Positions 1 to 64,000 of a DNA stretch of 64,000 nucleotides are shown here, piece after piece. Position 1 is the first letter of the stretch; each line of letters opens with the position of its first letter. Source of the DNA: Paludibacter sp. (GTDB lineage Bacteria > Bacteroidota > Bacteroidia > Bacteroidales > Paludibacteraceae); the NCBI GenBank assembly GCA_028710895.1, contig JAQTTH010000001.1, positions 405,876 to 469,875 on the forward strand. Reading direction: 5' to 3'. The notes beneath the pieces were generated by a model that saw only the letters and a program-made list of their open reading frames with translations, was not told the origin of the DNA and ran no database searches. Both the position numbers and the translations under genes were made by a program.

Positions 1-1207
1 ACAAGAACCACAAACAAGCGGGTATTTGTGTATTTAAAAAGAGCTTTGTCGGCAAGTTTACAATACAATCTACCAATCCTTTTTCTATCAAGGCTTTTCG
101 AATGTCGCCCTCACCTGTTGTATTGGTGGTTAATGCACCTTTCGAAAGCACAAAACCGGCTTGTCCGGTTGGTGCTAAATGATAAAGGAAATGTTGAATC
201 CAGGCATAGTTGGCATTTCCGGCAGGTGGTGTTAGTTGCTCTCCCAATACTTTCCATCGTGCATCGTCACGCAATAACTCTCCACTCCAGTCGCTGTCAT
301 TAAACGGTGGATTAGCGATTATATAATCGGCTTTCAGGTCTTTATGCGCATCATTCAGAAACGAACCTTCGTTGTTCCATTTTACATTGCTGCTGTCTAT
401 ACCACGAATAGAAAGGTTCATCTTTGCCAACCGCCAGGTTGTTTGGTTGCTTTCTTGTCCGTAAATAGAGATACGGTCAGTTGGGCTTAGCAGAGACGCA
501 ATGCCTTGCGTCTGTACAGCCTTTTTCTTATAATAATCTTGATGTTTGTTGATAAACTTTTCACTTTGTACAAACATGCCACCGCTACCACAACATGGGT
601 CAAACACTCGTCCTTCGTAAGGTTCAAGCATTTCTACCAATAATTTCACTACACTCTGAGGCGTGTAAAATTGACCACCTTTTTTTCCTTCGGATAATGC
701 AAATTCGCCCAGGAAGTATTCAAAAACCTGTCCTAGTAAATCTTTGCTTTGTGCTTCTTTTGTTCCTAAGGTAGCAGACCCGACCAAATTAACCAGACCG
801 CCCAAACTGGCTTTGTCAAGTTTTTCTTGCGCAAATACTTTTGGCAAAACACCACGCAATGAGAGATTGTCTTTTTCAATGGCATCCATTGCATCGTCAA
901 TGTCTTTGCCTATGGTTGGCTGTGTGGCTCTGCCTTGTATGTAATTCCAACGAGCAGTGGCGGGAACAAAGAATACTTTCTCTGCAAGATATTCATTTTT
1001 GTCTTCGGGGTCGGCTCCCTCACTTTTCTGAGCTAATAAATTTTGATATTGTTCTTCGAAAGCATCGGATATGTATTTCAGGAAAATCAAACCCAAAGCA
1101 ACGTGTTTGTATTCAGCCGCATCCATATTCTTGCGGAGTTTGTCGGCTGCCTTCCAAAGTTTTACTTTCAATGGTTCTTCTTGTTCTGTTTTTGCTATTT
1201 TAGCCAT
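1..1207 (-). CDS. hsdM: Type I restriction-modification methyltransferase subunit HsdM (3' end outside window)
   Basis: This is the N-6 adenine methylase (M) subunit of a type I restriction-modification system; in the HsdR2M2S complex it methylates adenine and contributes to recognition. The N-terminal helical domain ([20 protein letters not shown], about residues 16-35) is the HsdM_N type. The AdoMet-binding motif [11 protein letters not shown] lies near residue 200 and the catalytic NPPF motif near residue 300. The ATG at 1205-1207 is preceded on the minus strand by a TATTTTTG -7 element at 1246-1253. The frame is open to base 1, so roughly 400 residues are visible and the C-terminus, hsdS and hsdR would lie to the left. 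It is separated from the upstream minus-strand gene by a terminator, so it starts its own unit. Family assignment is secure. Confidence 0.95.
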
Positions 1208-1368
1208 TTTCTGTTATTAGATATTGTTTCTTTTGATTCCAGATGCAAAAATACTCTTATTTATTTTGATAACTACTATTCATCTATTATTTGAAGACCT
1301 TTTTAAAAATCCAAAGATAAACACTATTTTTCGAATTAACAACACTTTTATTAAATTAATTTTCTATC

Positions 1369-1401
1369 AAAAAGAAAGAGAGTAGCCTCCTACTCTCTTT
1401 C
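1369..1401 (-). terminator. Rho-independent terminator of the 1428-2363 gene
   Basis: A perfect 12-bp stem (1374-1385 with 1390-1401) closes a 4-base loop and is followed on the minus strand by a run of five T. It sits 27 bases after the stop codon of the preceding minus-strand gene. Confidence 0.85.
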
Positions 1402-1427
1402 CGATTCGCTTAAAGCAGACCGCATGT

Positions 1428-2363
1428 TTATTTCTGTGCTGCAGGCATTAGGGGTAATTCTTTTGCCATGCTCACATTCAGCGTAACAAGGTTATCGCCA
1501 GGCACATTCAGGGGCACTTGTTGGGTTACGTAGCCAATTTTCGAAAGCTTCACGATATAAACGCCCGGGTCGAGCGATTTCACATTCATGCCGCCTGCCA
1601 CGCCTGTTGTTTTTTCGAGCACAAGCGTTTGGTCGAGCGTAAATTCCATTTTCACACCCGGAAGACCTGTTCCCGTTTCGGCATCGGTAATGAAGGCATT
1701 CAGCATCAGAGAGCCCGAGAATAAAATCACCTTACGGTTGTTTTGGTATTCGTTGTATAGCGCCTGATTGCTAAACTTAAAAGTATCCATCATTAAATCA
1801 ACCTTATCGATTGTTGCCATTTCGGCTTCGAAGAGTACTGCCAGTTGGTCGGTGCTTTGTTTCCGTCCGATTGTTCCGCCCTTTGGTGTGCCAATAGCGG
1901 CTTTAAACGCATCCGCTGCTGTTTTGTAATCGGCAATTTTCGCGGGGGTAATGCCATAAGCCGTGAGTTTGTCCTTGTTAGCATCTGCCGATTTGTAAAT
2001 CACGCCCAGGGTAGTGTCCAGCTCATTGTCCGACATATTTTTCAGACCCGATTCGGTGTAATAGATTTCATTGGCCAACACTACGTTTCCAGTCATCTGT
2101 GCATACACCTGAATAGCATGGCTTAATTCCACGGCCTTTTGCAGGGCTGTTTTTCGTAAGTTCTCCTTTTGTTTGCGCAAACCGGTAATGTCGGTTGCCT
2201 GTTGTTCCTTGTACGAGTCAATTTCAGTCAAATTCGTTTCGATCTCCGTTGTCAGGTCGGCCATAACCGGAAGGTCTGTAAAGAATTCGGCAGATTTTTT
2301 CAGAAATAAGAGTACGCGTCTGAGCATAGAGTAAATGCTGCTTTGTTTTGAAGTCATAATCAT
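1428..2363 (-). CDS. Unknown helical protein with C-terminal carboxypeptidase-regulatory-like domain
   Basis: A protein of 311 residues with no recognised name. About residues 1-210 are strongly helical with heptad-like patterning and no clear signal peptide. Residues about 215-300 look like a carboxypeptidase regulatory-like (transthyretin-type) beta-sandwich: AFITDAETGTGLPGVKMEF, a glycine-rich turn, then GVYIVKLSKIGYVTQQVPL. The helical part resembles the 229-residue protein at 50008-50697, clearest in FKFSNQALYNEYQNNRKVI against FKKINPTFYGEYEKTRIII. Both genes have a 21-bp-period tandem array just upstream. The start could be the first ATG or the third codon. A terminator follows the stop. 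Function is unknown; a structural or DNA-associated role would be a guess. Confidence 0.75.
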   Translation of the reverse strand: MIMTSKQSSIYSMLRRVLLFLKKSAEFFTDLPVMADLTTEIETNLTEIDSYKEQQATDITGLRKQKENLRKTALQKAVELSHAIQVYAQMTGNVVLANEIYYTESGLKNMSDNELDTTLGVIYKSADANKDKLTAYGITPAKIADYKTAADAFKAAIGTPKGGTIGRKQSTDQLAVLFEAEMATIDKVDLMMDTFKFSNQALYNEYQNNRKVILFSGSLMLNAFITDAETGTGLPGVKMEFTLDQTLVLEKTTGVAGGMNVKSLDPGVYIVKLSKIGYVTQQVPLNVPGDNLVTLNVSMAKELPLMPAAQK

Positions 2364-2430
2364 TAAATTTTAAATTGTTTATATTAGGTATTAAATCTAT
2401 TTATTTGGTTTCGGTGGCTGTTGCAGTCAA

Positions 2431-2711
2431 TTACGAGCCTTTCAATTTCTTGTCAGAAGCGTTCAAGCAAATGTCAGACTCGTTCAAGCTGATGTCAGAG
2501 GCGTTCAAGCAAATGTCAGAAGCGTTCAAGCTAATGTCAGACTCGTTCAAACTGATGTCAGAAGCGTTCAAGCAAATGTCAGACTCGTTCAAGCTGATGT
2601 CAGAAGCGTTCAAGCTGATGTCAGAGGCGTTCAAGCGAATGTCAGAAGCGTTCAAGCTGATGTCAGAGGCGTTCAAGCGAATGTCAGAAGCGTTCAATTT
2701 CCCGACAGATT
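2431..2711. repeat. 21-bp tandem repeat array (about 13 units)
   Basis: Twelve full units begin with GTCAGA at 2452, 2473, 2494, 2515, 2536, 2557, 2578, 2599, 2620, 2641, 2662 and 2683, each exactly 21 bases apart. The typical unit is GTCAGA(A/G/C)(G/T)CGTTCAAGC(A/T)(A/G)AT with few variants. Degenerate edge units with TTTCAATTT or GTTCAATTT lie at both ends. Because 21 is divisible by three, long frames stay open on both strands (plus heptad SEAFKQM, minus heptad LNASDIS). Neither is clearly a gene. The array ends about 70 bases before the start of the 1428-2363 gene. Confidence 0.95.
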
Positions 2712-3027
2712 TATTTTTTTGAACGTACGTACCCTGTTTTTTCAGAAAAAACTCATTTTCGCGGTTGAATATTCCTTTTTCGCAACAATCAGTTTCGTTC
2801 CAGCGGAAACCGGCTTCGCCCGCCGCTCCCGAAAACGACCGCAATATAAAACATGTGTCGCATTGTTTTTTAAATTAAATGATGTACGACAAGCTTTTAT
2901 GACGTACGACAAAGCCAAAGTGGAGTACGACAACAAGGGATGGAGTTTGACAAAGGCGAATGTATGAGAATGTGCAGGAGATGAGGAATTTAGGGGAGAG
3001 ATTTATATTATCTTTTACATTCAGAAA

Positions 3028-3206
3028 GAGGGGCGTTAGTCCTGAGATCTTCGTAGTATCAGTTGAAAAAGAATTTTGAGGGGCGCTAGCCCTGATGTCT
3101 TAATCTGACAAGTTTAAATTGTTTTATAAATAGATTTCAGGGCTAACGCCCCTCTTGATTCATGTTGTACGTATTTCCTACAAAGATATCAGGGCTAACG
3201 CCCCTT
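3028..3206. repeat. Four REP-like hairpin copies, two direct and two inverted
   Basis: An 18-base motif, GAGGGGCGTTAGCCCTGA, occurs at 3028-3045 (one change) and 3078-3095 (one change) on plus and as its complement at 3137-3154 and 3189-3206. Each copy can fold as GGGC-GTTA-GCCC. The spacing is 50 bases within the first pair and 52 within the second, and the pairs face each other like a bacterial interspersed mosaic element. No gene lies here; the stretch 2724-3503 is made of this cluster and the next repeat. Confidence 0.85.
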
Positions 3207-3249
3207 TAAGTTGATTTATATAAGGTCAGAATAGAATGGAGTATTTATA

Positions 3250-3462
3250 AAAGAATGGAACGCGGATGGAACATTCCGTGAAACGGAAAAACGCAGATAC
3301 AGCGGATTGACACTGATAAAATGTAAAGACGGATTGAAATATGGATTTTTGTCATGCAAGCATGACCGACAAGACAGCACCTATATTAAAATCATTCCGG
3401 CTAGTCGGAATAAAATCCGCATAAAATCAGCTATATCAGCAAAAATCCGCGTTCTATTCTTT
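3250..3462. repeat. MITE-like interspersed repeat, copy 1
   Basis: An element of about 210 bp with terminal inverted repeats: AAGAATGGAACGCGGAT at the left, ATCCGCGTTCTATTCTT at the right. It contains two internal palindromes: GTCATGCAAGCATGAC at 3351-3366 and ATTCCGGCTAGTCGGAAT at 3394-3411. A second copy with the same termini and internal palindromes lies at 15298-15507. It carries no coding frame. No transposase for it is in the window. Confidence 0.8.
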
Positions 3463-3503
3463 CGGGCATTTTACTATAAGGATATAAGGGCTATTATTGA
3501 ACG

Positions 3504-4355
3504 CTATTTGTAGTGAATAAATTTGTGGCTATAATTGCGGTACACCTTGAATACCACATCACAATGCTGCAGATGTACTTTCAATAGCCCGATATTACCC
3601 GTGATATTACGTATCTTCCGCGTGTTTAGCATATACGATCGGTGGCATCGTTGAAATTCGGGATGCGGCAGCAGCAATTCTTCCAACTGCGCCATGCTTC
3701 CTGTTAGTACTTCATAAGGTTTGGGCGCATTCGAATCGAAATACAAATTCACGTAATTGCCATTCACTTTGAAATAACTTATTTCTTCAGACGGATATGC
3801 TCCCCCCTTCATCGCTGTCAGGTCAACGCGTTTCGATAAAACGGGTGTAGGTGCTATGATTTCGGTGGCTTGTGTTGCCGGTTGCTTTTTAAAATGCCTG
3901 AGGAAGAAATCGGGGAGACTGTAAATGGCCAACAAGGGTAAAAAATTATACACAACCGTAAAATAAATAATACAGTAGAGGAATTCCGACGAAATACACA
4001 CCGGTGGCAGAAACTCCGCCACGTACAGGTAGTTGCACGAGTACATTAAAATGACAAACAGGATGAAGTTGATAATTTCCATGGGGACGGGAAGATCATT
4101 CCTGCCGTATATGCGCCTGAAAAGCAGAGGGAAAATCCGGAAAAAGAGCAGATACATCGCCATACACAGGCATCCTATTCCCGAAAGCAGCCAATGGTAG
4201 TGCGGTATTTTCTCTACGTGGGCACCAAAGGGGTGTTTGTAATTCACCATGACGATGATACAAACCGAAACGAAAAGCGCAAATAACGAACTCCACGGCA
4301 TTGTATAGGGCCGCGGCAATGAAATGTTCAGGTAAGTTCTAATTTTTCCATTCAT
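3504..4355 (-). CDS. Membrane-anchored LytTR-domain transcriptional regulator
   Basis: A 283-residue regulator. The N-terminal half has about four hydrophobic segments (roughly residues 18-36, 52-72, 90-112 and 122-146). The C-terminal 95 residues are a LytTR DNA-binding domain: ISYFKVNGNYVNLYF, then PEFQRCHRSYMLNTRKI. There is no receiver domain, so it is a membrane one-component regulator rather than a classical response regulator. No partner histidine kinase is adjacent and the gene stands alone between repeat-rich spacers. Targets cannot be read from the sequence; LytTR proteins bind paired direct repeats upstream of promoters. Confidence 0.85.
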   Translation of the reverse strand: MNGKIRTYLNISLPRPYTMPWSSLFALFVSVCIIVMVNYKHPFGAHVEKIPHYHWLLSGIGCLCMAMYLLFFRIFPLLFRRIYGRNDLPVPMEIINFILFVILMYSCNYLYVAEFLPPVCISSEFLYCIIYFTVVYNFLPLLAIYSLPDFFLRHFKKQPATQATEIIAPTPVLSKRVDLTAMKGGAYPSEEISYFKVNGNYVNLYFDSNAPKPYEVLTGSMAQLEELLLPHPEFQRCHRSYMLNTRKIRNITGNIGLLKVHLQHCDVVFKVYRNYSHKFIHYK

Positions 4356-4782
4356 AAAGATTCCGGCAATTCGTGAAACGCTTTAAACAAACAGAGAATA
4401 CAATTAATCGACAAACAATATCATAAAATTATAATTTGCGAAAATAATAAATTTCAGTTAATTACAAGCAATTTGAAATTAATTTCTTTAAATTTCTGCT
4501 ACACATTGTTGATTTTTGTTCCAATCCGGCTGAAAAACAAAAGTAAATACACTTATGAATGAGGCATATAAACAAAAACAGCCCCGTTAGGGCTGCAGAT
4601 TTTTTTTTGTATCGAAAATTTAGTTGATGTAGTGGATATTGAATCGGGATATGCTGCTTGAAAACTCAACAGCACGATTTTTGGGGTTTCGAAGAACGTA
4701 CATTTTATGCTGTAAGACAATACAAACCTTATGAACTGTTTATTCAAAACTGTTATGCCGAACAGCGTTTAAGTGCAGATTT
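4356..4782. other. Gene-free spacer between two minus-strand regulators
   Basis: No convincing gene is present. It holds a small hairpin followed by T residues (4579-4608) and, at 4678-4736, a stretch similar to 8898-8950 (TGCTGTAAGACAATACAAACC against TGCTGTAAAACAATATGAGCC). The plus frame through 4658-4790 is open but has no credible start or domain and looks like repeat or decayed sequence. Confidence 0.5.
4579..4608 (+). terminator. Terminator-like hairpin without an obvious upstream gene
   Basis: CAGCCC and GGGCTG (4579-4584, 4590-4595) close a 5-base loop, followed by GCAGA and a run of nine T on the plus strand. No plus-strand gene precedes it; it may be a relic. Confidence 0.4.
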
Positions 4783-5202
4783 CTATTCTTCAAGTTGCTT
4801 TTTCAGATCTTTCATAGTTGTTTGCATAAAAGCTTCTTTATCTTTTTTTGCTTCGTCTATTGTAGCTTTGATATCGGCCGGAATGCTGAAAAATTTTTCT
4901 GCCCACAAATATATTTCAGTTAGCACAGGCAATAAATCAATCCCTTTTTCTGTCAGTCTGTATAAATTTTTTGCTTTACTCCCCGGGTGTTCCAGTTTCT
5001 CAATAATCTTATTTTCTTCGAGTGTTTGTAGTCTTGAAGCTAAAATATTGGTTGCTATACCTTCTTCCGATTTTAGGAAATCGCCATAAGTGCTCTTTCC
5101 CCAAAACATTAAATCCCTGATAATAAGCAATGACCACTTGTCGCCAAATACATCAAGACTACAACTTATTGGGCATTCCGATCTTTTTTTTACTGTTTCC
5201 AT
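4783..5202 (-). CDS. HxlR-family winged-helix transcriptional regulator
   Basis: A 139-residue HxlR/MarR-like regulator. The family signature is present: Cys residues in SECPISCSLDVFGDKWSLLI (about 8-27), then LASRLQTLEENKIIEK and YRLTEKGIDLLPVLTEI of the wing and last helix. Members of this family often sense electrophiles, quinones or aldehydes through the N-terminal cysteine. It is divergent from an SDR and a quinone-oxidoreductase-like gene, so it probably controls them; a palindrome lies just past their promoter. The C-terminal tail (about residues 110-139) is a charged helix longer than in many relatives. Confidence 0.92.
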   Translation of the reverse strand: METVKKRSECPISCSLDVFGDKWSLLIIRDLMFWGKSTYGDFLKSEEGIATNILASRLQTLEENKIIEKLEHPGSKAKNLYRLTEKGIDLLPVLTEIYLWAEKFFSIPADIKATIDEAKKDKEAFMQTTMKDLKKQLEE

Positions 5203-5222
5203 AAATATTTTATAAATATCAC

Positions 5223-5272
5223 TTGCATTTTGAAAGTTGTTTCATATCTTTGCACTTGCAAATTGCAAGCAA
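5223..5272 (+). promoter_or_regulatory. Promoter of the SDR gene with probable HxlR operator
   Basis: TTG at 5223-5225, 19 bases, then TATCTTTG at 5245-5252 match the Bacteroidota pattern TTTG-N19-21-TAnnTTTG. Immediately downstream, ACTTGCAAATTGCAAG (about 5255-5270) is a near-perfect inverted repeat, and ACTTGCA also occurs at 5221-5227. The position is suited to repression by the divergent HxlR protein; this is inference. Confidence 0.65.
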
Positions 5273-5303
5273 AATTACAAATAATTCTTTTATAAATAGT
5301 AAT

Positions 5304-6068
5304 ATGGAAATAAAAAATAAAACAGTACTGATAACCGGAGGTAGTGCCGGCATCGGACTTGAAGCAACAAAACAGTTTTTAGAAAATGGTGCAACAGTAA
5401 TTATTACAGGCAGAAATCAGGAAAAATTAGATGCCGTGAAAAAACGTTTTCCGAATGTGATTGTTATAAAAAGTGATGCTGCCAAAGCAGAAGATGCAAT
5501 TTCGCTCTACAATCAGGTCAAGGCATTGGGCGGGATAGATATTCTTTATAACAATGCTGGTGTCGGGGTTATGCCATCTAATTTAGGTGTTGCCAATGAC
5601 CAGCATGTTGAAGGTGCAAGCTACGAGATGAATATCAATTATTTAGGGGTAATTCGTCTGAACAATCTTTTTTTAGATATGCTTCAGTCAAGAAAAGAAA
5701 GCGCCATCATTAATACAACATCCGTATTAAGTTATGTACCTTCATTGCTTGAAGCAACTTATTCGGCTACCAAAACAGCATTGGCATTTTACACAAAATC
5801 GCTGAGAGAACATTTACGAATTGTAAACAGTCCGGTAAAAGTATTTGAACTATTGCCACCTGCTGTAGAAACCGAGCTTGTCGCACATAGAAAGATAAAA
5901 AAAATGAGCACCGAAAAACTAATTAAAGGATTGATTGCCGGATTGAAAAAAGACCAATACACAATTCGTATGGGCTACACTTCAACATTTTATTTTCTCA
6001 ACCGCTTGTTTCCAAAACTGGCTTTTGCACTGGTTAATCCTAAGAAAGCTGAGCAATATTTAAAATAA
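5304..6068 (+). CDS. Short-chain dehydrogenase/reductase
   Basis: A 254-residue classical SDR. The nucleotide-binding motif TGGSAGIG is near the N-terminus, NNAG follows mid-domain, and the catalytic Ser and YSATK motif lie near residues 140-156. It reduces or oxidises a carbonyl/alcohol with NAD(P)(H); the substrate is not predictable. The ATG at 5304 is preferred over an upstream in-frame ATG at 5223 because the -7 element at 5245-5252 lies downstream of the latter. It is followed after 14 bases by an oxidoreductase gene, forming a two-gene operon opposite the HxlR regulator, which suggests a detoxification role. Confidence 0.92.
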   Translation: MEIKNKTVLITGGSAGIGLEATKQFLENGATVIITGRNQEKLDAVKKRFPNVIVIKSDAAKAEDAISLYNQVKALGGIDILYNNAGVGVMPSNLGVANDQHVEGASYEMNINYLGVIRLNNLFLDMLQSRKESAIINTTSVLSYVPSLLEATYSATKTALAFYTKSLREHLRIVNSPVKVFELLPPAVETELVAHRKIKKMSTEKLIKGLIAGLKKDQYTIRMGYTSTFYFLNRLFPKLAFALVNPKKAEQYLK

Positions 6069-6082
6069 AAAAAAACAATAAT

Positions 6083-7084
6083 ATGAAAGCGTACACAGTA
6101 AATCGTTACAGCAAAGAAGATGCCCTTCAACTTGTTGAAATATCCGAACCGGCGATAAATGAAAAAGATGTTCTTGTACAAGTACATTCAGCAGGTGTGA
6201 ATCTTTTAGATTCAAAAATTAGAAATGGCGAATTCAAACTTATTTTGCCGTATAAAACTCCGTTTACATTGGGTCATGATGTGGCGGGTATTGTAACAAA
6301 AATTGGTTCAAAAGTTAGCAAATTCAAAGTAGGAGATGAAGTTTATGCACGACCAGCTGACTATAGAATTGGAACTTTTGCTGAATTTATTTCTATAAAC
6401 GAAGAGGATGTGGCGATCAAACCCAAAAAACTGACAATGGAAGAAGCTGCCTCTATCCCACTGGTAGGCTTAACTGCCTGGCAAGCATTAATCGAAAAAG
6501 CAAATCTTCAGAAAGGTCAGAAAGTTTTCATTCAAGCAGGTTCCGGTGGTGTAGGTACGATTGCCATACAATTGGCAAAACATTTGGGTGCAACCGTAGC
6601 CACAACCACAAGTACCAATAATATTGAGTTGGTAAAGAGTCTGGGTGCTGATGTTGTTATTGATTACAAAACCCAGGATTTTGAAACAATACTCAAAGAT
6701 TATGATTTGGTGTTGAATAGTCAGGACACAAAGACCCTGGAAAAATCACTAAGGATATTAAAACCGGGTGGAAAACTCATCTCCATTTCCGGACCTCCTG
6801 ATCCAAACTTTGCTAAGGAAATCGGATTGAGTTGGATGCTGAAAGTGGTTCTCACTCTCTTGAGTTATAAAGTAAAGAAGGCGGCAAAGCAACAGGGCGT
6901 GAGCTATTCTTTTCTTTTCATGAAAGCAAATGGAACTCAGTTAAGTCGGATTGCTTCGCTTATTGATACGGGTATTATACGTCCGGTTATGGACAAGGTC
7001 TTTTCATTCGAGGCTACCAACGAGGCTTTGAGTTATGTGGAAACTGGCCGTGCCAAAGGTAAAGTCGTTGTCAAAGTGAAATAG
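6083..7084 (+). CDS. NADPH:quinone oxidoreductase-like medium-chain dehydrogenase
   Basis: A 333-residue zinc-independent member of the MDR superfamily (quinone reductase/zeta-crystallin type). The N-terminal GroES-like fold has GHDVAGIVTKIG (about residue 65), and the Rossmann domain has AGSGGVGTIAIQLAKHLGA (about residues 153-171). The cysteine cluster of zinc alcohol dehydrogenases is missing. It probably transfers hydride from NADPH to quinones or reactive carbonyls in the cytoplasm. It is co-transcribed with the SDR upstream and ends in a strong terminator, under presumed HxlR control. Confidence 0.9.
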   Translation: MKAYTVNRYSKEDALQLVEISEPAINEKDVLVQVHSAGVNLLDSKIRNGEFKLILPYKTPFTLGHDVAGIVTKIGSKVSKFKVGDEVYARPADYRIGTFAEFISINEEDVAIKPKKLTMEEAASIPLVGLTAWQALIEKANLQKGQKVFIQAGSGGVGTIAIQLAKHLGATVATTTSTNNIELVKSLGADVVIDYKTQDFETILKDYDLVLNSQDTKTLEKSLRILKPGGKLISISGPPDPNFAKEIGLSWMLKVVLTLLSYKVKKAAKQQGVSYSFLFMKANGTQLSRIASLIDTGIIRPVMDKVFSFEATNEALSYVETGRAKGKVVVKVK

Positions 7085-7132
7085 AAGATTACCCGAAGTA
7101 AAATAAGTCCCGGGAAACTTAGCCGGTCAGAA

Positions 7133-7176
7133 AAAACAGAAGCCGCAGAGAAAATCTTCTCCGCGGCTTCTGTTTT
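7133..7176. terminator. Bidirectional terminator between convergent genes
   Basis: A 14-bp perfect stem (7133-7146 with 7163-7176) has A residues on one side and T residues on the other, with further pairing inside the loop. It serves the plus-strand oxidoreductase and the minus-strand GH43 gene. Confidence 0.85.
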
Positions 7177-7192
7177 GAATTAAGATGAATGA

Positions 7193-8695
7193 TTACAACG
7201 GCATGAACCTGAAATTTTTAAACCTCACCGCTCCATCCCCTATTGCACAAAGTCCAATTCGCAGGCTCATAAATCCGCTCAACACATTGTGGTGCAATCC
7301 GGACACTTCCAGCGAGTTTTCAATCTTCATCCATTGATCTCCATTAGTACTGTAATACATATCTACTGTGTTTTCTTTTTTCAGCAGACGCAAAAATGCA
7401 TGACGAACGATAACATTCTTCACCGTTGGGAATTGCCAGCCACGAAGATTGGCCAGGATATTGACCGAATCGGCCAGGATACCCGATGAAGCCTGTTTGT
7501 TGTAAAACAGCACCAAACCACCTATGGCATTGCCTTCGGTGGTTATTTCCACTTCAGCACTGTATGAATGGGTGGGCGGAATACAGAGTAATGGCGAACA
7601 ATCGGCCACGGAATGTCCCTGCGCTTTCAGAACCAACGACTGCGCACACAATTGATAACGACCGGGGTTGTATTCGCCAAAGAATTTCCACTGAGACTTC
7701 AATTCCGCTCCCGAAAAATCATCATTCAGACTATAATTTACTGCAGGTTGCACCGCGTCGGGTTTCAGTACGGGTTTTTCTACCTGTGCATTTTCAGGAA
7801 TCCTGTACCAACCGTCTTTGGTCCATTCCACAGGCAACATCATGGTTTGCCGCCCCATATTGTAATAGCCATTTTCGTAACCGTGAAACACCATCCACGA
7901 ACGGCCCTGTGCATCGTCGAAAACGGTACCATGACCTACAGAGCACCATTTATCCGTATTACTTTTCGCACGGAGAATTGGATTGAAGGGTGAATTTTCC
8001 CACGGTCCCAGTGGCGATTTGGAACGAGCCGAAATAATCATATGCCCGGTAGCAGGGCCTGCAGTGCCACCTTCGGCCACTGTGAGGTAATAATAGTCGC
8101 CGTGTTTCATCAGCTTTGGACCTTCCATGCAGAAACATTCAATCGACCAGTCGTTCGGTATCGTCCACCCATCATACACATGATGCGCTTCACCCGTCAC
8201 CGATAATCCATCTTCCGAAAGTGTCACGTAAGCACCGCTGCTAAAATACAGATAGCGGTTACCCTGTTCGTCGGCTACATGTCCGGGGTCGATATAACCA
8301 ATTTTCAAATCAACCGGATCACTCCAGGGGCCGTTGATAGAAGAAGCCGTCACCACATAATTGGTATTGTTAGCCGGAAAGTAAATATAATATTTGTTCT
8401 TATATTTCACCAGGTCGGGCGCCCAAACCGAGCCTATGTACTTGTGCAGCGCAGCAGCCACCGGTTGCCAATGTATCAAATCAGTAGAATGCCATATTTG
8501 CAAACCCGGATAATATTCGAACGAAGAATGAACGATATAAAAGTCTTTTCCATCGCGCAGGATACTCGGATCGGCATAATCGCCGGAGAAAACCGGATTG
8601 AGATAAGTACCTTTTGGCGGATTATTGAACGGTTGCTGAGCAATAAGTGGATAAGTAAGAAAAAAGAAGAGAACTAAGTTTGTGATTTTTTTCAT
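7193..8695 (-). CDS. Exported glycoside hydrolase family 43 enzyme
   Basis: A 500-residue GH43 protein, probably a beta-xylosidase or alpha-L-arabinofuranosidase. The start at 8695 (MKKITNLVLFFF...) gives a clear signal peptide ending near AQQ; an in-frame ATG 14 codons upstream would place charged residues before it. The five-bladed propeller shows the three expected acids: Asp in DYADPSIL, Asp in YIDPGH and Glu in CMEGPKL. The last 180 residues form a concanavalin-like beta-sandwich as in GH43 xylosidases. It is monocistronic, with a promoter at 8819-8847. It may act with the xylose genes at 54-61 kb, although it is not linked to them. Confidence 0.9.
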   Translation of the reverse strand: MKKITNLVLFFFLTYPLIAQQPFNNPPKGTYLNPVFSGDYADPSILRDGKDFYIVHSSFEYYPGLQIWHSTDLIHWQPVAAALHKYIGSVWAPDLVKYKNKYYIYFPANNTNYVVTASSINGPWSDPVDLKIGYIDPGHVADEQGNRYLYFSSGAYVTLSEDGLSVTGEAHHVYDGWTIPNDWSIECFCMEGPKLMKHGDYYYLTVAEGGTAGPATGHMIISARSKSPLGPWENSPFNPILRAKSNTDKWCSVGHGTVFDDAQGRSWMVFHGYENGYYNMGRQTMMLPVEWTKDGWYRIPENAQVEKPVLKPDAVQPAVNYSLNDDFSGAELKSQWKFFGEYNPGRYQLCAQSLVLKAQGHSVADCSPLLCIPPTHSYSAEVEITTEGNAIGGLVLFYNKQASSGILADSVNILANLRGWQFPTVKNVIVRHAFLRLLKKENTVDMYYSTNGDQWMKIENSLEVSGLHHNVLSGFMSLRIGLCAIGDGAVRFKNFRFMPL

Positions 8696-8818
8696 ACGAA
8701 AATAATTGTTTTTTAAAGGGTCGTATGGAACTCGCATGACACCATTTTCATACTCTATTGGTGTTCGTAAAACATGCTCGTTTCATGGAGTAATTTAAAG
8801 CGAATGTTATTTGTTGTG

Positions 8819-8847
8819 CAAAGGTAAACAAATGAACATAGTTGCAA
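8819..8847 (-). promoter_or_regulatory. Promoter of the GH43 gene
   Basis: On the minus strand TTG (8847-8845), 18 bases, then TACCTTTG (8826-8819) approximates the Bacteroidota promoter. It lies about 120 bases before the chosen start. Confidence 0.55.
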
Positions 8848-8934
8848 CAGGCTAAAATAGTTCCGATCAGGGGGCGATATCGTTATTATCGGGATAGTTG
8901 GAGCTTTTGAGAGCACACATTCTGCTGTAAAACA

Positions 8935-8975
8935 ATATGAGCCTCACGAAAATAGTTTTTCATAAGGCTCATATT
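8935..8975. terminator. Stem-loop downstream of the AraC-type gene
   Basis: AATATGAGCCT (8935-8945) pairs perfectly with AGGCTCATATT (8965-8975) across a 19-base loop. It lies 30 bases past the stop of the minus-strand AraC-type gene, but there is no strong T run. Its left arm is part of the sequence shared with 4678-4736. Confidence 0.5.
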
Positions 8976-9004
8976 CGATTAGTTATTTTACACGGCGTAC
9001 CCGG

Positions 9005-9919
9005 TCAATTCAAGCTTCGATATTCATTGGGTGAAACGCCTACTTTATTTTTGAATATCCGGTTAAAATGCTGTGGATATTTGAATCCTAAATCGTAAGC
9101 TATTTCGCTAACCGACTTTGTTCCTTCCAGAATAAGATCCTTCGCTTTATCCATAATCTTAAGCTGAATAAATTCAAGTGCGGTTTTCCCTGTTTCTTTT
9201 TTGATCAAATCACCAAAATAATTAGCCGAAAGATTCAGTTTTTCAGCAAAATATCCAACTGTAGGTATGCCATGGGTCTGAGGTTTATCCGAATGAAAGT
9301 AATCGTTGAGCAATCGTTCAAACTTTTCCATTGTTCCAACATTCACATGTTCTCGGGTCAAAAATTGCCGGTTATAAAAACGAGCACAATAATCGAGAAG
9401 AAGGTGAATATTACTTACAATTAGCTTCTTGCTATATTTGTCAATGCGTTGTTCTATTTCATAAGCGATTTTAGAGAAAATTTCAAATACAATCTTACGC
9501 TCCTGTTCTGAAACATGAAGAGCCTCGTTTGCTTCGTATGAAAAGAAATGATAATCGTCGATGGCTTTACCAAGTGTAGTGCCATGTATGAGATCCGGGT
9601 GGAAAATTAAAGCCCAACCTTTGCTTTCTGATTGTTGTTGCTGTTTCTCTATTTTGATAACCTGTCCGGGTGCCATAAAGACCAATGTACCTTCCTGATA
9701 ATCGTAGTTGTTTCGACCATATAATATTTGACCACAATCCAGCTCTTTAAAAGACACAGAGTAGAATCCCAAATAAAATTGTGAATATTGCTGAAAATTG
9801 TGCTGTTCGGTGGGAACTAACTTAGAAAAGTCAATAAGGCTAACTAAGGGGTGAAGAGTTTCCACGCCACATAGATTATTATAATCAGCCACTTTTTCCA
9901 TTCTATATATGCTATCCAT
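9005..9919 (-). CDS. AraC-family transcriptional regulator
   Basis: A 304-residue regulator. The N-terminal half resembles a cupin-type effector or dimerisation domain; the C-terminal 100 residues carry two helix-turn-helix units (LNLSANYFGDLIKKETGKTA, then SVSEIAYDLGFKYPQHFNRI) and the ending VGVSPNEYRS. The start at 9919 is chosen over an ATG 65 codons upstream, because the extra residues have no domain character and would run across the divergent promoter region. It is divergent from an aldo/keto reductase gene and is the most likely activator of that gene. It may also control the related redox operons at 11.2 and 34.1 kb; that is inference. Confidence 0.92.
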   Translation of the reverse strand: MDSIYRMEKVADYNNLCGVETLHPLVSLIDFSKLVPTEQHNFQQYSQFYLGFYSVSFKELDCGQILYGRNNYDYQEGTLVFMAPGQVIKIEKQQQQSESKGWALIFHPDLIHGTTLGKAIDDYHFFSYEANEALHVSEQERKIVFEIFSKIAYEIEQRIDKYSKKLIVSNIHLLLDYCARFYNRQFLTREHVNVGTMEKFERLLNDYFHSDKPQTHGIPTVGYFAEKLNLSANYFGDLIKKETGKTALEFIQLKIMDKAKDLILEGTKSVSEIAYDLGFKYPQHFNRIFKNKVGVSPNEYRSLN

Positions 9920-10072
9920 ATTCTTATTGTTTAATATTTCAATGCAAATATACATACTGCTACTATAATTTCGATTCGTTGATTGGCTAATCAGTAAAAA
10001 TGGTATTACAATATGTATTTTATATACATCATTGATACCAAAAAGCCGGAATTTTGCATCGTCAAACAATAA

Positions 10073-10975
<903 letters not shown>

Positions 10976-11002
10976 ACAAAATAATATGTTCTAACTTTAG
11001 CA

Positions 11003-11030
11003 ACCATCTTGAATACAAATTCAGGATGGT
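11003..11030 (+). terminator. Hairpin after the aldo/keto reductase
   Basis: ACCATCTTGAAT (11003-11014) pairs with ATTCAGGATGGT (11019-11030), 12 bp with one G-T pair and a 4-base loop. The following T tract is weak. Confidence 0.55.
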
Positions 11031-11113
11031 CGCTTTCGAAAATCATTCATTTTACTCTTCAATAGAGATTATCGGTTTCCGAAAAAACGATAGGAATAGC
11101 TTTTTGAGCTTTT

Positions 11114-11177
11114 CAGCAAACAACAATGAGCCGTATAGAAAACCATTGCTTGCGACTTTTGTTTTACTTTTGTATCG
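11114..11177 (+). promoter_or_regulatory. Duplicated promoter/operator block, copy 1
   Basis: This 64-base stretch differs from 34040-34103 at only about 8 positions. It contains ATGAGCCGTA(T/G)AGAAAACCATT followed by TTTTGTTTTACTTTTG, in which TACTTTTG at 11165-11172 fits the -7 consensus. Copy 1 drives the 11231-12881 pair and copy 2 drives the 34-39 kb redox operon, so both are expected to answer to one regulator. The conserved upstream part is the candidate binding site. Confidence 0.75.
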
Positions 11178-11230
11178 AAATTAAATGACTCAAAGTATCA
11201 ACTATATGGATTCACTCTAATTTACAAAAC

Positions 11231-12881
<1,651 letters not shown>

Positions 12882-12923
12882 GATTACAACCAATATATTC
12901 GGGACAATTGTATGCTAATCTGA

Positions 12924-15002
12924 TTATTCCGTCATCACACCAACTTCGGCATAACCGGCAACATGATCGCCGGTGGTATTTTTTAGTGCACATAGTTTCA
13001 TGTATCGGGCTTTTACGGGAGCAAAAGTTTTTACCTGTAAAATGGGATTGTTTTTTATATTGGCAAATTCTCCTTTATCAATAAGTTTCCAGTCTGCCTG
13101 GTTATCCGAAACATAAAATTCGTATGAAGTGATAATTCCGGCACTCTTTTTATGTTGGTCGGGCAGGTAGTTGAATCCACAAATAGTTATATTGTTTCCA
13201 AGGTCAATAACAAGATCGACAGGCATGCTATCACTTTTCTGGTGCCATACGCTGGTTGGGTCACCATCGAATATCGCATTTGCTTTCGTATCAGTTACTC
13301 CTGTCAATTTCCAGTTCTTTTTTGAAACATCAAATTGCCGGAATCCTATCGGGCCGCTTTTCCCCGTAGCCGGATCGTAGGCAATTGCCTTCACCTCCAC
13401 TTTCCCATCAGCCACAAATGGTCCGGTATAGTGGATTGATGTTGAATCAGGATTACTTCCATCCAGCGTATAATAAAAAAACGGACCTATGTCGTTTGAA
13501 CTTATCGTTACCTCACCGGATTGGTTTCGGGAAAAAGCAGGTGCATTCAGAAACAACGGAGCATTATAAATACCAATGTTTGAAATGATTGGACTGCATT
13601 TTGAATCGGTGATAGTGAATCGAAACTGTCTTGCTTTTACTGCCGGGAAACGAAGTATTCGTTTGTAACCGATTGTTGTTGCTTCGGCCAACACTTTCCA
13701 GTTTTCACCAATAAGTGCTTCAATGTTGAAAGATTTTACCCGTTGTCCCAACCGGATATATTCCTGTGCCATAAACCGGTTGAACAGGGTTGGTTTACCC
13801 AAATCGATGTTGAATGTAACCGTTTTACAGGTATCATCCGTTTGCCAATAAGTCTCCTTTTTGTTATCAACCACATTCTCAGCCCCTAATTGAATAGTAC
13901 GTCCACACGCAGTTGAAACATTCACTTTTTTATCCGCAGCTAAATTTTGCGCAAATGATTCTTTAATGGCATTACCAAATTCCATCGCTATTTTCTCGTC
14001 AGTTGGGTGTATCAAACCGTTTGGCATTACCGGGAAATTGAGCAACATAGTCCCATTCCGCCCAATGGAGTTATAGTAAAGATCCATCAACTGAGGAACA
14101 GTTTTTACCTTGTCATCCTCGTTCGGGTGATAAAACCATTCAGGACGAATAGACGTATTTACTTCGGCAGCCACCCACTTATTTCCGTTTTCCATTCCGT
14201 AATGTAACATATTCCAGCTTTCACTGCCCAACGAATCCATTAAACTCCAGTTGGTTTCACCTACATATCCATCTTCGGTTCCTACCCAGCGAAGGTCACC
14301 TCTGTCGCCTCCTGAATTCCATATCGCACATTTTGGTTGCAACTTATGAATCAGGGCATAGGTATTTTTCCAGTCGTAATACGTTGTTCTGTCAATCTTT
14401 CGGGTTTCATTGGCACCTCCATAATATCCGTTTCCACCATTGGCTCCATCAAACCACACTTCGAAGATTGGACCATACTTAGTCAAAAGCTCCGTCAATT
14501 GATTCCTGAAATAGCTAATATATTCAGGCTTCCCGTAATCTGAATTGTTTCTGTCCCAGGGCGACAAATAAATGCCAAGCTTCAAATCATATTCCTTACA
14601 GGCATCGGCTAGTTCGCGAATTACATCCCCTTTTCCATTCTTCCAAGGAGCATTTTTGACTGAAAATTCGGTGTATGCTGAAGGCCAAAGACAAAAGCCA
14701 CAATGGTGCTTGGCTGTAATGATAATACCTTTTAATCCGGCTGTCTTGCAAATCCGGGCCCATTGGCGGCAATCCAGATTTTCAGGCTGAAAAAGTTTCA
14801 CATCCTCATCGCCATAACCCCACGATTGATTTGTATAGGTATTCAGGGAGAAATGGATAAATGCATAGGATTCCATCTCCTGAATCATCAGTTGATTTTC
14901 ATTGGGAACGGGACCGCAAGCTGTGGGATTTACGGCCTGTAACTGAATAACACCTGTTACAAGCATGGAAATCAACATACCAAAGGAAAGAATTTTATTC
15001 AT
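12924..15002 (-). CDS. GH29 alpha-L-fucosidase with discoidin domains
   Basis: A 692-residue exported fucosidase that releases alpha-linked L-fucose from glycans. Order: signal peptide 1-23; GH29 barrel about 30-345, with the nucleophile Asp in EVWFDGANGG; an F5/8-type (discoidin) domain about 360-475; a short chitobiase-C-like segment about 490-545 (YYTLDGSNPDST); and a second discoidin domain about 560-690. The discoidin domains probably bind the glycan. It lies downstream of the GH2-GH89 group on the same strand but is separated by 565 bases of repeats, so it may have its own promoter. Convergent with the Tat-type reductase gene. Confidence 0.93.
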   Translation of the reverse strand: MNKILSFGMLISMLVTGVIQLQAVNPTACGPVPNENQLMIQEMESYAFIHFSLNTYTNQSWGYGDEDVKLFQPENLDCRQWARICKTAGLKGIIITAKHHCGFCLWPSAYTEFSVKNAPWKNGKGDVIRELADACKEYDLKLGIYLSPWDRNNSDYGKPEYISYFRNQLTELLTKYGPIFEVWFDGANGGNGYYGGANETRKIDRTTYYDWKNTYALIHKLQPKCAIWNSGGDRGDLRWVGTEDGYVGETNWSLMDSLGSESWNMLHYGMENGNKWVAAEVNTSIRPEWFYHPNEDDKVKTVPQLMDLYYNSIGRNGTMLLNFPVMPNGLIHPTDEKIAMEFGNAIKESFAQNLAADKKVNVSTACGRTIQLGAENVVDNKKETYWQTDDTCKTVTFNIDLGKPTLFNRFMAQEYIRLGQRVKSFNIEALIGENWKVLAEATTIGYKRILRFPAVKARQFRFTITDSKCSPIISNIGIYNAPLFLNAPAFSRNQSGEVTISSNDIGPFFYYTLDGSNPDSTSIHYTGPFVADGKVEVKAIAYDPATGKSGPIGFRQFDVSKKNWKLTGVTDTKANAIFDGDPTSVWHQKSDSMPVDLVIDLGNNITICGFNYLPDQHKKSAGIITSYEFYVSDNQADWKLIDKGEFANIKNNPILQVKTFAPVKARYMKLCALKNTTGDHVAGYAEVGVMTE

Positions 15003-15028
15003 AAAAGCCGTCTTGCATTTTTATAATG

Positions 15029-15174
15029 TCGCCCCTACGGAGCTTTTGTTCTTAAAAACTAATAACAACTACCATAATATTGCTCCTAATGGAGCATTTC
15101 TTAAGCTTCGGAGAAGCGTTATTATGGTAGAAATGTTCATAAATAATATCCTTTTAGAGCTCCGTCAGGAGCGA
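15029..15174. repeat. Interspersed palindromic element
   Basis: About 146 bp arranged as a large imperfect inverted repeat. The outer arms are CGCCCCTACGGAGCT (15030-15044) and AGCTCCGTCAGGAGCG (15158-15173); the inner arms are CTACCATAATA (15069-15079) and TATTATGGTAG (15120-15130), with a further GCTCCTAATGGAGC hairpin between. Elements of this style are scattered between genes in Bacteroidota. It is non-coding and lies just upstream of the fucosidase gene. Confidence 0.75.
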
Positions 15175-15297
15175 AATTAGAATCAAGAGACTTCATAAGA
15201 TGATACCGTAAAATTAAATATGCCTTACGATATACATACTAACATTGAATGTTGATCCTATAAAGTAAAGTTGAGAATAGAATGTCTGATACACACA

Positions 15298-15507
15298 AAA
15301 AAATAGAACGCGGATTTTCTCGAATATAGCGGATAAACGCCGATAATAATTAAACTGATGTATTCCTGATATTAGTCATGCAAGCATGACTGATAAAATA
15401 GGAAATACCTGGAAATCATTCACTGCGTTGATCTGCGATTCCGACAAGTCGGAATAAAATCCGTTTTTAAATCCGCTATATTAGCGAAAATCCGCATTCT
15501 ATTCTTA
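15298..15507. repeat. MITE-like interspersed repeat, copy 2
   Basis: Second copy of the element at 3250-3462. Its termini form an imperfect inverted repeat of about 37 bp (left 15301-15335, right 15468-15507; core ATAGAACGCGGATTTTC). It contains the same GTCATGCAAGCATGAC palindrome (15375-15390) and ATTCCGACAAGTCGGAAT (15438-15455). No coding capacity. Confidence 0.8.
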
Positions 15508-15567
15508 TTTATTGAATTATACGACATTTTATGTTTAACGAACTATTGAAATAGAATAGTAAAATAA

Positions 15568-18105
15568 TTATTTTGCTGTCAGAATGGTACTCCCGGTTGT
15601 AAGCCCATCTGATTTTGCACGCACAACAATTTCTCCACTGGCTCCTTTTTTTGCTTTTACGATGACCAATGCCAGTCCGTTGAATGCCTTCCGTGTGTGG
15701 CTTTGGAAAGGAACAAAACTTGTTGCATCGCCATTATCTGTAGCTACAATTTCTCCGGCTCCTTCCACCTCAAACGTAACTTCGGGATGTGATCGTGGCA
15801 CGGTAAGTCCGCTTTGGTCTTTCACAGCCACAGTGATGTAGCTCAAATCTAAACCATCAGCCTTAATCACATTTCTATCGGCTGAAAGCGTTAGTTTTGT
15901 TGGTTGATCAGTTGTTTTTACTTCGTCGATAGCCCACTGTTTTCCGTTTTTGTAAGCAATCACCTTCACCGTGCCGGGTTCGTATCTCACACTGTCCCAC
16001 ACCATGCGGAACGTGATTCCTTCGTTTTTCTTCTTACGACCCATACTTCTTCCGTTGATAAACAACTCGGCTTCATCTCCCGAAGTATACACATGAACGG
16101 GTGTAATTTTACCGACTCTTTCGGGCCAGTTCCAGTGAGGCAGGATATGCGCCATCGGATAATCAGGTCTCCACTCCGATTGGTACAAATAGTAGCGGTC
16201 TTTGGGGAAACCGGCCAAATCGATAATGCCAAAGTAACTGCTGCGCGAAGGCACCGGATTTTTCTTAAACTCATCAAGTTTTTTCTGCTGTTCCTTTTGT
16301 TTTGCCGAATCTGCACTAAAATTCAGCAAAATAGTTTCGTCGGAGTTATAAGGCGTTGGTTCGCCCAGATAATCGAATCCGGTCCATACAAATTCACCCA
16401 GAAAGTGCGGCAGAACTACATTGGTAGCAAATTGAGTATCCGGATTGCAGCCCCATTCAGGGTGAGCAATGTCGTAGGAAGATATCTGATAGTTGACATA
16501 TTGGTTCTCTTTTCCATTGTCGTCGAGAAAATATTCGCCACGCGAAGTTACGCAGGAAGAAGTCTCAGTACCGATTTGCGGAATATGCATGTAACGAGGA
16601 TCGACATCCCACTTGGCCTGCAACCCAAAGAAATAATTGATCCCGATAACATCCATCGATACAGGTGCACCGGCTTCACGAGCTTCGTCGGGGTGATTGT
16701 AGCCGTTAGTTACAGGTCGGGTCGGGTCAATGGAACGCACATAATCGGCTAATTCTTTGGTAATGCCCGGCACACGTTGGTCGCGCACTTCGTTGCCGAT
16801 AGACCACATAAATACGCAGGGGTTATTTCTATCGCGGTGAATCATAGCTTTCAGATCCTTTTCGTGCCATTCGTCATACAACAGATTGTAATCCGATTTT
16901 CTTTTTCCTGTTTTCCAACAATCGAAAGCTTCATCCATAAGCAAAAATCCCATTTTATCTGCCAGTTCCAATAATTCAGGCGCAGGGGGATTATGCGAAG
17001 TACGCAAAGCATTACAGCCCATTTCTTTCAATATTATCAGCTGACGGCGAAGCGCACTCATGTTGAAGGCAGCGCCCAAAGCTCCCAAATCGTGGTGATT
17101 GCAGGTTCCCTGAATCTGCACCCGACGTCCGTTGAGATAAAAACCCTTACGAGCCGTAAATTCAAGCGTCCGCACTCCGAATGGAGTATTATAAGTATCT
17201 ATTATTTTGCCATTTACAAGAATCGTTGTTTGAGCCAGATAACGATTGGGCGAAACTATATCCCACCGTTTTGGGTTGAGAATTGTAGCACGTTGCGTTG
17301 TTTCGATGTTTCCATTTTGCGCCAACCTGATTTTTGACGGTTCAAACGAGGCTACTTTAGCTCCGATAACATCATCTTTATTTATTTCAAAAATATCAGT
17401 TCTAACGGTAGCTTCAACCGATTTATTTGTCTTATTATCAACAGTTACCTGCAACTTCACGTTTGCTTCCGAATCACTCATAGTTGGCGTTGTAATATAA
17501 GTGCCCCAATGTGCTACGTGTACCGGAGCCGTTTTCACCATCCACACATGACGGTAAATACCTCCGCCCGAATACCAACGCGAATCCCATTTTTCGGTAT
17601 TTAGCTGAACCGCCAACACATTGTTTCCTCCAAAATTCAAATACGGTGTCAAATCCATGCGAAACGAAGAATAACCGTACGGCCAGGTTCCGACATAATG
17701 TCCGTTGAGCCATATTTTTGCGTAAGCCATTGCTCCATCAAAATCCAGATAAATCTGTTTTCCTTTGTCCGCTTTGGGCATTGTAAAGTGTTTCCGATAC
17801 CAACCAATAGCCTTGTAAGGTAGTTTACCCGTCTCGCCGGCTAATTCTATGCGAAAAGGACCTGCAATAGCCCAGTCGTGTGGCAAATTAAGTTTTTGCC
17901 ACGCTGCATCGTTAAAGCCGGTTGCCTGTAGGTTTTGTGGTTCTGCTTTTGTTGTTCCGTCAGCTTGCATGCCATATCGACTAAACATCCAATCCGTATC
18001 AAAACAACTTGCATCGGTGCTACCCATGCGGGTTATCGACTGGGCATTTGTTGAAACGACAGTGAAACAACAAAGAAAAAAAACAAAAAGGCTATTGATT
18101 TTCAT
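15568..18105 (-). CDS. GH2 beta-galactosidase-type enzyme (845 residues)
   Basis: An exported GH2 enzyme with a signal peptide ending near residue 21. Order: sugar-binding jelly roll (about 40-200), immunoglobulin-like domain (about 205-310), TIM barrel (about 315-620), then DUF4982-like and Big-type C-terminal domains. The acid/base Glu is in MWSIGNEV and the nucleophile Glu in LGEFVWTGFDYLGE. The likely reaction is release of terminal beta-galactose; beta-glucuronidase activity cannot be excluded. Its start lies 9 bases after the GH89 stop, so the two are co-transcribed, pointing to stepwise trimming of one glycan. Confidence 0.9.
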   Translation of the reverse strand: MKINSLFVFFLCCFTVVSTNAQSITRMGSTDASCFDTDWMFSRYGMQADGTTKAEPQNLQATGFNDAAWQKLNLPHDWAIAGPFRIELAGETGKLPYKAIGWYRKHFTMPKADKGKQIYLDFDGAMAYAKIWLNGHYVGTWPYGYSSFRMDLTPYLNFGGNNVLAVQLNTEKWDSRWYSGGGIYRHVWMVKTAPVHVAHWGTYITTPTMSDSEANVKLQVTVDNKTNKSVEATVRTDIFEINKDDVIGAKVASFEPSKIRLAQNGNIETTQRATILNPKRWDIVSPNRYLAQTTILVNGKIIDTYNTPFGVRTLEFTARKGFYLNGRRVQIQGTCNHHDLGALGAAFNMSALRRQLIILKEMGCNALRTSHNPPAPELLELADKMGFLLMDEAFDCWKTGKRKSDYNLLYDEWHEKDLKAMIHRDRNNPCVFMWSIGNEVRDQRVPGITKELADYVRSIDPTRPVTNGYNHPDEAREAGAPVSMDVIGINYFFGLQAKWDVDPRYMHIPQIGTETSSCVTSRGEYFLDDNGKENQYVNYQISSYDIAHPEWGCNPDTQFATNVVLPHFLGEFVWTGFDYLGEPTPYNSDETILLNFSADSAKQKEQQKKLDEFKKNPVPSRSSYFGIIDLAGFPKDRYYLYQSEWRPDYPMAHILPHWNWPERVGKITPVHVYTSGDEAELFINGRSMGRKKKNEGITFRMVWDSVRYEPGTVKVIAYKNGKQWAIDEVKTTDQPTKLTLSADRNVIKADGLDLSYITVAVKDQSGLTVPRSHPEVTFEVEGAGEIVATDNGDATSFVPFQSHTRKAFNGLALVIVKAKKGASGEIVVRAKSDGLTTGSTILTAK

Positions 18106-18114
18106 GATATTATG

Positions 18115-20310
18115 TTATATTTTATTTCTGTATTTTTTGTAAAGCAGCTTAGCCATCTGAACGCTATTGCCTGTTGGTTCAGTGGGGAAATTCTTCTGTG
18201 TATTCACCCATTTCCATTCCCATTGAGCTATTTCCTTGTCAAAAGCTTCCACATCCACCGTTTTTCCGGCTACCAATGCAGCATCAATTGCTGTAAAGAA
18301 TTTCTGCCAACGCACTTTGTAGAAATCGGTCATCAAACCACTCCATTGGCACCAGGAATACTCATGTAACGGACTATCAGCATCGCCCCAAAGCGTAATC
18401 AGATCATGGGCATTTTGCTCGTAAAGCGCTTTTTCAGCATTGGTAGTTCCGCATTGTCGGGCATCGGCTATCCATTTACCCAGCAAAAAGTCTTTACGTG
18501 TGGCCAGTAATTTATCCATATCGTCTATCAATTCGAGATATTGATTACTATATTTTTTAAATGCAATCAAGTCTTTATCTTCGTACGCTTTTACCCATTT
18601 TACTTGCAACGGACGAGCATAATTAGCCAATACCTGACGGGTAAGGTCAACTAAATCATACTGAAAACCGTCACTATTAGCGTAAATAGCCGACGAGTTT
18701 ATGAATAAGTCCCAGGCTGGAATCAGCTCCCTCCGTTCGTAGTTTAGCTTCGTTTTCGTCCATCGGGTAGCCGAGTCCATAGTAGGACGACCGGTGAGGA
18801 TGGATTCTGCACCATCGCGAATTTCTTTTCCATTGTAAACGGTATTTTTCAGCACTTGCCAAGCTTTGAGCATACTGGCATTCGATTCCGGAGTTCCTTT
18901 TCCGTAACGGTTCCGAATGTATTTACTTAACCACTGATCTAAACTTATTGGAGTTGTACGCCAGGTATTTGCTGTCATCAGTTCATAAAGCACCGGAGTC
19001 TGTTCAATAGCTTCCATGGTCAGACCAATGCCTTTCAGTTTTTTCGATTGCGGGTCATTTAGTGCCGCTGAGGGCTGGGTGGCCACATTTTCCATTTGTC
19101 CAAACAGGCTGATATTTCCACCAAAATTATGCAACATATTCCAAATCCATGGTTTACCATAATATGCTTCGGTACGTTTCCACACGGGTTCATATTCTGT
19201 AATCAAATCAAGAATAATCATTCGGTCATTGGGAACAGCGTCCAACAATGCCTTTATTTGCGGTGCATGCCAGAACTTCCGATCGCTAAAGAAAAGCCAG
19301 CCTTGCATCACCCACACTGCTTTGGGATCGGCCTGACGCATACCATCGTACACACGCGCACTTAGTTTCGATAAAAATTCCGGATCATCAGAAGGCGGCT
19401 CATTCTCATTGAATGTATCGGCTGAATACAAGTGATCTGTTCCGAAAATCTGAGTTTGCTTTTCAAGATATCTCTTCCCTATTTCGGCAAACAGCGGATC
19501 TTCCGAATCCAGAATATAAGTATCCGAAAAACCATTGTTCCAATTGGTTTGCTTAAGCTTGGCATTTGGATATTTCAATCGAAAAGCTGCCGGAACGTGC
19601 CCTGTAAAAGCAGATAATACAGGTTTCATACCCAGCTCTCGTTCCCGTTTCAAAATTTTTTGTTGAAGGTCTTTGTGGCTTATCATCCAACTTTGGGGCA
19701 ATGGACCACCCCAACCGTCGAGGTTTCCCATCCAAAACCATGAGAAATAGGATGGTCCACAAAAGAATGTGCTCAATTCTTTGTCTGTAAATCCCATTTC
19801 CTTGTACACTTCGTTCCACACATATTCTTCACCCGTGATAGCAAGTGGCATATTGATGCCATGCAAAGCCATCCAGTCAATTTCTTTTTCCCAGCGTTGC
19901 CAGTCCCACCAACTCATGCTGTAGTTATAGGTGCAATAGTTCAGATAATAACGGTATTCGTAGGGCGACGACTTCTTGATTTTGGTTGGAACCACCGGGA
20001 GTTTTGCCGGCAAATTGAGGTTCTCACCATTCCAGGTAATCTGGCAATGGCAATATTCATTCAGGTAATAATACAAGGCCGAAGCAATGCTTACGCCATT
20101 GTTTCCCGCAAGTACAATCTTACCATTTCGGCTCGAAATCTGAAAAGTATCTTTGCTGGCAGTACCAATCTGTTCAATTACAAACTGATTGGCATGTTTT
20201 GGCAAAATGCGTTGGATAAGTTGGTTAGATGCTCCAACAGTTATTTGGGCATATGAACTGGCACCACATGCAATAATCACCAATATAAAAATCCATTTTT
20301 TTGAATACAT
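18115..20310 (-). CDS. GH89 alpha-N-acetylglucosaminidase
   Basis: A 731-residue exported enzyme of the human NAGLU type that removes terminal alpha-GlcNAc, as in heparan sulfate or mucin-type caps. After the signal peptide (to about residue 21) come a small alpha/beta domain (YYYLNEYCHCQITW), the central barrel with WWDWQRWEKEIDWMALHGIN and the glutamate-rich NENEPPSDDPEF, and an all-helical C-terminal domain. Length fits the family. The stop of a truncated upstream gene lies 11 bases before the start codon, so this gene once followed another one in an operon. A GH2 gene follows 9 bases downstream. Confidence 0.93.
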   Translation of the reverse strand: MYSKKWIFILVIIACGASSYAQITVGASNQLIQRILPKHANQFVIEQIGTASKDTFQISSRNGKIVLAGNNGVSIASALYYYLNEYCHCQITWNGENLNLPAKLPVVPTKIKKSSPYEYRYYLNYCTYNYSMSWWDWQRWEKEIDWMALHGINMPLAITGEEYVWNEVYKEMGFTDKELSTFFCGPSYFSWFWMGNLDGWGGPLPQSWMISHKDLQQKILKRERELGMKPVLSAFTGHVPAAFRLKYPNAKLKQTNWNNGFSDTYILDSEDPLFAEIGKRYLEKQTQIFGTDHLYSADTFNENEPPSDDPEFLSKLSARVYDGMRQADPKAVWVMQGWLFFSDRKFWHAPQIKALLDAVPNDRMIILDLITEYEPVWKRTEAYYGKPWIWNMLHNFGGNISLFGQMENVATQPSAALNDPQSKKLKGIGLTMEAIEQTPVLYELMTANTWRTTPISLDQWLSKYIRNRYGKGTPESNASMLKAWQVLKNTVYNGKEIRDGAESILTGRPTMDSATRWTKTKLNYERRELIPAWDLFINSSAIYANSDGFQYDLVDLTRQVLANYARPLQVKWVKAYEDKDLIAFKKYSNQYLELIDDMDKLLATRKDFLLGKWIADARQCGTTNAEKALYEQNAHDLITLWGDADSPLHEYSWCQWSGLMTDFYKVRWQKFFTAIDAALVAGKTVDVEAFDKEIAQWEWKWVNTQKNFPTEPTGNSVQMAKLLYKKYRNKI

Positions 20311-20321
20311 AACCCGCTAAC

Positions 20322-20474
20322 TTAAACCTTTAAAAACCATTTTTTCTTGTACAAAAAACAGAACAAAGCTAATCCTACCAACAATATACCTACTCCTAAC
20401 CAAACCGGTTGCCGGAGTTCGGGTGCAAATTTAATGATTTCTCCAAATAAAATAGGAAGCGGTAGATTCAAAAT
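20322..20474 (-). pseudogene. C-terminal remnant of a membrane protein gene upstream of GH89
   Basis: Fifty open codons on the minus strand end in TAA at 20322-20324, with no start and an in-frame stop just upstream. The translation ends in a hydrophobic helix and a basic tail: WLGVGILLVGLALFCFLYKK, then KWFLKV. That is the typical end of a polytopic inner-membrane protein. In Bacteroidota, GH89 genes often follow a heparan-alpha-glucosaminide N-acetyltransferase-like (DUF5009) or sugar-transporter gene, and either could be the source. The spacing of 11 bases to GH89 is operon-like. I infer a deletion that removed the 5' part. Confidence 0.65.
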
Positions 20475-20523
20475 TTATAACGTCACGAGTTTCTATATAG
20501 ATTATAATATAACCTGTAGTGCA

Positions 20524-20718
20524 TTAATAAAATAGTAATAAAAAACCTTGTCCACGTTTAAGTGACATCGAATTAATTTCAGTCGATTTAACGGCAGAAT
20601 CTCTAAGCATTAATTCAGAATATCTATTGTTGAGGACTTTACATGAGTCATTAAGTTCTAAAATTGAAAAGCAGTGTTTATAAGCGTCGAAGACGAAAAT
20701 TATTTTTTTAAGAATGCA
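20524..20718 (-). other. Start-less open frame of 64 codons in a gene-free spacer
   Basis: The minus strand is open from 20718 to the stop at 20524-20526, with residues such as ILELNDSCKVLNNRYSELML and STEINSMSLKRGQG. There is no start codon at its head and no recognised family. It lies between the GH2 stop at 20772 and the remnant at 20322-20474. It could be a fragment of a lost gene or a translated repeat. Nothing else is seen in 20475-20771. Confidence 0.3.
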
Positions 20719-20771
20719 TCAGCAAAGTATTGTCGGAAAAGCTGATAAATACTGATTTGTTTCCTATTACT

Positions 20772-22757
20772 TTAGTATCGAATTACACTAAAGCCATCGG
20801 GTCTTAAAATTTCAAAAGCAAATGTTGGATTTACTTGTTTCAGTACTACAGCATATGTATCACCGGGACTAAGAACCGGCAAGTCTAAATTCACCAATTC
20901 ATTATTATTCTTTTTATATTGAATACGATATGAACGCAACTTATAAGCGGGAATATCCGACTTCACCTTTATTTCAACAAGTGCATCGGTATTGTTAATC
21001 CTCTCCACTTTTGTAATTTCTACAGGAGATGCCAATTGTTTGAAAACCGAGTACGAAGGTTTTGGTTTCAAATACATATCGGTTAAGCCATGACGACGAA
21101 TTCTATATTTGCCAAAACCTTCTTCGCCCATATGCGTACGGTAATCGCTTAAACAGAAATAAATAAAACCAATCGTGAAAGGTCTGCTTTTCCATTCTTT
21201 TATATGGAATAGCATATCGTCAATTCGGCGTGCATCGCCTCCCGGATTAGCAGGTTCGCATAAACCATTTTCAGTAATTAATAGCGGACGATTCCCAATA
21301 GACATTTTAACTGTGTCTAATTTCGCTTTCAATTCATTTCGATCTTTGCCATGCCAGGTTCCAATGTATTCGTTCCAGGTTGGGATATCGTACAACAGCG
21401 ATTCATCCTTTTCTTTTTTTTGCCAAATCCGATTCGACACAACTGTTGCAAATCTTGTAGCATCATGTTCTTTTATAAAATCTTTGAGATCCAGATACGT
21501 TTTCTTATCCGTGTCTCCGTTAACCTCATTGCTGATTCCCCATGAAAAAATGGATGGATGATTGTAATGTGACTCAATGACATCGTTCAATTGCTTTTCG
21601 GCCGACTGTATTAACTCCGGACTCAGCCGTGCAGGTTTTTGCCACCAGGGTAATTCTTCCTGAACCAAAATACCGTATTTATCCATAAGGCTTAATGTGT
21701 ATTCATCCTGCTGCCAGTGGAAACGGGTAATACATACATTCAGATCCTTCATCATGCGTACAACAGAATCCATAAAGATATGAGGCTCGGCAATACCATA
21801 TATGGGTGAACTTGCCGGCGAATATTCTATTCCGGGAAGTCGTACAGCTTCGCCATTTAAAAACAATTGTTCTCCTTTGAGTTCAACTTTCCGGAATCCA
21901 AAAACAGAATTCCGAACATCAGTTATGTTGTTTTTGACACTGATTTTTGTTTCTAATTCGTATAAATTCGGTGTATCAAAATGCCAGGGTGAAATTCTGC
22001 CGAGGTCAAATGTAGTGGCAAAAACACCGTTAGTATTGTTTAATGTTCTTGTTTCAGTTAGTTTTATTGCACCCGTTTTTTTATCTTTAAATACAAATGA
22101 AATTGTTGCCTTTCTAACATTAGTTTCCCAAAGCTTTATGGCAATACTTGTTTTTCCGGTGCTGTCTGCTAAATTAACCTGTGGCGTAACATGTACATAG
22201 TTGAACGATGGCTTACCGGTAATCTCAAGATGAACCGGACGTATAATTCCACCATCGTTGGCCCAATCGAATGACTTCAGGTAAGGAAAATTGGTCTTAG
22301 AAAAAGCATTATTCACCGCAACAACAATCTTGTTTTTCTTATCGAATAATACAGATCCGCTTATATCGAGTGTGAACGGAGTAAATCCGGCATTTAGATT
22401 CTCTCCTATTTTCACTCCGTTTACATATACAATGGCGTCGTGGTAAACAGCCTCAAACTTTATTCGAATGTTTTTGTTTTTCCACTCATTCCGTATCTCA
22501 ATTTCTTTTTCATACCATGCCCATCCGGCATAATCTTCTGTTCCATCTTCGATATTCCAGGTATGCGGTACTATAACTTGCTTGCTTAATTGAGTTGGAA
22601 TTCCATTAAACCAACCGGCTTCAAATCCGGTATTTGTTGAGTCAACTGCAAAATTCCACTGACCATCCAATGAGATTACTTGTTGAGTCTGACTTAGGGC
22701 AATGCATGATATACTGAGTGCTGAAAACAGCAGAATCATTACTTTTAGTTTCATCAT
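20772..22757 (-). CDS. GH2 family glycosidase (661 residues)
   Basis: A second exported GH2 enzyme, unlike the 845-residue one. Signal peptide to about residue 22; sugar-binding domain about 25-185; immunoglobulin-like domain about 190-290; barrel about 295-590 with the acid/base in FSWGISNEV and the nucleophile in LLITENGLCEP; short C-terminal beta domain. The organisation suits beta-galactosidase or beta-glucuronidase. The start could be either of two adjacent ATGs. It lies 38 bases after the GH92 gene and is probably co-transcribed with it. Confidence 0.88.
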   Translation of the reverse strand: MMKLKVMILLFSALSISCIALSQTQQVISLDGQWNFAVDSTNTGFEAGWFNGIPTQLSKQVIVPHTWNIEDGTEDYAGWAWYEKEIEIRNEWKNKNIRIKFEAVYHDAIVYVNGVKIGENLNAGFTPFTLDISGSVLFDKKNKIVVAVNNAFSKTNFPYLKSFDWANDGGIIRPVHLEITGKPSFNYVHVTPQVNLADSTGKTSIAIKLWETNVRKATISFVFKDKKTGAIKLTETRTLNNTNGVFATTFDLGRISPWHFDTPNLYELETKISVKNNITDVRNSVFGFRKVELKGEQLFLNGEAVRLPGIEYSPASSPIYGIAEPHIFMDSVVRMMKDLNVCITRFHWQQDEYTLSLMDKYGILVQEELPWWQKPARLSPELIQSAEKQLNDVIESHYNHPSIFSWGISNEVNGDTDKKTYLDLKDFIKEHDATRFATVVSNRIWQKKEKDESLLYDIPTWNEYIGTWHGKDRNELKAKLDTVKMSIGNRPLLITENGLCEPANPGGDARRIDDMLFHIKEWKSRPFTIGFIYFCLSDYRTHMGEEGFGKYRIRRHGLTDMYLKPKPSYSVFKQLASPVEITKVERINNTDALVEIKVKSDIPAYKLRSYRIQYKKNNNELVNLDLPVLSPGDTYAVVLKQVNPTFAFEILRPDGFSVIRY

Positions 22758-22795
22758 CGGAAATTTTTATATTTAGATCCGGGTAAGTATTCGAA

Positions 22796-25099
22796 TTATT
22801 TTTTCTTTTTAGCTTGCCCCCAACTTTCATTGGGCTGATTGCCCATCGTAAGGGTGATTTTTGCTCCCTGAACCAACTCTTTCTGAATTAAATTCCAATT
22901 ATTAAGCTTTTTTCCATTGAAAGTAGCAGACTGAATATAACAGTTCACGGGGCTATTGTTGATGGTCTTTATTTCGATTGTTTGATCTGAATAAAAATCA
23001 GGATTCAGGTGAATAATTGTATTATCGAAAACCGGACTTCCCAGTTCAAGTGTAGGATTTGAAGTACAACCACCATCCATCGAAAACAAGCCAATTTTCA
23101 TCAAAACCGACAAGGCTCCCATAAGACCCTGATCTTCGTCTCCGTTGTATCCCCGCTCGGGGCTAAGACCTTCATAAACTGTCTCAACTACATTGCGTGA
23201 CCAATACTGTGTCAACCACGGACTTCCCAGATAATTAAAAATAAATGCAGTCTGAATGGAAGGTTCATTTCCATAATTTATCGGGATACGGTTATATTCC
23301 GGATGATTTTCATGGTCGTGTGACGACCCGATTGTGAATCCTTGTTTCTGCGCTACGACAAATGAATTATTCAGTTTCTCGGTTGTTTTTTTCTTTCCTC
23401 CCATGAGGTCGGCCAAACCATTTAAATCATGTGGAACAAACCAGGTTGATTGCGCAGCATTTGCTTCAATAAACCCATGTTCATGTTCAAACGGGTCAAA
23501 ATTTGCGCACCAATTTCCCTTTACATCCTTTGGGCGCATCCAGCCGGTTTCTTTATCGTACACATTTCGGTAATTCTGACTTCTCGTCATGAAATAATTG
23601 TAGTCATCTTTGTGTCCGAGTCTTTGCGCCAGTTGCGCCAGGGTCCAGTCCTGATACGCATATTCCATTGTCAAACTTGCCCCATCCTGATGCAATCCAA
23701 AAGTTCCTTCAGGAATTGGATATGGAACATAACCATTGGCCATGTAATATTTTAATCCTCCACCAAGATTTGTGTCGTGTTCATAGCCGGCTTTTTCCAT
23801 AAGTCCACCCGGCATATGATTTTTCTTTAATGCCCCGTAAAACAGTTCGAAGCTATCTTTAATCAGTTCTTTTTGAATAGCACTTACAATAAACGGAGTT
23901 ATCGGAGCTCCTGTCATAACGTAGGTATAATTTCCACCAGCCGGACCCCGGGGTATGAATCCTCCGTCGCGGTAATATTGTAACATCGACTTCGAGAATT
24001 CAACCATCATCTCGGGATATACCAAACCCCAAAGTGTGTTTATTGTCCATTGTGCACCCCAAAAAGCATCGGAATTGTAATGATTAAATAGTGGTTTACC
24101 ATTTTGCCCTAAAGGCAACTGACCGATTCTGAATTTATTACCTGTGTTATCAGGATATGCACCATTTACGTCGCTAATAATACGGCGACCCTGCAAAGCA
24201 TGCCATAAATCGGTATAAAAACGTTTTTGTTGGTCCTTTGTCCCTCCAGCTATCTCAATTCTGGAAAGTAATTTGTTCCATGCCGATTTTGAATCCTGTA
24301 CCACCTGATTGAAATCCCAGCCGGGAATCTCAGCTTGCATATTTTCACCTGCATTTTTGACCGAAGTATATGAAATTGCAACTTTCATCAACAAGGTGCT
24401 GGTTTTTGAAAGATCAACATCGACCTTATAATTCTTTGTTTTAGTGTCTTTTAAAATTGATTTTATCGGTACATTTAGCTTTACTTTGAAAAACACCGTG
24501 CAATCTTTGGGCCTGCGCATGGTAGGAGCATTCACGGTTTTACCTTCAAGCGTAAATTCATCCAGTTGTACCAATTCCCCATCATACATCATGCTTGGGC
24601 CCAATTGTCCATTGAGATTAAAAAGCACAGTGCCGATTGTTGTATTGGGAAAGGAATAGCGATGAAATCCAACCCGGTTTGTAGAGCTGATTTCTGCTTT
24701 AATTTGATAACGTTCCAAGTTAACGGATTGATAACCCGGAAAAACTATTTCGTCTTTGTGACTAAACTTTGATTTGTAGTCATTAAAAATATTCAATTGC
24801 TCATTGTTCAGAGAAGTAACAGGCATTACTGAAACTCCGGCCAGCTGCCAATCGTGCACATGGCTAAAACCTTTGATAGTATCTGTATTGTAAAGGTAAC
24901 CACTTCCCCAGTCACCTCCTGTTTGCGTGTCGGGAAAAAGACTTATCATCCCAAAGGGACGACAGGCAGATGAAAAAAAGAACCAGCGTGAATTTACTGC
25001 GTCGACATGAGGACACACCAGGTCAACAGGTTTTTCCTGTGCCGGTATATTTAAGCAGATTATCAAAAGGAAACTTAAAAATGAACTGAGCCTTTTCAT
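22796..25099 (-). CDS. GH92 alpha-1,2-mannosidase-type enzyme
   Basis: A 767-residue exported GH92 enzyme, a calcium-dependent exo-alpha-mannosidase family that trims high-mannose N-glycans. Signal peptide to about residue 20; N-terminal beta-sandwich with FFFSSACRPFGMISLFPDT; then the (alpha/alpha)6 barrel with DLWHALQGRR, HENHPEYNRIPINYGNEPS and GYNGDEDQGLMGALSVL, the region of the catalytic acids. The more common Gln-Met of DCGQMSAW is replaced by GLMGAL, so specificity may differ from well-studied members. It heads the group read towards GH2 and GH89 and is separated from the T9SS gene by a terminator. Confidence 0.92.
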   Translation of the reverse strand: MKRLSSFLSFLLIICLNIPAQEKPVDLVCPHVDAVNSRWFFFSSACRPFGMISLFPDTQTGGDWGSGYLYNTDTIKGFSHVHDWQLAGVSVMPVTSLNNEQLNIFNDYKSKFSHKDEIVFPGYQSVNLERYQIKAEISSTNRVGFHRYSFPNTTIGTVLFNLNGQLGPSMMYDGELVQLDEFTLEGKTVNAPTMRRPKDCTVFFKVKLNVPIKSILKDTKTKNYKVDVDLSKTSTLLMKVAISYTSVKNAGENMQAEIPGWDFNQVVQDSKSAWNKLLSRIEIAGGTKDQQKRFYTDLWHALQGRRIISDVNGAYPDNTGNKFRIGQLPLGQNGKPLFNHYNSDAFWGAQWTINTLWGLVYPEMMVEFSKSMLQYYRDGGFIPRGPAGGNYTYVMTGAPITPFIVSAIQKELIKDSFELFYGALKKNHMPGGLMEKAGYEHDTNLGGGLKYYMANGYVPYPIPEGTFGLHQDGASLTMEYAYQDWTLAQLAQRLGHKDDYNYFMTRSQNYRNVYDKETGWMRPKDVKGNWCANFDPFEHEHGFIEANAAQSTWFVPHDLNGLADLMGGKKKTTEKLNNSFVVAQKQGFTIGSSHDHENHPEYNRIPINYGNEPSIQTAFIFNYLGSPWLTQYWSRNVVETVYEGLSPERGYNGDEDQGLMGALSVLMKIGLFSMDGGCTSNPTLELGSPVFDNTIIHLNPDFYSDQTIEIKTINNSPVNCYIQSATFNGKKLNNWNLIQKELVQGAKITLTMGNQPNESWGQAKKKK

Positions 25100-25116
25100 G
25101 CATTAGAGAATTTTAG

Positions 25117-25152
25117 AAAAATGTAGCCTTATCTAAAAGTGATAAGGCTACA
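25117..25152 (-). terminator. Terminator of the TonB receptor / T9SS protein unit
   Basis: TGTAGCCTTATC (25122-25133) pairs perfectly with GATAAGGCTACA (25141-25152) across a 7-base loop, followed on the minus strand by five T. It sits 25 bases past the stop of the 25178-26728 gene. Confidence 0.85.
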
Positions 25153-25177
25153 TTATTTAGTTAACCACAATCCCAAT

Positions 25178-26728
25178 CTATTTTACCATTAATACAAGAG
25201 TTCCTTGCTCTTGCTCAGTATTTACTTTTAAGAGATACATTCCTGATTTCAAATCATTTCTATCAATAACAACAGAGCTGGTTCCTGAATCATATCTTCC
25301 AAGATTTTCTTTTCTGATTTGTTTTCCGGTGAGGTCAGTAATTTCGATACTAACATTTGATGATACACCTAGTGTAAAACGCAATACAGTCCTATCAGAA
25401 AATGGATTTGGATAATTCACAAGATCCGTTTTATTCATCGTATGACTTTGAATTGAGTTAATTACAGAAGAGCCCCAATTTGGATCACCTACCGGTTTTC
25501 CATTGGTACCAATAAATGCTGCACCATCTGCATTGTATTTGCAATTCAATGTATTTAGCATATAATCAATCGTCATTCTGGTATAATCATGAAGTGGAGT
25601 TACTCCTTTTTTCTTTGTCAGATAATACCAACTTACTAAATCAGTCATTGCAGCAGGTGCAGCTGTTACTGAAATTGATTTTTTAACCCAGGCAGTGGTT
25701 GGGTTGCTTATTTTTCCTTTGATAAAATCGGTCATAATAGGACCTTCGTTTACATTATTGGCTGTGTAAAAAGTAGCTAACTCAGATGATACAGAATACA
25801 CATTATTACTGAGGATATATTTCGTTGTATCATTTGGAACAGAACCTATCCAAACTATTTTATTCTGACCAAGCGCATCTTTTTCAGTGTGCATATTAAA
25901 TTCGGTTAATCGTGTAGCATCGCTTTGATCAGCACCAAATGACATTCCATTGATAACGAGGTTATTTGTAATTTTAATTGTATCACCCACATTACCTAAT
26001 TCCATAAATCCAAAATAACCACCGTGGTTAATAATTGTATTATTGCTAAACTCCATATTTTTAATTACACCGGCGCCATTGCGGTGACGCACCAAACGGT
26101 CGTAGCAGTTAACCATGGTATTGTTGGTAATGATAAGTTTCTCAACCTGACTATCGCGTGTTTCAATCATACGACCAGCACCCTGATCACTAAAGGTAAT
26201 ATTACCCATATTGTAGAATTTACAGTTGTTTACGCGGAATACATTGGCTGCATTCCAGGTTCCAACACCGCCCTGGCCTGTATTAGCAAAAACACAATTT
26301 GTAAAAGACAAATTCGTATTTTTTCCTAAATTCACAAAGCACCAGTTAGCAGGACTATATCCATCATTGGCCGATTGTGCATCAAAGAAAATTCCATCCA
26401 CTGAAACATCCTGTTGGCAAGCAATCATATACCAGTTCTGAGTTCCTGCATCTGAAAGTTCAGCTCTTACTATAGGCATTGCTCCGGTTCCTGTTTCGGC
26501 CACTAAGTTTAATTTAAATTTAAGATTTTCGAAAGCGCCACGTACATAATAAGTACCACCACGTTTCAGAACATAGATTTTATCCTCATGCGTTCCATTA
26601 GGAAGTGTGTCACCAAGAATTGCTTCGTTTAAATAAGCAGGAGCGGGAATAGTAACTCTGGTTTGCGCATACATATTGATTACTGACAGTAAAGCCACAC
26701 CCAGAAAGAAAGTAAATTTAGTTTTCAT
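25178..26728 (-). CDS. Parallel beta-helix surface protein with type IX sorting domain
   Basis: A 516-residue exported protein. Signal peptide to about residue 21, then a right-handed parallel beta-helix (about 30-340, with repeated N-rich rungs such as ITNNTMVNCYDRL and SNNTIINHGGYFGF). The last 80 residues are a T9SS type A sorting domain (LVNYPNPFSDRTVLRFTL ... SGMYLLKVNT). It is therefore secreted through the type IX system and anchored on the surface. Beta-helix proteins of this kind are polysaccharide lyases or glycan-binding proteins; no catalytic triad can be assigned. It directly follows the TonB receptor gene, where a SusD would be expected, so it may be the surface partner of the transporter. 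Confidence 0.85.
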   Translation of the reverse strand: MKTKFTFFLGVALLSVINMYAQTRVTIPAPAYLNEAILGDTLPNGTHEDKIYVLKRGGTYYVRGAFENLKFKLNLVAETGTGAMPIVRAELSDAGTQNWYMIACQQDVSVDGIFFDAQSANDGYSPANWCFVNLGKNTNLSFTNCVFANTGQGGVGTWNAANVFRVNNCKFYNMGNITFSDQGAGRMIETRDSQVEKLIITNNTMVNCYDRLVRHRNGAGVIKNMEFSNNTIINHGGYFGFMELGNVGDTIKITNNLVINGMSFGADQSDATRLTEFNMHTEKDALGQNKIVWIGSVPNDTTKYILSNNVYSVSSELATFYTANNVNEGPIMTDFIKGKISNPTTAWVKKSISVTAAPAAMTDLVSWYYLTKKKGVTPLHDYTRMTIDYMLNTLNCKYNADGAAFIGTNGKPVGDPNWGSSVINSIQSHTMNKTDLVNYPNPFSDRTVLRFTLGVSSNVSIEITDLTGKQIRKENLGRYDSGTSSVVIDRNDLKSGMYLLKVNTEQEQGTLVLMVK

Positions 26729-26756
26729 GATACATTATTTAAAGTTATAAACTCCT

Positions 26757-26772
26757 GTGGGCTATTGCCCAC
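26757..26772. other. Small GC-rich hairpin between receptor and beta-helix genes
   Basis: GTGGGC and GCCCAC pair around TATT, with no T run on either side. It could stabilise or separate the messages; it is not a clear terminator. Confidence 0.4.
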
Positions 26773-26816
26773 AACGCTTCAGGCCTATTGTTCTGTTTAT
26801 AGTCGCCCGAACGACT

Positions 26817-29780
26817 CTATAGATTAATACGTATTCCCCCATCGATAAGCATTCCGGAAATTGAGCTTCCACGGTCCATATTCAGATATCTGTAATAAGT
26901 ACCTTCCTGCATATTAGATATATTGCTTATGTTGAGCATCAATTCTGCATTAAACTTTTTGATTTCCTGCTTGAGAGCTAAATCCCATTTTTGATATCCT
27001 TTTTGCATTACATCCAATTTTTCATTACTTGAAACGGAAGCAATATAATCACCCTGGAAGAAAACGGATAAGCGAGCTGAGAAACCTCCTCTATCGTATC
27101 CCAACGCAATATTTCCAAAGTTGCTGGGTTGCCCTTCAAGTGTTTCTTTTGTTTCATAAAATACAGGGGTTTTCACATAAGGTATTTTCGTTTTATCCAA
27201 ATCTATTCTGAATCGGGGTATATAAGTTGTCGATTTGATAACAGAATAATTTCCGCGTAAAACTAAATATCTCAGAAAACCGGGCAGGAAAGTCAGATTT
27301 GCCTGCAAATCAAATTCTAATCCCTTAACCGTAGTATTATTGGTATTCACAGGAGAAGTAAGACTCATTCCCTTATAGCTACCAATTCCGGGACCGGTAG
27401 GTAATTCATATTGCTTAACCATATCAGTGTTTGAAATGACTACACCATTAAGCGTATAAAATACATTGTCCAGTTTTTTATAGAATGCACCTGCTGTAAA
27501 TAAACCATATTTTGATTTATAGAATGAGGCAATAGCATCAAAATTCCAGGCTTCGGTATTATTCAACCCTGTATAACCTTTGTAGATAGTATTAACATCG
27601 CCACGACCGATTACAAGTGTCGGCAGACGCATGGTAAAATCAGGGCGTGCCAACGTTTTGGTTGCAGCCAGACGTAAATCGAACCATTCAACCGGTTTGA
27701 ATCTTATATGGAAACTTGGCAGTATATAGGTGGCTTTGTAAGTTTTTGTAGTGTCTCTTAAATCGTCTTTAGTAAATAAAGTCATACTGTATACTTCCGG
27801 AGCATAAACAGCTGTATAACTGTTATTTTCACTCTCAATACGTACACCTGTTATCACTCTGAGCATTTTACCAAAATCGGTAGTAGCCATAAGATAAGCT
27901 GAGTTAACCTGCTCTCTTACCGAATAATTTTCTGAGATTCCACTTGGATGGGCTCTGTACTCATAATCACTACCATCTGAATTGACAGCATTTTTATGCG
28001 TATTATACCATTCACGGGCTAAGTCTGAATTAATCATTGGAGTTAATTCATATTGTCCGTTGAATATTTGTCTGGATGTTACAGGATCATCAATAAAATT
28101 TGTCATCAAAACACTTCCACCAAATTTTTTCAGGTTAGCAAATGAAGTATTGCTATAATCAGCAGGAACAATAGTTCCATCTTCAAGAATAGAATTAGAA
28201 TATGGCTCCATTGATGTATAATAAGCACGATATACATCATTTTTATTACTTCTTATTTTATTCCTGCTCTTAACTCCTGTTTTCAACGTGATATCAATAT
28301 GTTGACTTAATGTGAATTTTCGTTCTAAGTCGACATATCCAACCAGGTCACGGTCCTTACTTTTGCTTGGTTTGAAGTAAGCCGTTTTCAGCATGGATAA
28401 ACTGTAATTATTGAATGCGTAAGGAGTAATCCGACTTCCGGGGCCGGTTCGAATGATATCATAATATTCCTGATCCGGAATGCTATTTACATCAATACCT
28501 GTATTGGTAGTACCTCCTTCATAAAACTCCATTATATGATCAAAAGGAGTATTTCCAATGGTTAATGCGTGAGAAGCTCCCCATTTAATTTTCAATTTTT
28601 TAATGAAATTCTCGCCTGAAATAGAATTATTGAATGTTTCAATATCTCTTTCTTTATCCTCGATATTATAAGAAACATCTGAAGTCTTGATACCATAATA
28701 CCTCGAATAACTAACGAAATCGCGATCGGAATGACTATAGAAATTATTTAGCCTAATGGTACCTTTATCTTTTGTATCAAAATCCAGAAGCAGGCTTGCT
28801 CCATGTCTTTTTCTTTTTTCATCGGTGTATGAAAGCGTGAAATCGTTAATCTCCGGAACGTCTTTTCCTTCAATAAGCCAACCCTGAGCATAAGACTCGT
28901 TACTTCTGATTCTTTGTTCTGAATTGACAGACAATTGTACTCCCAGCAAATTATTCAGTAATCTGCGTTCATATCTTAATGCGACGTTGTATTGGGAAGC
29001 ATTTTTCTCGATACCATTGTATCCACCACCCAAATCTATTCTGAATTTTGGGCTTGCTGAAGCTTTCTTGGTAACCAGATTGACCGAACCGGCAATTGCG
29101 TCGGCATCCATATCAGGTGTTAATGCTTTTGTTACTTCAATTCCGGCAAGTGAACTAAGGGAGAACATACTCAAATCGACCCCACGGCTGGCACCATCGG
29201 TAGAAGGCACTTGTACACCATTTAATTGAATACTGCTGAATTTCTCGTTTAATCCGCGCAATACAATATTCTGGGCTTCTCCTCCTGAACGTTTTAAAGA
29301 AATACCCGGTAAACGTCCTAATGCATCACCTGCATTGGCATCGGGAAGTTCCTGAATTTGTTTTTCTGAAACTGCATTGACAATACCAGCTGCATTCAAC
29401 TGTGAACTAATTGCAGCCTTTTGTCCAAGCATCATAGCGGTAATTGTAACTTCCTTACCCATAATTGATTCAGCATCCAGGTTGAAGTTTACAATTACAT
29501 CCTTTTTATCTGCAACTACAACTACCAGTTCCTTTTTTGTAAATCCGATAAAAGATGCTACAAGAGTATATGTTCCCGCTTTCAGAGGCAAACGATATTC
29601 CCCGTTAAGGTCGGTTATTGTGCTTGTGGCAGTCCCTTTTACCATAATACTTGCAGATGGCAAAGTTACATTCCCAACTCCATCCTTAACTATTCCGCTA
29701 ACCATACTTTGTGCATTAGAAGAAAAAATGGTTGCAGATAATACTATTAATGCTGCAATAAATTTAGTGATTGTTTTCAT
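26817..29780 (-). CDS. TonB-dependent outer membrane receptor with carboxypeptidase-like N-terminal domain
   Basis: A 987-residue outer-membrane transporter for glycan fragments. Signal peptide to about residue 23; carboxypeptidase D regulatory-like domain about 25-110 (SGIVKDGVGNVTLPSASIMV); plug about 125-245 (DALGRLPGISLKRSGGEAQN, VLRGLNEKFSSIQLNGVQVP); 22-strand barrel for the rest, ending in GGIRINL. It is shaped like a general TonB receptor rather than a canonical SusC, and no SusD gene follows. Import would be driven by TonB-ExbBD. Upstream lie a TATATTTG element and a pair of direct repeats that fit control by the hybrid sensor encoded next door. Confidence 0.93.
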   Translation of the reverse strand: MKTITKFIAALIVLSATIFSSNAQSMVSGIVKDGVGNVTLPSASIMVKGTATSTITDLNGEYRLPLKAGTYTLVASFIGFTKKELVVVVADKKDVIVNFNLDAESIMGKEVTITAMMLGQKAAISSQLNAAGIVNAVSEKQIQELPDANAGDALGRLPGISLKRSGGEAQNIVLRGLNEKFSSIQLNGVQVPSTDGASRGVDLSMFSLSSLAGIEVTKALTPDMDADAIAGSVNLVTKKASASPKFRIDLGGGYNGIEKNASQYNVALRYERRLLNNLLGVQLSVNSEQRIRSNESYAQGWLIEGKDVPEINDFTLSYTDEKRKRHGASLLLDFDTKDKGTIRLNNFYSHSDRDFVSYSRYYGIKTSDVSYNIEDKERDIETFNNSISGENFIKKLKIKWGASHALTIGNTPFDHIMEFYEGGTTNTGIDVNSIPDQEYYDIIRTGPGSRITPYAFNNYSLSMLKTAYFKPSKSKDRDLVGYVDLERKFTLSQHIDITLKTGVKSRNKIRSNKNDVYRAYYTSMEPYSNSILEDGTIVPADYSNTSFANLKKFGGSVLMTNFIDDPVTSRQIFNGQYELTPMINSDLAREWYNTHKNAVNSDGSDYEYRAHPSGISENYSVREQVNSAYLMATTDFGKMLRVITGVRIESENNSYTAVYAPEVYSMTLFTKDDLRDTTKTYKATYILPSFHIRFKPVEWFDLRLAATKTLARPDFTMRLPTLVIGRGDVNTIYKGYTGLNNTEAWNFDAIASFYKSKYGLFTAGAFYKKLDNVFYTLNGVVISNTDMVKQYELPTGPGIGSYKGMSLTSPVNTNNTTVKGLEFDLQANLTFLPGFLRYLVLRGNYSVIKSTTYIPRFRIDLDKTKIPYVKTPVFYETKETLEGQPSNFGNIALGYDRGGFSARLSVFFQGDYIASVSSNEKLDVMQKGYQKWDLALKQEIKKFNAELMLNISNISNMQEGTYYRYLNMDRGSSISGMLIDGGIRINL

Positions 29781-29848
29781 TTTTGTTTATAATTATAATC
29801 TTAGACTTATTAGATTTTTGTACCTAACAATCAATTCGGTTAACGCTG

Positions 29849-29913
29849 CAAATATATTTTCTATTCGGCAGGAAACAGTTATCAGAATGTTGCGAAATAA
29901 AGTCAGAATGTTG
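29849..29913 (-). promoter_or_regulatory. TonB-receptor promoter with paired operator half-sites
   Basis: On the minus strand TATATTTG (29856-29849) fits the -7 element. Upstream, TCAGAATGTTG occurs twice on plus at 29882-29892 and 29903-29913, exactly 21 bases apart. On the minus strand this is CAACATTCTGA repeated on the same helix face, the arrangement expected for an AraC-type DNA-binding domain such as that of the adjacent hybrid two-component protein. Confidence 0.65.
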
Positions 29914-30015
29914 TATAAATGGGTTTTATCAACATTTTATTCCTTTTTTTGATGAAAATTCATCTTTTACTTTGATTTTTTCAGGATCAGAATTCCATAA
30001 ATTTCATGATATAAT

Positions 30016-30058
30016 AAAAAAAAAAGACTATCTCATTTTTATCTGAGATAGTCTTTTT
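30016..30058 (-). terminator. Terminator of the hybrid two-component gene
   Basis: AAAGACTATCTCA (30023-30035) pairs with TGAGATAGTCTTT (30044-30056), a perfect 13-bp stem with an 8-base loop. The T run is long on the minus strand and shorter on plus. Confidence 0.88.
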
Positions 30059-30079
30059 GATTCAAGTTTCTAAATTTGA

Positions 30080-33000
30080 TTAGTGTTTCAGGAAATGATC
30101 ACGGTATTTGCTGGGAGAGATTCCGAAATGTTTGTTGAAATTCCGACTGAAATTACTTAACTCACTTTCACCTACCAACTCAGCTACCTGGCCAATATTG
30201 TGTTCTCCGATTAAAATAAGTTCAGCAGCTTTATTCATTTTGATGGTTGTAATAAATTCTTTGACACTCATATCTGTCATAGCTTTTACTTTCCTATAAA
30301 GTTGTGTTCGACTTAAATTCATTTTATCCGAGAGAACTTCAACATCGAAGTCAGTTTCAGAAATTCTTTCGTTAATAAGGTTTTTAAGTTTATCCATAAA
30401 AATCCTATCAGTTCCGTTTACAGATATTATTTTAGTATCGAAACCGGTGTTCATATTAAAAAGCTTGCGTAGCTTATTTCGGGTCTCAATCATGTTTTCC
30501 ACCCTCACGAGTAGTAAACTTGAACTGAATGGTTTTGTTATATAGGCGTCGGCACCCGTTTCGTAACTATTGAGAATAACTTCCTCACTATGTTGCGCAG
30601 ATAGCAGGATAAATGGAATATGACTGGTTCTTTCATCAGTTTTTGCTTTCTGGCAAAACATCATTCCGTCCATTTCGGGCATCATAAGGTCGCTAATGAT
30701 CAAATCCGGAATTATTTCTACGGCGTTTTCATAACCCTCCAATCCATTAACTGCTTCAATAACGTTGTATTTATCTTTTAATGTTGTTACTATATATTCC
30801 CGAACATCACTATTGTCTTCTGCAACCAGTACAATTGGTTTTGCTTTGTCTAATAGTTTAGTTTTTACTTGTTTGGTAGGTATTCTGTTTTCTGATTCAT
30901 GGCTGGAATTCGAATTATATGGTTCAATTATCGGTTGCTGATCTGGTTCTGAAGGTTTCTTTATCGGAATTAGTATCGTAAATTTTGTTCCGGTTCCCAA
31001 GGTACTTTCAACACTGATTGTACCATTATGGAGTTCTACCAATTCCTTCGCAAAGGTCAGACCAATGCCGGAACTATTTTTCTCACCCTGGTTTACCTGA
31101 TAATATGGTTCAAAAATATAGTTTAATTGATTTTCCGGAATACCCTCGCCTGTATCTGAAACGCAGATATTTACATTTTCATCAATCACTTTCAGATCAA
31201 GTCTGATTACACCACCTTCAGGAGTATGTTTAAATGCATTATTAAGTAAGTTGAGTATAACTTTATCCATTTTATCCGGATCTAACATCATATCAAGTTT
31301 CTTTTCTGTTGAAGTGAAAACAAATTTAATGCGATGTAACTTTGCCTGAATTTCAAAGTATTCAGTCAGGCTTTTAAGGAATTGAATGAAATCCCGGTAT
31401 TCCGGATTAAGCTTCAAATTTCCGGATTCCAACTTTTTCAGATCCAGAAACTGATTTACAAGTTCGAGTAATTTTTGTGCATTTTTAGAGATAACTCTCA
31501 AATACTTGTTTGCATTCTCATCATTCTGAAAGTTCACTATTAACTTTTCAACAGGATCAATGATCAACGTAAGAGGAGTTCTGAATTCATGCGAGATATT
31601 GGTTACTAACTTCGTCTTTAGTTCATCTACCTCCCTGAATTTTTCAGCTTTTTCCTTTTCATTCTTAATCTCATGCAAATATTTCTGCCTATCGAGAAAA
31701 TATCTGAAAATAAGCAAAATAACTGTAGAAACAATTAATATGTAAATTAAATAAGCCCACCAGCTTATCCACCAGGGAGTCAAAACAACAATCTGAAGTG
31801 TGGAGGCTTCAGTCCATTGTCCGTTTGAATTTGCAGCTTTTACCTCGAAACTGTATTTTCCCGGTTGTAGATTCTGAAAATAGGCTTTTCTTATTTTTGC
31901 ATCCTGATAAATCCATTCATTATTAAGTCCTTTCAACCTGTAAGCATATCGTATACTGCCCGGATCGGAAAAAAACATGGCAGAAAATTCAATCTGGATA
32001 TTACGTTCATCCCAATTCAGGACAATAGATTTCGACATATAGAGGGGCTTCTCAAGTATTACACGATTATCGTGTATATTGTTCACATTGATAATTTTAT
32101 TGGAAATCTCCAGATTTGTCAACATGATATTAGAGATTTTCGGATTTTTTGGTGTCTGATTTGGATTAATCGTGAAATATCCCCTGTTTCCACCAAAGTA
32201 GATAATGCCGGTTTTGTCAATGAAATATGCACCATCTGACATTTCAACTCCCAGAAAATCGTTATTTTTCCGAAAATCTCTTGAATGCCAGGTTTTGCAA
32301 TTTATCTGTGAAACTCCATGCTCATGACTTACCCATAAACTGCTGTCTTTGCTTACTAATCCCAAAATCAGCATTTCCCTGAGCAGTGGATTTTCTTCAA
32401 AATGAGTTAATTTCATTTTTTTGGGGTCGAGAATCTCCAAACCATTTTCGGTACCAATCCAGATTTTGCCTGCTATGTCCACCGCCAGACAATACAATTT
32501 ATTATCCAGCAATGAATTAGTACTATCCCGCTCATTTGTAAAACGTTCATATTTTATATTTCTACCGTTTTTTGTATCAATTAATCTTACTTTGTAAAGT
32601 CCGTTATCTTCGGTAGCAATCCATATATTTTTGTTATGATCTTCGACGATATCCCGGATTCGAATCAGGGTTTTCCTGTCATTATTAAAGAAATGGTTGA
32701 ATCTGTCGTTCTTGGGATCATATATAGCAGGTCCAAACCAGGTACCGGCCCATAGGTTACCTTTTGAATCTTCGAATAATGAAAACACCCAGTCCTCCTT
32801 TCTTGATTTATCAGAATCGAAGTTGTACGTTTTGAAAGTACCGGTTTTAGGAAGATATCTGCATAAGCCTCCTTTAACACCAACCCATATATTACCCCAT
32901 TTATCTTCAAGCAGTCTTCTTATCCTGTTATCGTTGATTGACCCCGGTGAATTTGTTTTTTGGAAGTGTTTCCTCACTCCTGAGGCATCGATTCTTATAA

Positions 33001-33781
33001 GACCATCATTTCGGGTACCCAGCCAAACATTCCCTTCCCGATCTTTCATAATCGATCTGATGACACTTTCTTTGAAATTGCTTGAAGAAATATTATTAAA
33101 CTCAACGAAATCAAAGACAGGCGTGTTCAGTTGTACATAATTGACCCCACCCTTATCGGTACCTATCCAAAGTATATTGGTATTATCCACATACATTGTC
33201 AAAACAAATTCGTCGGAAATAGACCACTTAGAAGTCGGATCGGTTTTATAAATAATCTTCTTCCCCGTACGTTTGTTGGATTGGATTAAATTCAATGGAG
33301 CAATCTCCAATTTGAAGGAGTCATTTTCCAGCTTTGTGATATTTCCCAATGAATTTCTTTCAAGCTTTTGCAGGATATCTTTGTCAGCATCCTTTATCTT
33401 TATTCGGGTGAATTTTTCATCGGAATAATTGAACTTACAAATTTCATTATATTCCCGTAGAAATGAGATCCAAAGATTACTATCTTTATCGAGGGCAAGT
33501 GAAACAGGTCGGTTACTTATTGGCTTGTCGGGTGAATGGGCACCACTTCTGAATGTTTTGAATGAATAACCGTCGTACCGTGCCAAACCATTCATTGTGG
33601 CAAACCACATGAATCCATGCTTATCTTTAATAATGGAGTGAATAGTATTGCTTGGCAAACCGTCATCAATAGTCAAATGCTTAAACCTGAACATCTCGTC
33701 CCCTGCCCACATTTGTGAAATGGAGAAAAACAGCATCAGCAGCCCTGCCATTAGTTTGTGTATTGATTTAAACTCTTTCAT
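30080..33781 (-). CDS. Hybrid two-component system glycan sensor/regulator (HTCS)
   Basis: A 1233-residue single-chain sensor and activator. The start at 33781 gives a signal peptide (KLMAGLLMLFFSISQMWA). A two-domain beta-propeller (about 30-590) has repeated motifs such as IWIGTDKGGVNYVQ and IWIATEDNGLYKV. A Y_Y_Y domain follows (about 600-670, YAYRLKGLNNEWIYQ), a membrane helix (about 675-700), HisKA (NISHEFRTPLTLI), an ATPase domain (NAFKHTPEGG, DTGEGIPENQ), a receiver (ISDLMMPEMDG) and an AraC helix-turn-helix (LSRTQLYRKV ... GISPSKYRDHF). It senses a periplasmic oligosaccharide and probably activates the adjacent receptor and hydrolase genes. Confidence 0.95.
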   Translation of the reverse strand: MKEFKSIHKLMAGLLMLFFSISQMWAGDEMFRFKHLTIDDGLPSNTIHSIIKDKHGFMWFATMNGLARYDGYSFKTFRSGAHSPDKPISNRPVSLALDKDSNLWISFLREYNEICKFNYSDEKFTRIKIKDADKDILQKLERNSLGNITKLENDSFKLEIAPLNLIQSNKRTGKKIIYKTDPTSKWSISDEFVLTMYVDNTNILWIGTDKGGVNYVQLNTPVFDFVEFNNISSSNFKESVIRSIMKDREGNVWLGTRNDGLIRIDASGVRKHFQKTNSPGSINDNRIRRLLEDKWGNIWVGVKGGLCRYLPKTGTFKTYNFDSDKSRKEDWVFSLFEDSKGNLWAGTWFGPAIYDPKNDRFNHFFNNDRKTLIRIRDIVEDHNKNIWIATEDNGLYKVRLIDTKNGRNIKYERFTNERDSTNSLLDNKLYCLAVDIAGKIWIGTENGLEILDPKKMKLTHFEENPLLREMLILGLVSKDSSLWVSHEHGVSQINCKTWHSRDFRKNNDFLGVEMSDGAYFIDKTGIIYFGGNRGYFTINPNQTPKNPKISNIMLTNLEISNKIINVNNIHDNRVILEKPLYMSKSIVLNWDERNIQIEFSAMFFSDPGSIRYAYRLKGLNNEWIYQDAKIRKAYFQNLQPGKYSFEVKAANSNGQWTEASTLQIVVLTPWWISWWAYLIYILIVSTVILLIFRYFLDRQKYLHEIKNEKEKAEKFREVDELKTKLVTNISHEFRTPLTLIIDPVEKLIVNFQNDENANKYLRVISKNAQKLLELVNQFLDLKKLESGNLKLNPEYRDFIQFLKSLTEYFEIQAKLHRIKFVFTSTEKKLDMMLDPDKMDKVILNLLNNAFKHTPEGGVIRLDLKVIDENVNICVSDTGEGIPENQLNYIFEPYYQVNQGEKNSSGIGLTFAKELVELHNGTISVESTLGTGTKFTILIPIKKPSEPDQQPIIEPYNSNSSHESENRIPTKQVKTKLLDKAKPIVLVAEDNSDVREYIVTTLKDKYNVIEAVNGLEGYENAVEIIPDLIISDLMMPEMDGMMFCQKAKTDERTSHIPFILLSAQHSEEVILNSYETGADAYITKPFSSSLLLVRVENMIETRNKLRKLFNMNTGFDTKIISVNGTDRIFMDKLKNLINERISETDFDVEVLSDKMNLSRTQLYRKVKAMTDMSVKEFITTIKMNKAAELILIGEHNIGQVAELVGESELSNFSRNFNKHFGISPSKYRDHFLKH

Positions 33782-34039
33782 AAAAAACATTCATGATAAT
33801 ATTTCAAATTAAATTTGTACAATTAAAATACATATGAAATTTTGACCTCATATATAATTGTAGCTTTTTGGCAAGCTTTCGAGGTATTATTGACTAAATT
33901 ACAGCGCCTATTTCAGTTTTTAAGCACAATGTCCTATACAAATATATACGTTTTTTGTTTACTACTTACTATTTACGCATAATTCTTTGATTTCTGCATA
34001 TATTGGCTCCAAGAGCTGGTTCAGGTAAATTGAGCCAAT

Positions 34040-34103
34040 CAGCAAACAACTATGAGCCGTAGAGAAAACCATTCACTGCAGCTTTTGTTTTACTTTTGCA
34101 TCA
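34040..34103 (+). promoter_or_regulatory. Duplicated promoter/operator block, copy 2
   Basis: Nearly the same 64 bases as 11114-11177. TACTTTTG at 34091-34098 is the -7 element, and ATGAGCCGTAGAGAAAACC is the conserved upstream part. It drives the operon beginning at 34121. The start of that operon's first gene is placed after this promoter, which rules out an upstream in-frame ATG at 34052 that lies inside the block. Confidence 0.75.
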
Positions 34104-34120
34104 CCAAACAAACAACAGTT

Positions 34121-34879
34121 ATGAGCATAACATCAACCGCCCAACAAAACCACGAAGAACTTTTTCCCAATCATAAATCGACTTTAAAAGAGACTGATCC
34201 TGAATTTATTGTTCTTTTTGATAACTTTGCGTTTGACGAAGTGATGGCAAATACTAAACTGGATAGTAAAACCCGCGTCATGATGATGTTGGGTTCTACG
34301 ATTGGATGTCAGGCATTGGGCGAATACAGAGTACTTGTTGGTGCTGCACTAAATGTGGGTATAACACCTGTACAGATAAAAGAGATTCTCTATCAGGCTG
34401 TTCCGTATGTTGGAATTGCAAAAGCATTTGATTTTCTACACACCACAAACGAAGTGATGCAAAGTCGCGGAATAGCATTACCGTTGGAAGAACAGTCAAC
34501 AACTACGCCCCAAACACGTTTTGAAAAAGGGCTGGAAGTGCAGAAAACTATTTTTGGAGACAGAATAGATGATATGTACAAACAATCACCGGCTAACCAG
34601 CTTCACATTCAAAAGCTATTATCAGCTAATTGTTTTGGCGATTATTATACCCGTACCGGACTTGATTTAAAAACCCGTGAATTGCTGACTTTTTCCATTC
34701 TACTGTCGTTGGGTGGTTGTGAGCCACAGCTCAAAGGACATGTACAGGGCAATTTGAATATCGGTAATGATAAAGACTTGCTCATCGACGTCGTTACGCA
34801 ACTATTGCCTTATGTGGGCTATCCACGAACATTAAATGCACTCAGGTGTATTAATGAAATATCATCAGACATCAAATAA
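34121..34879 (+). CDS. Carboxymuconolactone decarboxylase (AhpD-like) family protein
   Basis: A 252-residue protein with two CMD folds in tandem: about 55-125 (LDSKTRVMMMLGSTIGCQAL, PYVGIAKAFDFL) and about 170-245 (LDLKTRELLTFSILLSLGGC, PYVGYPRTLNAL). The AhpD thiol pair CxxC is absent; the second copy keeps one Cys and a His (GCEPQLKGHV). It is therefore more like gamma-carboxymuconolactone decarboxylase homologues found in redox operons than a peroxidase partner. It is first in a six-gene operon of oxidoreductases and probably protects against, or processes, reactive compounds. Confidence 0.88.
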   Translation: MSITSTAQQNHEELFPNHKSTLKETDPEFIVLFDNFAFDEVMANTKLDSKTRVMMMLGSTIGCQALGEYRVLVGAALNVGITPVQIKEILYQAVPYVGIAKAFDFLHTTNEVMQSRGIALPLEEQSTTTPQTRFEKGLEVQKTIFGDRIDDMYKQSPANQLHIQKLLSANCFGDYYTRTGLDLKTRELLTFSILLSLGGCEPQLKGHVQGNLNIGNDKDLLIDVVTQLLPYVGYPRTLNALRCINEISSDIK

Positions 34880-34896
34880 CTCAAAATAAACAAATT

Positions 34897-35955
34897 ATGA
34901 AAACAACCATTGTAAAAGCATTTGGAACTAAAGCTGCCGACAAGCCTTTAATACAAATGGACATAGAGCGCAGAGATACAACTGCGAAAGACGTTGAAAT
35001 AGAAATTTTATATTGCGGAGTGTGTCACTCCGACCTGCACACAGCACGAAATGATTGGGGCGGAACGAAATATCCGGCTGTTCCCGGTCACGAAATTGTG
35101 GGAAAAGTGACCAAAGTTGGCAGTGAAGTCACCAAACTGAAAGTGGGAGATCTTGCGGGTGTGGGATGTATTGTGGATTCCTGCCGGGAATGTAACAGTT
35201 GCGAGCACGACCTGGAGCAATATTGCCAAAATGGAATGACGGGAACTTACAACGGAAAAGACAAACACCTCGGCGGACATACCTTTGGCGGATATTCTGA
35301 AAAAGTAGTAGTTGACGAGCATTATGTATTGAAAGTACCTTCCAACCTGAATCTGGCAGCCGTGGCACCGTTACTTTGTGCCGGAATTACCACCTGGTCG
35401 CCACTCCGTCACTGGAAAGTGGGCAAAGGAAGTAAAGTAGCCGTTGTAGGATTGGGCGGATTGGGACACATGGCCATTAAGCTGGCTAAAGGTCTGGGAG
35501 CAGAAGTTACTTTGTTTTCAAGAACACCCGACAAAAAACAGGATGGGTTGGATTTGGGAGCCAATGAAGTGATTATCTCCACAGATGCAGAACAAATGAA
35601 ATCGGTCAGAGGAAAATTCGATTTGATTATCGACACTGTTCCCTATATTCACGACATCAATCCATACGTTTCTACTTTGAGTATTAACGGTACAATCGTT
35701 TTAGTAGGTTATCTGGGCGGATTGGAACCTTTCCTGAATACAGTTCCCCTGATTTTGGGTCGTAAATCGGTAGCCGGCTCGGTGATTGGTGGCATTGCCG
35801 AAACTCAGGAAATGCTTGATTTCTGCGGCGAACACAATATCGTTTCCGAAATTGAAATCATTAATATGCAGGATATAAACGAAGCCTATGAACGTATGCT
35901 GAAAAGCGATGTACGTTACCGCTTTGTGATTGATATGGCTAGTTTGAAGAAATAA
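34897..35955 (+). CDS. Zinc-dependent NAD(P) alcohol dehydrogenase (YahK/cinnamyl type)
   Basis: A 352-residue zinc alcohol dehydrogenase. Catalytic zinc ligands lie in YCGVCHSDLH (about 37-46) and GHEIVG (about 65); structural zinc cysteines lie in CRECNSCEHDLEQYC (about 97-111). The Rossmann motif GLGGLGHMAIKLAKGLGA is near 183. It probably reduces aldehydes with NADPH. It lies 17 bases after the CMD-like gene in the same operon. Confidence 0.93.
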   Translation: MKTTIVKAFGTKAADKPLIQMDIERRDTTAKDVEIEILYCGVCHSDLHTARNDWGGTKYPAVPGHEIVGKVTKVGSEVTKLKVGDLAGVGCIVDSCRECNSCEHDLEQYCQNGMTGTYNGKDKHLGGHTFGGYSEKVVVDEHYVLKVPSNLNLAAVAPLLCAGITTWSPLRHWKVGKGSKVAVVGLGGLGHMAIKLAKGLGAEVTLFSRTPDKKQDGLDLGANEVIISTDAEQMKSVRGKFDLIIDTVPYIHDINPYVSTLSINGTIVLVGYLGGLEPFLNTVPLILGRKSVAGSVIGGIAETQEMLDFCGEHNIVSEIEIINMQDINEAYERMLKSDVRYRFVIDMASLKK

Positions 35956-35973
35956 AACAGATCAAAATTAAAT

Positions 35974-36582
35974 ATGGATAAAACAACAAAAGTATTACTC
36001 ATTGACGCACATTTAAACTATCCAAATTGGTCGGAAGGTAAATTGAACAGTGCATTTTATCAGGTTGCAAAAGATTTTTTCTTATCTGAATCAATTCAGG
36101 TTTTAGAAACAAAGGTTGAAAATAGTTATAATCCTGAAGAAGAGATTGAGAAACACCTTGAAGCTGATATCATTATTTTGCAAACACCCGTAAATTGGTT
36201 TGGAGCACCCTGGATATATAAAAAATATGTTGACGAAGTATTCAATATTGGATTAAGCAGTCAAAAATTTCTTACAGGCGATGGCAGAACCCGAACAGAC
36301 CCAACAAAACAATACGGTAGCGGTGGAAAATTGCAGGGGAAGAAATTTATGATTTGTGCTACATGGAATGCTCCGGCAGAAGCTTTTGATAATCCGGATC
36401 AGCAATTGTTACAAGGTAAAAGTACCTCGGACCTTTTCCTGAACATTACCAGCAACTACCGTTTTTGCGGATGCGAAATAATGCCTGCATATCATTGTTT
36501 TGATATTTTCAAGAATGAAAATATAGCGAAAGATCTTGAAAATTATCCCGTGCATTTGAAAACTGTGCTTTTTGATAAGTAA
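35974..36582 (+). CDS. Flavodoxin-fold NAD(P)H oxidoreductase (MdaB-like)
   Basis: A 202-residue protein of the Flavodoxin_2 family, to which NAD(P)H:quinone reductases such as MdaB and KefF belong. Visible features are KVLLIDAHLNYPNWSEGKLN at the N-terminus (FMN/FAD phosphate loop region) and LQTPVNWFGAPWIYKKYVDE near 70-90, the most typical family stretch. It probably performs two-electron quinone reduction. It sits mid-operon, 18 bases after the dehydrogenase. Confidence 0.88.
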   Translation: MDKTTKVLLIDAHLNYPNWSEGKLNSAFYQVAKDFFLSESIQVLETKVENSYNPEEEIEKHLEADIIILQTPVNWFGAPWIYKKYVDEVFNIGLSSQKFLTGDGRTRTDPTKQYGSGGKLQGKKFMICATWNAPAEAFDNPDQQLLQGKSTSDLFLNITSNYRFCGCEIMPAYHCFDIFKNENIAKDLENYPVHLKTVLFDK

Positions 36583-36598
36583 ATTTATAAAAATATAA

Positions 36599-37459
<861 letters not shown>

Positions 37460-37468
37460 CTCAGGAAA

Positions 37469-37990
37469 ATGACAAATTCAAAGATTCTGATTGCTTACTA
37501 TTCCCGCAAGGGTCAAAATTATGTGGCGGGAAAAATCGAAAATCTTGCCGTTGGAAATACCGAAGTGGTAGCAAAGAAAATTCAGGCAATCACGGGCGGC
37601 GATTTGTTCGAAATTGAAACGGTAAAAGCTTATCCGGTGGATTACACCGAAACTACGCAGGTAGCTATGGATGAGAAGAGGTCAAATGCCAGGCCTGAAC
37701 TTGCTGCGACAGTAGATAACATGAATGCATACGACGTAATTTACCTGGGTTACCCTAATTGGTGGAATACTTTTCCGATGGCGGTGTTTACTTTTCTGGA
37801 ATCATACAATCTTTCAGGAAAAACAATCATTCCCTTTTGTACCCACGAAGGAAGTGGACCGGGTAACAGCGAACGAGACATTAAAAAACTTTGTCCAAAC
37901 TCAAAAGTGTTAACTGGTTTAGCCATTCGGGGAAGCAATGTAAGCAGCGCAGATAATGAAATAAAGAACTGGATGAAAGACAATGCATAA
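37469..37990 (+). CDS. Flavodoxin
   Basis: A 173-residue flavodoxin-like protein. The FMN phosphate loop region is ILIAYYSRKGQNY near the N-terminus; YLGYPNWWNTFPMAVFTF (about 91-108) and FCTHEGSGPGNSERDIKK (about 120-137) supply the flavin ring loops. Proteins of this type often have NAD(P)H-independent electron-carrier or quinone-reductase roles. Only 9 bases separate it from the reductase upstream. Confidence 0.9.
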   Translation: MTNSKILIAYYSRKGQNYVAGKIENLAVGNTEVVAKKIQAITGGDLFEIETVKAYPVDYTETTQVAMDEKRSNARPELAATVDNMNAYDVIYLGYPNWWNTFPMAVFTFLESYNLSGKTIIPFCTHEGSGPGNSERDIKKLCPNSKVLTGLAIRGSNVSSADNEIKNWMKDNA

Positions 37991-37993
37991 TTA

Positions 37994-39008
<1,015 letters not shown>

Positions 39009-39027
39009 GAAAAATCCATTAAAATAG

Positions 39028-39066
39028 AAAAAAGGTGATTTGGCACATACCAAATCACCTTTTTCT
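39028..39066. terminator. Bidirectional terminator between convergent genes
   Basis: AAAAGGTGATTTGG (39030-39043) pairs with CCAAATCACCTTTT (39050-39063), with A residues before and T residues after. It ends the redox operon on plus and touches the stop of the minus-strand propeller gene. Confidence 0.9.
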
Positions 39067-39915
39067 TTAAATGCCCAGTTTATAGGCCACTACTTTATTA
39101 TCAAGGAAAGTTGGAATCAACAATAGTTTCAGAGTCGGAATATATCCCACATCCGCAGCATTAATTTTCAGGGAAGTTGTATCCAGCAATTTTTCTACGC
39201 CTTTGCCAACCGTAATAAGTTGAACATGCCCACTCCAGTCGGAAGTAACGAATACATTCGGTGCTATCTGCTCAATACCGTCCAGATAGCCGACTTTTTC
39301 CTGCAATACAGTGATGACTTTTGTTTTTTGGTCTACAGAAATAAAGCTGCCCTTCGACCCCATATACAACAAATTACCACTGGCGTAAATGCCATTCATA
39401 CCGCCTAAACTCTTATTTTGAACCAATACTTCCAACGAATCCTTTCCTACATAAAAAATACAATCGCCACTATCATCCGATACATACACCCGCCCATTGG
39501 CAGCCACGCATAGATCGTTCAGACTTTTCGATTTTGCATTACGGTATTCTTTCAAAATCTTGCCGGATTTCAAACTAATTTCCACCACCCGGTCAATATC
39601 GGTAACATAAAGCTTCGTTTTCGTACACGTAATTCCTTTAGGTGCATTCAGTCCCTTTACCCACTCTTTTTCTAGAAATTCACCCTTCACATTTAGCTTT
39701 GAGATAAAACCAACACCATCTTTCACATCATGCTTACCAACAATATTGGACACATAAATAGTATTATCAAAAGGGTTGTAATGCGATGATTCCGGCACAT
39801 TCAGTCCGGCAGACGTGCTCCATACTTTGACTAATTTAGTACTTACAAAAGCTTCCTGAGCATTTATGCCCAAACAAAGCACAAGCAAAACGGCGGTAAC
39901 AATCGGTGTTTTCAT
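39067..39915 (-). CDS. Exported SMP-30/gluconolactonase-like beta-propeller protein
   Basis: A 282-residue protein with a signal peptide (MKTPIVTAVLLVLCLGINAQ). Six-bladed propeller of the SMP-30/NHL type: PESSHYNPFDNTIYVSNIVG, GLNAPKGITCTKTKLYVTDI, LNDLCVAANGRVYVSDDSGD and MNGIYASGNLLYMGSKG. The acids and Asn that bind the metal in lactonases are partly recognisable, so lactonase activity is possible but not certain. It is divergent from an XRE-cupin regulator gene. Confidence 0.82.
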   Translation of the reverse strand: MKTPIVTAVLLVLCLGINAQEAFVSTKLVKVWSTSAGLNVPESSHYNPFDNTIYVSNIVGKHDVKDGVGFISKLNVKGEFLEKEWVKGLNAPKGITCTKTKLYVTDIDRVVEISLKSGKILKEYRNAKSKSLNDLCVAANGRVYVSDDSGDCIFYVGKDSLEVLVQNKSLGGMNGIYASGNLLYMGSKGSFISVDQKTKVITVLQEKVGYLDGIEQIAPNVFVTSDWSGHVQLITVGKGVEKLLDTTSLKINAADVGYIPTLKLLLIPTFLDNKVVAYKLGI

Positions 39916-40001
39916 TTTCTTAGATTTAATGATAGATTATAAATTTTAGTTCAAAACTCAATTTTGACGGTTATTCATATTATTATTCCACAAAAATACA
40001 A

Positions 40002-40028
40002 TACTTTTGTCATTCAACAAGGTTGAAT
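40002..40028 (+). promoter_or_regulatory. Promoter and palindromic operator of the XRE-cupin gene
   Basis: TACTTTTG (40002-40009) is a -7 element. Directly after it ATTCAAC-AAG-GTTGAAT (40012-40028) is a perfect inverted repeat across the expected transcription start, well placed for autorepression by the encoded helix-turn-helix protein. Confidence 0.7.
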
Positions 40029-40048
40029 AATAATAAACTTCAAATAAT

Positions 40049-40591
40049 ATGATAAACTCCTTGCAGATAGGAACCCGCATTCGTAATTTACGGTTGGTTC
40101 AAAACCGGACTTTACAGGATATTGCCAACGCCTGTGACTTGTCGAAAAGTATGGTTTCGAAAATAGAAACCAATGCCGTGGTGCCATCAGTAGCCACATT
40201 GGTAAAAATTGCCAAATCGCTTGGCACGAATGTTTCGGTATTGATGGAAGAAAGCACCACGCAATCGTCGGTAATGATAAGCGCAGAAAAAGCTAACAAC
40301 AACATTACGCAAACCGACCGGGGTTATCACATTTTCCCGTTTGCAGCCGAATTTAAAAACAAGAAAATGCAGCCATTTCTATTTGTTGCCAATAAAGGCG
40401 AGGTAACGGAGCATCACCTGACACACGAAGGCGAGGAATTTATTCATGTGTTGGAAGGTGAAATGAAATTGCAGGTGGGCACATTGGAATACTTACTCAA
40501 GCAGGGTGACAGTGTATATTTTAATTCGCTGGAACAACATGGTATTATGCCTGTTTCGGATAGCGTAAAATACATCAATATTTTTGTTTAG
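40049..40591 (+). CDS. XRE-family regulator with cupin effector domain
   Basis: A 180-residue regulator. Residues about 5-60 are a Cro/C1-type helix-turn-helix (RTLQDIANACDLSKSMVSKI). Residues about 105-178 are a cupin_2 barrel (HHLTHEGEEFIHVLEGEMKL, GDSVYFNSLEQHGIMPV) that keeps the metal-type histidines. It resembles PuuR/SutR-like regulators that sense small metabolites. It lies upstream of GH39 and DUF362 genes with 24 bases to the first, and is divergent from the propeller gene; these are its likely targets. Confidence 0.92.
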   Translation: MINSLQIGTRIRNLRLVQNRTLQDIANACDLSKSMVSKIETNAVVPSVATLVKIAKSLGTNVSVLMEESTTQSSVMISAEKANNNITQTDRGYHIFPFAAEFKNKKMQPFLFVANKGEVTEHHLTHEGEEFIHVLEGEMKLQVGTLEYLLKQGDSVYFNSLEQHGIMPVSDSVKYINIFV

Positions 40592-40615
40592 AAAATCACG
40601 CTTTAAAATATATAC

Positions 40616-42292
40616 ATGAAAATCAGAATTCTATTACTAAGCATAGTTCTTAGCCACTCCTTATTTTCTCAAAATAGTACCGTCAATATCAATGTTGATC
40701 TGGCAAAAGAAAAAGGACCCATGAAACCTATCTGGGCTTGGTTTGGCTACGACGAACCCAATTACACGTATATGAAAGATGGCAAGAAACTGCTTTCTGA
40801 AATTGCAGCATTAAGTCCCGTACCAGTGTATGTTCGGGCTCATAACCTGATGAACACCGGAGATGGAACAGCCGCACTTAAATGGGGTTCTACCAATATG
40901 TACACCGAAGATAACGACGGAAATCCGGTTTACAACTGGACAATAGTTGATTCCATTTTCGATACCTACATTCAGCGGGGTATGAAGCCCTTGGCACAAA
41001 TTGGTTTTATGCCCGAAGCGCTATCAACACACCCTCAACCTTACCAACATAGCTGGAAGCCTGGCGTAAAATACTCCGAAATAGAAACAGGTTGGGCTTA
41101 TCCTCCAAAGGATTACAACAAATGGGCGGAGTTGATTTATCAATGGGTGCAGCACTCGGTAAAAAGATACGGAAAAGCGGAAGTCGAAAGTTGGTACTGG
41201 GAATTGTGGAACGAGCCCAATGGTGCTTATCTAATTACTCCAAATGTATTTACTGAGTACTGCAAAATGTACGATTATGCTTCGGATGCTGTAAAAAGGG
41301 CTTTACCCACCGCACGCATCGGAGGTCCCCACGTAACGGGTGGTGCTACCAAATTTCTCCGGAATTTCATTACCCACTGCCTGAAAGATAGCAATGCTGT
41401 AACAGGAAAGATTGGAGCTCCGCTGGATTTTGTGGCATTTCATGCTAAAGGCTCGCCACGACTGATAAATGGAGTGGTTCGCATGGGCATGATGAATCAA
41501 CTCCGCGATATGAACGACCATTTCAAGGTAATTGCTTCATTTCCTGAGATTAAAAACATTCCGGTAATCATTGGCGAATCAGACCCGGAAGGCTGTGCAG
41601 CTTGCGGCATGCAAACCGACCCACAAAACGCCTATCGCAACGGCACCATGTACTCCAGTTATACCGCAGCATCCATTGCCCGCGAATATGACCTGGCCGA
41701 ATATCACGGTGTGAACTTAATCGGTGCTGTCAACTGGTCGTTTGAATTCGAGAATCAACCGTGGTTCTTTGGGTTCAGGGATTTAGCAACAAATGGCGTG
41801 GACAAACCGGTGCTAAACGTATTCAGAATGTTGGGAATGATGAGCGGAAAACGTGTTGAGGTTTCAGGCGATTTGGCTTACGACTTTAAAGCTATCCGCG
41901 ATTCGAGTGTTCGGGGCGTTCGGACTGATATAAATGCTTTGGCTGCAAAAACCAACAAGAATGCGACCATTCTTGTTTGGAATTATCACGACGACGACAT
42001 CCAGGGAGCGGGTTCGCCGGTAAACATAAGCCTGAAAGGCCTGAAAAATGGCAAAGCCACTTTGTATCATTATCGTATTGATGCAGAACACAGTAATTCG
42101 TACGAAGTTTGGAAAAAGATGGGATCGCCCCAGCAACCAACTGAAAAAGAATATAAGATATTGGAAAAATCAGGACAGCTTGAAATGCTGACTAAGCCTC
42201 AAAAAGTAACAATCAAAAATGCTGAACTGACTATCAATTTCCAATTGCCACGTCAAGCGGTTTCGTTCCTGAAAATTGAGTATAAAAACTAA
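40616..42292 (+). CDS. GH39 beta-xylosidase-type glycoside hydrolase
   Basis: A 558-residue exported enzyme of the GH39 fold. Signal peptide to about residue 19, then a TIM barrel. The acid/base Glu is in YWELWNEPNGAYLI (about 203) and the nucleophile Glu probably in VIIGESDPEGCAACG (about 322), followed by a beta domain. GH39 enzymes are beta-xylosidases, alpha-iduronidases or related enzymes; the sequence does not decide. It shares a unit with the XRE-cupin regulator and the DUF362 gene, with 6 bases to the latter. Confidence 0.87.
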   Translation: MKIRILLLSIVLSHSLFSQNSTVNINVDLAKEKGPMKPIWAWFGYDEPNYTYMKDGKKLLSEIAALSPVPVYVRAHNLMNTGDGTAALKWGSTNMYTEDNDGNPVYNWTIVDSIFDTYIQRGMKPLAQIGFMPEALSTHPQPYQHSWKPGVKYSEIETGWAYPPKDYNKWAELIYQWVQHSVKRYGKAEVESWYWELWNEPNGAYLITPNVFTEYCKMYDYASDAVKRALPTARIGGPHVTGGATKFLRNFITHCLKDSNAVTGKIGAPLDFVAFHAKGSPRLINGVVRMGMMNQLRDMNDHFKVIASFPEIKNIPVIIGESDPEGCAACGMQTDPQNAYRNGTMYSSYTAASIAREYDLAEYHGVNLIGAVNWSFEFENQPWFFGFRDLATNGVDKPVLNVFRMLGMMSGKRVEVSGDLAYDFKAIRDSSVRGVRTDINALAAKTNKNATILVWNYHDDDIQGAGSPVNISLKGLKNGKATLYHYRIDAEHSNSYEVWKKMGSPQQPTEKEYKILEKSGQLEMLTKPQKVTIKNAELTINFQLPRQAVSFLKIEYKN

Positions 42293-42298
42293 CTTACT

Positions 42299-43927
42299 AT
42301 GAATAAGATAAAAACATTTTTCTTTAAAACCTGTCTAAAAACCGGGCGAATCAGAGGCCTAAGAACCGATTCCATGTACCACAAGCTGATTTTTCCCATC
42401 GTAGGATTAGTGGCTTTGATTTGGGTGATTGTTCGGGTTGTACCAAAGCCATCGCGGGCTGAGTATCCATGTCAACAAGCGGCAATTCCGGTCGCCTTTT
42501 CATTTCTGGCCTGGATTTCGGCAAGCACATTGGGGGTATTTCTTGTCAGAATATCCCGAAAATACTTCAACAAAAAGAGAATTATCATTGCCGGTTCTTT
42601 GTGTGTACTTGGATTAGGTATTTTTGGAGTTGCACAACTCTTCAATAGTTCCGACCTTTCGGCAGCTACTCAGTCAGCCATTGATTTATCGGTTTTTTCA
42701 ACCAAACCCAATCAACCCATTGGTATAGCCAAAGGCATCTTTCCGGGGCGTGTAACCTGGATTCGCGACACAGCAGCTACACCCTGGGATGGCAAAACAG
42801 GCAAGTGGTGGGATGAAGGAAATATAAACGAACAAGCACTTGCATCAATGATTTCGAAATCGGTGCGTTCGTTAACCGGAACTACCAACGATACAAAAGC
42901 ATGGACAGGTCTTTTTCAATACTATAACCGCATGCATAGAAAAGGCAATAGAGGCTGGAAACCGGGAGAACTTATTGCTGTAAAAATAAATATCAACAAT
43001 ACCTATCAACCAAATGATGTAGATAACGACATCGACCAGTCTCCACAAGCAACACGGGCATTATTAAAACAACTGACCGGGGCTGCCGGAGTAGCGCAAA
43101 AGGATATTATCGTTTATGATGCATCGGTTGGCTGGAAAGTGAGAGCTATTCCCGATCGGATTTACAAACCGCTTCACGAAGAATTCCCTGAAGTGCGTTG
43201 GATGGACGGACAAGGAAGTCCGGGACGTGAAAAACCGGAATGGATTGCCAATGCTATTAGCTACACTTCGCCCAACGTAGAACTTGGAAACGAGTTGCCC
43301 AAAGCAGTGGTTGAAGCATCTTATTTGATAAACATTGCCCTGCTGAAAGGTCATGAAATGTCAGGAGTAACGCTTTGTGCCAAAAATCATTTCGGCTCTA
43401 TTCGCTACCCACAAAAAGACCATGGCAAATATGTAACACAAATGAATGGTGTAAAGGGGGATTATAATGCTTTCGTTGACCTGATGGGTTCGCCAAACCT
43501 CGGTGGAAAAACACTGCTTTACATTGTGGATGGTCTTTACGGCATGCAAACCAATGTTGGCGCACCGCAACCGGAACGTGACCGCTGGAAACGACTTTTC
43601 AACGGGGAATGGAGTGCCAGTTACTTTATGTCGCAAGACCCGGTTGCCATCGAATCGGTCTGTCTCGATTTACTGTATGCTGAATTTCAGGGCGAACTGG
43701 GCTACAGTGGTGCAAAAGCCTTTCCGAAAGGTTCCAGCCGCAACTCAGATAACTATTTAGTTGAAGCTGCCAGAGGAACAAATGCTAAACTTGGTCCCTA
43801 CATGCCAAACGGCGTTAAAATAGGTAGTTTGGGTGTTCAGGAACATTGGAACAATGCAAATGATAAACAATACAGCCGCAATTTGCATACGGGTAAAGGA
43901 ATTGAATTGATGAAGGTTGAGAAATAA
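42299..43927 (+). CDS. Membrane-anchored DUF362 protein
   Basis: A 542-residue protein. Three hydrophobic segments (about 30-47, 58-80, 95-113) precede a DUF362 domain (about 150-530) with AVKININNTYQPNDVDND, LLKGHEMSGVTLCAKNHFGS and MSQDPVAIESVCLDLLYAEF. DUF362 proteins often carry iron-sulfur clusters; no CxxCxxC cluster motif is visible here. Function is unknown. The three-helix N-terminal part is unusual for the family and would place the domain outside or at the inner membrane. Translationally close to the GH39 gene. Confidence 0.8.
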   Translation: MNKIKTFFFKTCLKTGRIRGLRTDSMYHKLIFPIVGLVALIWVIVRVVPKPSRAEYPCQQAAIPVAFSFLAWISASTLGVFLVRISRKYFNKKRIIIAGSLCVLGLGIFGVAQLFNSSDLSAATQSAIDLSVFSTKPNQPIGIAKGIFPGRVTWIRDTAATPWDGKTGKWWDEGNINEQALASMISKSVRSLTGTTNDTKAWTGLFQYYNRMHRKGNRGWKPGELIAVKININNTYQPNDVDNDIDQSPQATRALLKQLTGAAGVAQKDIIVYDASVGWKVRAIPDRIYKPLHEEFPEVRWMDGQGSPGREKPEWIANAISYTSPNVELGNELPKAVVEASYLINIALLKGHEMSGVTLCAKNHFGSIRYPQKDHGKYVTQMNGVKGDYNAFVDLMGSPNLGGKTLLYIVDGLYGMQTNVGAPQPERDRWKRLFNGEWSASYFMSQDPVAIESVCLDLLYAEFQGELGYSGAKAFPKGSSRNSDNYLVEAARGTNAKLGPYMPNGVKIGSLGVQEHWNNANDKQYSRNLHTGKGIELMKVEK

Positions 43928-44092
43928 ATCAAAAAGCCATAAAGGAGTTAAATTCCATACGGATTCAATCTAATGAATCAATGAAAACACTCATGTTTTT
44001 CATACCAATAAGCCATTGAATGTAATTTATTGTTTATTTTTGTCTGTAAATAAAACTATTTCCAAATACAACCATAAAAAAACAACTCGATC

Positions 44093-45346
44093 ATGAGAAA
44101 GACAATAGCCTTAGTCGCTCTTAGTTTGCTGCTGGTTAATTGCGATGGCTTATTCAACGGCACAAAGAAAATTGTCATTAAAGGCAAAGTCAGCTCAGCT
44201 TCTAAAATAAATGGTTCACGAGTTTCTGCATCCACAAAGGGTTTTTCGCTTTCGGATGCCAAAAAGGTACTGATTTTTTATGGCAATAAATACGAACTGT
44301 TTAATATCAACTCCGATGGTTCATTTACCGGCAAAGCAGTTGTAGGAAGTGCAACTGCCGTAGTTTTTCTGACCGGAAATAACCAGTACATCGGAAACCT
44401 GTTTTGCAGCGGGTTGAATGTGCTTCCACTTGTAAACCTCTCTGAAGGCGAAAACACACAAATTGATTTGTCGACGCTGACATTAAACGGCACACAGGTA
44501 GTGCCAGCAAACAACCCCATTGGCAATGAAATTAAATTGTCAGACTCAGAAATCACATTCATGCAGGATGTGGGAGCCTATTACGAAACACTGTCGAAAA
44601 ATCTCGACATGGATAACGATAATTCACCGGACATACTTGATGGCAAACAAATCCGCATAAATTCCATGACGAATATGTTTGCAGGAGCATGGGGAACAGA
44701 TCATAAAGCCCCCGACATGTTTGATCCGGCTCAGTTTTCCATTAATACTTCTATGCGTATTGCCGGAGCAATCGGGATGTACGATAAAAATTTTAATGCA
44801 ACACTTTCCGGTCCATCGGATAATCCGTACAACGACATTAATCAATCACATGGAGCTCAGGCACAAGATGAGTTTATTTTTGGCTTCCAACGTACAACCA
44901 CTCAGGGAGGTGGTCTGAATCAATATCCTTCACAGCCTTTTAAAGATGGACTTTATTCATTCCAATTGAATAAAAATCAGCTTTATACATTCAACTTTTC
45001 GAATATCAACATGCAAAATCATTTGTTGATTATTAAACCAACAATACATACGGACAATAACGGATATATAACCAAAATTTCCTACGAATTCGTTTTCCCG
45101 GATGGTTCAATAGCTAATCCCCGAAATTTGATTCAGGGCTATATCCGATCGCAGATTAATAATAACAACACACAGTTATACGAAGGATATCATTTGTACG
45201 GTACGTTCTATGCGGGCGATAATTACGACTACTACAACGAAAAAATCAGTAAGAAAATCAAGTTATCCGAAGTTCAGCAATGTAATTTTGCCTATATCGA
45301 TATTCTTGGCAATGAATACGAGTATAGCTGGAGAGCAACTAAATAG
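44093..45346 (+). CDS. Unknown lipoprotein (417 residues)
   Basis: A lipoprotein by its N-terminus: MRKTIALVALSLLLVNCDGL has a lipobox with Cys at residue 17. About residues 25-150 form a beta-rich domain like transthyretin-type sandwiches (VIKGKVSSASKINGSRVSA). DMDNDNSPDILDGKQIRIN (about 177-195) resembles a calcium-binding loop of the thrombospondin-3/dockerin kind. The rest is beta-rich. I do not recognise a named family. It is monocistronic, with a TATTTTTG -7 element at 44035-44042 and a strong terminator after the stop. Confidence 0.78.
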   Translation: MRKTIALVALSLLLVNCDGLFNGTKKIVIKGKVSSASKINGSRVSASTKGFSLSDAKKVLIFYGNKYELFNINSDGSFTGKAVVGSATAVVFLTGNNQYIGNLFCSGLNVLPLVNLSEGENTQIDLSTLTLNGTQVVPANNPIGNEIKLSDSEITFMQDVGAYYETLSKNLDMDNDNSPDILDGKQIRINSMTNMFAGAWGTDHKAPDMFDPAQFSINTSMRIAGAIGMYDKNFNATLSGPSDNPYNDINQSHGAQAQDEFIFGFQRTTTQGGGLNQYPSQPFKDGLYSFQLNKNQLYTFNFSNINMQNHLLIIKPTIHTDNNGYITKISYEFVFPDGSIANPRNLIQGYIRSQINNNNTQLYEGYHLYGTFYAGDNYDYYNEKISKKIKLSEVQQCNFAYIDILGNEYEYSWRATK

Positions 45347-45364
45347 TCCGGAAAAACAAACCAT

Positions 45365-45411
45365 ATATACGATATCGCCTGAATGAAAAAGCGGTATCGT
45401 ATATTTTTTTT
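45365..45411 (+). terminator. Terminator of the lipoprotein gene
   Basis: ATATACGATATCGC (45365-45378) pairs with GCGGTATCGTATAT (45391-45404) with one wobble, followed by eight T. Confidence 0.9.
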
Positions 45412-45628
45412 GAATACGAATCAACAAAGTCAACGAACAAGTCAAAATCAACTACAAAAATCAGCTAATAATCTCATTATTAATCCAAAACTCTTATAAA
45501 TTGAACTAATTGCAATTTTAATTTTCTAGTAAGCCAAAATAATGGTAATTTTGCAGGGTTTTACCAAGGCATTATTGAAAACAGGTTATCATGCATTAAT
45601 CCAATGTTTTCATGTTTGCGACATAGGA

Positions 45629-46282
45629 ATGAAAAAAATAACAATAAGCTTTCTGTTGTGTCTCATCTGCGTTTACACTGTATCCGCAGCAAGTTCTGAT
45701 TCTATATCAACCGTTTATAAAAATGGAGAATTTGTTACTCAATACACAATAAAAACGAAGTATTTACCCAAGGTTACAGCTGAGGTTGCCGATTATCTTG
45801 TAACTGATTTTCATACAAGACCGGGGAATTTGTTTAACTGGGCATTGAAAGATCTTGGATTACAAAACAAAGGAAATGAGCTGATTATTGTGTTTCGGGA
45901 TTCCAATCACGACATAAAAACCGGCATTACGCATGGTAAATTTGACGTGGTAGTTCCAAATCTGACAACATTTAGCAATATCAAGGTTGATGCTATTGTG
46001 GCTAAGACAAAATACAGCAACGGAGTGACAAAAGTGAATGCAAACATCGTCTATTCAAGTCTGTTACTGAAAAACGCATTGGGTACGCTGTCTATTGTTC
46101 CTCAGAAAAACAATGAACAGCTGCTTGTAACCAATGTTACGATTCAGTTTGGGTGGTTTTTTAATCTTTTCATCACTCAGAAGCGTTATAAAAGCATTGT
46201 TGAGTGGAGAATTAAAAAGTTTGCCGAAAACATTAAGGCTGAATGTGAACGCAGACAAAGTGTTATTAGCAGTCAAAAATAA
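45629..46282 (+). CDS. Exported protein of unknown family, tandem paralogue A
   Basis: A 217-residue protein with a signal peptide (MKKITISFLLCLICVYTVSA). The start at 45629 has AGGA before it; an in-frame ATG at 45542 lies before a TAATTTTG -7 element (45546-45553) and is unlikely. It shares with the next gene the beginning DSISTVY(K/R)(N/D)GEF and the ending FGWFFNLFITQKRYKSIVEW. Mixed alpha/beta composition, perhaps a START/SRPBCC-like fold. No function known. It precedes the conserved prfA-pyrF pair. Confidence 0.75.
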   Translation: MKKITISFLLCLICVYTVSAASSDSISTVYKNGEFVTQYTIKTKYLPKVTAEVADYLVTDFHTRPGNLFNWALKDLGLQNKGNELIIVFRDSNHDIKTGITHGKFDVVVPNLTTFSNIKVDAIVAKTKYSNGVTKVNANIVYSSLLLKNALGTLSIVPQKNNEQLLVTNVTIQFGWFFNLFITQKRYKSIVEWRIKKFAENIKAECERRQSVISSQK

Positions 46283-46339
46283 CAAATGATTTATTCAGTT
46301 CTCACAGAACTCAGACTATATGTATTTACTCAAAACTGA

Positions 46340-46990
46340 ATGAAAAAACTCGCTGCTCTTCTGCTTCTTTGTTGTTTTTTTACGTTACAAGCGTGGTCAT
46401 CGCCTACTGATTCCATTTCAACGGTTTATCGCGATGGGGAATTTATCTCCTACTGTCAGGTGAGTGTAAATGCTTCGGACAGCATATCCAACGCAGTAAT
46501 AAGCAAATTTACCCATCAAATGTGTTACGACCTGGATGGTCTTTTTAAATGGGGCTTAAAAGGAATGAGACTGGATGACGGGAAAACGGAGTTGCTGCTT
46601 TTCGACTTTAAAACAACCACTTACAACAAAAAGACGAGTGTGCTGAGAGCCATGGGTGACGTGATAGTTCCCGGATTTACAACAATTCCGAACCTGTATA
46701 TCGACAGTAAACTAAGCCAGAAAACCTACAGCACTGGTCGAAGGGATGTCCGATTGGATTTATATTCGGCTAATACGTTTTTAAAGAAAATGGTGGGAGT
46801 TTGTTCTTACATTCCGAAAGGAAAAAATAAGTCGGCCTATTATGTACTTGAAACACATATCCGATTTGGGTGGTTTTTCGATATGTTCGTTACCCAAAAG
46901 CGCTATAAACATATATTGGAATGGCGTTTAAAGAAACTTGTTCATAATGTAAAGGAAGAATCGGAGAAACGACAAAGAGCATTGAATTGA
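46340..46990 (+). CDS. Exported protein of unknown family, tandem paralogue B
   Basis: A 216-residue paralogue of the preceding protein, with signal peptide to about residue 21 (LLLLCCFFTLQAWS). It keeps DSISTVYRDGEF near the start, GDVIVPGFTTIPNLYIDSK in the middle and FGWFFDMFVTQKRYKHILEW near the end. Divergence is greatest in residues 35-75. The gene pair probably arose by tandem duplication. Function unknown; the exported state and the invariant FGWFF...TQKRY motif are the only leads. Confidence 0.75.
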   Translation: MKKLAALLLLCCFFTLQAWSSPTDSISTVYRDGEFISYCQVSVNASDSISNAVISKFTHQMCYDLDGLFKWGLKGMRLDDGKTELLLFDFKTTTYNKKTSVLRAMGDVIVPGFTTIPNLYIDSKLSQKTYSTGRRDVRLDLYSANTFLKKMVGVCSYIPKGKNKSAYYVLETHIRFGWFFDMFVTQKRYKHILEWRLKKLVHNVKEESEKRQRALN

Positions 46991-47047
46991 TTACTTCAAA
47001 AATAAAATAAAAACCGGGATAATCGACCGGACACGTAGACACACAAG

Positions 47048-48133
47048 ATGGCTGAAAAAACATTACTTGAGAAATTAGACGGATTACAACATAAGTTCGA
47101 AGAGATTTCGACCTTGATTACCGACCCTGCCGTGATTAGCGACATGAAACGCTTTGTAAAACTGAACAAAGAATATCGTGATCTGGAAAAAATCATGGTG
47201 GCTCAGGCCGAATACAAAACGGCATTGGCACATTTAGCCGAGGCTAAAGAATTGATGAATAGCGAAACTGACCCCGAAATGCGCGAAATGGCGAAAGCCG
47301 AAATAGATGAGATCGAACCCCGGATTCCGGAAATGGAAGAAAACATTAAGTTTCTGCTTATCCCGGCCGATCCCGAAGATAATAAAAACGCGATTGTAGA
47401 AATACGTGGAGGTACCGGTGGTGACGAAGCAGCTATTTTTGCCGGCGACCTTTTCCGTATGTATACCAAATATTGCGAAACAAAAGGCTGGAAAGTTGAA
47501 GTTACCAATATCAGCGAAGGAACATCGGGTGGTTATAAAGAAGTTATTTTCACTGTGTCGGGCGAGAACGTGTATGGAACTTTGAAGTACGAATCGGGTG
47601 TGCACCGCGTGCAACGTGTACCGCAAACCGAAACTCAGGGACGTGTTCACACTTCTGCTTCGACAGTAGCTGTACTTCCCGAAGCAGAGGAATTTGATAT
47701 CGACCTGAAAGAATCAGACGTGCGTGTCGATACTTTTTGTTCGTCGGGAGCCGGTGGACAGTCGGTAAACACGACTTATTCGGCTATCCGATTGGTACAT
47801 ATACCAACCGGCATTACCGTGCAGTGTCAGGACGAAAAGTCGCAGCACAAAAACAAGGCAAAAGCTATGATTGAGCTTCGGTCGCGTATCTACGCCATCG
47901 AGCACCAAAAATACCTCGACGAAATTGGTTCGAAACGTAAAACAATGGTTTCAACCGGTGACCGTTCGGCTAAAATTCGCACATACAACTACCCACAGGG
48001 ACGTATTACCGACCATCGCATCAACTATACTATTTACAATCTTTCGGCCTTTATGGGCGGCGATGTTCAAGGGGTGATAGACCAGTTAATTGTAGCTGAA
48101 AATGCTGAGCGATTGAAGGAAAGTGAATTGTAA
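47048..48133 (+). CDS. prfA: Peptide chain release factor 1
   Basis: RF1 of 361 residues, of normal length. It reads UAA and UAG stop codons. The GGQ motif is in CSSGAGGQSVNTTYSAIRL (about 232-250), and the tripeptide anticodon region is RVQRVPQTETQGRVHTSAS, with PQT in place of the more usual PAT, keeping the PxT pattern. The N-terminal helical domain spans about 1-100. Downstream after 92 bases lies pyrF, an arrangement common in Bacteroidota. Confidence 0.97.
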   Translation: MAEKTLLEKLDGLQHKFEEISTLITDPAVISDMKRFVKLNKEYRDLEKIMVAQAEYKTALAHLAEAKELMNSETDPEMREMAKAEIDEIEPRIPEMEENIKFLLIPADPEDNKNAIVEIRGGTGGDEAAIFAGDLFRMYTKYCETKGWKVEVTNISEGTSGGYKEVIFTVSGENVYGTLKYESGVHRVQRVPQTETQGRVHTSASTVAVLPEAEEFDIDLKESDVRVDTFCSSGAGGQSVNTTYSAIRLVHIPTGITVQCQDEKSQHKNKAKAMIELRSRIYAIEHQKYLDEIGSKRKTMVSTGDRSAKIRTYNYPQGRITDHRINYTIYNLSAFMGGDVQGVIDQLIVAENAERLKESEL

Positions 48134-48225
48134 TGTGATGATTTCATGATATGATGATGTGGGAATTGAAGATTAGAATGGCCACAGAATAGTAAATAGT
48201 AACTGATTAAATAGTAAATAGAAAG

Positions 48226-49065
48226 ATGACTAAACAAGAATTATTTGAAAACATACAACGCAAGAAATCATTTCTTTGCGTGGGATTGGATACTGACATA
48301 AATAAAATTCCGGAATACCTGTTCGACGAATCGGACGATGCCATGTTTGCTTTCAACAAAGCCATTATCGATGCTACTGCCGATTTATGTGTGGCTTACA
48401 AACCCAACCTCGCCTTTTACGAAAGCCTTGGCCTCGAAGGCTGGGAAGTGTTGGAACGCACAGTTGATTATATCCGCGAAAACTATCCCGATCAGTTCAT
48501 CATTGCCGATGCAAAGCGTGGTGATATTGGTAATACGTCGGCTATGTATGCCCGTACGTTCTTTGGAAACATGGATTTCGATTCGGTAACAGTTGCTCCA
48601 TATATGGGCGAAGATTCGGTAAGTCCTTTCCTGACTTACGAAGGCAAATGGGTAACATTATTGGCGTTAACATCAAATAAAGGAGCATTCGATTTTCAGT
48701 TTGTGAAAGATGCCGAAACAGGCGAACGTTTGTTCGAAAAAGTATTGAGAACATCGTTGAACTGGGGAACGGACGAAAACATGATGTATGTGGTAGGCGC
48801 TACCAAAGCCGAAATGTTGACCGATATCCGCACCATTATTCCTGAACACTTCCTGTTGGTACCCGGAGTTGGAGCACAAGGTGGAAGCCTGGCCGAAGTG
48901 GCTAAATACGGCTTAAACAGCACCTGCGGTTTGCTGGTAAATTCTTCCCGTCAGATTATCTACGCTTCGTCGGAAGTTGATTACGCCAAAGCTGCACGCC
49001 TCGAAGCTGAGAAAGTGCAACAGGAAATGGAACAAATCCTGTTTGCAGCAGAATTGATTCAATAA
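48226..49065 (+). CDS. pyrF: Orotidine 5'-phosphate decarboxylase (type 2)
   Basis: The last enzyme of UMP synthesis, converting OMP to UMP. At 279 residues it is the longer type 2 form. The active-site stretch [17 protein letters not shown] (about 92-108) contains the Lys and Asp of the catalytic array. [14 protein letters not shown] begins the barrel and [13 protein letters not shown] (about 208-220) is the phosphate loop. Spaced 92 bases from prfA and followed by a bidirectional terminator. Confidence 0.97.
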
Positions 49066-49083
49066 ACAGTTCTTTATTATACA

Positions 49084-49119
49084 ACAAAGCTCTTAATCTT
49101 TCCGGATTAAGAGCTTTGT
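49084..49119. terminator. Bidirectional terminator between pyrF and the PhzF-like gene
   Basis: ACAAAGCTCTTAATC (49084-49098) pairs with GATTAAGAGCTTTGT (49105-49119), 15 bp perfect with a 6-base loop. Confidence 0.9.
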
Positions 49120-49124
49120 TGCTT

Positions 49125-49922
49125 TTATACTTTCAACTCTGCCTGAAAAACGGTTATAGCCTGTCCGCAAATCTCCACCCTGTCGTTCAACAGTTTTACC
49201 TTCAGCCTTCCGGTTCGTGCAGATAGTTGATAGGAATTAAATTCCGACTTGCCGGTCTTTGCGTGCCACAAGGGAGTCAAAGCGCAATGTGCCGAGCCGG
49301 TTACCGGATCCTCATTAATCCCGGCCAGTGGCGCAAAAACCCGCAACACAAAATCACGGTCGGGCTGTTCGCCTGCGGCCGTTATCATCAAATGTCCAAG
49401 TCCGTTGGTTGTAATACGGTCTAAGTCGGGCTGAGCATGTAGAATATCCGATTCCGAAGCCGCAACGGCAATGACCCAATCGTAAATGCTCGAATACATT
49501 TCCAACGGCTCGAAACCCACCAGAGTTTTAAAATCAGCCGGAATGTCCATCTTGGTCAGCGGATAAGCCGGAAAATTCATGGCTGTCCAATCGCCCTGTT
49601 TGGTGATTATCAACTCCCCTCCTTCGGCTTTGAAGACTATTGCTTCATCGGCTTTCTTCAAACCTAATTCGTAGAGAATATGTCCACCGGCAAGCGTGGC
49701 ATGTCCGCAAAGCGGTACTTCGCGATTGGGCGTAAAGTAGCGTATCCGAAACTCATTTCCCTGAGGGATGATAAAAGCCGTTTCGGACAAATTCATTTCA
49801 GCAGCCAGATGTTGCATCGTTGCAGCCGGAAAATGTTCGTCTACTATCATTACTCCTGCCGGATTACCTTTGAATGGCACTGCAGTAAAAGAATCTACCT
49901 GATAAATTGTTTGCATAGACAT
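49125..49922 (-). CDS. PhzF-family isomerase/epimerase
   Basis: A 265-residue protein of the PhzF/diaminopimelate-epimerase-like fold. Typical motifs: VDSFTAVPFKGNPAGVMI near the N-terminus, LSETAFI with the catalytic Glu (about 44-50), PLCGHATLAGGH (about 70-81) and EDPVTGSAHCALTPLW near 210. No phenazine genes are nearby, so it is a house-keeping member of unknown substrate. On the minus strand TATCTTTG (49948-49941) is a -7 element shortly before the start. The second possible ATG is two codons in. Confidence 0.92.
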   Translation of the reverse strand: MSMQTIYQVDSFTAVPFKGNPAGVMIVDEHFPAATMQHLAAEMNLSETAFIIPQGNEFRIRYFTPNREVPLCGHATLAGGHILYELGLKKADEAIVFKAEGGELIITKQGDWTAMNFPAYPLTKMDIPADFKTLVGFEPLEMYSSIYDWVIAVAASESDILHAQPDLDRITTNGLGHLMITAAGEQPDRDFVLRVFAPLAGINEDPVTGSAHCALTPLWHAKTGKSEFNSYQLSARTGRLKVKLLNDRVEICGQAITVFQAELKV

Positions 49923-49964
49923 AAACTTTAATTTTGCCTACAAAGATATACATACTTTGAATAA

Positions 49965-50000
49965 AAAATCCCGAAACTCAATTCAGAGTTTCGGGATTTT
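49965..50000 (-). terminator. Terminator of the 50008-50697 gene
   Basis: AAAATCCCGAAACTC (49965-49979) pairs perfectly with GAGTTTCGGGATTTT (49986-50000). The core stem is the same as in the terminator at 53816-53854. Confidence 0.85.
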
Positions 50001-50007
50001 AAAGTTC

Positions 50008-50697
50008 TTATTTCACTTCAGCCGGTTTATCACCCGCTTTGGGGCGAGTAGCTGCATGAGATATTATTATGCGTGTTTTTTCGTATTCGCCGTAGAATGT
50101 AGGATTAATTTTCTTGAATGGCAACATCAACGGATCCAGCGTGTCTTTAATAAGCGCATACGATTCATGAAGCCGTGCCTTGATTTCGGCTGTTGCCCGC
50201 GACGACCGTGCTTCGATATTGCGGATAGTAGGGTTTTGGCTCAGGTAGCTATCGGTACTATCGCCCAAATCGTCGATTTCGCCCTGTGTTACTTCCCATT
50301 TGAGCAATTCAGGTGCAATGCTCATGGCTGCTTCATACACTTCATGACCTTTTACAACTAAATTACTTTCGCGCATGTTGTTTAAGGCCGGTTCTGTGAA
50401 AGTACCAATTATTTTCAACCGTACATCGTTTTTCTCAGCACCAACCGCCGCAACACCAGCTCCTACAACCAACAGGTTTGCAGTCATTTCTTCTCTCCGA
50501 TAGCCTTTAATAGCATAATCAGCTTTGGTGCTCACCGCTTGTTTTTGTTTAAGGTCAGTCACAGCGGCAATATTCGTTTTCAGCTTTGTTTGCACTGCTA
50601 CAATAGCCGGTTTGTCGCTGATGAGTGTCTGATTGTTGTCCAATCCTTCTACAACACTCTCGATCATACTCTCTAAATCCAATTCTTTTCTTTTCAT
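50008..50697 (-). CDS. Unknown helical protein, second member of the 21-bp-array-associated family
   Basis: A 229-residue, largely helical protein without signal peptide. It begins with MKRKELDLESMIESVVEGLD. A hydrophobic, glycine/alanine-rich stretch ANLLVVGAGVAAVGAEK (about 74-90) may be a buried helix. The region before the C-terminus (LMLPFKKINPTFYGEYEKTR, about 188-207) resembles the corresponding part of the protein at 1428-2363, but here the regulatory-like beta domain is missing and a short charged tail follows. Like that gene it has a 21-bp-period array about 80 bases upstream and a terminator right after the stop. Function unknown. Confidence 0.7.
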   Translation of the reverse strand: MKRKELDLESMIESVVEGLDNNQTLISDKPAIVAVQTKLKTNIAAVTDLKQKQAVSTKADYAIKGYRREEMTANLLVVGAGVAAVGAEKNDVRLKIIGTFTEPALNNMRESNLVVKGHEVYEAAMSIAPELLKWEVTQGEIDDLGDSTDSYLSQNPTIRNIEARSSRATAEIKARLHESYALIKDTLDPLMLPFKKINPTFYGEYEKTRIIISHAATRPKAGDKPAEVK

Positions 50698-50775
50698 GTG
50701 TGATAAATTTAAAATGAATAGTTAGTAATTTATTATTGAAAACTGATATAGATTATTCTTTAGGTGCCATCCGGG

Positions 50776-50988
50776 CGATGAAACATGCTATCCAACGGGC
50801 GACACCGCCAATCGAAACCCCGACACATGCAATCCAAGGTCTGACACATGCAATCCAAAGCCCGACACATACAATCGAAAGCCTGACACATGCTATCGAA
50901 CAGACGAAACTGACAACCCTGACATGTGCACATGCAATCGAGTTAACAAAACTGACAATCCTGACAGCTGCACATGCAATCGGAAGCT
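50776..50988. repeat. Second 21-bp-period tandem array, with 42-bp higher-order units
   Basis: Units of about 21 bp with the form (C/T)GACACATGCAATC(C/G)AA begin at 50800, 50821, 50842, 50863 and 50884, then two 42-bp units at 50905 and 50947 (AAACTGACAA(C/T)CCTGACA ... GCACATGCAATCG). An edge unit lies at about 50776. Sequence is unrelated to the array at 2431-2711, but the period is the same. It begins about 80 bases before the start codon of the 50008-50697 gene. Both strands stay open in one frame across it. Confidence 0.9.
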
Positions 50989-51467
50989 CGTTAGCTACCT
51001 GCCAACACATACAAGTGTGGATGTAATGAAAGAAACAGTGAAATTGATTGTTGCTGAATATTGTCCGGCTCGGCTGTGTGGTGTTTGTGCTGAGTTGATA
51101 TACTGCCGGAGAAAGAAAGGGCGGTTTCTGAAGCAGGCTTGCTGAATCCGTTGGTTGTGAAAGCCCTCAAAAACGTTCACAAATATAAAAAATCAGTTCG
51201 GAATTTTGTGATGTGAGTACAAATTTTTTAATAATATTTAACTGTTCTATTTTCCCGATAATTGACCCAAAATTATGATTTTCCCTTTATTCATCGGGCT
51301 TAACAAAAGTTTGATAGAAATTGGTCAATTAACTTATTTTTGGAGTTCTGAGATGTGATTAAAATCTGAAACGAATAAGTCCAAATTGTAATTACAGATA
51401 ACAAGTATATAATATGTGAAATTTATTATCACTTTCTAATAATATTTCTCGTTGAACAAACTCTAGG
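50989..51467. other. Gene-free AT-rich spacer
   Basis: Beyond the array no gene, repeat or strong promoter is evident. From about 51170 the base composition becomes clearly more AT-rich and stays so to about 53600. Confidence 0.5.
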
Positions 51468-52157
51468 TTATTGCTGTCTATTCTTGTCATTTTTCAAAAC
51501 AAAATCTATATGCCATACAAGTCTTTTAAATGAGCCATTATCCAGTGCTCTTTGTCCGCTTAGCATACTAGTAAAAAAAATTGGGACATTAAATAACGGT
51601 CCTTCAGAAGTTATCCTGTCTGTTCCTATTTTAGAATCAAAGGTTGAACTATAATCCATCCAGACCCCCTTGGTTCTTTCTTTGTTTTGTTCAACGCCTA
51701 AAAGATGTCGTACTTTTGTATTTGAAGCAATAATAATTTTTGGGGTTGATAGCTCTAATAGCTGTTTAGATAACATTAGCTGATCCCAAATAAATTGAAC
51801 TCCAATTGGATTTTCCTTAAGAAACAAATCTACTGCTTTCTGATTAGTTTCACGAAAGAATAAAAGATCTAAATGCGTCCAATTGTATTCTTTATCCCTT
51901 ACAACTTCAAAAAACTTTTTAAAATATGGAATGGAATTGTCATTAGAGTAAAAGTCTATATTCTGAATGTCATATGGTTTTGTAAACGATGGATTTATAC
52001 CCAAAAACAAAATTGAATTTGATTCAATATACTTTGGTGCAATAAGACCTCTTGAAATTATTTCAGTGTCTAAAACTTGGTCTAAATATGAATATTTTTC
52101 CTTGATTGCCATTAATGGCTTTTCGATAATTTCTTGTACATTAATTAGTTTTTCCAT
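51468..52157 (-). CDS. Uracil-DNA-glycosylase-fold protein
   Basis: A 229-residue protein resembling the uracil-DNA glycosylase superfamily: SILFLGINPSFTKP (about 48-61) is the GxNP-type motif A region, IIIASNTKVRHLL follows mid-protein, and FFTSMLSGQRALDNGSFKRL (about 194-213) occupies the motif B position. The canonical Asp/Asn of active uracil glycosylases is not clear, so it may be a divergent or inactive member. Codons are AT-rich compared with the flanking conserved genes, suggesting acquisition. It stands alone, 97 bases after the leucine-rich-repeat gene on the same strand. Confidence 0.65.
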   Translation of the reverse strand: MEKLINVQEIIEKPLMAIKEKYSYLDQVLDTEIISRGLIAPKYIESNSILFLGINPSFTKPYDIQNIDFYSNDNSIPYFKKFFEVVRDKEYNWTHLDLLFFRETNQKAVDLFLKENPIGVQFIWDQLMLSKQLLELSTPKIIIASNTKVRHLLGVEQNKERTKGVWMDYSSTFDSKIGTDRITSEGPLFNVPIFFTSMLSGQRALDNGSFKRLVWHIDFVLKNDKNRQQ

Positions 52158-52254
52158 GATACATATTTTTCGTGTAAAGTTAATAGAAAAAACGTTGTAA
52201 TTATATTTACGTCCAGAATTATTATATATGTTATCGTTTAATACATATATTCAA

Positions 52255-53583
52255 TTAAAACGGAATATCAACCTCATTATAAAACTCACTCAAGCCAAAA
52301 AGGTAGTTACATTTTTCATATAACAGCCCGTCAAAATTTTTATATCTCTGATTAGATAGGTGTACATCCACCTTTAATTTATTACAACCCAAAAATGCAT
52401 TTGCTTCAATGAGAGTTAGATCAAAAGGTATATTTATTTTTCTTAAACCAACACAAGCTTCAAAAGCACTACGTTTAATTGAGTTTACAGAATCCGGCAA
52501 TTGAATCTCTTTGATTAACCCACAGCCATCAAAAGCATATTCTCCAATTTCTTTCAGTCCATTTTGAATATTAACATGCATTAAATTCCTACAATTACTA
52601 AATGTATTCTCTTTAATCTCAATAAGTCCTTCCGGCAATTCTACTTTTTCTAAATACAAACAACTTTGAAAAGCTCCGATTGAGATTTCAACTACTGACA
52701 TTGGAACAATATACTCCAGTAGCTTCGAGGCAGAAGGATAATTCAATAACACAGATTCATCCATTGAAAATAACACTCCATTTATTGATTTAAAATACAT
52801 ATTTGATATTGCAACATGTATAGCATTCAAGTCATAACAAGCAGAGAAAGCCATTAAACCGATAGAATCAACATTTTCGGGAATTAATACTGATTTAATG
52901 GTAGAATGAGTAAAACATCGTTTCCCAATTGATTTTAATTTAGCTGGGAAATTGATCGTTTGTAACGATATGCAATTTTCAAATGCCCTTGCACCAAGAG
53001 ATTCAACACTTTCAGGTAGTCTTATATTTTTTAGCGATTTACAACCAAGAAATACACAATGAAAGATTTGTTTTACTCCCTCAGGCAAACAAATTTGAGG
53101 ATTAATTAAAGCAGAAATTGCAGCAATAACAGTTGCTTTATTTTTAGTATAAATAATACCAGAATCAAAAATATAGTTTTTATTATTATCGGCAATTTCA
53201 AACGATTTGATAGTTGTGCAACCTGTAAATACTCCTTCACCTAATGTCTTAAGTGACGTGGGTAAATAAATTGATTTTAAACTCGCGCAGTTACAAAAAG
53301 CATAACTATCAATAATCAATAACCCTTTGTTCAATTGACACGACTCTAATGATTGACAATTTTGAAATGCTTGTTGATCAATAACCTCCAAACTTTCCGG
53401 CAATTCGATTATTTCTAATATATCAAGATCCATAAAGGCTCTATCCATAATTTTTTTTGTTCCATTTCGAACAACATAATTCTTAACGTTTAAATTACCA
53501 GCATAAATTAAACATGAGTTAGTGTTGTCGTATTCAACACCAAACTCGTCAATTTCAGTTTCAAAGAATTCCGTTTTTTTCAT
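52255..53583 (-). CDS. BspA-type leucine-rich repeat protein
   Basis: A 442-residue protein made almost entirely of LRR_5 (BspA/TpLRR) repeats of about 23 residues; examples are LESCQLNKGLLIIDSYAFCN, LKNIRLPESVESLGARAFEN and LEKVELPEGLIEIKENTFSN. About 13-15 repeats can be counted, interrupted by two non-repeat segments (about 140-170 and 270-300). Such proteins are usually secreted ligand-binding proteins, but no signal peptide, lipobox or T9SS sorting domain is present here. Its genes are AT-rich. A protein-protein interaction role is likely; the partner is unknown. Confidence 0.85.
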   Translation of the reverse strand: MKKTEFFETEIDEFGVEYDNTNSCLIYAGNLNVKNYVVRNGTKKIMDRAFMDLDILEIIELPESLEVIDQQAFQNCQSLESCQLNKGLLIIDSYAFCNCASLKSIYLPTSLKTLGEGVFTGCTTIKSFEIADNNKNYIFDSGIIYTKNKATVIAAISALINPQICLPEGVKQIFHCVFLGCKSLKNIRLPESVESLGARAFENCISLQTINFPAKLKSIGKRCFTHSTIKSVLIPENVDSIGLMAFSACYDLNAIHVAISNMYFKSINGVLFSMDESVLLNYPSASKLLEYIVPMSVVEISIGAFQSCLYLEKVELPEGLIEIKENTFSNCRNLMHVNIQNGLKEIGEYAFDGCGLIKEIQLPDSVNSIKRSAFEACVGLRKINIPFDLTLIEANAFLGCNKLKVDVHLSNQRYKNFDGLLYEKCNYLFGLSEFYNEVDIPF

Positions 53584-53815
53584 GTTTTTTTTGCAAATGT
53601 AAAACCTATTATTTCTTCAGGAAAATCGAAAAGCACTTTTCTTCAGAAAATTTACTCTTTAAGTAAAATCTAACGCTGACCCATATTTACAGTTCATTCC
53701 TTATACAATGTAAAAGTTATTACGAATCAGAAACATAAGTCAGTTAAGAGGTTTTGCTCACAGTAATAGAGCGCGACTTGGAAGTCGCGAGACCCGGCAT
53801 TCGTGCTAAAAAACA
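53584..53815. other. Spacer with a GC-rich perfect hairpin
   Basis: No gene seen. CGCGACTT (53772-53779) pairs with AAGTCGCG (53782-53789) across GG, inside AGAGCGCGACTTGGAAGTCG. It is not followed by T residues and resembles a dispersed repeat. It lies at the edge of the AT-rich stretch. Confidence 0.5.
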
Positions 53816-53854
53816 AATAATCCCGAAACTCTGAAAATGAGTTTCGGGATTATT
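53816..53854 (-). terminator. Terminator of the xyl operon
   Basis: AATAATCCCGAAACTC (53816-53831) pairs with GAGTTTCGGGATTATT (53839-53854), 16 bp with a 7-base loop. T residues follow on the minus strand. It lies 37 bases past the xylE stop. Confidence 0.88.
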
Positions 53855-53891
53855 AAATGGTAAATTGTAACTGATATAATAGTAACTGTTT

Positions 53892-55289
53892 CTATTTTTT
53901 CCACAAGTGATTCATATCTTCCAGTGTTTTTCCTTTGGTTTCGGGAACCATTTTCCAAACAAAGAGAGCCGACAGAACCGACATCACTCCGTAAAGTACG
54001 TAGGTAAATGTGATGCTGAATGCTTCCAGTGAAGGGAATGTGGCCGATACGATAAAGTTGGAAATCCACTGAGCTGCCACAGCAATAGCAATTGCTTTTC
54101 CACGGATGGTGTTCGGGAATATTTCCGAGATAAGCACCCAGCAAATTGGTCCCCACGACATCATAAACGAAGCCGAGTAGATAACAATAAAGATAAGGGT
54201 GCTAACACCGATGATCTGGAGATAAGCCAGCAAGCCAATGGCAAACATACCGATAGCCATACCGACAGAACCAATAATCAAGAGCGGTTTACGACCAAAC
54301 TTATCAACGGTAAAGATAGCTACCAGCGTAAATACAATGTTGATAAAGCCCATGATAACCGTTTGGTACATGGCTGCATCGTTTCCAAATCCTAAGCCCT
54401 TGAAAATCGTTGGTGCATAGTAAAGTACCACGTTGATACCAACCGCCTGTTGGAAAACAGAAAGCAGAATGCCAATAACCAATACTTTCCAGCCATAGGC
54501 CAATACTTTTTCCACTGTTTCGTGAGCCGATTCTTTGATTTCAGCTAAAATCTCCTTAGCTTTATTGGAACCATTGATTTTACCCAGGATATGCAGGGCT
54601 TTTTCTTCGCGACCAATCAACGCCAGGTGGCGTGGAGTTTCTGGAACAAAGAACAACAACATGCCAAAGATAGCTGCCGGAACTGCATTGGAAGCAAACA
54701 TATAACGCCATCCTTCGGCATCAATCCACTGTTGTGGTTCGCCTTTGGTAATGAAATAGTTCACAAAATACACAATGAGCATACCAAAAATAATGGCAAA
54801 CTGATTCCACGAAACCAATTTACCACGGATATCGGCCGGAGCAATTTCGGCAATGTACATGGGGCAAATGGCAGAAGCAAGTCCTACGCCAATACCACCA
54901 ATAATGCGGTAAATGTTGAATGCAATCAACACATCAACCGAACCTTCACCTTTTGTAAAGAAAAATACTTCGGGATAGGCTGCACCGCAAGCCGATACAA
55001 AGAACATGATTGCAGCAAGAAGCAGGGAGTTTTTACGCCCCAGTTTTTCGGCAAAGATACCCGAAACCGCACTACCTAAAATACAACCGATAAGCGCACT
55101 TGAAACTGTAGCACCATGATAGAATGTAGCCATACTCCCAAAAGTAGCTTCATTCAGATGGAAAACCGTTTTCAGTGAATCGACAGCACCCGAAATAACG
55201 GCTGTGTCGTATCCGAAAAGCAAACCTCCCAATGTTGCCACCAGGGTTATGCCAAAAATATAAAGTTGACTTCCTTTTTCTGTGTTCAT
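53892..55289 (-). CDS. xylE: D-xylose:proton symporter, sugar porter family MFS
   Basis: A 465-residue, 12-helix sugar porter. Family motifs: GGLLFGYDTAVISGA in helix 1, GRKNSLLLAAIMFFVSA after helix 2, RIIGGIGVGLASAICPMYIAEIAP cut by the conserved Arg and Pro-Glu region, VPETPRHL at the end of helix 6, QQAVGINVVLYYAPTIF in helix 7 and VPETKGKTLEDM at the C-terminus. The start at 55289 is preferred over one seven codons upstream. It is the last gene of the xylose operon and supplies the cytoplasmic substrate for xylA. Confidence 0.93.
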   Translation of the reverse strand: MNTEKGSQLYIFGITLVATLGGLLFGYDTAVISGAVDSLKTVFHLNEATFGSMATFYHGATVSSALIGCILGSAVSGIFAEKLGRKNSLLLAAIMFFVSACGAAYPEVFFFTKGEGSVDVLIAFNIYRIIGGIGVGLASAICPMYIAEIAPADIRGKLVSWNQFAIIFGMLIVYFVNYFITKGEPQQWIDAEGWRYMFASNAVPAAIFGMLLFFVPETPRHLALIGREEKALHILGKINGSNKAKEILAEIKESAHETVEKVLAYGWKVLVIGILLSVFQQAVGINVVLYYAPTIFKGLGFGNDAAMYQTVIMGFINIVFTLVAIFTVDKFGRKPLLIIGSVGMAIGMFAIGLLAYLQIIGVSTLIFIVIYSASFMMSWGPICWVLISEIFPNTIRGKAIAIAVAAQWISNFIVSATFPSLEAFSITFTYVLYGVMSVLSALFVWKMVPETKGKTLEDMNHLWKK

Positions 55290-55302
55290 ATTATTAGATT
55301 TT

Positions 55303-55376
55303 AGAATCAAGAGCCAGGAATCAAGACGGAGGTTTACTTTTTTTGTCTTGGCTCTTGGCTCTATTATCTTGATTCT
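55303..55376. other. Long imperfect stem-loop between xylA and xylE
   Basis: AGAATCA and AGAGCCA on one side pair with TGGCTCT and TGATTCT on the other, with a further AAGAC/GTCTT pairing inside. The structure lies in the 89-base gap between xylA and xylE and could reduce read-through or protect the xylA message. Confidence 0.55.
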
Positions 55377-55378
55377 GA

Positions 55379-56695
55379 TTAAATATACATATTTACAATT
55401 GCTTCGTAAAGCTCTTGTTTTCCGCTGATTTGTTTTGGTTCGCCATTGGCTTTTGCGTAAGCGTACACATCTTCGAAAGTCAGTTTACCTTCTTCGAATT
55501 CTTTACCTTTACCGGCATCGTAAGAAGCATAACGGTCAGAAACCATTTGTTTGTAAGGAGATTCTTCCAAAATAGCAGCTGCAGCTTCCAACGCACGAGC
55601 CATAATATCCATAGCTCCAACGTGAGCGATAAATAAATCTTCGTTATCGGTAGAATTACGACGGATTTTAGCATCGAAGTTAGTACCGCCACCTTGCATG
55701 CCACCGCCCTGAAGTACAACCAACATAGCTTGTGTCAATTCGAAGATGTCAACCGGGAACTGATCGGTATCCCAACCGTTTTGAACATCACCGCGGTTAG
55801 CATCGATAGCTCCCAACATACCTGCATCCACTGCACATTGCAATTCGTGCTCGAAAGTGTGACCGGCCAATGTAGCGTGGTTTACTTCAATATTCAATTT
55901 GAAATCATTTTCCAAACCAAATTCTTTCAGGAAGCCGATTACTGTTTCTGCATCCACATCGTATTGGTGTTTCATTGGTTCCATTGGTTTTGGCTCAATC
56001 AGGAATACACCTTTGAACCCTTTTGCACGACCATAGTCACGAGCCATTTTGAGCATAGTTCCCATGTGTTGTTTTTCACGTTTCATGTTGGTGTTCAACA
56101 ATGACATGTAACCTTCGCGACCTCCCCAGAATACATATCCTCTACCACCTAAGGCAATAGTAGCATCAATTGAGTTTTTGATTTGAAGCATAGCACGTGC
56201 TGCTGCATCAAAATCAGGATTGGTGCTTGCACCATTCATATAACGAGCCGGAGAGAAAACGTTAGCAGTACCCCACATCAATTTGATACCTGTTGCAGCT
56301 TGTTTTTCTTTTGCATAAGCAACGATAGCTTTCAGGTTAGCTTCGTACTCTTCGATAGAAGAACCTTCGCTGATTAAATCGATATCGTGGAAACAGTAGT
56401 ATTCGATACCAATTTTGCTCATAAACTCAAAACCTGCATCCATTTTGTCTTTTGCAGCTTGCAATGCATCGGCAGCACCTACCCATGGGTGAACCTGTGT
56501 ACCGGGACCAAATGGATCGCCACCTTCAGCACACAATGTATGCCACCAGGCCATTGAGAATTTGAACCACTCAGCCATGGTTTTTCCATAAACTACTTTT
56601 TCAGGATTGTAATAACGGAAAGCCAATGGATTTTTACTTTCTTTTCCTTCGAATTTGATTTTTTCCACTGATGGGAAATACACTTTTGTTGACAT
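55379..56695 (-). CDS. xylA: Xylose isomerase
   Basis: A 438-residue class II xylose isomerase converting D-xylose to D-xylulose, metal dependent. The active-site His and Asp are in [13 protein letters not shown] (about 99-111); metal ligands lie in [34 protein letters not shown] and [20 protein letters not shown]. Length and the N-terminal [16 protein letters not shown] fit the class II enzymes of Bacteroidota, which are known to work in yeast. Upstream is the GH3 gene at 34 bases, downstream xylE. Confidence 0.98.
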
Positions 56696-56728
56696 AATCT
56701 TTAATTATTATTTAGTTGATTAATAAAT

Positions 56729-58912
56729 TTATTTTAGTTTTATGATACCTGAAACAGGCATGGCAGCTCCGAGTTTTGATGAAATTTCAGCAGGAGATGA
56801 ACCTCCTACGTATATTTTGAAATCTCCGGATTCAAGCACTTTTTCACCTGATTCTTTTACCCGCATCTCCATGGCAGGAGTGATTTCAAAGCTCACCTCT
56901 TTCGTTTCGCCGGGTTGCAGACTGACGCGTTTAAAACCTTTGAGTGAATACAGCGGAGCATCGGCAGTAGTTTTTAAATCAGTCAGGTATAACTGTACAA
57001 CTTCTTCGCCCGCCAGATTTCCGGTATTGCTAATCTTTGTTGTTGCTGTCACAGTTTCACCTTTTTTGATTTTATTGGCTGAGAGCTTCATGTCGCTATA
57101 GCTGTATTTTGAATAACTCAATCCGAAACCAAAAGGATACAGCGGTTCTTCAGTCATATAACGGTAGGTTCTGCCTTTCATGCTGTAATCTTTAAAATCG
57201 GGAAGTTGCGAAACCGATTTCGGGAAAGTAATGGGCAATTTACCCGAAGGATTTATATCCCCGAAAATTACATCGGCAACAGCCCGTCCTCCCTCCTGAC
57301 CCGGATACCACACAAAAAGAATGGCATCGGCAATTGTCTTCAATTCTTCCGTACAAACCGGACTTCCACCTGTCAGAACCAGAATAATCGGTTTTTTACA
57401 GTTTTCTTTTAGCTTGCGCAGGTAATCCAACTGGTTAGCCGGTAAGTTCAAATCAAATCTGTCACCTTTTGTACTGGAAGCAATAGACTCGCCTTCTTCA
57501 CCTTCAAAAACGCCCGAAATACCAAAAACAGCAATCACAGCATCGGCTCCCCGAACTTCGCCAAGGGAATAGTTCATTTTGTTTTTAAACTCAACACTTG
57601 GCTCAACACCTTCACGGTAACTGACAGTGGTACCTGCACTTACTTTTCCAACAACAGCCTCCAAAACAGTTGTCATACGGTCGCTCAGTCCGTTGTAATT
57701 TCCCAACAGCACATCCTGATTGGCCGCATAAGGACCTACAACAAAAACGGATTTGAGATTCTTCTTTATGGGTAAAACATCATTCTTGTTTTGCAACAAA
57801 ACAATTGACTTCGCGGCTGATTCGTAAGCCAGATCGATGTGTTTTTGGCAACCGATAACATCTTCGGTTATTTTTGAATATGGATTATCATTTATCGGAT
57901 CCAATAACCCAAGTTTGAAACGGGTGCGAAGCAAAACAGCCAACGCATCGTCAACCTCTTTTTCTGTAATTAAACCTCTTTTTACTGCTTCGGGTATACC
58001 ATTGAACTCATTGCCGCAACAAAGATTTACACCGCTCTTAATGGCCAGCGCAACTGATTCTGCTTCATCAGGTGTAGTGCCGTGGAATTTATAAAAGTTC
58101 TGAATAGCCCAACAGTCGGTTGTAACATATCCTTTAAATCCCCATTTACCTCTCAACAACTCATGCAATAAAAATGAACTACCGCAACAGGGTTTACCAA
58201 AAGTGCGGTTGTATGCACACATAACACTTTCTACATTACCTTCTTTCACAAGCGTTTCAAATGCCGGAGTGTAGGTTTCCATAAAATCTTTCATGGAAGG
58301 ATCCGCATCGAATGAATGACGGGATTCTTCGGGACCTGAATGAACCACAAAATGTTTGGCACAAGCGGCCGTTTTCAGGTATTGAGGATTATCACCCTGC
58401 ATGCCTTTTACATAGCCCAGACTCATGCGGGAAGTCAGGTAAGGGTCTTCACCATACGTTTCCTGCCCGCGTCCCCAACGTGGATCACGAAAAATGTTTA
58501 CGTTGGGCGCATAGAAAGTTACTCCCGAATATTGTGAGTAATTCTCCAGTTTTTGCGCGATATTATATTTGGCCCAGGCCTCATCCGAAACTGCAGTTCC
58601 CAGACGCTTCATCAAACCTTCGTCGAATGTAGCAGCCAGTCCGATACATTGAGGAAAAACGGTTGCCCGTCCGGTGCGTGCCACTCCGTGCAACGATTCG
58701 TTCCACCAACTGTAGGGTAAAATACCCAATCGGCTTACAGCAGGAGCATTGTGCATCATTTGTTCTGCCTTTTCTTGAAGCGTAAGTCTCGAAATCAGGT
58801 CGTGCACGCGCTCATCAATAGGTTTGGTTGTGTCCCGAAACGGAAACTTTTCCTGGCCAAATGCTGTCGCTGCAACTAATATTGCAAAAAATGAAATTAC
58901 TATTTTTTTCAT
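56729..58912 (-). CDS. GH3 beta-xylosidase-type enzyme
   Basis: A 727-residue exported GH3 enzyme. Signal peptide to about residue 19. Barrel about 25-360 with AKHFVVHSGPEESRHSFDAD and the nucleophile Asp in GYVTTDCWAIQNFYK (about 265); alpha/beta sandwich about 380-590; fibronectin-III-like C-terminal domain about 640-710 (GEEVVQLYLTDL). The VMCAYNR and TTDC motifs and the two-Cys pattern are those of the plant/fungal-type beta-xylosidase branch. Together with its place between xylB and xylA this points to xylo-oligosaccharides as substrate; beta-glucosidase activity is not excluded. Confidence 0.9.
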   Translation of the reverse strand: MKKIVISFFAILVAATAFGQEKFPFRDTTKPIDERVHDLISRLTLQEKAEQMMHNAPAVSRLGILPYSWWNESLHGVARTGRATVFPQCIGLAATFDEGLMKRLGTAVSDEAWAKYNIAQKLENYSQYSGVTFYAPNVNIFRDPRWGRGQETYGEDPYLTSRMSLGYVKGMQGDNPQYLKTAACAKHFVVHSGPEESRHSFDADPSMKDFMETYTPAFETLVKEGNVESVMCAYNRTFGKPCCGSSFLLHELLRGKWGFKGYVTTDCWAIQNFYKFHGTTPDEAESVALAIKSGVNLCCGNEFNGIPEAVKRGLITEKEVDDALAVLLRTRFKLGLLDPINDNPYSKITEDVIGCQKHIDLAYESAAKSIVLLQNKNDVLPIKKNLKSVFVVGPYAANQDVLLGNYNGLSDRMTTVLEAVVGKVSAGTTVSYREGVEPSVEFKNKMNYSLGEVRGADAVIAVFGISGVFEGEEGESIASSTKGDRFDLNLPANQLDYLRKLKENCKKPIILVLTGGSPVCTEELKTIADAILFVWYPGQEGGRAVADVIFGDINPSGKLPITFPKSVSQLPDFKDYSMKGRTYRYMTEEPLYPFGFGLSYSKYSYSDMKLSANKIKKGETVTATTKISNTGNLAGEEVVQLYLTDLKTTADAPLYSLKGFKRVSLQPGETKEVSFEITPAMEMRVKESGEKVLESGDFKIYVGGSSPAEISSKLGAAMPVSGIIKLK

Positions 58913-58940
58913 GTTTCAGATATTGAGATAAAGAAAACAA

Positions 58941-60413
58941 TTAAATATGCTTAAACCATTTTTCGTACGCCACTTTCGTTGCTTCTACATTTTCAGTTTC
59001 GGGAGTGATTACCTGAATCTTTTTCAAGGTTGCAAAAGCTTCTTCGGCGTCTTTATAAATCCCCGCTCCTATTCCGGCACCACGCGCTGCACCTACCGAC
59101 CCATCGGTATTGTACAACTCAATAGTTGCTCCGGTGATATTAGCCAAAGTCTGGCGGAAAATAGGGCTTAAGAATAAATTAGCATGTCCGGCACGAATGG
59201 TTTTGGTTTCAATGCCCATTTGGTTCATGATATCCATACCGTATTTGAACGAGAAAGCAATGCCTTCGTGAGCCGCACGAATCAAATGTGCTTTAGTAAT
59301 GCGGTTGAAGTTTACGCCGTGGATAGAACAGTTTGGTTCCTGATTTCCGAGAACACGTTCCGCACCATTGCCAAAAGGAATAATGCTTACACCTTCGCTA
59401 CCAACAGGAATTCCTGCAGCCAGTTCGTTCATTTCGGCATAGCTGATACCTTCAGGAGCTACGTTATTTTTAATCCATGTGTTCAGAATGGCCGTTCCGT
59501 TAATACAAAGCAATACACCTACACGAGTTGCATCGGCTGTGTGATTTACGTGAGCAAATGAGTTTACGCGCGATTGTGGATCGTATTTCGAATCGCTGTT
59601 TACACCATAAACAACCCCTGAAGTACCACCTGTAGCAGCAATTTCGCCCGGGTTCAACACGTTTAACGACAACGCATTGTTAGGCTGATCACCAGCGCGA
59701 TATGTTACAGGAGTACCTGAAACCAAACCAAGTTCAGCAGCAATTTCTGGTTTCAGGTTTCCTTGTTGACCAAATGTTGGAACAATTTCAGGAACTAATT
59801 TGGTATCGAAACCAAAGTAATCGAACAAGAATTTAGCCGGAGCTTCCGCTTTAAAATCCCATGCAATTCCTTCAGATAATCCCGAAGCCGTTGTACGTGC
59901 ATCACCCGTCATACGCATCGCCAGATAATCTCCCGGAAGCATGTAATATTTAGCTTTCGCAAAGTTTTCAGGCTCATTCTCTTTTACCCATGCCATTTTC
60001 GACAAAGTAAAATTACCCGGAGAATTCAACAGGTTCGACAAACACATTTCGCTGCCAATTTCGCTCATGGCTTTTTCACCATAAGGTACTGCACGCGAGT
60101 CGCACCAAATAATGGAATTACGGATAGCCTGTTGATTTTCGTCTACCAACACCAAACCGTGCATTTGGTACGAAATACCAATGGCTTTAATATCGGATGC
60201 GTTTACACCCGACTCTTCCAATACGACTTGCGTAGCCAGTTTCAGGTTTTTCCACCAAATTTCGGGATTTTGTTCTGCCCAACCGGCTTTTACCGAAATA
60301 ATTTCCATTTCTACTTTTGGAAAAAATGCCGATGAGACACATTCGCCTGTGGTGGCATTCACCAAACTCGCCTTTACCGACGAACTACCTAAATCATAAC
60401 CGAGTAAGTACAT
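58941..60413 (-). CDS. xylB: Xylulokinase
   Basis: A 490-residue FGGY-family kinase that phosphorylates D-xylulose to xylulose 5-phosphate. The N-terminal phosphate loop is YDLGSSSVKASLV; AIGISYQMHGLVLVDEN and IIWCDSRA (about 65-100) are typical of xylulokinases; RAGDQPNNALSLNVLNPGEI and GGTSGVVYG follow; the C-terminal nucleotide site is near IRAGHANLFLSP. First of the four xylose genes after the regulator, 28 bases before the GH3 gene. Confidence 0.96.
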   Translation of the reverse strand: MYLLGYDLGSSSVKASLVNATTGECVSSAFFPKVEMEIISVKAGWAEQNPEIWWKNLKLATQVVLEESGVNASDIKAIGISYQMHGLVLVDENQQAIRNSIIWCDSRAVPYGEKAMSEIGSEMCLSNLLNSPGNFTLSKMAWVKENEPENFAKAKYYMLPGDYLAMRMTGDARTTASGLSEGIAWDFKAEAPAKFLFDYFGFDTKLVPEIVPTFGQQGNLKPEIAAELGLVSGTPVTYRAGDQPNNALSLNVLNPGEIAATGGTSGVVYGVNSDSKYDPQSRVNSFAHVNHTADATRVGVLLCINGTAILNTWIKNNVAPEGISYAEMNELAAGIPVGSEGVSIIPFGNGAERVLGNQEPNCSIHGVNFNRITKAHLIRAAHEGIAFSFKYGMDIMNQMGIETKTIRAGHANLFLSPIFRQTLANITGATIELYNTDGSVGAARGAGIGAGIYKDAEEAFATLKKIQVITPETENVEATKVAYEKWFKHI

Positions 60414-60421
60414 ATATTTTT

Positions 60422-60478
60422 ATTTACAATTTGTTCATTTACAATTTACAATTTGTTCATTTACAATTTACAATTGAA
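60422..60478. repeat. AT-rich direct repeats upstream of xylB
   Basis: TTTACAATTTACAATTTGTTCA (60438-60459) is preceded by a shortened copy (60423-60437) and followed by another (60460-60478). They lie directly before the xylB start and could be operator half-sites for the adjacent Nudix-type regulator, or simple repeats common in this genome. Confidence 0.6.
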
Positions 60479-60518
60479 TTTCATACGTGCGAAGCACAAA
60501 TATCGGCAAAGGTTAATA

Positions 60519-61250
60519 TCACTTCTTATACTTATACAGCCTTGCTGCCCTGTGTGGCACTCCTTCTTCCATTTCATCCAATGCCACTACATACGGCCAT
60601 TGAGCTACTTTCTTCTGGAAATTACGCACATCGGAAGTCATTTGATGCACAGTATCATACAAAGAGCGTAATTGAGAAATAGTAAATTTACGTGGCAACA
60701 ATTCGAACAATAAATGGGGTTCTATATCCAAACTGTGACGAATATGTTCCAGCCCTTTTTTGATTATTTCAGCATGATCAAAAGCCAGATTCATAGCAGA
60801 GACCTCATCCAAATTATACCAGTTAGCCTGTGTATTTTCATATTTCACCTGAATCTTACGGTCAATCTTTATCAATGCCACATAAGCCACAGTTACAATG
60901 CGACCAATTTTCAACTGCAGGGTATTTTCCAACCAAAGAATATCACGTGGATTTTTAGTCCGATCCGGACCACCAAAACTACGAAACTGACTCAGGTAGA
61001 TATTTTTCAAACCGGTAAGTTCTGTCAACACACGTGAAGCCGCGTCATCCAAATCTTCATCATTCAATATTATGCTTCCGGGAAGCTTCTTATCATTATA
61101 CAATTCATTTTGCTCCGTGATGCTCCGTTCGATAAGAAGAACTTTCAGTTTCTCTCCATCAAATCCAAACACAACACAGTCGACAGATACGTGGGGGTTG
61201 TATATATTTTCGTTAGGCATAAGCACTTCATCTTTATTTTCATTGGACAA
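60519..61250 (-). CDS. Nudix-like transcriptional regulator of xylose genes (XylR/AraR type)
   Basis: A 243-residue protein with an N-terminal Nudix fold (about 20-150: VSVDCVVFGFDGEKLKVLLI) and a C-terminal winged helix (about 170-235: LLPRKFTISQLRSLYDTVHQ). In the Nudix box, after LPGSIILNDEDLDDAASRVL TELTGL, the catalytic REx2EE glutamates are not all kept, so hydrolase activity is probably lost. Nudix-related regulators of this design control arabinose and xylose genes in Bacteroides. Its position next to xylB makes a xylose or xylulose-phosphate-responsive regulator likely. Two starts are possible (residue 1 or 11). Confidence 0.85.
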   Translation of the reverse strand: MSNENKDEVLMPNENIYNPHVSVDCVVFGFDGEKLKVLLIERSITEQNELYNDKKLPGSIILNDEDLDDAASRVLTELTGLKNIYLSQFRSFGGPDRTKNPRDILWLENTLQLKIGRIVTVAYVALIKIDRKIQVKYENTQANWYNLDEVSAMNLAFDHAEIIKKGLEHIRHSLDIEPHLLFELLPRKFTISQLRSLYDTVHQMTSDVRNFQKKVAQWPYVVALDEMEEGVPHRAARLYKYKK

Positions 61251-61596
61251 AAATACGATATTATATCAAACTCACAACACAAATAATCCATGTTATAAAA
61301 CACACTATCAGCACATTGAATACTGTAATAATTACAATATGAACGCCAGTATTACTGTTTACAATACAATAAGTAATATTTTGACAAAGAATCCTAACAA
61401 CATAAATTTCAACACCTTTCGCTCAATGCTTAGACAAACTGAGTTTATGTATTATATACAATAAGATTTAATGCACAAATTCACTCAAAACAGATGAAAA
61501 ATTCTTACAGAATTTATTTATTGGCTATTTCAATTGGGATTATTGAAATGAAATCGAATTATTGTTCAATCCGGTGACAACAAGAAATTGAATACA
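61251..61596. other. Gene-free spacer between the divergent regulator and outer-membrane genes
   Basis: No gene supported. TATTACT (61350-61356) and AGTAATA (61372-61378) form an inverted pair 22 bases apart and a related TACTGTAATAATTACAAT lies at 61321-61338. They could be operators of the Nudix-type regulator; support is weak. Confidence 0.4.
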
Positions 61597-61628
61597 TTTT
61601 GTGAATCTTAAAAATTATCTTATTTTTG
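61597..61628 (+). promoter_or_regulatory. Consensus Bacteroidota promoter
   Basis: TTTTG (61597-61601), exactly 19 bases, then TATTTTTG (61621-61628). It precedes the start of the 61660 gene by about 31 bases. Confidence 0.8.
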
Positions 61629-61659
61629 TAGAATATTCGGTTAGCACACTCCATATCAA

Positions 61660-63147
61660 ATGAAAAAAATACACATATTCATTCTCACCGGATTACTACT
61701 TTCAGGAGTAGTAATGTCGCAAACAAACCAATCTGATGTTGTAATAACAAGCTCCGGAGATACTTTAAGAGGTAGTATTGAAACCCGAAGTGAATCACAG
61801 CTTTTCAAAGAATGCAGAATTCGAATGACAGCAACAAGAAATACGATTACCGTCTCTCCTGTTTCAGCCATATCATATACACTAAATAACGGTCAGCGAA
61901 AATTTATAAGTGCATACCATCCTGAAATCAAAACCAAAATATTCATGGAGGTGCTGGCCGAAGGAAAAATAAATTTATTATATGCAAATCAGGGGCAAGT
62001 ACATTATTTTGTTCAAAGTTCTACAGATAAAATCATTCATCAATTACCCTATATCAGGACTGAACGCTTAGTTGATGATGGTTATAGCAGATATTCAAAA
62101 GTAATCGAAAGCACATTACACATCGATACACTCAAAATATTAATGAGCAACTACCCTGCAATTTTCCCAAAAATTGAGAAGATTCAGACTCCTGATAAAA
62201 AAAGTCTACAAAATCTTGTCAACCAATATAACAAGAGCAACGATCAAACTGAAAATTTGCATGAACCAACAACACAAGTCGCTCCAACATTACTCAGGGA
62301 AGGAAAAATAAACCTGTACGTTCAAAAAGGCAACGATAACAGATTGCAGTTTTATATTCTCAAAACGGGTAACCCTCGCATTATTAAACTGCCCTACGAA
62401 ACAATGAATGACAAAGCATACAATGGAATATCAATAAAATCTTACTTTACAAGCACTCAAAACCACATTGACACCTTAAAAAAATACATGGCAGATGCTC
62501 CTGCACTTGCAAACATGATAGATAACATAAAAAAGCCAACTGAAAAAAATCTTACAAAACTTGTTGACGAATACAATGCATATGTCAATGATCAAAGTTT
62601 CGAAGAGAAACATAAGCTCAAAAGATTACCATTAAATATCGAAATTACTCCAGCTTTGTATTTCACCTTATTTGAACAAGAAGATCCAATGGAACGATTT
62701 GGAGTGAATGTGAACATTGGTTTCCTTCAACAAAACACCCATTTCTTTCTGAAAACAGGTTTCTTTCCACAAACTAACCATACGCCCATAGCGGCCATCA
62801 ACAACACATTTCAGGGAATATTTGACAAAAAGAAACCATTTGAATCAATTAAAATACCTTTTCAATTTGAGTACAGACTTGTTGAAACTCAATTTCAACC
62901 GTTATTAGCAATCGGTTATAATTATTATATCACGAAATCATCTGAATTACTTGGCAACTGGAACCATATTCATTATTACCTCCAGTTGAATCCGGTATGC
63001 TCTCCTGGGGTAAATATCAAAATGGGTAGGAGAATTTCCATGAGATTAAGTACAGAAATTGAATTTTCAGGAATTAAACCCATAGCATGGATTCCAACTA
63101 AATTTGTACAATTGGGAGCTTTCATTGGAGTTCAGATAAAGCTTTGA
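61660..63147 (+). CDS. Predicted outer-membrane beta-barrel protein with duplicated periplasmic domain
   Basis: A 495-residue protein with signal peptide (IFILTGLLLSGVVMSQ). About residues 25-90 form a small beta domain (SSGDTLRGSIETRSESQ). A unit of about 95 residues is then repeated: about 105-195 and about 212-305, each starting with EGKINL(L/Y), containing (H)IDTLK and ending with L(Q/T)(N/K)LV(N/D)(Q/E)YN. The last 180 residues alternate polar and hydrophobic residues and end in FVQLGAFIGVQIKL, like an outer-membrane barrel with a C-terminal aromatic/Leu signal. Family name unknown. Clean promoter upstream. Confidence 0.75.
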   Translation: MKKIHIFILTGLLLSGVVMSQTNQSDVVITSSGDTLRGSIETRSESQLFKECRIRMTATRNTITVSPVSAISYTLNNGQRKFISAYHPEIKTKIFMEVLAEGKINLLYANQGQVHYFVQSSTDKIIHQLPYIRTERLVDDGYSRYSKVIESTLHIDTLKILMSNYPAIFPKIEKIQTPDKKSLQNLVNQYNKSNDQTENLHEPTTQVAPTLLREGKINLYVQKGNDNRLQFYILKTGNPRIIKLPYETMNDKAYNGISIKSYFTSTQNHIDTLKKYMADAPALANMIDNIKKPTEKNLTKLVDEYNAYVNDQSFEEKHKLKRLPLNIEITPALYFTLFEQEDPMERFGVNVNIGFLQQNTHFFLKTGFFPQTNHTPIAAINNTFQGIFDKKKPFESIKIPFQFEYRLVETQFQPLLAIGYNYYITKSSELLGNWNHIHYYLQLNPVCSPGVNIKMGRRISMRLSTEIEFSGIKPIAWIPTKFVQLGAFIGVQIKL

Positions 63148-63267
63148 TATTTCAAACATAACATTCAACTATTATCCCCAAAATACGATTTAAATCTCTC
63201 AAGTATCCGCTACGAAACTAATGAATTCAGAAACATCCTTGAGGACTTTTATGAACAAAATCTTTTA

Positions 63268-63300
63268 TTTTGCAGAAACTCCATTTTTTAGTTACTTTTG
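63268..63300 (+). promoter_or_regulatory. Consensus promoter of the MurC-like gene
   Basis: TTTTG (63268-63272), 20 bases, then TACTTTTG (63293-63300), matching TTTG-N19-21-TAnnTTTG. It lies 39 bases before the start codon. Confidence 0.8.
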
Positions 63301-63339
63301 AACTTAGATTATCAAACAAAGAGTATTTAAATAAAGACA

Positions 63340-64000
63340 ATGAATATCAATCAATTCAACAACATATTCTTTATCGGAGTGGCCGGTACCGGAATGAGCG
63401 CCATAGCCCAGTATTTACAGGGAATTGGTAAAAACGTGAGTGGTAGCGACCGTTATTTCACTCCCGACACTCCCAATGAAACCAGGGATAAACTGGAAGC
63501 AGAAGGCATTCAGTGTTTTTTGCAGGACGGAAGCGGTATCACCCTGCAAACCGACCTTATAGTCGTTTCAACCGCCATCGAAGATACAGTTTTTGAAGTA
63601 AAAAAAGCCAAAGAACTGAATATTCCGATTTTGCGACGTTCGCAGGTGCTGGCATTGATTGCCGAGAGCAAAAAAACAATAGCCGTTGGTGGCACCTCGG
63701 GTAAAAGCACTACTTCGGCCATGATTTTTGATATCATGCAATATGCAGGTATGGAGCCAAGCATCATTAGTGGTGCCGGATTGACAAGCATTATTCGCGA
63801 AGGCAAAATTGGCAATGCCAAAGTAGGCAAAGGCGAATGGCTGGTGATAGAAGCCGACGAAAGCGATGGTTCTATCGTACAATATCACCCCGAAATAGGA
63901 TTATTGCTGAACATTGAAAAAGATCATCAGGAAATTGATGAACTGATGAATATCTTCGGAATCTTCCGCGACAACACCAAAGGCATGTTCATTACAAACC
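63340..64000 (+). CDS. Mur ligase family protein, MurC-like (3' end outside window)
   Basis: The first 220 residues of a Mur ligase, most like UDP-N-acetylmuramate:L-alanine ligase. N-terminal Rossmann-like domain: FFIGVAGTGMSAIAQYLQG with SGSDRYFTPDT; then the ATP loop VGGTSGKSTTSAMIFD and the acidic motif IEADESDGSI. The loop differs from the MurC consensus GTHGKTTT by Ser for His and Ser for Thr. Together with the absence of other cell-wall genes here, this could mean a paralogue such as a muropeptide-recycling ligase rather than the essential murC. Start at 63340 follows a clear promoter. Confidence 0.85.
   Translation, partial: MNINQFNNIFFIGVAGTGMSAIAQYLQGIGKNVSGSDRYFTPDTPNETRDKLEAEGIQCFLQDGSGITLQTDLIVVSTAIEDTVFEVKKAKELNIPILRRSQVLALIAESKKTIAVGGTSGKSTTSAMIFDIMQYAGMEPSIISGAGLTSIIREGKIGNAKVGKGEWLVIEADESDGSIVQYHPEIGLLLNIEKDHQEIDELMNIFGIFRDNTKGMFITN

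What the first reader, a model, noticed from the sequence alone, without database searches (positions are those of the whole stretch)
1428..2711. Unknown helical protein next to a 21-bp tandem array: first copy of a possible two-part system
The gene at 1428-2363 and the array at 2431-2711 are close together and read in a common direction. The same pairing (helical protein, about 70-80 base gap, 21-bp-period array, hairpin terminator after the stop) recurs at 50.0-51.0 kb. A repeated gene-plus-array arrangement is not explained by any family I know.
Basis: partly seen in the sequence, partly recalled or inferred. Interest (0 to 1): 0.72.

Follow-up and report, generated by a model that had tools for sequence, protein, structure and literature searches.

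The report
Helical proteins with phased DNA arrays
Across the Bacteroidota, genes for little-known all-helical proteins sit next to a DNA repeat array whose spacing (two turns of the double helix) is kept while its letters change, which looks like an undescribed protein-and-DNA partnership.

Summary
The genes at 1428-2363 and 50008-50697 (both minus strand) are paralogues in a helical family for whose helical domain I found no usable Pfam or NCBIfam model. I collected 151 family genes; 142 have at least 400 bp upstream, and 105 of these carry a tandem array there (downstream control 5 of 75, gene bodies 2 of 150). Outside the window's own family of genomes it is 83 of 117, 82 of them at 21 bp or a multiple. 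Unit sequence differs between loci, even between paralogues of one genome; the period stays. Units show a 10.5-bp rhythm of conservation, no codon rhythm and no excess of open frames. Bacteroidota-type promoters, where recognisable, cluster between array and gene. DUF6261 genes, with no detectable homology to this family, show the same layout at 41-42 bp (17 of 19), usually with palindromic units. Four arrays elsewhere in the genome share units with one gene's array. Best reading: each protein assembles on its own helix-phased array upstream of its own promoter. Binding is inferred, not shown; the proteins are near-neutral and no DNA-binding fold was recognised. The paper searches made here found no description of it.

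The parts
1428..2363 (-). Helical-family gene 1 (P0001, 311 aa); likely start codon 2357 by homologues
   Evidence: AlphaFold2 mean pLDDT 95.8
1719..2357 (-). All-helical domain of P0001 (residues 3-215), the part shared by the family
   Evidence: no usable Pfam/NCBIfam model
1455..1709 (-). C-terminal transthyretin/CnaB-like beta domain of P0001 (residues 219-303)
2441..2700 (-). Array 1, period 21 bp, about 12 units, 5' of gene 1: two well-conserved blocks per unit (around TTGAACG and CTGACAT), each followed by a variable stretch
1373..1402 (-). Terminator-like hairpin after gene 1
50008..50697 (-). Helical-family gene 2 (P0002, 229 aa), helical domain plus short tail only
   Evidence: AlphaFold2 mean pLDDT 95.9
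50779..50982 (-). Array 2, period 21 bp (also 42/63), about 9-10 units, different sequence, 5' of gene 2
   Evidence: 64/84 at lag 21
49965..50000 (-). Hairpin after gene 2
   Evidence: read from the sequence

Best explanation
Gene plus array is one module. The helical protein made by the gene assembles side by side on its own array, one protein (or dimer) per two helical turns, always on the same face of the DNA. The array lies just upstream of the gene's promoter, so the assembly most likely controls the gene's own expression; matching arrays elsewhere in the genome would be further docking sites, used for regulation or to tie distant DNA together. SHOWN: association, constant period, 10.5-bp conservation rhythm, no coding signal, promoter-proximal position, locus-specific units, matching arrays in trans. 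INFERRED: that the adjacent gene's product is the binder, that it assembles cooperatively, and what follows from it.
For: Association: 105 of 142 genes, 83 of 117 outside the home family, 82 at 21 bp or a multiple, against 5 of 75 downstream and 2 of 150 gene bodies and 11 of 529 ordinary ORFs of this genome against 8 of 10 helical-family genes. Helix phasing: conservation within units peaks at period 10.5 bp (z 10.9, 0 of 1000 permutations), the 3-bp rhythm is not raised. Locus-specific binder: paralogues in one genome have unrelated units, so one shared regulator is unlikely and the adjacent product is the simplest choice. Trans sites: C32:2943-3358 matches P0001's array (88% over 250 bp; consensus 21 of 21 columns), C14:99610 that of L005 (0.94, next best 0.54), C14:209044 that of L003 (0.81, next 0.54), C14:277948 that of DUF6261 gene L213 (0.77, next other array 0.42). 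Parallel: DUF6261 genes, 17 of 19 with 41/42-bp arrays, palindromic in 13 of 17, as expected of sites for a symmetric dimer. Promoter between array and gene. No RNA structure: array 1 folds worse than all 200 shuffles, array 2 like shuffles.
Against: No binding was measured. The proteins are near-neutral (mean pI 6.5-7.1, net charge about -2 to 0) and Foldseek/VIA showed no convincing fold match, DNA-binding or other. 37 of 142 genes show no array within 600 bp. Unit sequence is alike only between close orthologues, so protein and site would have to co-evolve fast. One array can lie between two divergent genes whose proteins are only 21% identical (L174). Arrays also exist without such a gene: 8 orphans in 841.6 kb, at least two at convergent gene ends where promoter control makes no sense; 5 of the 8 match none of the gene arrays compared. 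The L003 pair is weak when only array cores are compared (0.60, 10 of 21 columns).
Confidence: 0.5

Rival explanations
1. The array is the cis-acting part of a mobile or selfish element, and the helical protein helps it spread or persist; orphan arrays are copies without the gene.
For: Orphan arrays share units with a gene's array while similarity is confined to about the array in three of four pairs; many copies per genome; gene remnants exist (L003 broken; G001 fragments).
Against: No transposase, nuclease or polymerase domain was recognised in the protein. No family remnant beside seven of the eight orphans, one marginal 48-aa match at E 0.005 beside the eighth. In the P0001/C32 pair similarity runs 86 bp past the array, which ordinary duplication explains too.
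Confidence: 0.17
2. A different DNA-binding protein reads the arrays; the helical proteins are merely what it regulates.
For: Near-neutral proteins without a recognised DNA-binding domain; arrays upstream of the promoter, as in operator clusters.
Against: Units differ between paralogues within a genome, so as many regulators as arrays would be needed. Three helical families would share the arrangement by chance.
Confidence: 0.15
3. By-product: the DNA beside these genes tends to form satellites by slippage or unequal crossing-over, without function.
For: Fast sequence turnover; higher-order 42- and 63-bp repeats; orphan arrays.
Against: Slippage does not choose 21 bp in 82 of 83 cases, nor one side of one gene family, nor a 10.5-bp conservation rhythm, nor palindromes for DUF6261.
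Confidence: 0.1
4. The array encodes a seven-residue repeat peptide or a leader/small RNA.
For: 21 bp is seven codons; array 1 is open in some frames on both strands.
Against: Open frames in array cores 1.57 against 1.41 expected, 22 of 80 with none (20.9 expected), 3-bp rhythm not raised; periods of 22, 41 and 45 occur; no Rfam match at the arrays and no RNA structure; promoter downstream of the array.
Confidence: 0.04

Closest known systems
DUF6261 (PF19775)
   Same: About 245-aa protein of Bacteroidota without known function, short polar tail, helix-phased array directly upstream.
   Different: No detectable sequence homology to the P0001 family (hhalign probability 1.4); period 41-42 bp and mostly palindromic units instead of 21-bp direct units.
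Plasmid iterons with their initiator (recalled)
   Same: Direct repeats of about two helical turns beside the gene of the presumed binder; autoregulation is common there.
   Different: Chromosomal, many paralogous copies each with its own unit, no recognised initiator fold, no match in the plasmid collection.
ParR/parC and other centromere-adaptor systems (recalled)
   Same: Tandem, helix-phased sites upstream of the gene of the protein that coats them.
   Different: No partition ATPase or actin homologue noticed beside the window copies (neighbours HsdM, LytTR, PhzF); not searched systematically elsewhere.
CRISPR arrays
   Same: Short direct repeats beside a gene.
   Different: Units abut without unique spacers; no Cas-like domain in the protein.

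Membership tests
DUF6261 (PF19775) | Pfam match / homology of P0001 and P0002 | tested here: not met
   No PF19775 match at E up to 1; family profile against DUF6261 profile: probability 1.4, E 0.036
Transthyretin-like / CarboxypepD_reg domain (C-terminus of P0001) | Pfam gathering score | tested here: inconclusive
   PF13620 27.1 bits against cut-off 32.3 for P0001; relative P0085 reaches 47.5
Transthyretin-like / CarboxypepD_reg domain (C-terminus of P0001) | Beta-sandwich fold | tested here: met
EF-G-binding_N (PF07299) | Pfam match across the family | tested here: not met
   1 of 76 members at E up to 1e-3, L047/P0066 at 28.5 bits against cut-off 27.1
Iteron / initiator system | Direct repeats of about two helical turns next to the binder's gene | tested here: met
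   (the binder being the adjacent product is inferred)
Iteron / initiator system | Winged-helix initiator protein | tested here: inconclusive
   No convincing match for the helical domain in Foldseek or VIA lists
Iteron / initiator system | Replication origin function | not testable with these tools
   Chromosomal, many copies
Partition (centromere-adaptor) system | Partition NTPase next to it | tested here: inconclusive
   Four window neighbours scanned: N6_Mtase/HsdM, LytTR, PhzF, one without a match; other loci not scanned
CRISPR array | Repeats separated by unique spacers | tested here: not met
   Units abut head to tail
CRISPR array | cas genes | not tested
   -
Known anti-phage defence (PADLOC) or phage protein (PHROGs) | Profile match | tested here: not met
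   Five proteins: nothing below E 0.03 in PADLOC or 0.008 in PHROGs

The most novel reading that the evidence does not exclude
A previously undescribed class of bacterial nucleoprotein system: several helical protein families with no detectable homology each build on a self-encoded, satellite-like array whose helical period (21 or 41-42 bp) is what selection keeps, while unit sequence and protein co-evolve fast, centromere-fashion; arrays in trans give each paralogue its own private set of sites in the chromosome.
Probability: 0.33. Interest if true: 0.93.

Novelty: categorically new. Interest (0 to 1): 0.85.

Why it matters
A gene family with no known function gains a specific, testable partner. 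If the protein binds its array, Bacteroidota carry many private DNA-binding modules per genome (in this genome at least seven family genes and 12 DUF6261 genes), which would open questions of chromosome organisation or regulation in a phylum important in soil, sediment and gut. Conservation of helical spacing without conservation of sequence is unusual among bacterial sites and resembles how centromere satellites behave. It also gives DUF6261 a first functional clue.

Tried and rejected

Papers: search listings only; none appeared to describe this. One passage of PMC10376253 was read: a table entry naming a DUF6261 protein, nothing on function. The library is open-licence papers only.

Limits of the counts: score and threshold were set after looking at the first 25 loci; the 117 genes from other families are the cleaner test. 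Of 151 genes, 9 were dropped for less than 400 bp upstream; hits without an N-terminus and proteins sharing the same first 200 residues were dropped before the 151. Not every hit was fetched (weak, partial or contig-edge ones were left). DUF6261: 17 of 19 at a threshold of 46, 15 of 19 at 48. Third family: 7 of 11 evaluable loci reach 48, 4 of them 59 or more; two have an array downstream instead (L052, L265); two loci were not evaluable (L255 short, L258 wrong frame). The Bacteroidota promoter consensus is recalled, not from a call. I saw no strict promoter match by eye upstream of the two window genes.

Full report
The two window copies. P0001 (1428-2363) and P0002 (50008-50697) lie on the minus strand, each with a 21-bp array upstream and a hairpin after the stop. 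They are homologous at 23% identity. P0001 is an all-helical domain plus a transthyretin-like beta domain; P0002 is the helical domain with a short tail. The neighbours are ordinary: HsdM/N6 methylase, a LytTR regulator, a PhzF-like protein, one without a match.

Family and spread. Searches with P0001 and P0002 found paralogues in the same genome. A profile of the helical domain (A2) matched 50 of 395 genomes of the class and 18 of 395 of the phylum at E up to 1e-5; the counts share some genomes, the own one included. In the window's own family of genomes 73 of 150 matched the full-length profile, but by my reading of the match ranges most of these hits are the beta domain alone and about 9 genomes have the helical domain. 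Named sources include Paludibacter propionicigenes WB4 (Palpr_0570), Paludibacter and Bacteroidales MAGs and one Pyrinomonadaceae MAG.

Association. In 600 bp upstream of each gene I scored self-matching at lags 8-70 (84-base window, threshold 48; composition-shuffled maximum 49, 99th percentile 45). 105 of 142 genes have an array; downstream flanks 5 of 75, gene bodies 2 of 150. After removing proteins over 70% identical it is 93 of 126; outside the home family 83 of 117, lag 21, 42, 63 or 43 in 82. In the home family other periods also occur: 22, 41, 44, 45, 61. Within 900 bp, 108 of 151 have a 20-22-bp array, median length 314 bp, median distance to the start codon 125 bp. In 841.6 kb of this genome 11 of 529 ordinary ORFs have such an array upstream against 8 of 10 helical-family genes, Fisher p 2e-11; one of the misses is probably L047, whose array lies at about -655.

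What the array is. Unit sequences are alike only between close orthologues and only on the same strand: mean similarity 0.55 above 60% protein identity against 0.22 for the reverse complement, and near background below 45%. The period is kept. Column conservation within units peaks at two cycles per 21 bp (power 2.2 against 1.05, z 10.9, 0 of 1000 permutations; three cycles 0.91), while the 3-bp harmonic is not raised. Open frames are as expected by chance. Promoter matches peak at -100 to -50, between array and gene. These facts fit sites read by protein on one face of the DNA, upstream of the promoter.

Parallel families. Two of the arrays met in the census lie upstream of DUF6261 genes. All 12 DUF6261 genes of this genome have an upstream array with best lag 41 or 42 at 46/84 or more, and 5 of 7 in three other genomes. 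Units are palindromic in 13 of 17 arrays (at most 4 of 200 permutations reaching), while the 21-bp arrays of the P0001 family are not. A third family (L197/L254 type, 9 of 120 genomes) has a 21-bp-type array in 7 of 11 evaluable loci, three of them weak. DUF6261 occurs in 4 of 247 class genomes searched, the own one included, and in none of 14 control genomes.

Arrays in trans. The census listed 28 periodic stretches: ten beside helical-family genes (nine genes), eight intergenic arrays of this type without such a gene, four inside coding frames, six of other kinds (sorting is mine). Three of the eight orphans match the array of a gene elsewhere in the genome, and a whole-genome search with P0001's array found one more at C32:2943-3358. 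P0002's array has no second copy. In three of the four pairs similarity is confined to about the array; in the P0001 pair it runs 86 bp further on the side away from the gene. Conserved and variable columns correspond between P0001's array and its C32 copy (r 0.81; 0.56 for L005, 0.45 for L003). The orphans lie in promoter regions, between genes of one direction and at convergent ends, so plain promoter control does not cover them all.

Mechanism. Since the units differ from paralogue to paralogue in one genome, the simplest binder is the adjacent product. I therefore propose self-targeted, cooperative assembly on a helix-phased array with autoregulation and, through trans arrays, further sites. 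Against it stand the near-neutral charge, the lack of a recognised DNA-binding fold, the 37 genes without an array in 600 bp, and the orphans without a known partner.

Novelty. Pfam, NCBIfam, PADLOC and PHROGs gave no usable match for the helical domain. Eight paper searches in the open-licence library showed no description. The layout resembles iteron and centromere-adaptor systems in kind, but the combination of private units per paralogue, conserved helical period, three helical families and trans arrays fits none that I know.

Noticed in passing
window 26749-26816 (minus): Pistol ribozyme (RF02679, 56.4 bits, gathering 34.5) directly upstream of the minus-strand gene 25178-26728, which has a Por secretion tail.
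   Followed up: no
window 60422-60475: Short 22-bp repeat, 2.5 identical copies, just 5' of the minus-strand ORF 58941-60413; perhaps a young or unrelated repeat.
   Followed up: no
window 2880-2965: Imperfect GTACGACAA-like motifs about 20-21 bp apart beyond array 1, seen by eye, not flagged by the scans; may be a decayed array.
   Followed up: no
L174: Two divergent family genes (21% identical proteins) share a single 21-bp array between them.
   Followed up: partly
G000:C14:209044-209386 (L200): Orphan 21-bp array between genes that look like kbl and tdh (named by eye from translations).
   Followed up: partly
G000:C14 about 228.3-229.0 kb (L201): ORF resembling a REP-associated transposase (by eye) next to a DUF6261 gene and its array.
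   Followed up: no
L052, L265: Third-family genes with the periodic array downstream instead of upstream.
   Followed up: no
P0085: Homologue in a Pyrinomonadaceae MAG: the family may reach beyond Bacteroidota, or the MAG is contaminated.
   Followed up: no
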